From contig JAIQEZ010000048.1 of NCBI GenBank assembly GCA_020073545.1, positions 1 through 33,651 on the forward strand: DNA of 33,651 nucleotides. Reading direction: 5' to 3'. The notes under the pieces are model-generated. The model ran no database searches. It had not been told where the DNA came from and saw nothing but the letters and a program-made list of their open reading frames with translations. This stretch comes from Terriglobia bacterium (GTDB taxonomy: Bacteria; Acidobacteriota; Terriglobia; UBA7540). A program made the position numbers and the translations under genes. Positions 1 through 33,651 of this stretch are shown here, one piece after another (position 1 is the first letter of the stretch; each line of letters starts with the position of its first letter).

Positions 1-4
1 GTGC

Positions 5-694
<690 letters not shown>

Positions 695-696
695 AT

Positions 697-1599
697 CTAC
701 CTGACCCGCTCTGCTCCTACCGGATGTCCATGGGGACGACGAAACATGACGTACATGAAAGAACCCAGGATCAGCATGGTGACCACCCCTGCCAGCCGCA
801 TGATGTTCATGATGATGGCGCCGTATTTCCCGGTCGCCGGATCGTAGTGGTAGCAATACAGCAGCACTGCATCCACCAGGTTGCCGATCTTGTTCTCGGA
901 AGCCTCCACCAGCCCCAGGCGCAAGTCCTTTGGCGGGTACTCCACGCCGTAGAGGTAGCGCGAGATATTTCCCTCGGGCGTAAGAATCATGATCGTGGTG
1001 GCGTGAGCGAACTGGCCCGTTTTCTCGTCGAACTGATAGCCGAACCCCGCCGCGCGGGTCAGAGCCGCGATGTTGGACTCGTCTCCGGTGAGGAAGTGCC
1101 ATCCCTGCTCGGCGCCTGGGCGGTGATAACGCTGCAGGAAGGTGTATTTCTTTTCCGCGGCCATCTCGGGGGTTTCACGGGGATCGAAGCTCACCGTGAT
1201 CACGTCGAATTGCTTGCCCACATCAAACTTCACATTTGACAGCGAACTCGTCAGCCCGCTCAAGACTTCGCCGCACAGCATGGGGCACTGGTAGTAAACC
1301 AGGTTCAGGATCATCGGCTTCTTGCCGAAGTAGTCCGCCAGGCGCACTGGCTTCCCGGTCTCATCGCGAAAAGTCAGGTTGGGCGGAATCTGCTCGCCCA
1401 GGCGCTGCTCCACACCCACCGCCTTCAACATGGGCGGACGTTGATTGGTGGGAGGAGTAGCCATCGTGCCCATGCCGTTGCCCGGATACATTTGGGCGCG
1501 CGCCGACCCCAGCAGCCCGAACGCTGCCAGCGCGGCGAGCCCGAGTTTCCAAACGGTGAATCGGTCTCTACGGCTCACTGCCTTGTCCCTTCCCGGCAC
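697..1599 (-). CDS. SCO1/SenC copper chaperone
   Basis: Copper chaperone and thiol-disulfide protein that loads the CuA site of cytochrome oxidase, expected outside the cytoplasmic membrane. An N-terminal hydrophobic segment (about residues 17-36, ending in SARA) looks like a signal sequence or anchor. The thioredoxin-like SCO fold carries the copper-binding CPMLC (Cys105, Cys109) and His199 in QFAHATTIM. A C-terminal membrane helix follows (about 252-276), ending in RRPHGH, so the domain may be held at both ends; this is a common variant beside alternative complex III. The start at 1599 overlaps the preceding gene by 32 bp. A slightly later start is possible, since the first ~15 residues are not conserved in character. 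It sits directly before coxB, which fits its role. Confidence 0.9.
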   Translation of the reverse strand: MPGRDKAVSRRDRFTVWKLGLAALAAFGLLGSARAQMYPGNGMGTMATPPTNQRPPMLKAVGVEQRLGEQIPPNLTFRDETGKPVRLADYFGKKPMILNLVYYQCPMLCGEVLSGLTSSLSNVKFDVGKQFDVITVSFDPRETPEMAAEKKYTFLQRYHRPGAEQGWHFLTGDESNIAALTRAAGFGYQFDEKTGQFAHATTIMILTPEGNISRYLYGVEYPPKDLRLGLVEASENKIGNLVDAVLLYCYHYDPATGKYGAIIMNIMRLAGVVTMLILGSFMYVMFRRPHGHPVGAERVR

Positions 1600-2122
1600 C
1601 CGGCCGCAGCGGTTGTTTGACGGCGGCGGTGGTCTTGCCGGCCGGCTTCTTCGCAGCGCCAGCCGGAGCCGGTACGCCGCTCTGCGGAAGCACGGGCAAT
1701 CCCCGCTGCACCATCAGTTCCATGGCTCGCTCGATGGGAATACGCACCACGCCGGTCTTCTCGTCCACCCAGCCATAGCTGTTCAGCCGTTGCTCTTCTT
1801 TCACCCGGTCGCTGTCCAGTTGGCCGCCCTCATCTTCTTCCAGAAGCGGCTCGGGAAAATCCTTCTTGATCTCTGCTTTGGTTTCTGCCCGCGTGGGCTT
1901 ACCCGTCTCCGGCTTCGCCGCCACCAGCGGATTCTGCGGTGGCTGGTTGGCTCTCTGATACACGTCCAGGTAGTGGTACACCCCGATCAGAATGAAGTAA
2001 GACAGCACGCAGATAACCGCCAGTCCTATCAGGAAAGCAAACACCGCCTTCGCGTTCAAGTCCTCGCGTTCGAATCCATCGTGGTTGCCGCTGGTCGCGG
2101 GTTTGCTCGTCTCTTCACTCAT
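1568..2122 (-). CDS. Small membrane protein of the ACIII/oxidase operon, function unknown
   Basis: Single-pass protein of 184 residues. A short polar N-terminus leads to one membrane helix (about residues 27-52, FAFLIGLAVICVLSYFIL). A Pro/Lys/Glu-rich linker then reaches a small conserved-looking block near WVDEKTGVVRIPIERAMELM. An Ala/Lys/Pro-rich tail follows. I chose the ATG at 2122 because it overlaps the end of actF by 8 bp (ATGAGTGA), a typical coupled start; an in-frame ATG at 2158 would lie further inside actF. From general knowledge, proteins with an RIPIERAM-like block recur between actF and SCO1 in acidobacterial operons, but I know of no assigned function. It is probably an accessory or assembly factor of the complex (inference). 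Confidence 0.75.
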   Translation of the reverse strand: MSEETSKPATSGNHDGFEREDLNAKAVFAFLIGLAVICVLSYFILIGVYHYLDVYQRANQPPQNPLVAAKPETGKPTRAETKAEIKKDFPEPLLEEDEGGQLDSDRVKEEQRLNSYGWVDEKTGVVRIPIERAMELMVQRGLPVLPQSGVPAPAGAAKKPAGKTTAAVKQPLRPGAGKGQGSEP

Positions 2123-3323
2123 GCGCCGGTTCCAGTATTTCTTTTGCATCCAGGTCATAGGCGGGCAGTAGTGGCATGGAACCCAGGTTCCGGAAGAAGT
2201 ACGCCAGCCACAAACCGCCCATGGCGATGGGGACGACCACGTCCGCCCAGGTCACCGTCAAAGTGTTGGAGAAGTTCGGTTCGATGTTCCAGAAAATATC
2301 CAGGTAACGCATCACGATCAGCCAGATTGCCAGCCAAACCAGGCGGGTCACGTCACGCTTGAAGGGGCGTGACAGCAGCAACACAAACGGCACGGCGAAG
2401 TGGAACACCACCAGGAACAGCCCGATGTATCCCCAACCGCCGTTCAACCGCCTCATGTACCAGGTGATTTCTTCCGGCAGGTTTCCCGCCCAGATGATGA
2501 GCCACTGCGAAAACTCGAAGTACGCCCACACCATCACGAAGGTCAGCATCAGCTTGCCGTGGTCGTGGACATAATCGGGTTTCAACATCTCCGACATCGG
2601 CCGGTAGCGGACCAGAATTCGCTCCACTACGACCGCGAAGCAGATCGCCGACAAAACTTGCCCGGCCAGGACCAGCAGGCCGTAGATAGTGGAAATCCAG
2701 CTTGGGTCGAGCGACATCACCCAGTCAATGGCGGCAAATGAAATGGTCAAGCCGTACAGGATCAGGCCCGGTCCGCTGACTGCTTTAAAGCGGGCGCTGT
2801 TGTCGCGGCCGCCTGGACGATCCTGCTCTCTCGACCACTTGGTCAGCAGGAAGGACAAGGCATTCCAGATAGCGAAATAAACGATGGCGCGAAGGATGAA
2901 TCCATTCACCGTGAGATAGGACTTGGTGATTTCCTGCAAGTGTTCGCGCAGATGCTTGTCCGTGATGGACTCCAGCGGCCGCGCCCACACATAGAGCCTG
3001 GGAAGCCCGAACAGGATGGGAACGAACAGCAGGGCCATGAACGGAAGGGTGCGCATGGCGGCTCCCATGATTCGGCGGATGACCATCCCCCAGCCCCCGC
3101 CGGTCATGTGCCGGAGCATGAGAACCGCCATGGATCCCAGGGCGACTCCCATCCACGCCATGAAGCCGAGCAGGTAGCCGCGGAAAAACACAGTCGGCTG
3201 GGCAGATGCTCCAACCACGGCGATCACGCTGAAAATTACGCCCACGACCAGCGAGCGCTGGCCGATGGTCTTGACTACGGTCGGCGCCGTCAAGTCCGGG
3301 TTGTGCACGTGCGCCGTGCTCAT
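2115..3323 (-). CDS. actF: Alternative complex III subunit ActF
   Basis: Polytopic subunit of alternative complex III, the quinol:cytochrome c/oxidase oxidoreductase that replaces bc1 in many bacteria. The 402 residues hold about ten hydrophobic helices, with short charged loops such as RPFKRDVTR and the segment WNIEPNFSNTLTVTWADVVVP, where ActC/ActF proteins have their membrane core. ActF is related to ActC (NrfD-like) and lacks cofactor-binding motifs. Its identity rests on this topology and on its place right after actD and actE. The start codon overlaps the actE stop by 4 bp (3320-3323), and its stop overlaps the next start, so translation is probably coupled along the operon. Confidence 0.87.
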   Translation of the reverse strand: MSTAHVHNPDLTAPTVVKTIGQRSLVVGVIFSVIAVVGASAQPTVFFRGYLLGFMAWMGVALGSMAVLMLRHMTGGGWGMVIRRIMGAAMRTLPFMALLFVPILFGLPRLYVWARPLESITDKHLREHLQEITKSYLTVNGFILRAIVYFAIWNALSFLLTKWSREQDRPGGRDNSARFKAVSGPGLILYGLTISFAAIDWVMSLDPSWISTIYGLLVLAGQVLSAICFAVVVERILVRYRPMSEMLKPDYVHDHGKLMLTFVMVWAYFEFSQWLIIWAGNLPEEITWYMRRLNGGWGYIGLFLVVFHFAVPFVLLLSRPFKRDVTRLVWLAIWLIVMRYLDIFWNIEPNFSNTLTVTWADVVVPIAMGGLWLAYFFRNLGSMPLLPAYDLDAKEILEPAHE

Positions 3324-3964
3324 TGCGGCTCCTCAGTCGCGGATTTCGGCTCCACCACCGGCAAGGTCGCGCCCGAGCCCGGTTCTTCGAATCGCGGTGG
3401 CTCCGAGGGAACTTTCTGTCCTGACGGCACGTCCCCCATGGTCGCGTTCTGGCTCAACTGCAGGGCGCGGACATAAGCGATGATGCACCAGCGGTCGCGC
3501 GCCGGTATCTGCGAAGCATAATCCGGCATGATGCCGAACCCATTACTGATCACGTCGAAGAAATAGCCCACGGGCGCCTTGCGCAGCCGTTCGCTGTGAT
3601 ACGAGGGCGGCTTGCGCGGAAATCCTCGTGAAGGGACGAAGCCGTTGCCATCGCCCAGCCGCGAGTGACAAGGCGCGCAGAAGATGTTGAAGCGTTGGTG
3701 GCCACGTGCCAGCACTTCCTCAGTCACCGGGAACGGCATGAAGTCCCCGGGGTTGTTGCCAATTTTTCCGGTATAGAAATAGGTGTCCTCGTGCAACTGC
3801 CCGCGGGCCACGGTGCCCTCGACCTGTGGGCGCGCCGAGCGCAAGTCGGCATAGAAGTCGCTCTCTGCCAGCGGCTTGAAGCGCGGCTGGTCGTGCATAT
3901 CCTGGCGGCAGCCAGCCAGCAGCAGGAGCGTGCCCAGCAGCGAAATTTTCCGGCGGTTCCGCAT
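3320..3964 (-). CDS. actE: Alternative complex III mono-haem cytochrome c ActE
   Basis: Lipoprotein cytochrome c of alternative complex III that passes electrons from the complex to periplasmic carriers or the oxidase. The N-terminus is a lipoprotein signal with lipobox LLAGC (Cys19). One c-type haem site, CAPCH, lies at residues 96-100 in FNIFCAPCHSRLGDGNG. The likely axial Met is in GIMPDYASQIP, followed by the family's RDRWCIIAYVRALQLSQ helix. The C-terminus is Pro/Glu-rich and lacks a second haem site. It lies between actD (4 bp away) and actF (4-bp overlap). The combination DUF3341-cytochrome-ActF is specific to this complex, so the assignment is firm. Confidence 0.92.
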   Translation of the reverse strand: MRNRRKISLLGTLLLLAGCRQDMHDQPRFKPLAESDFYADLRSARPQVEGTVARGQLHEDTYFYTGKIGNNPGDFMPFPVTEEVLARGHQRFNIFCAPCHSRLGDGNGFVPSRGFPRKPPSYHSERLRKAPVGYFFDVISNGFGIMPDYASQIPARDRWCIIAYVRALQLSQNATMGDVPSGQKVPSEPPRFEEPGSGATLPVVEPKSATEEPQ

Positions 3965-3968
3965 GGCT

Positions 3969-4505
3969 CTAGCTGGGCACCTCCGAAATGGATTTCGGGG
4001 TCAGGCTCTCCAGGAACTGCCGCGTCCGGACGCCGTCGTACTTGGGATCGGAGGAAAACACGATCAGGAAAAACCGGTCCTTGGTGGCGAAGGCGAAGCG
4101 CGGCGCGTTGAACACCGGGTGATAAGGCATGGGCAGGCCGTTGAGAGCGAGCATGCCAAACACCGCTGACAGTCCGGCGAACAAGATTGTCATCTCAAAA
4201 GTCACGACAATGAACGCAGGCCAGGAGTGATACGGCTTGCCTCCCACGTTCAGGGGATAGCTGACGGCTGAAATCCAGTACTGCATGGCATAGCCGGAAA
4301 GACCCCCGATCAGCCCACCGATGAGCACCACCAGAGGCACGTTGTTCTTGTGGAACCCGATGGCTTCCGCCAAGCCCTCCACCGGGAACGGACTGTAAGC
4401 GTCGATCTTCTGATAGCCCGCCTCATGGGTCCGATGCGCCGCCGCTACCAGGGCGGTGGGCGAATCGAATTCCGCCAGCATGCCGTAGGTGGGAGGGCGC
4501 TTCAT
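3969..4505 (-). CDS. actD: Alternative complex III subunit ActD (DUF3341)
   Basis: Small membrane subunit of alternative complex III. The 178 residues begin with the DUF3341-type soluble part (YGMLAEFDSPTALVAAAHRTHEAGYQ, then DAYSPFPVEGL). Two membrane helices follow, around residues 58-80 and 95-122, separated by the loop NVGGKPYHSWPAF. The C-terminal part (DRFFLIVFSSDPKYD...FLESL) resembles the soluble end of the family. The start overlaps the actC stop by 4 bp. ActD binds no cofactor; in known structures it packs against ActC and ActF (family knowledge). Confidence 0.92.
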   Translation of the reverse strand: MKRPPTYGMLAEFDSPTALVAAAHRTHEAGYQKIDAYSPFPVEGLAEAIGFHKNNVPLVVLIGGLIGGLSGYAMQYWISAVSYPLNVGGKPYHSWPAFIVVTFEMTILFAGLSAVFGMLALNGLPMPYHPVFNAPRFAFATKDRFFLIVFSSDPKYDGVRTRQFLESLTPKSISEVPS

Positions 4506-4999
4506 TCCTTCACCTCGGCTTCGGGCAGCAGGGTGCGCATCTCAAAGATCGAAATCATGGGCAGGATGCGGACGAACAGGAACATCGCAGCCAGGAACAT
4601 GCCGATGGTTCCGATGTAGGTCATCCAGTCCCAGCGCGTGGGGTAGAACATGCCCCAGGAGGAGTTGAGGAAGTCGCGTTGCAGACTGACCACCACGATA
4701 ATGAAGCGCTCCAGCCACATGCCGACCAGAATGACCCCGGCCACCACGAACAGGACCAGCGGCTTGGTGCGCAGCTTACGGATCCACAAAACTTGCGGGA
4801 TCACGATGTTGCATGCCAGCAGCATGTAATAGAAGAACGCATAAGGCCCGTGCAGGCGATTCCACAAGGTAAACGCATCGTAGCGATTGCCGCTGTACCA
4901 ACCCATGAACGCCTCGATGACGTAGCCGTAGGCCACAATCAGGCCGGTCGCGAGCATCACCTTCGCCGAGTTATCCAGATGGCGTTCGGTGATGAAATC
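4502..4999 (-). pseudogene. actC: Alternative complex III subunit ActC, C-terminal fragment (NrfD-like)
   Basis: C-terminal third of the NrfD/PsrC-like quinol-binding membrane subunit. The recognisable sequence starts at DFITERHLDNSAKVMLATGL (codon at 4999) and runs through several helices to the stop at 4502. ActC is normally about 450-480 residues; only about 165 remain. The first ATG inside the fragment is at 4960. Immediately upstream, at the same point, lies the truncated sucA reading frame in a different frame, so the front part of actC is simply absent. actA and actB, which normally precede actC, are absent too. The fragment could not form a full quinol site alone. It is either a real deletion/rearrangement or a junction made in assembly. 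Confidence 0.85.
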
Positions 5000-6437
5000 C
5001 CGCCGTCCCGAAGTCCAACGCGCGCTGCCCCTGCACCATCTCCCGGCGCTGTTCGAGCAACTTTTTCACCTTGGGATGAACCGAGAAGCCGGCCGGAACG
5101 TGCACGAGCGCCTCGCCGATGGCACGCAACTCCCCGGCGTCCACGGCGGTTTCCACTTCCCATGCCGGGTTGTACGCGCCGCCGTGGTACGGGTCCCAAT
5201 AGGAAGGAAGCTGGTGGAGCAGTGGATTCTTGCGAACGGTGCGGGCGCGCTTGAGGGCCGCCTCGAACTCGCCGCGAGCCTCCGCGCTGCGCGCGCCGGC
5301 ATCGATCCCGTGGCGGCGCGCGTAAGATTCCCACACCGGCGGGAGCTCGGCGATGCGGCGGTAACGGACGGGCTGCGTGGTGGTAGGGTCATCAATCTCG
5401 CTATGTCCATGGCGCCGGTAACCGATCAGATCCACCACCACGTCGCTCGCGAACTTGTAACGGTACTCCGCCGCCCAGCGTGCCACGCGCACCGCCGCGT
5501 CCGGATCCTCGGCATTCACATGAAAAATCGGGATCGGCAGGCGCTTCGCCACGTCGGCGGCGAAACGCGACGAAGACGTGTCCTCCGGGTTGGCGGTGAA
5601 TCCAATCAGATTATTCACGACCACGTGCACGGCGCCACCCACCGCATAGCCGTGGAGGTTCGCCAGGTTGAGTGTTTCCGCGGCAATTCCCTGCCCCGCG
5701 AAAGCCGCGTCGCCATGCAGCAGCACGGGCAGCACGCGCGACGCACCCCCCAGGCCGAGACGGTCCTGCTTGGCCCGCGCCCGCCCCAGGGCGACGGGAT
5801 CGACGGCTTCCAGATGCGAGGGATTCGAAACCAGGTGAATGCGCACGGCGCGGCCGTGTGCCGTCAGGTAGTCGCCCGTGGCGCCCAGGTGGTACTTCAC
5901 GTCGCCACCGCCCAGGAAGCTGCGGGGGTCAACGTCTTCAAAGCGCGCGAAGATGTCTTCGGCAGATTTCCCCACGATGTGCACCATCACGTTCAGGCGC
6001 CCGCGATGGCTCATGCCCAGCACCAGCTGCTCTGCGCCCAGGTCTGCGGCGCGATCCAGCACTTCATCCATCACCGGGATCAATGCCACGATGCCTTCCA
6101 GCGAGAAGCGCTTGGTTCCGGGGTAGCGCGATTGCAGCACCTGCTCGAGGATTCCAGCGCGAGTCAGCCGCTCGAGCACGCGCGCGGAATCCGCCGGAGC
6201 CGGGGCGGCTTCCAGGCGCTCCTGGATCCACTGCCGGCGCTCGGGATCGGGAATGTGCATGAATTCCGCGCCGATCGTGCCGCAGTAGCAGCGCCGCGCC
6301 TGGGCTACAACCTCGCCGTCGATGGCCAGCTCGGGATGCGTGAGCGGCTTCAGATAGCCCAACGGATCGAGGTCGGCGGCGAGGTAACCCCAGCGGCGAA
6401 ACGCATCGAACACTCTTACATCTGTGAGGGAAGCCAT
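4971..6437 (-). pseudogene. sucA: 2-oxoglutarate dehydrogenase E1, C-terminally truncated
   Basis: Thiamine-diphosphate E1 component of the 2-oxoglutarate dehydrogenase complex (TCA cycle). Recognisable blocks, in order: FRRWGYLAADLDPLGYL near the N-terminus, EFMHIPDPERRQWIQERLE, RYPGTKRFSLEGIVALIP, LVLGMSHRGRLNVM, DVKYHLGA, LVSNPSHLEAVDPV, the ThDP region HGDAAFAGQG and VNNLIGFTANPED, then RRHGHSEIDDPTTTQP. Homology ends at QRALDFGTAG, about where the linker to the second (transketolase-like) domain begins. The frame then runs about eight foreign codons into the actC fragment and stops at 4971. About 340 residues are missing. I prefer the ATG at 6437 to the one at 6530 because the family starts close to RRWGYL. 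Confidence 0.85.
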
Positions 6438-6547
6438 GGGTGCTTGCTCCGCAATAGCGCCAAGAGATACACGATCCCCAACGCGTGAGCCCGCGGGGCA
6501 GGCGCTCTGGCGTGCGGGAGCCTGTTCCACTTTGTGGCGCAGGCCCC

Positions 6548-6640
6548 GCTTTGTGGAGCCAGCATGGCACGCCGCCGGGACGACAGCGCTCCGGCGGCTG
6601 GCCGCCGTACTCCAAGGCGCTCCGCGCGAGCAGCATGTTC
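6548..6640. repeat. Dispersed GC-rich palindromic repeat, copy 1
   Basis: Shares two blocks, in the same order and orientation, with 24398-24480: GCTTTGT-G-GCC-GCAT, and GCCGCCG-ACTCCAAGGCGCT followed by CGCGC. The spacing differs by about 19 bp. It contains overlapping inverted repeats (CCGCCGGG / CTCCGGCGG type). It is probably an extragenic repetitive palindrome family. Confidence 0.55.
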
Positions 6641-6700
6641 CGAGTCAGTCTTCGGAAAATGCTTCGTCTACTAGTATAACCTTCCAGCGCGCCCTGCGGA

Positions 6701-6925
6701 GAATGCCGGGTAGTGTCCTAATATGGTGGAGTGAATTCCAGAAGGGGGGTCGGACCTTCAGGTCCGACAATAGCCCAGACTTCAGACGGGGCCTTTAGGC
6801 CCTGAAGCTTCAGGGGCTCAAAGCCCCCGACTGCGTGCGGCCCGATCCTGTCGGAGCTAAAGCTCCTACCCCCTGCACAACTCCCTGAGGCGCAGCTTTT
6901 CAAATTAGGACACTACCGAATGCCG
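6701..6925. mobile_element. MITE with 14-bp terminal inverted repeats and 8-bp target duplication
   Basis: Perfect inverted repeats GGTAGTGTCCTAAT (6709-6722) and its complement (6904-6917) bound a 209-bp element with no transposase frame. The direct repeat GAATGCCG lies exactly outside each end (6701-6708 and 6918-6925), which is a target-site duplication and shows that it moved as a unit. Inside is a string of hairpins: 6749-6768 (8-bp stem, TTCA loop), 6789-6802, the palindrome CTGAAGCTTCAG at 6802-6813, 6813-6827, and 6853-6866. An 8-bp duplication is typical of families such as ISL3, IS1595 or IS66; no autonomous partner is in the window. Confidence 0.85.
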
Positions 6926-7014
6926 CGGTTCTTGGCCCCACGCCCGCACGGTCTCGCCGTGACTACCGCAACCACTTCGCAATTCGGCCCATCGTAAAAA
7001 CCCGCATTTGGCGC

Positions 7015-7044
7015 TTACGGAAAAAACGCCACCTCGGGTATAAT
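7015..7044 (+). promoter_or_regulatory. Candidate sigma70-type promoter of bioY
   Basis: A perfect -10 hexamer TATAAT at 7039-7044 sits 61 bp before the bioY start. The best -35 is a weak TTACGG at 7015-7020 (18-bp spacer). I see no clear BirA-like operator palindrome nearby. Confidence 0.5.
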
Positions 7045-7105
7045 TCCGTGGACTTTCGCCAGCGTAAGCTCAAGGGTTAGCAACGCCGATGTTTCAAGGA
7101 GCATG

Positions 7106-7723
7106 ATGACTCGTGCCTCAACCAACATCCTACTCATCGACCGGGTTCCCGGGGGCCGCAGCCTTGCCACCGACGCGATCTGGATTGTCGCCTTCAGCCT
7201 GGTGACGGCCGGCTGCGCACAATTGAGCGTTCACCTTCCGTTCACGCCCGTGCCGGTCACGGCCCAGACCCTCGCCGTGCTCCTGAGCGGCGCCGTGCTG
7301 GGATGGCGCCGGGGCTTCCTAAGCCAGCTGGTGTACCTTGCCGAGGGCGCCGCCGGCTTGCCCGTCTTCGCGGACGCCACGGGCACAGCCCTGCGCCTGG
7401 TCGGCCCATCGGGCGGTTATTTGTGGAGCTTTCCGCTGGCCGCAGCACTCGTGGGATGGCTCGTGGAACAAGGCGCCGCGCGCTCCACCTGGAAATTGGC
7501 GGGAGCGCTGGTCGCCGCAGACGCGCTGATTCTCATCGTCGGTTCCGCCTGGTTGCAGCTTCTCTTTCGCGTCCCCTATTCGCAGGCGTGGCTCCTGGGC
7601 TTTTATCCCTTCCTGGTCACGGATGCCCTCAAAATCGTGCTGGTGGGATTGTCCCTGCCACGCGTGCTGCGACGGTTCGAGGCACACGAGAACGATCTGC
7701 CTGCTCGGCCTGACTCCAGCTAG
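7106..7723 (+). CDS. bioY: Biotin transporter BioY
   Basis: Substrate-binding (S) subunit of an ECF-type biotin transporter in the cytoplasmic membrane. The roughly 205 residues form about six hydrophobic helices. BioY landmarks are visible: LPFTPVPVTAQTLAVLLSGAVLG, the YLAEGAAGLPVFA loop, GPSGGYLWSFPLAA (the biotin-binding region) and a C-terminal YPFLVTDALKIVLVG helix. I favour the ATG at 7106 over 7103 because AAGGAG at 7096-7101 then has normal 4-nt spacing. No ecfA/ecfT or biotin synthesis gene lies beside it, so it either works alone or shares a distant energising module. The previous gene is on the other strand. Confidence 0.93.
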   Translation: MTRASTNILLIDRVPGGRSLATDAIWIVAFSLVTAGCAQLSVHLPFTPVPVTAQTLAVLLSGAVLGWRRGFLSQLVYLAEGAAGLPVFADATGTALRLVGPSGGYLWSFPLAAALVGWLVEQGAARSTWKLAGALVAADALILIVGSAWLQLLFRVPYSQAWLLGFYPFLVTDALKIVLVGLSLPRVLRRFEAHENDLPARPDSS

Positions 7724-7923
7724 TCCTGTGCCCGCTTGGTTGGGTGCGTTACGGAAGCGTTCGCAGTCGACCCAAGTGCCGGGTGGATAGAACGGGATCA
7801 GGACTCCGTCAGGCGGTCAGGAGACCAGCAGCGCGACCCGGCGCGGGTCGTCGCCGCGGACACAACTCCGACGCGCCACGGAACTCCGGCGTTCCGACTT
7901 GCCCTCAGGAAAGCGAGCCTGCG

Positions 7924-8361
7924 ATGCCCGCACCGCGTCAACTCCAGACTGATGAAGATGAGGTTCTGATTGCCAACCGTACGTTTTATGCAGCCCTGCA
8001 CGCCCTCGACTTGCCCCTGATGGAGGAGGTCTGGCTGCACGAGGATTGGGTCAAATGCCTGCACCCGGGATGGGAACTCCTGATGGGATGGGACGAAGTG
8101 CGGGGAAGCTGGGAGGTAATTTTTCGTTCGACCGAACAGATGATGGTTTCCATCAGCCGACCCCTGGTGCACGTGGCGGGAGAGACCGCCTGGGTTTCCT
8201 GCCTTGAGAATGTGACCACCACCTCCCAGAACAACTTCGTCACGGCTCTTGTCGAGGCCACCAACATTTTCGTACGCCGCGACGGCCGCTGGCTCATCGT
8301 GCATCGTCACACCACACCCCTGGTGGGAGCGCCGCCAGACGCCGACACCACCGTACAATGA
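7924..8361 (+). CDS. SnoaL-like/NTF2-fold protein (DUF4440/SnoaL_3 type)
   Basis: Cytosolic protein of 145 residues with the cone-shaped NTF2-like pattern. A helical start reads EVLIANRTFYAALHALDLPLMEEVWLHEDWVKCLHPGWE. Then come the core strands WEVIFRSTEQMMVSISRPLVHV, TAWVSCLENVTTTSQ and ATNIFVRRDGRWLIVHRHTTPL. The ending, a strand with W-x-I-V-H-R-H, is typical of SnoaL_3 proteins, whose enzymatic role is usually unknown. The frame is open back to 7744, but that part (Arg-rich, no domain) is probably not translated; the ATG at 7924 places the domain at the N-terminus. It is 200 bp from bioY, so shared transcription is possible but unproven. Confidence 0.8.
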   Translation: MPAPRQLQTDEDEVLIANRTFYAALHALDLPLMEEVWLHEDWVKCLHPGWELLMGWDEVRGSWEVIFRSTEQMMVSISRPLVHVAGETAWVSCLENVTTTSQNNFVTALVEATNIFVRRDGRWLIVHRHTTPLVGAPPDADTTVQ

Positions 8362-8464
8362 TTTGGGAACCCCTCGTGCGGGTCCTCCCGCCGCGCCAGC
8401 CGTTTACTGGAAGACTCTGAGGCTGGCCGAGACCTTCCATCTCAGATTCGCGCCAGCCGGGGAC

Positions 8465-8495
8465 AAAAAAAGGCGGCAACCCGAAGATTGCCGCC
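8465..8495 (-). terminator. Rho-independent terminator of the ECF/DUF4097/PDZ unit
   Basis: On the minus strand, a perfect 8-bp stem (GGCGGCAA with its complement, 8-nt loop, 8472-8495) is followed by seven T residues (8471-8465). It lies 57 bp after the stop of the PDZ gene and closes that transcription unit. Confidence 0.9.
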
Positions 8496-8552
8496 GCAAG
8501 GGTGGTTTGCACTGGGAGGTTCGCCTGCGCGGCGGAGGGCCGCGGAAAAGCC

Positions 8553-9620
8553 TCAGATCTCCACGCTCTCCTGCCGTACAGTGCGAAGGTTATTCAGGTT
8601 CTTCAACTGCTCCCTGAGATCGCGCATCTGTTCGTGCAGTTGGCGCTGCCATTCGCCCTGCGTGAGCTGCTTCTGTTTCTCCAGCTCGCGCCGCAACTGG
8701 TCGGCCGCGCCGCGCATCTCCTCCGCCTGCTCCCGCAGTTGCGGGAGATCCGCCGAGTCTAGGTCCCGCCGTGCCGCTTCGGCCACGTGCCGCGCACCCG
8801 GCGTGGAGCGCGTCAGTTCCACAGTCACGGTCTGCTCGCGGTGGTCCCGTACGATGGTCAGGTTCACCTTGCGGGTGTCGTCGGTGAAGTTGTCGTTCAG
8901 TGCCCCGCGGAGTTCGTCCACGGCACCCACCGCTTTGCCGTCCACCTGCACGATTACGTCACCGGCCTTCAGCCCGGCCTTCTCCGCCGCGCCGCCCACC
9001 ATCACCTCGCACACCAACACGCCTTTCCCCTGCTTCACGCCGAAGTATTGCGCGAGCTGCGTGGTGAGGTCGTCGCCGGAAATCCCCAGGCTGGCGCGCC
9101 CTGGACCAAAAGAGAAGTTGAAGTCCGGAAAGTTCATCGGCGGAATGTGAATCTCCGGGACTTGGATGTTGAGGTGTTGATTACCTGGAGCCTCCAATTT
9201 CGCACTCAGGGTGCGAGTCTGCCCGCCGCGCATCACCTTGATTGCCACCGTGCGCCCGGCCGGCGTCTCGCGAATCATGCGGCGCAACTCCGCGCCGCTG
9301 CGCACCCGCCCTCCGTCGAATTCCACAACGACGTCGCCCTTCTCGAGACCGCCCTTGGCGGCCGCGCTGTCCTTTTCGACGTTCGTAACGATCGCGCCGG
9401 CGACGGCAGGCAGCTTCAATTCCTGAGCCTTTTCCGGCGTCACCTCACCAAGAGTGACACCCAAGTGAGCGGACCCGTGGTTGACGAAGAAGATCTGCGA
9501 CGACACCGGCGGATCAGGCGGCTCGGGCGGCTCCGGCAGCTCCTGGCTACGAAAAACTCCCGCGCCGGCAAGCAATAATGTGATCGCAAGCGCCATTCCT
9601 AAGAGAATCTTGCGGTTCAT
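8553..9620 (-). CDS. Exported double-PDZ protein with C-terminal coiled coil
   Basis: 355-residue protein starting at ATG 9620, with GGAGG just upstream; the open frame extends to 9743 but has no domain there. An N-terminal signal or anchor (MNRKILLGMALAITLLLAGAG) leads to a Pro/Glu linker. The first PDZ domain (about residues 50-130) reads HLGVTLGEVTPEKAQELKLP...GAIVTNVEKDSAAAKGGLEKGDVVVEFDG. The second (about 180-265) reads ASLGISGDDLTTQLAQYFGVKQGKGVLVCEVMVGGAAEKAGLKAGDVIVQVDGKAV. A Glu/Gln/Lys/Arg-rich coiled coil follows (about 285-345). There is no protease domain, unlike DegP or RseP. As the last gene of the ECF unit it may be a periplasmic scaffold or peptide sensor (inference). Confidence 0.85.
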   Translation of the reverse strand: MNRKILLGMALAITLLLAGAGVFRSQELPEPPEPPDPPVSSQIFFVNHGSAHLGVTLGEVTPEKAQELKLPAVAGAIVTNVEKDSAAAKGGLEKGDVVVEFDGGRVRSGAELRRMIRETPAGRTVAIKVMRGGQTRTLSAKLEAPGNQHLNIQVPEIHIPPMNFPDFNFSFGPGRASLGISGDDLTTQLAQYFGVKQGKGVLVCEVMVGGAAEKAGLKAGDVIVQVDGKAVGAVDELRGALNDNFTDDTRKVNLTIVRDHREQTVTVELTRSTPGARHVAEAARRDLDSADLPQLREQAEEMRGAADQLRRELEKQKQLTQGEWQRQLHEQMRDLREQLKNLNNLRTVRQESVEI

Positions 9621-9815
9621 GGTTATCCTCCGCGTTCGAGTCGCTCTCCGGAACGTTCCGGCATTGCCTCGACTGCCCGTCTTCCCGGGAGGCCTGACGG
9701 CTCGCTGTTCTATTGGACGCAGCACTCCCGCTTCGGTCATCACGGTTTTCCAAGGCGCCGGCGATGGAGCGCTGATGGGACGGCATGAAAAACCCCACTT
9801 GCGATGAATCAGAAA

Positions 9816-10604
9816 TCACAAGTCTTGGTCGCGCTGGCCGACCCGAATATTCCCGCGAACCGTTCGAAGCTCGACGCGCACGCCGCCCTCGCCCAGGCGC
9901 GCGCGGCGCGTGGAATCACCGGGCACCGAACTCACTTGAAAGGCGTAGTTGCCCAGGATTTTTCCCGCCACGGTGGAGAGCTCCAGGTCGGCGTTCGCTT
10001 GCGCGGGCATCAGCAGGTCCACGTTGCCATTGAGGGTTTCGAGGTTGACCTGAGACTGGGGATCGGGAAGCCTGCGCAGAGAAACGAGAATATTCCCCGT
10101 CAGGGCGCGGGCCACGACCGAGCCTGCCACGTTGACCTCCTCGATATCCCCATGCAGGCTGCGGGCTTTCACGGCGCCTTCGACGTCGCGCACCACAACG
10201 TCCCCTTCCAGCGTGCTGAGCTGCTCCAGGTTCACCTGGCGAGGCACACGCAAGCGGTAGTCCACACGCACCGGCTCATCTAGATCCACAGGATAAAGGG
10301 TGTGGAACGCCAGGCTGCCGGCACGCACTTCCACGGCCACCTCCACATCGTCGAGGCGATCGCTGGGACTCTGGCTGCGCATAGCGACGGTGGCTTCCAC
10401 TTCCGCGCGGTCCCAGCCTTCCACCAGGACGCTGCCGTGTACGTTCTCGACCGAGACGCAGCCTCCCGGCGGAAGCGGGAAACTTTTCGCCCAGACACGC
10501 TCCATGCCGTAAGAAGGTCTCAGCGCGCCTGCCATGCCGAATAGTATGGCCAAAAGCATGGCAAGCTTCAGACCGGGGTGGACTACAGGGCAGCTACTCG
10601 TCAT
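9816..10604 (-). CDS. Exported DUF4097-type beta-repeat protein
   Basis: 262-residue exported protein. The ATG at 10604 overlaps the end of the preceding gene by 11 bp, so translation is coupled; the open frame reaches 10652 without domain support. A signal sequence (LKLAMLLAILFGMAGALRPSYG) is followed by stacked short strands of the DUF4097 type: GGCVSVENVHGSVLVEGWDRAEVEATV, VRVDYRLRVPRQVNLEQLSTLEGDVVVRDVEGAVKARSLHGDIEEVNVAGSVVARALTGNILVSL, then VNLETLNGNVDLLMP, ADLELSTVAGKI and VRVELRTVRGNIRVG. The repeats are less regular than in the upstream paralogue. No enzyme motif is seen. Inferred location: outside the cytoplasmic membrane. Confidence 0.82.
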   Translation of the reverse strand: MTSSCPVVHPGLKLAMLLAILFGMAGALRPSYGMERVWAKSFPLPPGGCVSVENVHGSVLVEGWDRAEVEATVAMRSQSPSDRLDDVEVAVEVRAGSLAFHTLYPVDLDEPVRVDYRLRVPRQVNLEQLSTLEGDVVVRDVEGAVKARSLHGDIEEVNVAGSVVARALTGNILVSLRRLPDPQSQVNLETLNGNVDLLMPAQANADLELSTVAGKILGNYAFQVSSVPGDSTRRARLGEGGVRVELRTVRGNIRVGQRDQDL

Positions 10605-11967
10605 CGTCGTCCTCGTTCCTGTCCCGTTGGTGTTGTTGCCGTTCCTGATCACGCTCGCGGCGGCGACGATCCTTTTCCGTGCGACGCTCCTCCCAGGCTT
10701 TCCAGGTGCTCGCTTCGCGCCGTTGAAGATCCACGAGAGACTGCTCGTTTAGTTTCCGGATTTCGATATTGCCCGCCACGGTCCGAATCTTCAGTACCTC
10801 TCCGCCCCCGTTCAAGCTTCCGTGGCCGCGGATAGTGGTGGGCACAAACTCCTCCTTGTCGCCCAGGATGGTCAGGGGGAAATCCGAGACGATCTTATGG
10901 CCGGCCGCCGCGTCGATGGCCGCATCGATGGTGAGCGGCAGATTAATGGGCAGATAGACGTAGATGTCTCCCATGGAGGTTTCGAGCTGCGAAGAACCAA
11001 AGGTTTTTTGGGTGGTATTGAATTGCGCCAGGATGCGCCCTGCCGCAGTGGAAGCCTTGACGGCGCTTTCCAGCTGCAACAAGTCGATGCTGCCGCCGGC
11101 CGTTTCCACCACCACACGGCCGCGCGCGCCCTGCAAGCGGATGCTGCCGCCCGCGGTCTCCGCGCGGACGCTGCCGCCCACCGGCCCGATCTGAATCTGC
11201 CCGCCGGCGGTCTGGGCCACTACCTCCCCAGCCGCGCCGCCGATCACTACGTCGCCGCCGGCCGTCTCCGCGTGCAGTGTGCCCGCGACCTGACCGGTGA
11301 CGATTTCCCCTCCGCTGGTCTCGAGGTTGGCGTCACCCTTCACATTGTCGACGTGGATCGAGCCTCCCGCCGTGCGCGCCTCCAGCCGGCTGCCGACCTT
11401 CCCGAGGGTGATGCTGCCGCCGGCGGTCTCAATCCGCACCGGGCCCGAGAGGTCCGCGGCGCGCACGTCACCGCCCGCCGTGGTGAGCCGGGCTTCCCCT
11501 TGCAGGGGAGCCTGCAGCGTGACGTCGCCACCCTGCGTCTCCACGTCCAGGTTGTAACGCTGGGGCACGCTGAGCTGAAATCGGATTCCGAAATTAGTAC
11601 CGTGCCGCGCCCGTCCCGAAGTTTGGCTGGTGATGTAGACACCGCCGGCTTCGAGCGAGCGTGCGCTCAGTTCGACGCGATCGAACAAACGGTGAGCCGC
11701 AGCCTCGTCGGACGTGTATACGCGCAAAATCACGACGCATTTCACCTTGTCGCCGGGCTCGGGACGGATGTCCACAGCGCCCCCGTCCGCCCGGAGGAGC
11801 AGCCGCGCCCCTTCCTTAGTCGCCGTTTCAAACTCCCACCGCTGCTCCCAGCCGCGCTCGCGCCGCACCGGCGTACCGGGTTTGAACGGCGCCACGTCGA
11901 GCGCCCCAAGGGGCAGGGCGATCAGAAAAACCAGCAGCGCGAAACTGTACACCCGCTTCTTTCCCAT
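10594..11967 (-). CDS. Exported DUF4097 beta-helix protein with 18-residue repeats and acidic tail
   Basis: 457 residues. A signal sequence (YSFALLVFLIALPLGA) is followed by WEFETATKEGARLLLRADGGAVDIRPEPGDKVKCVVILRVYT, the usual DUF4097 entry. From about residue 143 to 325 it becomes a nearly perfect 18-residue repeat built on TAGGSIxLxxVxGxVxxE, nine units long, which fits a right-handed beta-helix with one turn per unit. The repeat ends at TAAGRILAQF. The tail, from about 415, is very rich in Arg/Glu/Gln and ends in EDDDDE. No catalytic residue is evident. It lies 16 bp from the anti-sigma/HEAT frame and overlaps the second DUF4097 gene. Likely role: an envelope adhesin or scaffold controlled by the ECF factor (inference). 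Confidence 0.85.
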   Translation of the reverse strand: MGKKRVYSFALLVFLIALPLGALDVAPFKPGTPVRRERGWEQRWEFETATKEGARLLLRADGGAVDIRPEPGDKVKCVVILRVYTSDEAAAHRLFDRVELSARSLEAGGVYITSQTSGRARHGTNFGIRFQLSVPQRYNLDVETQGGDVTLQAPLQGEARLTTAGGDVRAADLSGPVRIETAGGSITLGKVGSRLEARTAGGSIHVDNVKGDANLETSGGEIVTGQVAGTLHAETAGGDVVIGGAAGEVVAQTAGGQIQIGPVGGSVRAETAGGSIRLQGARGRVVVETAGGSIDLLQLESAVKASTAAGRILAQFNTTQKTFGSSQLETSMGDIYVYLPINLPLTIDAAIDAAAGHKIVSDFPLTILGDKEEFVPTTIRGHGSLNGGGEVLKIRTVAGNIEIRKLNEQSLVDLQRREASTWKAWEERRTEKDRRRRERDQERQQHQRDRNEDDDDE

Positions 11968-11983
11968 GGTTCGTCTTGGACCT

Positions 11984-12928
11984 TCACTTTCCTAGTTGCA
12001 TCATGGCGTTGGCGCACTTCAAACGGACGTAGGGATTCCGGTCCGTGGTGGCCAAATGGTCGAGGGCGTGCTGAATGGTGGCATCGCGGCCCTCTTTCTC
12101 TTCGTGATCGATCAGCGCGTCCACCGCCGCCACCCGCACACCCGGATTGGAATCGTGCTCGAGCGCGTCGAGGAGGGCGCGGTGCACATCGTCGCCGCAC
12201 TCCATCCCACGCACGGCTTCCAATACCTCCAACCGTACGCCCGCGTTGGGATCGTGCCGCACGGCGTAGAGCAGCGCTTGCCGGATGTTGGGGTCGTTGA
12301 GGTGCGACCGCAGGGCGTCGAGCGTGTCGCGGCGGATGCCCGGATTTTCATAACTCTTCACGGCATACACCAGCACCTGCTGAATCTGCGGGTCGTTGAG
12401 GGAGCCTTCCAGCGTCACTCGCCGCTCCGCGTCCAAGGTGATGCGCACGCCGCCGGTCTGAGGATCAGGGGCAACGCGGCTGATGCCGTTGATCCGCATG
12501 TTCTCGAGGTCAGGGTTGGTCACGGTGGCTGTGTTGACGCCCGTCGAACTCGAGGTGAGCAGCCCGGCGTGCGGCCGCAACGCCCAACCCAGGCCAAACC
12601 CTCCGAGCACCAGCGTCACCCCCAGAGCGAAGCTGGACGCGGGTTGCAGGCGGAAAACTGGCAACCGATTCTGAAACAAGGCGCGCCAGCCGTGCTGCTC
12701 GCGGTCAAGCGCTTCATCGAGCGCCTGGCGCGATTCCGCCAGCAGCGCCGCAGTCGGTTCCCGGCGCGGTCGGTCAGCCAGCACTCGATGGAGTTGCTCG
12801 GTCTTCTCGCGCGCCGCCCAGCAACCGGCACACTACACGAGGTGCGCTTCGCAAGCTGCCCGCTCCTCCGCGGAAAGCTCCTCATAAAGAAACAGCGGCA
12901 GGTTTTCTTCAAACTCCAGGCAATTCAT
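11984..12928 (-). pseudogene. Zinc-finger anti-sigma factor with HEAT domain, interrupted by an in-frame amber codon
   Basis: Reading from ATG 12928 gives MNCLEFEENLPLFLYEEL, then EERAACEAHLV, a TAG at 12835-12833, and CAGCWAAREKTEQLHRVLADR in the same frame. H-L-V-x-C-A-G-C is the zinc-binding end of an anti-sigma (zf-HC2) domain, so the stop sits inside the finger. After it come a membrane helix (SSFALGVTLVLGGFGLGWAL) and, outside the membrane, about four HEAT repeats (IRRDTLDALRSHLNDPNIRQALLYAV, VRLEVLEAVRGM and so on) up to the stop at 11984. A GTG at 12784 could restart translation, giving a HEAT membrane protein without the finger. It is 27 bp after the sigma gene, as expected for its antagonist. 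Either a point-mutated gene or a sequence error. Confidence 0.82.
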
Positions 12929-12954
12929 AGGCACTTCCCTCAACTACAAAACTC

Positions 12955-13587
12955 TTAAACTAGGTCACCTAGCTCCGTGCGCAGCTTCTGCGTGGCGCGG
13001 AACAGGCAATTCTTTACGGTCTGCTCGCTGGTCTTGCACATCTCGCCGATCACCCGCAGTTTCAGCCCCTGGTAATGCTTCAGCTCGAAAACCATGCGCT
13101 CGCGCGGGTTCAGCCGGCCTAGCGCCGCCTGGATGCGATGGGCAATCTCCTTGGAATGGGTGGCACGCTCGGGGTCGAGCGTGGGCCGCTCGTCGGGCAC
13201 GGTCTGGAAATACTCGGGCTCGCCGTCGTTGGCTGGGGGAGCCGCAACTTCCTTACGAGTGTTCCGCCGGCGCAAGTAGTCGAGGCAAACATTCATCACC
13301 ACCCGGTAGAGCCAAGTGGAGAAACGCGCCTCCAGGCGGAAATGGCGCAGCGAGCGGTACACTTTCAAGAACGCCTCCTGATATAGATCGCGTGCTTCTT
13401 CGGGCGAGCCGACGACTTGCAGAGCCAAGCGCAGGACGTTCCGGTCGTAGAGGCGGACGAGAGCCTCGAAGGCAGCACGGTCGCCTTCTTGCGCGCGGCG
13501 GATCAGCGTGAGTTCATCGACCTCGCTCACCCGCGAAGGTTGTTCAGAAGCTTTGCCGGCTAGCTCCAAGCAGGTGCCATCCATCAC
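12955..13587 (-). CDS. ECF-type RNA polymerase sigma factor
   Basis: 210-residue sigma70-family factor of the extracytoplasmic-function group. Region 2: LIRRAQEGDRAAFEALVRLYDRNVLRLALQVVGSPEEARDLYQEAFLKVYRSLRHFRLEARFSTWLYRVVMNVCLDYLRRRN (about residues 27-109). A variable linker rich in Pro/Glu follows. Region 4: RIQAALGRLNPRERMVFELKHYQGLKLRVIGEMCKTSEQTVKNCLFRATQKLRTEL (about 152-207), with the helix-turn-helix at IGEMCKTSEQTVKNCLFRA. It lacks regions 1 and 3, as is usual for the group. It is first in a five-gene minus-strand unit, directly before its presumed anti-sigma factor. Two adjacent ATGs (13587, 13584) make the exact start uncertain. Confidence 0.93.
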   Translation of the reverse strand: MMDGTCLELAGKASEQPSRVSEVDELTLIRRAQEGDRAAFEALVRLYDRNVLRLALQVVGSPEEARDLYQEAFLKVYRSLRHFRLEARFSTWLYRVVMNVCLDYLRRRNTRKEVAAPPANDGEPEYFQTVPDERPTLDPERATHSKEIAHRIQAALGRLNPRERMVFELKHYQGLKLRVIGEMCKTSEQTVKNCLFRATQKLRTELGDLV

Positions 13588-13975
13588 GAGTTAGGTTCAA
13601 ACCTCTCACCGGGCTTAGACGCCCCCAAGGCTAAAAGGTAAGCGTGAAAATGTCGCAACGCAAGTAGTTAGGCCCTGCTCTGCCGAATCGACCCGGCCTC
13701 ACGCGAAGACGCCAGGGCCTCTTTTGGGCCGCCCTGTGCAGCCGCCGAGGTGCAGAGAAGAGGTTCCAGTCTAGCTCTGCGCCTTTGCCCTGAAATGCCC
13801 GCGACGGTCCCTCCGAAAGGCCCCCCCGCACCTCGACTCAGACGGTGAAAAGTGCTATGCTCCGCGCATTACCCGGGGAGGATTTCGAAGATCCGCCTCA
13901 CGCTGCTCGCGTCGGGCGGCAGTGGTTTCGCCTGGGGCTTCCACGGAGCGCGAATCCGACGAGGAGGAACATCCT
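13588..13975. other. Divergent intergenic region
   Basis: 388 bp between the ECF sigma gene (minus) and the zinc-ribbon gene (plus). It must hold both promoters. A plausible plus-strand promoter is at 13833-13861. For the minus strand I see no confident -35/-10 pair. A 66-codon open frame at 13631-13831 has no domain or ribosome site and is not called. Confidence 0.6.
13833..13861 (+). promoter_or_regulatory. Candidate promoter of the zinc-ribbon gene
   Basis: TCGACT (13833-13838), a 17-bp spacer, then TATGCT (13856-13861) preceded by an extended TGC. Four of six positions match the consensus in each box. It lies 114 bp before the ATG. Confidence 0.4.
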
Positions 13976-14662
13976 ATGGCTCAGTTCTGTACCAAGTGCG
14001 GTGCCCCTATGGGAGAAGGGATGAGTTTCTGCACAAGCTGTGGAGCGTCCGTCGCCGGTCCGCCGGCGCCGGCAGCCCGGCCCCCGGCGGCTCCGCCCCC
14101 CAGCGCAGCTCCGGCGGGCGCAGCTCCTGTGACCGCGGCCCCCGCAAGCAAGTCCGGCAGCCCCATCTTCAAGATCATCCTCGCGGTGGTGGCCGTCCTG
14201 ATCTTCTTCAGCCTACTGGGCGTCGGGGCATGCGTCTACGTCTACTATCGCGCTAGGCAAAAGGTGAACCAGCTCAGAAATGAGGCCCGGATTACGTTCC
14301 CCACATCGGTGGGGACGCAGGAAGTTCGCTCCGAGCCGGAAGGCCAAAAGCTAGATCGCGAAACGACCCCGGCCGTAGACCTAGAGGTCCCCATTTACCC
14401 TGGCGCGACACACGCCGAAGGTGGTGGTGCGATGTCGTTTGGCGCAGGAGCCTTCAAGGTCCAGCAGTACACGACCGACGACTCGGTAGACAAAGTCGTG
14501 AGTTTCTACAGGGACAAGATGGGATCGAAGGCAGTTGTGCAGCAGAGTGAAGGCAAAGCGGTGGTTCAGGTGGCGGGGTCGAACGGTCTGATCAGCGTTA
14601 CCGTCGTCCCCGACGATGCGTCCGGGAAAACCAAGTTCACGATTACCCGCATCGGAAAGTGA
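13976..14662 (+). CDS. Zinc-ribbon single-pass membrane protein
   Basis: 228-residue protein starting at ATG 13976 behind GAGGAGG. An N-terminal zinc ribbon (Cys5, Cys8, Cys19, Cys22: FCTKCG...FCTSCG) is followed by an Ala/Pro linker, one membrane helix (about residues 62-88, IFKIILAVVAVLIFFSLLGVG) and an extracytoplasmic part. That part contains a small domain, VPIYPGATHAEGG...FKVQQYTTDDSVDKVVSFYRDKMGSKAVV...ISVTVV, a layout seen in many uncharacterised acidobacterial proteins. The ribbon lies on the cytoplasmic side if the N-terminus stays inside. No function is assigned. It is transcribed divergently from the ECF unit, so co-regulation is possible but not shown. Confidence 0.82.
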   Translation: MAQFCTKCGAPMGEGMSFCTSCGASVAGPPAPAARPPAAPPPSAAPAGAAPVTAAPASKSGSPIFKIILAVVAVLIFFSLLGVGACVYVYYRARQKVNQLRNEARITFPTSVGTQEVRSEPEGQKLDRETTPAVDLEVPIYPGATHAEGGGAMSFGAGAFKVQQYTTDDSVDKVVSFYRDKMGSKAVVQQSEGKAVVQVAGSNGLISVTVVPDDASGKTKFTITRIGK

Positions 14663-14817
14663 TAAGGCCCCCGGCCCAGGTCGGGTGCAAGATCCCTTCG
14701 GGCCGAGCTCAACCCGCCGGCGGGCGGCGCCATACCTCCCAAGTGGCTGCTCGTCTGCAGAAGGGCTGCGCCCATGCGCCTGGCGCCTGGGTGGCTCCGA
14801 AGATCACGAGGCAAAAC

Positions 14818-16203
14818 ATGAAGCACTCTTCTTGGTTCACGGCTTTAATCGTTCTTTCCCTGACCTTGTCGAACGTCTCGGCGTTGCGGGGACAGGCGGC
14901 GAAGCCTGCCACTGCTCCGCCCACACCCTCTTCCATCGACAACAACCCTACGGTCATGCTCCTCAGGCAAGGACACAGCGACGGCGTGCGCGCCAAGGCG
15001 GCGCGCGACTTAGGCAAGGAAGGCAACCCGGCCACCATCCCCGCCCTGGTCGGGGCGCTCAGTGACCCCAGCGCCAAAGTGCGGCGCGAAGTCGTGCTGG
15101 CGCTGGCTCAGTTCCACCAAGCGGAGGTTCTGCCGCCGCTGATCCAGGCCACGAAGGATCTGGATGGTGATGTGCGGGCGCTGGGCGTGCAGTCGCTGGT
15201 GGGCTACTACTCCGGTGTCACGCCAAGTACGGGCCTGACGGGGTTTGTGAAGAAGAGCGTGCAACGTGTCAAGGGGCATTTCGAAGCTGACGACACCAAA
15301 ATCGACCCAGGCGTCGCCGTGGACCCGCAGGTCGTCACGGCACTGCTCGCCACGCTCAAGGACACGCGTTCGATGCAGGCTGCGCGGGAAGCGGCCAAGG
15401 GGCTGGGCACCCTGGTGGTGAAACCGGCGGTGCCGGATCTGGTGACCGCCGCGCACTCCTCCGACACGGACTTGGCGCGCGAGGCACTGAACGGTCTCGC
15501 CAAGATCAAAGACCTGTCGGCAGGCCCACGTCTGGTCGATTTGCTGGACTCGCCGAACAAGGATGTGAAACGCGACGCATGCGTAACCATCGGCATCCTG
15601 CGGACCAATGAAGCCCTGCCCAAATTGCAGTCGATTTTCGAGAGTTCGCCCGATCAAAAAGACCGGGTCGCTGCCATCCAGGGATTGGCTTACCTGGGTC
15701 AGAAGGTTTCCGTGCCCCTGTTCACCAAGGCGCTGTGGAGCGAGGACAAGAACCTGCGCCAAGCGGCGGCAGAAGGATTGGCGCGTGCCGCCGATCCCCA
15801 GAGCCTGGGCGAACTGGAAAAAGCCGTGACTGTGGAAAAAGACGCCGAGGTGAAGCTAGCCATCGAATTCGCCATCACCGCGCTCGACAAGCAGGACTAC
15901 TTAAGCTCCCTGGTGAGTGAGTTGGGCTCGAAAACTCGCGGCGACGTGGCGCGCGCGTATCTGACCGAACTATCCCGGAATCCCGCCTTCCTTCCCAGGC
16001 TTTACCCCTACCTGCAAAATCAGGACTCGGGCGTGAGGAAACACCTGTGCACGGTCTTGATGTACAACGGTGATCAGAGCAGCCTGGAGCCGCTCGATCG
16101 ACTCTCGCACGATCCCGACAGCGATGTAGCGGCGCAGGCCCTGCGTGCCAAGCGCGCCATCCGGGCGCGGCTGGAAGCGGAGACGCCGCCCCCCAAGTCC
16201 TGA
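14818..16203 (+). CDS. Exported HEAT-repeat protein
   Basis: 461 residues from ATG 14818, where a signal sequence begins (MKHSSWFTALIVLSLTLSNVSA); the open frame goes back to 14659 without support. Nearly the whole mature part is built of HEAT/PBS-lyase-like helical repeats, for example VRAKAARDLGKEGNPATIPALVGALSDPSAKVRREVVLALAQF, LAREALNGLAKIKDLSAGPRLVDLLDSPNKDVKRDACVTIGIL and VRKHLCTVLMYNGDQSSLEPLDRLSHDPDSDVAAQALRA. About ten helical pairs can be counted. Between repeats 2 and 3 there is a longer insert (VGYYSGVTPSTG...RVKGHFEADD). No active site is seen; probably a periplasmic protein-binding scaffold. It resembles the HEAT part of the anti-sigma gene in general type only. Confidence 0.82.
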   Translation: MKHSSWFTALIVLSLTLSNVSALRGQAAKPATAPPTPSSIDNNPTVMLLRQGHSDGVRAKAARDLGKEGNPATIPALVGALSDPSAKVRREVVLALAQFHQAEVLPPLIQATKDLDGDVRALGVQSLVGYYSGVTPSTGLTGFVKKSVQRVKGHFEADDTKIDPGVAVDPQVVTALLATLKDTRSMQAAREAAKGLGTLVVKPAVPDLVTAAHSSDTDLAREALNGLAKIKDLSAGPRLVDLLDSPNKDVKRDACVTIGILRTNEALPKLQSIFESSPDQKDRVAAIQGLAYLGQKVSVPLFTKALWSEDKNLRQAAAEGLARAADPQSLGELEKAVTVEKDAEVKLAIEFAITALDKQDYLSSLVSELGSKTRGDVARAYLTELSRNPAFLPRLYPYLQNQDSGVRKHLCTVLMYNGDQSSLEPLDRLSHDPDSDVAAQALRAKRAIRARLEAETPPPKS

Positions 16204-16341
16204 AGGACCTGCCCTGTGAGCCGGCGAGTTTCAAGTCGACGTATCGCGCGCGGCCTCATGTTGATACCGAGGTGTTTTTACAACTGTTAAGCTGGCTAAA
16301 TCGAATAATATGCCTATGTAGAAGGTGACTGCATGGGTTCG

Positions 16342-16370
16342 TTGTGACCACGCGACTCCTGTGTTAACAT
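16342..16370 (+). promoter_or_regulatory. Candidate promoter of mqnD
   Basis: TTGTGA (16342-16347), a 17-bp spacer, then TAACAT (16365-16370), 44 bp before the mqnD ATG, in an unusually AT-rich stretch for this window. Confidence 0.45.
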
Positions 16371-16413
16371 TACCTTTCTGGGCTCCTCGGGGAATGGTGG
16401 ACTGAGAAAAACG

Positions 16414-17292
16414 ATGTTGTCGTCTTCAGCTCAAACGACCGGAGCACCCCAGCCGCCCAGGGTCGAGCTCAAGCTGGCCCACAGCCCGGACTCCGACGAC
16501 GCCTTCATGTTCTACGGGCTGGCGACCCAGAAGCTGCGGACCGATAACCTGGTCTTCACGCACTTTCTCGAGGACATCGAAACCCTGAACGAGAAAGCCC
16601 TGGAGGGCGTCTACGACATCACGGCGATATCGTTTCATGCCTACCCGTATCTCGCCGACCGATACGTGCTGCTCCCCTCGGGCGCCAGTTTCGGCGAGCA
16701 CTATGGGCCTATCGTGGTGGCGCGTACCGCACTGGGAGCGCGCGGCCTACGGGGCAAGCGCGTGGCGGTGCCGGGGAAAATGACCACCGCGTACCTGGTG
16801 CTGCAGCTCTACGAGCGCGATTTCGAGCCCATTTTTACGCCCTTCGATCAGGTTCTTGAGGCCGTTACCCGGGGCGGGGTGGACGCGGGCGTGGTCATCC
16901 ACGAAGGCCAGTTGACCTACGCGGAATCCGGCCTGACGAAGATTGTGGATCTGGGTGAGTGGTGGTACCGGGAAACCACCTTGCCCTTGCCGCTGGGTGG
17001 GAATGCCATCCGCCGGACGCTCGACCGGGGCACGCTGCGCGCGGTGGCGAGGTTGCTGAAGGAAAGCATTCAGTACTCGCTCGACCGTCGCGAGAAAGCC
17101 CTGGACTATGCATTGCAGTTTGCGCGCGGGCTCGATACGCCCACGGCCGACCGCTTCGTGGCCATGTACGTGAACGACTGGACGCTTGATTACGGCGCGC
17201 GCGGCCGCCAAGCAGTGCAGGCACTCCTCGATCGCGGCTTCGAAAAGGGGTTGCTGCCGCAGCACGTGCAAGCGGAATTTGTGGAGTTGTGA
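16414..17292 (+). CDS. mqnD: 1,4-dihydroxy-6-naphthoate synthase (MqnD), futalosine pathway
   Basis: Enzyme of the futalosine route to menaquinone that turns cyclic de-hypoxanthine futalosine into 1,4-dihydroxy-6-naphthoate. The 292 residues have the periplasmic-binding-protein-like fold of MqnA/MqnD. Signature stretches: AHSPDSDDAFMFYGLAT at the start, THFLEDIETLNEKALEGVYDITAISFHAYPYLADRYVLLPSGASFGEHYGPIVVAR, KRVAVPGKMTTAYLVLQLY, and VDAGVVIHEGQLTYAESGL with LGEWWYRETTLPLPLGGNAI. The SPDSDDAF start and the VIHEGQLTY block separate it from MqnA. There is no signal peptide, so it is cytosolic. Other mqn genes are not in the window; the pathway would supply menaquinone for the respiratory genes. 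Confidence 0.9.
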   Translation: MLSSSAQTTGAPQPPRVELKLAHSPDSDDAFMFYGLATQKLRTDNLVFTHFLEDIETLNEKALEGVYDITAISFHAYPYLADRYVLLPSGASFGEHYGPIVVARTALGARGLRGKRVAVPGKMTTAYLVLQLYERDFEPIFTPFDQVLEAVTRGGVDAGVVIHEGQLTYAESGLTKIVDLGEWWYRETTLPLPLGGNAIRRTLDRGTLRAVARLLKESIQYSLDRREKALDYALQFARGLDTPTADRFVAMYVNDWTLDYGARGRQAVQALLDRGFEKGLLPQHVQAEFVEL

Positions 17293-17495
17293 AGAAGTGT
17301 CCGGGGTCAGTTGCCAGTTGTGACCTGTCAGTTACTTGGGCTCCGCGCCTCTCGGGTCAGCACGAAGGAAGAGCAAGAGCTGGCACAAACCAGAAGCGAC
17401 TAACAGCGGACAATGGACCGCGGACAAAGGATAAGCAAGCCGTGCTAAAGTCTGCAACCGCGTAACTCCATTAAAATGGGAGAATCTAATCTCAC

Positions 17496-18485
17496 ATGGA
17501 ATTGCTCCTCGCCAATCACAGCAGCTACCCGCGCATCGGAGACGACGCCGACCAGCAACTCCTGCGCCGCACCATCACCCAACGTGACAAGGGCGAGAAA
17601 AACGATGCGGACGTCCGCGCCGCCGAAGCACACCTGACCGAACTGGCGCTCGCGGAACAGTCTGCCGCCGGGCTCCAGGTCGTCACCGACGGCCTGATTC
17701 GCTGGTACGATCCCATCTCGCATCTGACAGGGAAACTCGCGGGCGTGCGCATCAACGGACTCCTGCGATTCTTCGACACCAATTGCTATTTCCGCCAGCC
17801 GGTCGTGCACGCAAAGCCCCAGCGGGGGGAGCCCCTGCTGGTGGAAGAATTCACTTTTGCCAAAGCCCACTCGTCGCGGCCGGTGAAAGTCGTGCTGACC
17901 GGGCCGTACACGCTAGCTCGCCACAGCGTGGAAGAAAAAGGTGGCGCAGGGGGGTTCGCGAAAGTGCTGGAGGCTTTCACTGCCGCGCTCGCGGAGGAAG
18001 TCGCAGCGCTGGCCGCTGCTGGGGCCGACCTGATCCAGGTGGAAGAACCGTCGCTGCTCAAGCAGCCGGAGGATTATCCCGCGGTCGAGCAAAATCTGGC
18101 AGCGCTTGCTGCGCGCAAAGGTTCAGCGCAGTTGGCTCTGGCCGTTTACTTCGGTGACCCGGCGCCTCTTTACGACAAGCTGCAGACGCTGCCGGTGGAC
18201 CTGTTGGTGCTCGACTTCACCTATAGTCCGAGCCTGGTGGAAACCGTGGCCACGCGCGGCACGGCAAAAACGCTGGGTCTGGGCTTGGTGGATGGCCGCA
18301 ATACGCGCCTGGAAGACGCCTCAGGCGTGGCGCGGCAACTTGAGAAGATCGCCAAGGCGCGGAATCCCGGGCGCGCCTACCTGAATCCTTCTTGCGGCCT
18401 GGAATACCTGCCGCGCGATCGTGCCCAACTGAAACTGCACCACCTGGCGGCGATCCAGAGGGTTTTCCTCGGGAGGGCTGCATGA
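17496..18485 (+). CDS. MetE N-terminal-domain-like protein (split methionine synthase, part 1)
   Basis: 329-residue TIM-barrel protein of the cobalamin-independent methionine synthase superfamily. It matches the N-terminal half of MetE rather than the catalytic half: SYPRIG near the start (compare GFPRIG), VKVVLTGPYTLARHS, LIQVEEPSL, a VYFGDPAPLYDKLQTLPVDLLVLDF stretch, GLGLVDGRNTRLED and LNPSCGLEYLPRD. It lacks the HxC and Glu zinc ligands of the catalytic half, having only the late Cys in NPSCGL. Its stop overlaps the start of the next gene (ATGA, 18482-18485), which carries the catalytic half. In full-length MetE the N-domain helps hold polyglutamyl folate; here it may be a partner or regulatory subunit (inference). 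Confidence 0.8.
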   Translation: MELLLANHSSYPRIGDDADQQLLRRTITQRDKGEKNDADVRAAEAHLTELALAEQSAAGLQVVTDGLIRWYDPISHLTGKLAGVRINGLLRFFDTNCYFRQPVVHAKPQRGEPLLVEEFTFAKAHSSRPVKVVLTGPYTLARHSVEEKGGAGGFAKVLEAFTAALAEEVAALAAAGADLIQVEEPSLLKQPEDYPAVEQNLAALAARKGSAQLALAVYFGDPAPLYDKLQTLPVDLLVLDFTYSPSLVETVATRGTAKTLGLGLVDGRNTRLEDASGVARQLEKIAKARNPGRAYLNPSCGLEYLPRDRAQLKLHHLAAIQRVFLGRAA

Positions 18486-19489
18486 GCCGAGCCAAGCTGC
18501 AACGACTGGGCATCAACTTGCCCCTGTTCCCTACCACCTCGGTGGGAAGCTTTCCCAAGCCCGACTTCCTGATGAAGGCACGCGGCGAATTCGCCAAGAA
18601 GTTGATCAGCCGCGCCGAGTTGGAAAAGGCCGAGCGCCAAGCGACGGAATTCTGGATTTGCAAACAGGAAGAACTCGGTGTGGACGTGCTCGTGGACGGC
18701 GAGATGTACCGCGGCGACATGGTCGCTTACTTCGCCGACAACCTGGAGGGTTTCGAGATCGGTGGGCTGGTGCGCTCCTACGGTAACCGCTACTACCACA
18801 AGCCTATCATTACCGGCGAAGTACGGTGGAAGGGGCCGATCACGGTGGACTGGTGGAAGTACGCGCAGAGCCTGACGCGGAAACCCGTGAAGGGTATGCT
18901 CACCGGGCCCTACACGGTGATGGACTGGTCGTTCATCGAGTCGTATCCCGACCGGCGTGCGGCCACGCTGCCGCTGGCGCGCGAAATCCGCAAGGAAGTT
19001 GAAGCGCTCATCCAGGCTGGCGCGAAGATCATCCAGATTGATGAGCCCGCCGTCTCCGTGCGGCCCGAGGAGTTGCCCGTGGCGATCGAAGCCATGCACG
19101 TGGTGACGGACGGCTTGCCGGCGTACTTCATCACCCACATCTGCTACGGCGCATTCGAGCACATCTATCCGGACATGCTCAACCTGCCGGTCGATAACTT
19201 CGACCTCGAGATGTCAAACAGCGGCCTGGATATGCTGGCCCTGTTCCAGAAGCAGCGCTACACGAAGGACATCAGCTTCGGTGTGGTGGACGTCCACACA
19301 CACCTGGTCGAGGCCGAGCCGGTGGTCGAGCAACGCCTGCGGCAGGCGCTCGAGACCTTGCCCAAGGAAGCTATCTGGGTCGATCCCGATTGCGGCCTCA
19401 AAACCCGCACCGTGGATGAGGCCATCGCCAAAATGCAGGCCCTGGTGCGTGCTGCGCAGGCATTGAGAACAGTGACGAGCGACCAGTGA
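18482..19489 (+). CDS. MetE C-terminal-domain-like methionine synthase (split methionine synthase, part 2)
   Basis: 335-residue catalytic partner of the preceding gene. It starts with FPTTSVGSFPK, as MetE C-domains do. All zinc ligands are visible: His219 and Cys221 (THICYG), Glu243 (DLEMSNS) and Cys304 (DPDCGLKTR). MLTGPYTVMDW, IQIDEPAV and GVVDVHTH are further family blocks. It would transfer a methyl group to homocysteine, or be a related folate-independent core methionine synthase whose methyl donor is not folate. Length and start fit a stand-alone domain. Co-translation with part 1 is likely from the 4-bp overlap. I see no SAM or cobalamin riboswitch upstream. Which methyl donor it uses cannot be told from sequence. 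Confidence 0.85.
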   Translation: MSRAKLQRLGINLPLFPTTSVGSFPKPDFLMKARGEFAKKLISRAELEKAERQATEFWICKQEELGVDVLVDGEMYRGDMVAYFADNLEGFEIGGLVRSYGNRYYHKPIITGEVRWKGPITVDWWKYAQSLTRKPVKGMLTGPYTVMDWSFIESYPDRRAATLPLAREIRKEVEALIQAGAKIIQIDEPAVSVRPEELPVAIEAMHVVTDGLPAYFITHICYGAFEHIYPDMLNLPVDNFDLEMSNSGLDMLALFQKQRYTKDISFGVVDVHTHLVEAEPVVEQRLRQALETLPKEAIWVDPDCGLKTRTVDEAIAKMQALVRAAQALRTVTSDQ

Positions 19490-19559
19490 CGAGCCCACGG
19501 ATGTGAGGTTTATCATAATCCGGGACGCTTGTCCCTCGGCACTTGTCACTTTCCCTTAA

Positions 19560-20771
19560 ATGGCCAATACCACCCTTAGCCGCCGCCTCTCCTTCACTTC
19601 CACACAAAAGAAAGTACTGTTGGCGCTTGCCAGCGTGGTGGGACTGCGCATGCTGGGCCTGTTTCTCGTCCTGCCCGTCTTCACGCTCTACGGGCTGCAA
19701 TTCACGTCCTCGCGGTTCCTGGTGGGCTTTGCCTTCGGCGCCTACGGCCTGACCATGGCCATCCTGCAGATTCCGCTCGGCAGGCTTTCGGACCGGATTG
19801 GTCGCCGCAAAGTGCTGGTGCTGGGCATGACCCTCTTCGCCCTGGGATCGTTTCTCTGCGCCCTGCCCCACCTTTTCCCCCATTCCGGGCAGATCTGGGT
19901 GCTGATTTTTGGGCGGCTGGTGCAGGGCGGCGGCGCGATTGTCTCCGTCGCTTTCGCCACCGTAGCCGATTACATCGAGCCCGAGCGTCGCTCGACCGCC
20001 ATGGCGGTGCTGGGAATCCCCATCGGCGCGGCCTTTGCCCTGGGAGTTGTGGGCGGGCCCATTCTGGCCGGAATCTTCGGCACGGCCTTCCTGTTTTGGC
20101 TCACGGGATTTCTAGGTTTCTCCACGGATTTTCTGCTCCTGCGCTACCTGAAGGATGAGCCCCCACAGACCACAGCGCCAGCGCCGATGTCGGAGGTCTT
20201 CACGCACCCGCCCCTGCTCGCTTACGCCGCGGGCGGTTTCCTGATGAACTTCTTCATGGCGACTTTCTTTTTCTACTTTCCCCTCATCGTCACGGGCCAG
20301 CATCACCTCAAAATGACCCAGTATTACCTTCTGTTGCTGCCCATGATGGTGATCAGCGCCATCACCATGTTTGGATTCTCGCAGGGGGCGGACCACGGCT
20401 GGGCGCGGCCGCTGGCAGCGCTCGCCTATCTGCTTTTCATTCCCAGTTCCCTGTTGCTGTTTGAACCCGCCCGCGCCGGCTTCGACCCGAGTCGCCTGAC
20501 AACCGTGCTGATCGCGGGTACGCTCTTCTACATCGGCTTTACGGGGCTTGAGCCGATCCTTCCTAGCCTCGTCAGCAAGGCTTCACCTGGCAGCGCCTAC
20601 GGCACGGCGCTGGGCCTGTATAACACGCTGCAGTTTCTGGGTAGCTTTGTGGGCGGCGCGGTGGCCGGCGCCCTCGCTCACTACGCGCCTGACCACACCA
20701 TGCACACGCTGATGGTCGCCGGGCTGGCAGGGTTCCTTTTGATGCTCGTCACGCGCTCACCACGCGCTTAG
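19560..20771 (+). CDS. Major facilitator superfamily transporter, YajR-like
   Basis: 403-residue twelve-helix MFS protein. Motif A between helices 2 and 3 is clear: PLGRLSDRIGRRKVLVLG. The first helix region (LRMLGLFLVLPVFTLYGLQFTSSRFLVGFAFGAYGLTMAILQIPLGRLSDRIGRR) closely follows the YajR type of drug:proton antiporters. The VQGGGAIVSVAFATVADYIEPERRSTAMAVLGIPIGAAFALG stretch covers helices 4-5. The second half is less conserved but keeps an Asn/Gly-rich final helix pair. It lacks the cytosolic C-terminal domain (YAM) of YajR, ending shortly after helix 12. Substrate unknown. It is 70 bp after the MetE pair and may share its transcript. Confidence 0.87.
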   Translation: MANTTLSRRLSFTSTQKKVLLALASVVGLRMLGLFLVLPVFTLYGLQFTSSRFLVGFAFGAYGLTMAILQIPLGRLSDRIGRRKVLVLGMTLFALGSFLCALPHLFPHSGQIWVLIFGRLVQGGGAIVSVAFATVADYIEPERRSTAMAVLGIPIGAAFALGVVGGPILAGIFGTAFLFWLTGFLGFSTDFLLLRYLKDEPPQTTAPAPMSEVFTHPPLLAYAAGGFLMNFFMATFFFYFPLIVTGQHHLKMTQYYLLLLPMMVISAITMFGFSQGADHGWARPLAALAYLLFIPSSLLLFEPARAGFDPSRLTTVLIAGTLFYIGFTGLEPILPSLVSKASPGSAYGTALGLYNTLQFLGSFVGGAVAGALAHYAPDHTMHTLMVAGLAGFLLMLVTRSPRA

Positions 20772-20973
20772 TGCCCCCACGGCGGGCTACCTTGAGGGAA
20801 ATCCAGCCGCAAGCTGCGATTTGTCAGGCGCTTCAGGTCGGGGATTGCGCGCAGACGGCAAAGAACAGGGGTCTCGACCAGCACGACTCGCCGGGTCGCA
20901 CTGGTCGAACCGGCCGCTTATCCAAGGCGAGCTATCAAGCTGACGGGGTTGGCCTGAGCCGACGTAGCAGGGG

Positions 20974-20982
20974 TGCTATAAT
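20974..20982 (+). promoter_or_regulatory. Extended -10 promoter of the hem cluster
   Basis: TGCTATAAT at 20974-20982 combines a perfect -10 with the extended TGn. There is no good -35 at standard spacing, which is usual for extended -10 promoters. It lies 34 bp before the hemX-like start. Confidence 0.6.
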
Positions 20983-21015
20983 TTAGAAGTCTGCCGCTAC
21001 AGCTTTGGAGTTCGT

Positions 21016-21846
21016 ATGCACGATGCCTGCGTGTGGACGGCGCTCGTCTTTTACGGCCTGGGAATTCTCCTGATCGTTCCTTCGGTCAAACGGCGGCGGC
21101 CGTCGCTTACGCCCGCTTCCCTGGGGGCGCTGGGACTCGGCCTGCTGGCGCACGCCGGTGCGCTGGCGGCTGAAGCCGCGCGCATGCACCGCCTGCCGGT
21201 CACGGACGTCCGCAGCGCGCTGTCGTTCTACGCCTTTCTAGTGACCCTCGCCTTTTTCTTTGTTTATCTGCGCTACCGAATTGTTTCCCTGGGTCTCTTC
21301 ATGCTGCCGCTGGTCTTCCTGCTTACACTGATCTCCGTGCTGCATCCGGGAGGTTCGTTTGATTCCTCGGCCTTTCGCGGCGGCTGGCTGCTGGTGCATA
21401 TCAGCTCGATCTTCCTCGGTTACACGGCCCTATTCCTGACCTTTGTCGCCGCCCTCATGTACCTGATTCAGGAGCACGAGCTGAAGTCAAAGCAGCCGCG
21501 GGGGTTTTATTACCGGTTACCTTCGCTCGAGGTCTGCGACGAAATCCATTACCGCTCGCTGCTGTTGGGGCTTCCCTTGTTGAGCCTCGGCATCCTGACG
21601 GGGTTCGTCTGGGCCAGCCGGACGTGGAAAGGTCCCTGGGAGCTCGACCCGAAAATTCTGGCCTCGCTGGTGACGTGGGTCATTTACCTAGTGCTTTTTT
21701 CGACACGAGTGAGTGGCGGCTGGCGTGGGCGGCGCGCCGCTTACATCGCCATCTTCGGGTTCGGCGCCATTCTGGTAACGTTCATGGGCATCAGCCTGCT
21801 CAGCGGGCAGCACGGGTATTTTCCCAAGCTGGGAGAAATGCCGTAA
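21016..21846 (+). CDS. hemX: HemX/CcsA-like cytochrome c assembly membrane protein
   Basis: 276-residue integral membrane protein of the CcsA/CcmC/HemX superfamily, with eight hydrophobic helices. Family signs: SALSFYAFLVTLAFFFVYLRYRI, HPGGSFDSSAFRGGWLLVHISSIFLGYTALFLTFVAALMYLIQE, and the loop GPWELDPKILASLVTWVIYLVLF, a degenerate form of the WWD signature (WxWDPKE). The next gene is hemA, the order found with HemX, which in Bacillus lowers glutamyl-tRNA reductase levels. The weak WWD loop argues against a main haem-handling role in cytochrome c maturation, though that remains possible. No ResB partner is present here. Confidence 0.8.
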   Translation: MHDACVWTALVFYGLGILLIVPSVKRRRPSLTPASLGALGLGLLAHAGALAAEAARMHRLPVTDVRSALSFYAFLVTLAFFFVYLRYRIVSLGLFMLPLVFLLTLISVLHPGGSFDSSAFRGGWLLVHISSIFLGYTALFLTFVAALMYLIQEHELKSKQPRGFYYRLPSLEVCDEIHYRSLLLGLPLLSLGILTGFVWASRTWKGPWELDPKILASLVTWVIYLVLFSTRVSGGWRGRRAAYIAIFGFGAILVTFMGISLLSGQHGYFPKLGEMP

Positions 21847-21849
21847 TTC

Positions 21850-21916
21850 TCGGGATTCGGGGTTAGGGATTCAGGATTGGGGGGTGTTCTGCCGAACCCC
21901 TATCCCCGAATCCCGA
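21850..21916. repeat. Perfect 13-bp inverted repeat between hemX and hemA
   Basis: TCGGGATTCGGGG (21850-21862) and CCCCGAATCCCGA (21904-21916) are exact complements, with further CCC/GGG pairing inside. The motif GGGATTC recurs three times, like a small repeat. There is no T-run, so it is not a classic terminator. It fills nearly the whole leader of hemA. Confidence 0.75.
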
Positions 21917-21952
21917 AACCCGATATTCGGAGGCTGGTTCCGGGCTGCAAAT

Positions 21953-23218
21953 ATGAATTTAACGCTGTTGGGCATCAATCATCGCACCGCACCGGTGGAA
22001 GTCCGGGAGAAAATGAACATCCCGGAAGCGCGCCTGGCCGAAGCCGTCTCCGACCTGGTGCACCGCGCGGGCATCCGCGAGGGGATGATTCTTTCCACCT
22101 GCAACCGCGTGGAGGTGGTGACCTCCGCCGACGACGAAGTGGACGCCGAGCCGATCATCCGCCGCTTCCTTGCGGACCACCACCATTGCGACTTAACGCA
22201 GTTCGCGCACTTCTTTTATCGCCTACGGCAGCAAGACGTGGTGCGGCACCTGTTTCGCGTGGCGTCGAGTCTGGATTCGATGATCCTCGGCGAGCCGCAA
22301 ATCCTGGGGCAGATGAAGCAGGCGTACGCCGCGGCGCGCTTGGCAGGTGGGCTGAGCGGCACGCTGAACGAAGTGGTGAACCAGGCGCTGGGAGTGGCAC
22401 GGCGGGTAAGGCGCGAAACGGCGTTGGGCTCGGCGGCGGTATCGGTCTCCTACGCGGCGGTGGAACTGGCAAAGAAGATCTTCGGCAATCTCGACGGCAA
22501 AACCATTTTCGTGGTGGGCGCCGGCAAGATGAGCGAACTGGCCGCCAAGCACCTCCTGCGCAGCGGCGCGAGCACCATCCTGGTCAGCAACCGCACCTAC
22601 GAACGCGCCGTGGAACTGGCCGCAGTGTTCCAAGGCACGCCGGTGCGCTTCGAAGAGCTCTTCGACCACCTCGGCCAGGCCGACATCGTCATCAGCTCCA
22701 CGGGCGCGCCGCACACCATCATCGGCAAAAATCAGGTGGAGAAGATCCTGGCCGCCCGCAGGAACCACCCCGTGTTTTTCGTGGACATCGCCGTGCCGCG
22801 TGATGTCGACCCGGCGGTCAATGAATTGGATAATGCGTTTGTTTATGATATCGACGACCTCGAGCACGTCGTGGAGGCCAATAAGAAACAGCGTGAACAC
22901 GAGGCGGTGCGGGCCGAGGAGATCATTCAGACCGAAGTGCACAAGACCATGAACCGCCTGGCGTCACACGAGGTTGTGCCGACCATCGTGGCCCTGGAAG
23001 AGCGCCTGAACCGCATCCGCGCCAGCGAAATGGAACACTACCAGGGCCGCCTGGGGAGTCTGACCCCCGAGCAGCGCCAGGCTGTGGAGGCGCTGACGCG
23101 GGGCATCATGAACAAGATCCTGCACGGGCCCATCACGGAACTCAAGAACGGTGTCGGCGAGCCGGAGCACGTGACGCTGGTGCGGCTGATCCATAAGATC
23201 TTTGGATTGGGAGATTAG
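21953..23218 (+). CDS. hemA: Glutamyl-tRNA reductase
   Basis: First enzyme of the C5 route to tetrapyrroles: NADPH-dependent reduction of glutamyl-tRNA to glutamate-1-semialdehyde. The 421 residues begin MNLTLLGINHRTAPVEVREKM. The catalytic Cys50 lies in LSTCNRVEV. SLDSMILGEPQILGQMKQAY marks the catalytic domain. The NADPH domain has FVVGAGKMSELAAKHL and VDIAVPRDVDPAV. The helical dimerisation domain ends with RGIMNKILHGPITELK. I chose ATG 21953 because family proteins start there; the open frame runs back to 21884 through the inverted repeat. The next step, hemL, is not in the window. Confidence 0.95.
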   Translation: MNLTLLGINHRTAPVEVREKMNIPEARLAEAVSDLVHRAGIREGMILSTCNRVEVVTSADDEVDAEPIIRRFLADHHHCDLTQFAHFFYRLRQQDVVRHLFRVASSLDSMILGEPQILGQMKQAYAAARLAGGLSGTLNEVVNQALGVARRVRRETALGSAAVSVSYAAVELAKKIFGNLDGKTIFVVGAGKMSELAAKHLLRSGASTILVSNRTYERAVELAAVFQGTPVRFEELFDHLGQADIVISSTGAPHTIIGKNQVEKILAARRNHPVFFVDIAVPRDVDPAVNELDNAFVYDIDDLEHVVEANKKQREHEAVRAEEIIQTEVHKTMNRLASHEVVPTIVALEERLNRIRASEMEHYQGRLGSLTPEQRQAVEALTRGIMNKILHGPITELKNGVGEPEHVTLVRLIHKIFGLGD

Positions 23219-23385
23219 TGGCGGCAGCAAGCGAGAAGCGGAAGGTTCAGAGTCGAAGAGTTGAAGGCTGAGAGTTGAAAGTTGAACAACAACGCAAGTG
23301 AAAATGGCAGCAGTAAACCTCTTGACGTTCTCTTTTCAACTCTTCAATTTTTAACTTGTCCCGTGTCACTCGTCATTGGTTACCC

Positions 23386-24336
23386 ATGCGACTCAGCATC
23401 GGCTCACGCGGTTCGAAGCTGGCCCTGTGGCAGGCGCACTGGGTTCGCGACCGGCTGGTTGCCGCGGGCCACGAAATCGCCATCCGTATCATCAAGACCA
23501 CGGGCGATAAGCTGCAGAACGTCGCGCCGGATGAGCCGTTGGCGGCGTCGGTCGCGCAGACCGTCGCGGCAGCCGGCGGCAAAGGCCTGTTCATCAAGGA
23601 AATTGAAGAAGCCTTGCTCGCGCGCGAAGTAGATGTTGCGGTCCACAGCCTGAAGGACCTGCCCGTCGAACAACCCGCGGGTCTCACGCTGGGCGCGGTG
23701 CCCCTTCGAGAGGACGCGCGCGATGTGTTCATTGCCCGGGACGGCCAGCCGCTCGAGAACTTGCCCCACGGGGCGCGCGTCGCCACCAGCAGCCTGCGCC
23801 GGCAGACGCAACTGCGTTCGCTGCGGCCCGACCTCGCCTACGTGACGATACGAGGCAATCTCGATACGCGCCTGCGCAAACTCGCGCGCGGCGATTGCGA
23901 GGCGCTGGTGCTGGCCGCCGCGGGCGTGCACCGGCTGGGCCTGGGCGAGCGCATCACGGCGTATTTCAGCTTCGATCAGATGTGCCCGGCCGTGGGCCAG
24001 GGCGCGCTGGGCGTCGAGATTCGCGCCGACGATCGGGGCGCTCGCGAAGCCGTGACACCGCTCAATCACCCGGCCACACATCAGGAGGTGCGTGCGGAGC
24101 GCGCACTGCTCCGCCGCCTGGGCGGCGGCTGCCAGGTGCCCATCGCCGCGCACGCCCTGTGGGAAGATGGTCAACTGCGCTTGCGGGGGCTGGTCGCAAA
24201 CTTGGATGGGACCCGAGTGATCCGCGCGCAGGCCGTGGGTTCCGCCTCTGATCCCGAAGCGCTGGGCGCCGCGGTGGCCGAAGACCTGCTACGCCAGGGC
24301 GCGGGAGAAATTCTCAAGGCCCTCGGCAGGATGTAG
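23386..24336 (+). CDS. hemC: Porphobilinogen deaminase (hydroxymethylbilane synthase)
   Basis: Joins four porphobilinogens into hydroxymethylbilane. The 316 residues show the family order: LSIGSRGSKLALWQAHWV, IIKTTGDK, KGLFIKEIEEALLAREVDVAVHSLKDLPVEQP, REDARDVFI, RVATSSLRRQTQLRSLRPDL, IRGNLDTRLRKL, MCPAVGQGALGVEIR. The dipyrromethane-cofactor Cys249 lies in RRLGGGCQVPIAAHA. ATG 23386 starts exactly at the conserved N-terminus. The 167 bp before it hold purine-rich repeats of the GAGTTGAA type, with their complement (TTTTCAACTCTTCAA) nearby, and no gene. Confidence 0.95.
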   Translation: MRLSIGSRGSKLALWQAHWVRDRLVAAGHEIAIRIIKTTGDKLQNVAPDEPLAASVAQTVAAAGGKGLFIKEIEEALLAREVDVAVHSLKDLPVEQPAGLTLGAVPLREDARDVFIARDGQPLENLPHGARVATSSLRRQTQLRSLRPDLAYVTIRGNLDTRLRKLARGDCEALVLAAAGVHRLGLGERITAYFSFDQMCPAVGQGALGVEIRADDRGAREAVTPLNHPATHQEVRAERALLRRLGGGCQVPIAAHALWEDGQLRLRGLVANLDGTRVIRAQAVGSASDPEALGAAVAEDLLRQGAGEILKALGRM

Positions 24337-24397
24337 GGACATGCGTCGATACACCCGCGTGGATTCGCCCCTCAATCTGGCGGCGTGCGCGCAAGGC

Positions 24398-24480
24398 GCT
24401 TTGTAGCGCCGGCATCTTGCCGGCATTCTGAGCCGCCGCACTCCAAGGCGCTTCGCGCTTTGGGGGGCGGCGCGAACATG
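24398..24480. repeat. Dispersed GC-rich palindromic repeat, copy 2
   Basis: The better-kept copy of the repeat at 6548-6640. It holds a perfect hairpin GCCGGCA-TCT-TGCCGGC (24408-24424), then CCGCCGCACTCC, AAGGCGC-TTC-GCGCTT and GGGGGGCGGCG, which can fold as a second stem-loop. It lies between hemC and hemD. Confidence 0.65.
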
Positions 24481-24497
24481 CCCTGATTGGTGAAGTC

Positions 24498-25307
24498 GTG
24501 AGGCTGCGCAATCACCCAAGCTCGTCTGAGCGCCTGCCGCTCGCCGGCAAGCGCCTCGCCATCACTCGTGCGCGCGAGCAGGCCGGCGTGCTGCGCGAGG
24601 AACTGGCGGCGCTGGGCGCGCAGGTGATCGAGATTCCCACGATTGAGATTCGCCCGCCGGATTCGTGGGAGCCGCTCGACGCGGCAATACACAGGCTGGA
24701 AGAGTTCAACTACCTGCTGGTGACTTCTGCGAATGGTGTGCGGAATTTTCTCGCGCGCCTGGCAGCGTGCGGACGCGACGTGCGCGATTTGAAGGGACTC
24801 ACAATCGGCGCCATCGGCCCCGCCACGGCAGCGGAATTAGCGCGCGCGGGCGTCAAAGTGGACCTGCTGCCGCGCGAGTATGTGGCCGAGGGATTGCTCG
24901 CAGCGCTCGGCGACCGCGACCTCCACGGCAAAGCGTTCCTCATTCCGCGCGCACGCGTGGCTCGGGATCTCGTGCCCCGAGTACTCGAGGAGCGTGGCGC
25001 GCGGGTAGAGGTGGTGGAAGCCTACCAGACTGTCACGCCGGACATTTCCGCGAAGGAGCTCGCGCGCCTGCTCACACCGCCGCCGGACGCGATTACGTTC
25101 ACGAGTTCGTCAACCGCCACGAACTTCGCAAAACTCGTGGGCAAAGACCGCCTCGGGCAAACATTGCACGGCGTGGTCATCGCCTCCATCGGTCCGGTCA
25201 CTTCTGAAACTCTCCGCAAGCTCGGCCTCACCGTCACCTTCGAAGCACGCGAGTCCACGATGGCAGGACTGGTGAAGGCAATTCAGGAATACTTTTCCAA
25301 AGGCTAA
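24498..25307 (+). CDS. hemD: Uroporphyrinogen-III synthase
   Basis: Closes and inverts ring D of hydroxymethylbilane to give uroporphyrinogen III. The 269 residues have the weakly conserved two-lobe HemD pattern: RLAITRAREQAGVLREELAALGAQVIEIPTIEI, NYLLVTSANGVRNFLARL, IGAIGPATAAELARAGVKVDLLP, FLIPRARVARDLVPRVLEERGARVEVVEAYQTV, DAITFTSSSTATNFAKLVG, and IASIGPVTSETLRKLGLTV. The start is a GTG at 24498. An internal start is possible because the first 15 residues precede the domain. Its position after hemC agrees with the assignment. Confidence 0.92.
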   Translation: MRLRNHPSSSERLPLAGKRLAITRAREQAGVLREELAALGAQVIEIPTIEIRPPDSWEPLDAAIHRLEEFNYLLVTSANGVRNFLARLAACGRDVRDLKGLTIGAIGPATAAELARAGVKVDLLPREYVAEGLLAALGDRDLHGKAFLIPRARVARDLVPRVLEERGARVEVVEAYQTVTPDISAKELARLLTPPPDAITFTSSSTATNFAKLVGKDRLGQTLHGVVIASIGPVTSETLRKLGLTVTFEARESTMAGLVKAIQEYFSKG

Positions 25308-25386
25308 TAGAGAGAAAGCAGTAGGCGGCGAGCCCCTTGGGTGAGTCCCGGCAGAGTCGGGAGAGGCAACAGGCAGCAACCAGCGG

Positions 25387-26160
25387 CTAAAGGTTCAGCA
25401 ACTCGCGGAGCTTGCGGGTCTGGGCGCGGCTGACGGGGATTTCGGTTTGCTTGCGGTCCTGCATCTTAAGCTGGTAAGAGCTCTTGAACCACGGCACGAC
25501 TTCCTTGATGTGGTTCACGTTCACCAGGTAGGAGCGATGCACCCGCCAGAAGGTCTTGGGGTCGAGGTTGGACTGCAGCTCCTCGACGGTGCGGAAGTTG
25601 GACTGGCCTTCCAAGTCGCGCGTGACGATGCTGATGACGCCGTCTTCGATGCTGGCGTAGATGATGTCGTCAGAATCCACCAGGAAAAGGCGATTGCCGC
25701 TCTTCACCACGAGCTTACCCTTTTGCAGCGCTGGACGCTCCTCCATGATCTGCACCAGGCGGTCGAGCTTTTGACTCGCGGTTTCTGAGGTCTCGAGCAT
25801 GCGCCGCACGCGCAGGATGGCCTTCTCGAGCCGCGGCTTGGCGATCGGCTTCATGAGGTAATCGATGGCGTTCACTTCGAAGGCCTGCACGGCGTACTGA
25901 TCGTAAGCCGTCGCGAAAATGAAGAACGGTAGGCGCACCTTTTTTTCGAGCAGGCGCTTGATCACGCCGAAGCCGTCCACGCCGGGCATTTGCACGTCGA
26001 GGAAGACCACGTGCGGGTTGAGGTCGCGCACCAAGTTCACGGCCTCCACACCGTTCTTGCCCTGGCCGACGATTTCGAGCTCGGGGATGCCCTTGAGCAG
26101 GAACGCCAGCTCGTCACGAGCCGGCTGTTCATCGTCAACGATGAGTGCCGTGATTTTCAT
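25387..26160 (-). CDS. LytTR-family response regulator
   Basis: 257 residues starting at ATG 26160; the open frame to 26412 is a low-complexity extension. A receiver domain comes first (residues 1-120: LIVDDEQPARDELAFLL, phosphoacceptor Asp55 in FLDVQMPG, FATAYDQYAVQAFEVNAIDYLMKP). A short helical linker (LRVRRMLETSETASQKLDRLVQIMEE) follows. The LytTR DNA-binding domain (about 150-255) contains FLVDSDDIIYASIEDGVISIVT, LDPKTFWRVHRSYLVNVNHIKEVVPW and IPVSRAQTRKLRELL. This is the AlgR/LytR layout. No histidine kinase lies next to it; the NarL-type kinase at 31056 has its own partner. It converges with hemD, with no obvious terminator between. Confidence 0.93.
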   Translation of the reverse strand: MKITALIVDDEQPARDELAFLLKGIPELEIVGQGKNGVEAVNLVRDLNPHVVFLDVQMPGVDGFGVIKRLLEKKVRLPFFIFATAYDQYAVQAFEVNAIDYLMKPIAKPRLEKAILRVRRMLETSETASQKLDRLVQIMEERPALQKGKLVVKSGNRLFLVDSDDIIYASIEDGVISIVTRDLEGQSNFRTVEELQSNLDPKTFWRVHRSYLVNVNHIKEVVPWFKSSYQLKMQDRKQTEIPVSRAQTRKLRELLNL

Positions 26161-26426
26161 GCGGAAGACATTCCCCTCCGTGGCCTGACGCGCGGGCCAC
26201 TCCTTCTGCGACAATCTGCCTGTCGCCGACATTATAGCCGACGTTCGAGCCGGGGAAAACCCACTCACGCACGCTGGTTTAAGGGCGGCCCTCGGCTGTT
26301 GTTTGGGACGGCGAGCCCAAGTCGGTCCGTCAGCCAAAGTCGAACCGCGGCGCCTCGGCGGCGGGGCCGAGGTGCTATACTGCCTGCGCCTGCTTGACGG
26401 CGGCGCTGTCACTTTGTGAGGTGAAC

Positions 26427-26969
26427 ATGCCCAGGCACGCCCGGGTCCTGAAAAGCAAAACCCTCTTCCGTGGAAGAGTGATCCAGTTGAAGGTGGAACA
26501 GGTGGTCGAGCCCGGTGGCATCCAGACCACCCGGGAAGTCGTTTGTCATCGCGGTTCCGTGGTAGTCATTCCCCACCTTCCCGGCGGCCGAGTGATTCTG
26601 GTGCGCCAGTACCGGCATGCAGTAGAAGAGAACCTCTGGGAACTTGTTGCCGGTGGCATCGAACCGGGGGAAACTCCTCGCGAAAGCGCCCGGCGTGAGT
26701 TGCAGGAAGAAACCGGATACCGTGCCCGCACCCTCAAACCCCTCCTCGAGTTTTACCCGAGCCCGGGAATCCTGAGCGAGAAGATGCATCTCGTCGAAGC
26801 CCGCGACCTGACGCTTTCCAAGGCCCAGCCGGATGCGGACGAGCGCATTGAGCTCGGGCTCTTTACCGTCCACGAGTTGATCAACATGGCGAGAAGCAAC
26901 GAGATTCGGGATGCGAAAACCCTGGTGGGAATCCTGTGGCTCTTTGCGGACAAAAAACCACCAATTTGA
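26427..26969 (+). CDS. Nudix hydrolase, ADP-ribose pyrophosphatase type
   Basis: 180-residue Nudix enzyme. The Nudix box spans residues 76-98 (GGIEPGE, then RRELQEETGY) and matches GX5EX7REUXEEXGU fully, so the metal-binding glutamates are present. A beta-rich domain precedes it (FRGRVIQLKVEQVVEPGG...VVIPHLPGGRVILVRQYRHAVEENLWELVAGGIEPGE). The QYRxxVEExxWELxAG run is typical of ADP-sugar pyrophosphatases (NudF/YffH type), which cut ADP-ribose to AMP and ribose phosphate. The ATG at 26427 follows GAGGTG. The exact substrate is not determinable from sequence. Confidence 0.88.
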   Translation: MPRHARVLKSKTLFRGRVIQLKVEQVVEPGGIQTTREVVCHRGSVVVIPHLPGGRVILVRQYRHAVEENLWELVAGGIEPGETPRESARRELQEETGYRARTLKPLLEFYPSPGILSEKMHLVEARDLTLSKAQPDADERIELGLFTVHELINMARSNEIRDAKTLVGILWLFADKKPPI

Positions 26970-27008
26970 TCTCCGCCAGGTTCGAAGCTTACTCCGGGAA
27001 CATTTCCC

Positions 27009-27038
27009 TTGACAAATCGCGTATAAAGACGCTATCTG
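27009..27038 (+). promoter_or_regulatory. Candidate promoter of the cold-shock gene
   Basis: A perfect TTGACA (27009-27014), an 18-bp spacer, then TATCTG (27033-27038). The predicted leader is about 135 nt, which fits the long leaders of csp mRNAs. The -10 is weak, so the exact start is uncertain. Confidence 0.45.
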
Positions 27039-27180
27039 TAATAGTGAGGGAGTCGGGAAAGTGTTCTTGTTGGGAAAGTGTTCATGGAGTTAAGGGGCCG
27101 GGGATCGAAAGATCTTCGGCTTTTGCTTTTTGGGCACTTCCCGCAAGCCACAACCCCAAGAAAAGCCAAGGAGGACGCAA

Positions 27181-27390
27181 GTGGCAAGACTTCAAGGGAA
27201 AGTCAAGTGGTTCAACAACAGTAAGGGGTATGGTTTTATCGGCCAGGACGGCGGAGCTGATGTCTTTGTTCATTACTCGGCCATCCAGGGTGAAGGCTTC
27301 AAGACCTTGCAGGAAGGCGACACGGTGGAGTTCGAGATCGTCCAAGGGCAAAAAGGACCTCAGGCCGACAAGGTCACAAAGCTCGGGTAA
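27181..27390 (+). CDS. Cold-shock protein (CspA family)
   Basis: 69-residue OB-fold RNA chaperone. It starts at GTG 27181 with a perfect AAGGAGG 4 nt upstream (27170-27176); the upstream open frame to 27130 runs through that ribosome site and is not coding. RNP-1 KGYGFIG and RNP-2 VFVHYS are present, with WFNN and the acidic loop [18 protein letters not shown]. Very Lys/Gly-rich and compact, as in the family. It is monocistronic, with its own terminator. Confidence 0.95.
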
Positions 27391-27414
27391 CCGGCATCTG
27401 CTTCAGCATTTCCT

Positions 27415-27446
27415 GGCCCAACCTTTCGGGTTGGGCCTTTTTGTTT
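27415..27446 (+). terminator. Rho-independent terminator of the cold-shock gene
   Basis: A 9-bp perfect stem GGCCCAACC / GGTTGGGCC (27415-27437) with loop TTTCG is followed by TTTTTGTTTT. It lies 25 bp after the csp stop. Confidence 0.93.
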
Positions 27447-27661
27447 TCAGCGACTTGTGACGATGCTTCCCCTCCTCCCATCCTTGTGCTTTTGCTATTG
27501 CCTTCTGTGCACTTGATTTTCAAGCGGGCAAGCGAGACAATAGCCGGGTTCGGAAAGTAGGGGCAACCTTATAGCCGGGCTAGAGGGAGTAGTGCGGCGC
27601 TCTCCAATGCCGCAAAGCTGACGTCCAACCGTCCGCCGTGTACCCTTGGGAGGGATTTGTG

Positions 27662-28372
27662 ATGACGAAGTTGACCCGAGCCGCCATCCTCATAGCGCTG
27701 TTCGCTCTCTCTGCCGTGGCACAGGAGGCCGCCCCGACGGCGCCCTTGTCCCACCGCGGAACCTTTCTGGCAGATCTCACGAGCCAGCCCAAGCCCCTGA
27801 CGGTCACCGTCCCTGCAGAGACGGAGGTCAACGTCGAAGTGCTGTCCGGGATTCATACTCGGATCAACCGTGTCAACGACCCCATCATCGCTAAAGTCCT
27901 CGCGCCCGTTTCCGTCAAAGGACAGATTGCTCTGCCCACCGGAAGTCTGCTGGATGGGCGGATTACGATGATCCGCAATTCCGGCCACATGCACCGTCCC
28001 GCCGAGCTCGGTCTGCGATTTGATCGGATCACCCTCCCGGACGGTCAGGAAAAACCGATCGCGGCCGTGCTGGCCGCCCTGGAGAACCCTGGGACACTCG
28101 ATTTTCATCTCGATGCGGAAGGCCGCTTGACGGGCAACCGCACGCTCTCCCTGAAGGGGGTCTTCGGCGGAGTCGCGGCGCTGGGAACCTATGGCGCTTT
28201 GAAGATGGCTGCCGTCGGCTCGAGCGGCGTTTCCTTGGCACTTCCCCTGGGCGGAGCCGCCCTCATCGGCTACGAAGCCTTTTGGCGCCGCGGCCGCGAA
28301 GTCAACGTGCCACCGGAGACTCATTGCCGCCTGCGATTGAATTATCCGCTCACCGTTCGCGTCCCCTGGTAG
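27662..28372 (+). CDS. Exported protein of unknown function
   Basis: 236 residues starting at ATG 27662 with a signal sequence (MTKLTRAAILIALFALSAVAQEA). The body is beta-rich: VPAETEVNVEVLSGIHTRINRVNDPIIAKVLAPVSVKGQIALPTGSLLDGRITMIRNSGHMHRPAELGLRFDRITLPDGQ. Acidobacterial exported proteins often show this pattern (a pair of 'V..G.I.LP.GS.L.G.I' strands), and it faintly recalls the beta-barrel of TrbI/VirB10. A Gly/Ala-rich hydrophobic segment follows (about 168-205, FGGVAALGTYGALKMAAVGSSGVSLALPLGGAALIGYEAF), possibly membrane-associated, before a short PPETHCRLRLNYPLTV end. I do not recognise a function. Confidence 0.72.
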   Translation: MTKLTRAAILIALFALSAVAQEAAPTAPLSHRGTFLADLTSQPKPLTVTVPAETEVNVEVLSGIHTRINRVNDPIIAKVLAPVSVKGQIALPTGSLLDGRITMIRNSGHMHRPAELGLRFDRITLPDGQEKPIAAVLAALENPGTLDFHLDAEGRLTGNRTLSLKGVFGGVAALGTYGALKMAAVGSSGVSLALPLGGAALIGYEAFWRRGREVNVPPETHCRLRLNYPLTVRVPW

Positions 28373-28489
28373 GCGTCCGGCAGGCGCGAGCTCCCTCCGT
28401 TGGGCCGTACTCCGCATCACAGGACGCGCAACCCAATCCGGCAGATCGGGAGGCCGGTCCCGGCGATCGCCCACCGCAACGAAAAAGGA

Positions 28490-29749
28490 ATGCCGACCGA
28501 TATCCTCCACGAACTGTTGTGCCAGCCCCCCGAGGCGCGACCTGTTTTGCTGGAAGGCCGGTGGCTCGGTGAATCGGGCGACCCATGCTGGGCAGCAAAG
28601 GACCCGGCCAGCATCTTGGAGGGCTCCGGCGATGCGCTCCCTGAGCTTCCTGCCTGGCTCGACTGGCATTCCAGAAAATACCCGGACGGCGCTGCCATCG
28701 GGTTCTTGTCTTATGAGCTCGCCCGACACTTTGAGTCTTTGCCGCTTGCCCCGAACAGTTCCCTGCCCGACTTTTCATTCGCCTATTACCCTCGCGTCGA
28801 GCGCCTCGTGGTGGGGCAAACGCCCCGCCCCAGCCCCGGGCGCAGCATTTCCATTCATGCCAATTTTGATTTCGAGAAATACCGCCAAGCGGTCGAGCGC
28901 GTTCGCACGTACATCGCGGCAGGGGACGTCTACCAAGCGAACCTCACTATCCAGTTCCGCGCCGACCTGGGAAACGAGGCGACGGAGTCCATCTACCAGC
29001 GCCTGACGAGTAGGGGCGCCCCCTTCCGCGCCTTCCTCAAGACCCCGGGCCGCACCATCCTGAGCAATTCGCCGGAACGGTTTTTCCGGGTTTCCGGGAA
29101 TCACATTCTTACCAGTCCCATCAAGGGCACCATCGCGCGTGATTCGCGCGATCCTGAACGGTCCAAGGCTCGACTTCTCTCCAGCCACAAAGATCGCGCC
29201 GAGAATGTCATGATCGTGGACTTGCTGCGAAACGACCTCGGCCGCATTTGCCGTTATGAGAGCATGCGGGCGCGCTTGTGGGAAATCGAAACGCTCCCCC
29301 AGCTTTTTCACCTGGTTTCGCACGTCGAGGGAACACTCCGCCGCGAGGCCGGCATCCTCGAAATCCTCCGGGCGCTTTTCCCTTGCGGCTCCATCACCGG
29401 CGCGCCCAAAATCCGCGCGATGGAGATCCTCTCGGAAATCGAGCGGGCGCCGCGCGGCGTTTCCATGGGTGCCATCGGAATAATTCGCGGTGTGCCAGGC
29501 TCGGACCGCTGTAAAATAGACTTCAGTGTTTCGATCCGAACCACGGTCATCGAGAAAGGAATCGCCTGGTTCAATGTGGGTGGGGGAATTGTCTCGGATT
29601 CGAACCCCCTCTCGGAGTACGAAGAAGTGATGCTCAAAGCTCAACCCCTGTTCGACGCCCTGGGAGCGCTGCCGCCCCGGCCGGCGCGACCTATCCTGTC
29701 CACAAGCCCGGCAACGGCTCATCAATATGGATTCACTCATCTATCATAA
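28490..29749 (+). CDS. pabB: Aminodeoxychorismate synthase component I
   Basis: Chorismate-binding enzyme that, with a glutamine amidotransferase, aminates chorismate to 4-amino-4-deoxychorismate for folate. The 419 residues begin at ATG 28490 behind AAAGGA. The N-terminal part has WLDWHSRKYPDGAAIGFLSYELARHFE. The catalytic domain contains FDFEKYRQAVERVRTYIAAGDVYQANLTIQF, FLKTPGRTILSNSPERFF, SPIKGTIARDSRDPERSKA with the PIKGT lysine typical of aminodeoxychorismate rather than anthranilate synthase, ENVMIVDLLRNDLGRI, LFPCGSITGAPKIRAMEILSEIE, and FNVGGGIVSDSNPLSEYEE. The gene overlaps pabC by 23 bp. No pabA is nearby; the amidotransferase must lie elsewhere, or be shared with TrpG. Confidence 0.93.
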   Translation: MPTDILHELLCQPPEARPVLLEGRWLGESGDPCWAAKDPASILEGSGDALPELPAWLDWHSRKYPDGAAIGFLSYELARHFESLPLAPNSSLPDFSFAYYPRVERLVVGQTPRPSPGRSISIHANFDFEKYRQAVERVRTYIAAGDVYQANLTIQFRADLGNEATESIYQRLTSRGAPFRAFLKTPGRTILSNSPERFFRVSGNHILTSPIKGTIARDSRDPERSKARLLSSHKDRAENVMIVDLLRNDLGRICRYESMRARLWEIETLPQLFHLVSHVEGTLRREAGILEILRALFPCGSITGAPKIRAMEILSEIERAPRGVSMGAIGIIRGVPGSDRCKIDFSVSIRTTVIEKGIAWFNVGGGIVSDSNPLSEYEEVMLKAQPLFDALGALPPRPARPILSTSPATAHQYGFTHLS

Positions 29750-30593
29750 CGACCGGATTATTCCCCTCTCGGAAGCTCGCCTGTCGCCTGGCCAGATGGG
29801 CTTGCTCATGGGCTGGGGCGTCTTCACCACGCTGCGAGTCTACGCAGGGTCCCCTTTCGCCTTTGAGCGGCACTGGGTGCGGATGGCCCGGGACGCGGAA
29901 CGATTGGGCGTCGCGCTCGATTCCCATCAGGAAGCCGTGTGGGAAGCGATTGTGAAGCTGGCGGCCGCCAATCACCGGCCGGAAGGCACGGCCCGCCTTT
30001 CTTTCATCAAGAATCACGGGGGCCTTTGGGCGGATGCTCCCGACCACCCGGCCACGGACCTGCTGATCTTCACGCGCGAACTCGCGGCCTGGCCGGCGGC
30101 TCACAAGCTCAAGCTCGTCCCCAACGCCATCTTTTCCAGTGGAAGATTGGCCGGCGCGAAGATGCTCTCCTGGGTGCAGAACGCCGCCACACTCGAGAGA
30201 GCTCACGCGGAAGGATTCGACGATGCGCTGCTCTTGAACGAGCGAGGTCACCTGGCGGAATGCACGTCGGCCAACGTCTTTCTGGTGCGCGACGGCCGGG
30301 TTCTGACGCCGCCTCTCAGTTCGGGCTGCCTGCCGGGAATAACCCGGGAGGTGCTCGGAGAGGTCACTCCGGGCGTGGGGTACGAACTTCTCGAACGGGA
30401 GCTGACCGCGGACGATCTGGGTTCGGCAGAAGAGGTCTTCATCAGCTCGACAACTCGCGAGGTCGCGGCCGTGGGAAGCATCCATCCGAACTGGCGCTAT
30501 GCAACTCCGGGGAAAATCACCCGCGCGCTCGGAGCGGCTTTTCAGCAGTACGTCAGATCTTATCTAAAGCGCGCCGCCGCTTCCCGTTCCTGA
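29727..30593 (+). CDS. pabC: Aminodeoxychorismate lyase (class IV PLP enzyme)
   Basis: Removes pyruvate from aminodeoxychorismate to give p-aminobenzoate. The 288 residues show the class-IV aminotransferase fold: LSPGQMGLLMGWGVFTTLRVYAGSPFAFERHWVRM, RLSFIKNHGG, the PLP-lysine region GAKMLSWVQNAATLERAHAEGFDDALLLNERGHLAECTSANVFLVRDGRVLTPPLSSGCLPGITREVL, and SAEEVFISSTTREVAAV. Branched-chain and D-amino-acid aminotransferases share this fold. The overlap with pabB points to the lyase. ATG 29727 lies within the pabB end. The C-terminus runs to Ser-Arg-Ser at 30593. Confidence 0.88.
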   Translation: MDSLIYHNDRIIPLSEARLSPGQMGLLMGWGVFTTLRVYAGSPFAFERHWVRMARDAERLGVALDSHQEAVWEAIVKLAAANHRPEGTARLSFIKNHGGLWADAPDHPATDLLIFTRELAAWPAAHKLKLVPNAIFSSGRLAGAKMLSWVQNAATLERAHAEGFDDALLLNERGHLAECTSANVFLVRDGRVLTPPLSSGCLPGITREVLGEVTPGVGYELLERELTADDLGSAEEVFISSTTREVAAVGSIHPNWRYATPGKITRALGAAFQQYVRSYLKRAAASRS

Positions 30594-30755
30594 CTTCCAG
30601 ATTTCCGGCTTGCTCTTCCAGGCCTCCAGTGGCGACTCATTTTGGCACAAAGGGGTTTCGGTCCTCACCAGGGTCGGCCCCCGCACCGTCTTACTTGCCA
30701 GAGTTAACGCGGCTGGTCAGCCAAACGGCCAGCCCGAATTTCCCACCACGGACGA

Positions 30756-30888
30756 GGGAGGGCGGGGCTTTAGAGTCTGTGTGAAAACCTCAGATTTCAC
30801 GCTTTCGCGAACGGAGATTCAATGACTTGCATTGTGGAAAAGGCCGAAAAACCGGGTTTTCACACAGACTCTAAAGCCCCGCTCTCCC
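30756..30888. mobile_element. MITE-like element with 34-bp inverted repeats, related to the IS at the right edge
   Basis: Two 34-bp arms (30756-30789 and 30855-30888) are exact complements except at one position. They enclose 65 bp with no coding potential. The inner arm reads TAGAGTCTGTGTGAAAACC. The IS tip at 33466 reads GAGTCTGTGTGATAAC, so 15 of 16 positions agree. The outer part of the arms (GCGGGGCTTTA) may instead be a palindromic target site. I see no short target duplication. Probably a non-autonomous derivative moved by an IS of that family. Confidence 0.78.
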
Positions 30889-30986
30889 GACCGCTGGGAA
30901 AAAGGCGTTGTGTGCTGAGATATCGGGGCTAGAGGGCTCACTACCAAGCTCCCCGCGAACTCTGCTTGCTGCAATTCACGCCTTGC

Positions 30987-31007
30987 GATAATTTAGATGT
31001 AATCTAA
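30987..31007 (+). promoter_or_regulatory. -10 box with adjacent operator-like palindrome before the kinase gene
   Basis: GATAAT (30987-30992) is followed at once by TTAGAT-GTA-ATCTAA (30993-31007), a perfect 6-bp dyad with a 3-bp centre, where transcription would begin. TTGCTG at 30966-30971 could be the -35, but the 15-bp spacer is short. A dimeric regulator could bind the dyad (inference). Confidence 0.4.
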
Positions 31008-31055
31008 GGAACGACGGAATCCTATTCAGGCTTGGGCCGGACAGCGCCCACACTT

Positions 31056-32558
31056 ATGCGGGAAGAAACCACGGAATCGGCGAGAGTCTCCCCGGCAAGT
31101 AGGGGCGAGCGGCGCTCGCCCCCGGGCCGAACGCCGTTCGGCTCTGCACCGGAGGCCGCACACGACCTCTTGAGTGAGATTCCCTCCCCTTCCCGGCGTC
31201 TCTGGCTCGGGCTGTGTGTTACCCTCGCCATTTTCGTTATCTTTGCCTCCTACACCATTCGCGAAATCCGCTGGCTCCAGGACTTCCAGGTCAACGTGGT
31301 GCAGAAGAACCGGAAAGCCTCCCTCCAGCTTCTGCGGCTGCAAGACGACACGTACCAGCTTGCCGTCTCGCTTCGCGACATGACCCTTCCGGAAAGCCGC
31401 TACCCGATCTTCTACTGGAAGGGCGAATTCTCGCGGCTGCGCGACGACATGAACAACGCGTTGGCTATGGAGGCCCAATACGCCGCCAACACTCCTGCCG
31501 GCGATCAATTGCGCCGGCAACTGCGCGACATCCTCGACAACTTCTGGTTGCTCGCCGACGAAGCCTTCAACCTGGCGGACCAGGGCCATGAGGATTCCGC
31601 CCGCTACCTCATCCGGTCGCAGCTCGAAGAGCAGCGGGAGACGATTTCCCGAGTCGTGTCACGCTTGCTGAGCTTGAACGACCAGGCGCAGCAGGAAGCC
31701 GGCCAGCGCGTCAGCTCGGTGTATGGACAAGTCTCCAAGGACATCTTGCTGCTCATTGGCGTGCTCTTCCTGGTCGCGCTGGGAACCGGACTCTACACCC
31801 TGCAAGCCAACCGGAAGACCTTCGAGCGCCTGCACCACCTGGCGGAGAAACTGCAGTCGCAATCGGAGCAAATGCGCATGCTCTCCTGGAAGTTAATCGA
31901 AGTCCAAGAGCGAACGCTCCGACATGTGGCGCGGGATTTGCACGACCATTTCGGGCAGATCCTTACCGCGATTGGGGTCATGCTGGGGCGGGCGGGACAA
32001 AAAGCTCTGGACAAGGACCCCGTCTTCGTCCAGGATGTGCAAGCCGTCAAGAAGATTGTGGAAGACACCTTGCAGAGCGTCCGGGACGAGTCCCAGATCT
32101 TTCGTCCCGCGATTCTGGATGATTTCGGCCTGCAACAGACGCTCGAATGGTTCGCGGAACAATTCTCGCGGCAGACCGGCGTGCAAGTGCATTACCAAGG
32201 AAAGCTCTCCGACGGTTTCCTCGCTCCGGAGGCGGCCATTCACGTTTATCGCATCGTGCAGGAGGCGTTGAATAACGTGGCGCGCCATTCGGGCGCACGG
32301 GAAGCTTGGGTGACCGTGGAAGAGAAAGAAAACCTGTTAAACTTGGAAGTCCGCGATAAGGGCGCCGGCTTCGAAGTCGGCGCGGAAGTCAAGAGGGCGG
32401 CAGGTCAAGGCATTGGGTTGATGGGAATGCGCGAGCGCGCCGAACACCTGAATGGCTCGTTCGCAATTCGCTCCGCGCCCCAAAAGGGGACAACGGTCAG
32501 CGTGCGCGTTCCGCTCCCCCGGCCTTCTCTGCGCCCCGTCTCAGAGGAAGCACCGTAA
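31056..32558 (+). CDS. NarL-type sensor histidine kinase
   Basis: 500-residue membrane sensor kinase. I prefer ATG 31056 to the TTG at 31032. The cytosolic N-terminus contains Arg/Pro-rich residues encoded by two GC hairpins. Membrane helix 1 (RLWLGLCVTLAIFVIFASYTI) leads to an extracytoplasmic helical sensor domain of about 175 residues, then helix 2 (ILLLIGVLFLVALGTGLYTL), a coiled linker and HisKA_3 with its box HVARDLHDHFGQILTAIG (phospho-His about residue 296). The HATPase has IVQEALNNVARHSGA, DKGAGFEV and GIGLMGMRERAEHLNGS. The ligand is unknown. The partner regulator follows, with a hairpin element in between. Confidence 0.9.
   Translation: MREETTESARVSPASRGERRSPPGRTPFGSAPEAAHDLLSEIPSPSRRLWLGLCVTLAIFVIFASYTIREIRWLQDFQVNVVQKNRKASLQLLRLQDDTYQLAVSLRDMTLPESRYPIFYWKGEFSRLRDDMNNALAMEAQYAANTPAGDQLRRQLRDILDNFWLLADEAFNLADQGHEDSARYLIRSQLEEQRETISRVVSRLLSLNDQAQQEAGQRVSSVYGQVSKDILLLIGVLFLVALGTGLYTLQANRKTFERLHHLAEKLQSQSEQMRMLSWKLIEVQERTLRHVARDLHDHFGQILTAIGVMLGRAGQKALDKDPVFVQDVQAVKKIVEDTLQSVRDESQIFRPAILDDFGLQQTLEWFAEQFSRQTGVQVHYQGKLSDGFLAPEAAIHVYRIVQEALNNVARHSGAREAWVTVEEKENLLNLEVRDKGAGFEVGAEVKRAAGQGIGLMGMRERAEHLNGSFAIRSAPQKGTTVSVRVPLPRPSLRPVSEEAP
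31099..31142. repeat. Two tandem GC hairpins inside the kinase 5' coding end
   Basis: GGGGCGAGC-GGC-GCTCGCCCC (31102-31122, 9-bp stem), preceded by GTA as in the hairpin at 32699, then GCCGAAC-GCC-GTTCGGC (31126-31142, 7-bp stem). Both are perfect. They lie in the reading frame and encode the Arg/Pro-rich N-terminus. Confidence 0.75.
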
Positions 32559-32678
32559 CAGGGTGTTGAAAAACGTGTAGCGGCGACTTCACGTCGCCAC
32601 CTTGAGATCGAACCAATTGGACCTATGGCGATGTAAAATCGCTGCTACCTCGCAACGTCGGGGTTCTTCAACACCCTG
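32559..32678. mobile_element. 120-bp MITE-like hairpin element between kinase and regulator
   Basis: Terminal inverted repeats CAGGGTGTTGAAAAAC (32559-32574) and GTTCTTCAACACCCTG (32663-32678) pair with one mismatch. A second inner inverted pair is GTAGCGGCGACTTCACGTCGCC and the complement of GGCGATGTAAAATCGCTGCTAC, also mostly matching. There is no coding frame. It starts on the base after the kinase stop codon (TAA, 32556-32558). No clear target duplication. The terminal CAGGGTGTTGAA resembles insertion-sequence ends, but I cannot name the family. Confidence 0.72.
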
Positions 32679-32698
32679 CTAAACTGTGACGGTGCCGC

Positions 32699-32729
32699 AG
32701 TAGGGGCGACGCGGCGCGGCGCCCCTACT
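32699..32729. repeat. Short palindromic repeat upstream of the response regulator
   Basis: AGTAGGGGCG (32699-32708) and CGCCCCTACT (32720-32729) are perfect complements around an 11-nt GC loop. It shares GTAGGGGCG with the hairpin at 31099. There is no T-run, so a Rho-independent terminator is unlikely. It probably belongs to a dispersed extragenic palindrome family. Confidence 0.75.
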
Positions 32730-32754
32730 CATCTCCAAGGAAGCGAGCTGAACC

Positions 32755-33429
32755 GTGGCTGCGATCGGAACCGAAAAAAAGATTCGAGTCTTGCTCGCCG
32801 AGGACCACACCCTGGTCCGGCAGGGCTTCCGGCGAATTCTGGAAGACGATCCCAAGGTCAGCGTGGTCGGAGAGGCGCGCACCGGGTTGGAAGCCATTGA
32901 GCAGTGCAAAACCCTGAAGCCCGAAGTGGTCGTGATGGACCTCTCCATGCCCGACCTCGGCGGCCTGGAAGCCACGGCGGAAATCCTCAAGGCTGATCCC
33001 GAGGTCAAAATCCTCATCCTCAGCATGTACTCGAACGAGGCCTACATCCGCAAAGCCTTCGAACTCGGCGCCAAGGGATACATGCTGAAGAATGCCATCG
33101 AGCTGGACCTGAACCGCGCCGTGAAGGCCTTGGCGGAGGGCGAAGCCTATTTCAGCCCGGCCATCTCCCACATCGTTCTGGAAAGCATGAAGACGGGATC
33201 GTTCCGTGAATCCGCGCAAGAACCCTACGACCGCCTCACCCTCCGAGAGAAGGAAGTCCTGCAACTCATTGCCCAGGGCAAGTCCAACAAGGAAATCGCG
33301 GTGCTCCTCAACATCAGCGTGAATACCGTGGCGGTGCATCGCGCCCGACTCATGGAAACTCTCGGCCTCCACCGCACAGCTGAACTGGTGCTCTACGCCG
33401 TGAGGAAGGGCCTCGTCCAGGCCGAGTAG
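32755..33429 (+). CDS. NarL/FixJ-family response regulator
   Basis: 224-residue regulator paired with the preceding kinase. The receiver domain (residues 9-125) has Glu16 and Asp17 in LLAEDHTLVRQGF, the phosphoacceptor Asp62 in VVVMDLSMPDLGG, Ser in ILILSMY, and Lys in GYMLKNA. After a short linker, the LuxR/GerE helix-turn-helix (about 158-218) reads LTLREKEVLQLIAQGKSNKEIAVLLNISVNTVAVHRARLMETLGLH. It starts at GTG 32755, with AAGGAAG 11 nt upstream. The space to the kinase (196 bp) is filled by two hairpin repeats, so coupling of the pair may be weakened or rearranged by them. Confidence 0.93.
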   Translation: MAAIGTEKKIRVLLAEDHTLVRQGFRRILEDDPKVSVVGEARTGLEAIEQCKTLKPEVVVMDLSMPDLGGLEATAEILKADPEVKILILSMYSNEAYIRKAFELGAKGYMLKNAIELDLNRAVKALAEGEAYFSPAISHIVLESMKTGSFRESAQEPYDRLTLREKEVLQLIAQGKSNKEIAVLLNISVNTVAVHRARLMETLGLHRTAELVLYAVRKGLVQAE

Positions 33430-33465
33430 CACTGGTCAACTCCAAATTCATCACCCTCTCCCGAG

Positions 33466-33651
33466 GAGTCTGTGTGATAACTCTCGGTTGGGCACGTGCA
33501 GGGAACGCGGGCGAGGAGGCCCGCGATGAGATTTCTGCCCTACGAACCAGATCAAGCGTGGTTGTTGCCGCCCAGCGTGAAGGACGTGCTGGGAGAAGAT
33601 CACTTGTGCTTTTTCGTGCATCGGGTGGTGGAGGAACTGGACCTGAGCGGG
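33466..33651 (+). mobile_element. IS1182-like insertion sequence, left end, cut by the window edge
   Basis: Begins with a terminal motif GAGTCTGTGTGATAAC (33466-33481) matching the MITE arms at 30771 and 30860. A transposase frame follows 45 bp later. The right end is outside the window. Breaking at an insertion sequence is a common reason for a contig end. Confidence 0.7.
33526..33651 (+). CDS. IS1182-family transposase, N-terminal fragment
   Basis: The first 42 residues of a transposase, open at the window edge, from ATG 33526 behind GAGGAGG. The sequence MRFLPYEPDQAWLLPPSVKDVLGEDHL followed by FVHRVVEELDLSG is the typical start of IS1182-like DDE transposases (YDPNQLxLLPPSLxDLLPEDHLxxFV type, DUF772 region). 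The catalytic Asp-Asp-Glu lies further on and cannot be checked. Family assignment rests on this block and on the inverted-repeat tip. Confidence 0.85.
   Translation, partial: MRFLPYEPDQAWLLPPSVKDVLGEDHLCFFVHRVVEELDLSG

Follow-up and report, generated by a model that had tools for sequence, protein, structure and literature searches.

Hairpin targeting by an IS1182-family element (IS1272) and an IS1182-type MITE (MITEPye1) have already been published, and the loop-duplicating outcome has so far mainly been proposed on paper. Concerning palindromic targets, Siguier 2015 is cited by others. In the portions of text available, IS1272 and TnSha1, IS1182-family elements of Staphylococcus, are described as inserting into hairpins or inverted repeats that show little sequence conservation (PMC4923244; PMC5678879). 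The data of the second paper, from 2017, showed stem-loop replacement, in which the stem-loop is partly or wholly deleted by IS1272 and nothing is duplicated; a 'pathway c', which would duplicate the loop and keep the stem, is drawn there (Fig 13) as a possibility (PMC5678879). In the literature searched, we found no description of a natural loop-duplicating IS1182 insertion. As far as the available sections of these papers go, the insertions reported here share with IS1272/TnSha1 an IS1182-family transposase and palindromic targets (PMC4923244; PMC5678879), but differ from IS1272 in that the stem arms are retained on both sides and 4-5 central bases are duplicated, an arrangement that resembles 'pathway c' (PMC5678879). 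Two other systems are close, judging from the accessible text of their descriptions. MITEPye1 of Paracoccus yeei is likewise an intergenic MITE with IS1182-family-like ends and 4-bp direct repeats, although it is 159 bp long and of other sequence and that text makes no mention of palindromic targets (PMC11578231), and ISPsy8 and other REP-inserting ISs also enter a repeated palindrome at its symmetry axis and make a short direct repeat, although the elements and hosts are others and the duplications of ISPsy8 are of 3 bp (PMC1525189).

The window (the whole stretch of 33,651 nucleotides that was analysed, here contig C45) belongs to a 5.28-Mb draft genome, G000, which has 261 contigs and is 95.5% complete. 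The MITE and its surroundings are arranged as follows.

30731..30930, no strand assigned: host repeat with ends AGCCCGAATTTCTCACCACG / GTGGTGAGAAATCCGGGCT and the MITE in its central hairpin; 15 copies have both halves
30756..30768, + strand: left arm of the target palindrome, GGGAGGGCGGGGC, from arm complementarity and copy comparison
30769..30772, + strand: left loop copy TTTA, side 1 of the target duplication; empty host repeat copies have a 4-nt loop here
30773..30871, no strand assigned: MITE-A, 99 bp, with 16-bp terminal inverted repeats GAGTCTGTGTGAAAAC; its ends are where similarity between copies stops
30872..30875, + strand: right copy of the loop, TAAA; not a direct repeat of the left TTTA but its reverse complement
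30876..30888, + strand: right arm of the target palindrome, GCCCCGCTCTCCC, also from arm complementarity and copy comparison

The MITE-A tip GAGTCTGTGTGAAAAC, found at 30773-30788 (+) and at 30856-30871 (-), is the same at 15 of 16 bases as the tip GAGTCTGTGTGATAAC of the IS at the window edge (33466-33481, +). This agreement, pointed out in an earlier note on the sequence, held up: none of 100 shuffled windows contained a match with one mismatch or fewer. The terminal repeats are common to MITE and IS throughout the genome as well, where 50 end matches within two mismatches were counted against 3 for the reversed control. The same note had taken the MITE to be 133 bp long. Its inverted ends are real, and the inverted arms 30756-30789 / 30855-30888 are 97% complementary, but the conserved unit is only 99 bp, as the GC arms vary among copies. 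That the whole 133-bp palindrome moves, with the GC arms as part of the MITE, would agree with the near-perfect complementarity of these arms and with the similar arms carried by C113 and C152. Yet other MITE-A copies have different arms or unrelated flanks, and similar arms also surround MITE-B and exist as unoccupied repeats; we therefore reject the larger unit as extremely improbable.

A search of the genome recovered eight full-length copies of MITE-A (82-100% identity) and a degraded one at C217. The element thus described is a 99-bp, non-coding sequence with inverted ends, and five of its eight full copies are bounded by identical 4-bp duplications. Ends of the same type enclose other interiors in elements of 132 bp (C84, C152), 121 bp (C69) and 54 bp (C24). 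A wider search for the MITE gave matches in 7 of 101 genomes, G000 included, and outside the genus the match spans only 25-30 bases. The end group (GAGTCTGTGTGA, within one mismatch) was present in 18 of the 39 genomes of the family and absent from the reversed control. One genome of another genus, G033, contains 97 end matches and a burst of a 121-bp MITE (L238-L297). The related species G003 has two 99-bp elements (L112, L119) about 75% similar to MITE-A over the matched part, which lie inside CCCTCTCC-GAGG-GGAGAGGG-like palindromes and have GAGGCTGTTTCAAAAC-type ends, so a MITE lineage can apparently switch ends; the near-identical end GAGGTTGTTTCAAAAC begins two other elements of that genome. 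A second MITE-like element, with ends near CAGGGTGTTGAAAAAC, was observed in the window at 32556-32681, flanked by genes for a histidine kinase and a response regulator; it is missing at this place in the G006 genome, where more than 20 other places have similar copies.

The outer GC arms had also been proposed to be a palindromic target older than the insertion, and this was borne out, the core of the repeat being found unoccupied elsewhere in the genome. Among the 15 copies of the host repeat with both halves, with gaps derived from match coordinates, C115 and C124 are empty, with a loop of exactly 4 nt and no insert. The loop is replaced by 107 bp (4+99+4), which is MITE-A, at C45 and by 140 bp (4+132+4), which is MITE-B, at C152, while 233 bp that include MITE-A separate the halves at C113. 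The gap is 7 nt in two copies, 129-131 bp in five (double-hairpin forms in those inspected) and 29, 43 and 261 bp in the remaining three. In G006, GAGTCTGTGTGA elements occupy two places in the same hairpin, and CAGGCTG-ended elements occur inside the host hairpin in G003, in G006 and at C174 of the present genome. The host repeat family (window 30731-30930; L174, L176, L178, L213, L211) has single- and double-hairpin forms and inverted ends of its own, and is possibly mobile itself. The unoccupied reference for the window MITE is provided by these paralogous repeats and not by the corresponding locus of G001: gene content and gene order agree there, but query positions 700 to 1261 are without similarity, which shows absence only and is not a direct empty site.

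The IS at the edge of the window comprises the following features.

33454..33462, + strand: left arm of the IS target palindrome, CCCTCTCCC; the right arm, GGGAGAGGG, is on C22
33461..33465, + strand: 5-bp duplication CCGAG, whose partner adjoins the right end of the IS at C22:6438
33466..33651, + strand: left end of the IS1182-family IS, interrupted by the contig end; complete copy at G000:C54:2440-3831, 1392 bp
33496..33651, + strand: first 52 codons of the transposase, which has 412 aa in the complete copy

The complete copy on C54 is 1392 bp long, has a single intact ORF of 412 aa and ends in GAGTCTGTGTGATAAC / GAGTCTGTGTGGCAAC; the motif shared with the MITE is thus present at both true ends. 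The IS1182-like nature assigned to the window element was confirmed on this copy, whose transposase start and the window fragment share 98% identity: the protein belongs to the IS1182 family by NCBIfam NF033551 (330.1 and 335 bits, cutoff 270) and has Pfam DUF772 and DDE domains. A diverged full copy with an 80% identical protein is found at C200, and the remaining copies are interrupted at contig ends. Transposase relatives with at least 60% identity and a name are from acidobacterial drafts. Other IS1182-like ISs, with GAGGCTGTCTCAAAAC ends (L127 on C115, L129 and L130), were seen in CCCTCGCC or CCCTCTCC palindromes.

For the window copy, the most likely continuation is at C22:6438. CCGAG is repeated on both flanks of the C45/C22 IS, and a single locus of G006 matches both its C45 and its C22 side (88% over 229 bp, 81% over 413 bp); there, on one contig, the C22 sequence is 147 bp away from the response-regulator gene, with no IS between them. 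As the G006 site is devoid of the CCCTCTCC palindrome, it proves that C45 and C22 are adjacent but not what the target was. The other three of the four contig-end pairings are based only on matching duplications, C45/C22 having the G006 synteny in addition. Palindromes of CCCTCTCC type are the targets at C45/C22, C173/C253, C139/C70 and C200, and weaker palindromes were found at C54 and C186/C23.

An identical duplication of 4 bp borders six of the 13 complete elements of the genome; single elements have 5, 3 and 2 bp, and four have none, C113 and C84 among these four matching at three of four bases. Identical direct duplications of 4 bp occur at 6 of 11 MITE copies, and two more match at three of four bases. 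These counts exclude the 54-bp element of C24 and the degraded copy of C217. The direct 4-bp duplication is absent at C45, C152 and C200. The loop copies at C45 (TTTA/TAAA) and C152 (TTCA/TGAA) are perfect reverse complements, as could arise if the template was switched inside the palindrome once the element had inserted. In G033, 60 stretches were sampled out of the 97 end matches; 36 hold both ends and 24 do not, and 22 of the 36 two-ended elements have an identical duplication of at least 4 bp.

The duplication at the complete IS of C54 is 5 bp. Duplication lengths and target classes differ between IS and MITEs, and as possible driver of the MITE we give about equal chances to the window IS and to a cousin that was lost or left unassembled. 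The MITE duplications are of 4 bp, mostly in GGC-NNNN-GCC-like palindromes, whereas those of the window IS are of 5 bp and lie in CCCTCTCC palindromes, in which no MITE-A copy is found. A different IS1182-type driver with the same end group and 4-bp duplications would account for this, and such ISs exist in G027 and G010, where 4-bp TTTA and TATA duplications accompany transposases (taken as L138 and L141) that are 60% and 67% identical to that of the window IS. Against it, no such IS is found in the 95.5% complete draft, in which the transposase search gave C54 and C200 as the only full copies, besides distant ones, C72 and C115 with GAGGCTGTCTCA-type ends among them. We consider the cousin, with the window IS as its relative, to be nearly an even prospect.

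Rejoined flanks were folded as DNA and compared with permuted flank pairs at 17 sites of this genome, 14 sites of other genomes and 27 of G033. The set from other genomes leaves out two ISs with GAGGCTG ends (C72, C115), same-site repeats under a second locus number and chance pairings of a true end with an unrelated motif; from the G033 set, seven elements were dropped for fewer than three of four matching bases and two as duplicates. Of the two GAGGCTG-end ISs, one has a 6-bp duplication and no clear stem and the other a CCCTCGCC palindrome and no duplication. Folding energies were lower than for permuted pairs in all three sets: -9.52 vs -6.57 kcal/mol in this genome (7 of 1000 permutations as low), -8.19 vs -5.44 in the others (0 of 1000) and -6.99 vs -5.86 in G033 (5 of 1000). 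A perfect stem of at least 5 pairs flush with the duplication was found at 5 of the 17 sites here, at 5 of the 14 in other genomes and at 2 of the 27 in G033; the corresponding rate among window positions is 0.155%. Palindromes of the IS class (CCCTCTCC-N3-9-GGAGAGGG) were present without an insertion at 16 sites and those of the GTAGCCCACGGC class at seven, with none in either control. The GGCGGGGC-N4-GCCCCGCC form with up to 3 mismatches was barely enriched (250 vs 191 in the control), and for it exact and host-repeat matches are the only informative ones.

Many sites are nevertheless stemless. Three of 11 MITE sites (C72, C50 and C69) show no convincing stem, and 25 of 27 in G033 have no flush stem of at least 5 pairs. 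The stemless sites fit a short symmetric motif, approximately CGGCC-TNNA-GGCCG, and the G033 consensus is symmetric, duplication position 1 being T in 20 and position 4 being A in 24 of the 27 sites. Pairing beyond this consensus is weak (101 of 216 pairs vs 87.5 expected, a value reached in 284 of 20000 permutations). The hairpin is therefore a preference and not a rule for insertion; what counts at a deeper level may be the symmetry of the sequence. Of the two kinds of site at which copies might have been expected, hairpins were favoured and terminators were not supported as targets: the region 30580-31100 has no terminator-like site, and the longest T-run downstream of the arms in the 17 sites of this genome is 3.

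These results bear on how the target is recognized. The transposase could read a short symmetric motif in ordinary duplex DNA, long hairpins being hit only as intergenic GC-rich repeats that bear the motif. The 27 G033 sites, mostly without long stems, speak for such a reading, but the arms vary by site and yet pair better than permuted partners in all three sets, and the CCCTCTCC, GCCCACGGC and GGGCGGGGC arms are unlike one another (the TTTA-centred form is GGGCGGGGC-TTTA-GCCCCGCCC). We regard it as plausible, at somewhat less than even chances. Structure-dependent targeting, in which the hairpin is extruded, the ends are joined at the loop edges and the exact loop is duplicated, so that duplication length follows loop length, appears rather unlikely. 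If true, it would explain duplications of 4 in N4 loops and of 5 in CCCTCTCC palindromes, and the reverse-complement loop copies of C45 and C152 would be a by-product of repair on a palindrome.

Whichever form is recognized, extruded hairpin or symmetric duplex, the overall explanation that we propose, with considerable confidence, is that an IS1182-family transposase from the group with GAGTCTGTGTGA ends moved the MITE in trans into GC palindromes whose centre was duplicated. The 99-bp MITE would be a non-autonomous passenger of this DDE transposase group, to which the window-edge IS belongs. The transposase would favour GC palindromes and join the 3' ends of the element about 4-5 bases apart across the palindrome centre, so that gap repair would duplicate the loop and keep the two arms of the stem. 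The palindrome targeted in the window was the central hairpin of another repeat.

IS1182 hairpin targeting is known mainly from IS1272, an element that removes the target as it inserts. The insertions described here leave the stem in place and duplicate its centre. The loop-duplicating group spans one acidobacterial family, with enough IS and MITE copies to test structure against symmetric sequence as the basis of target choice. The nesting of the MITE in the host repeat helps to explain the origin of composite palindromic repeats in intergenic regions.
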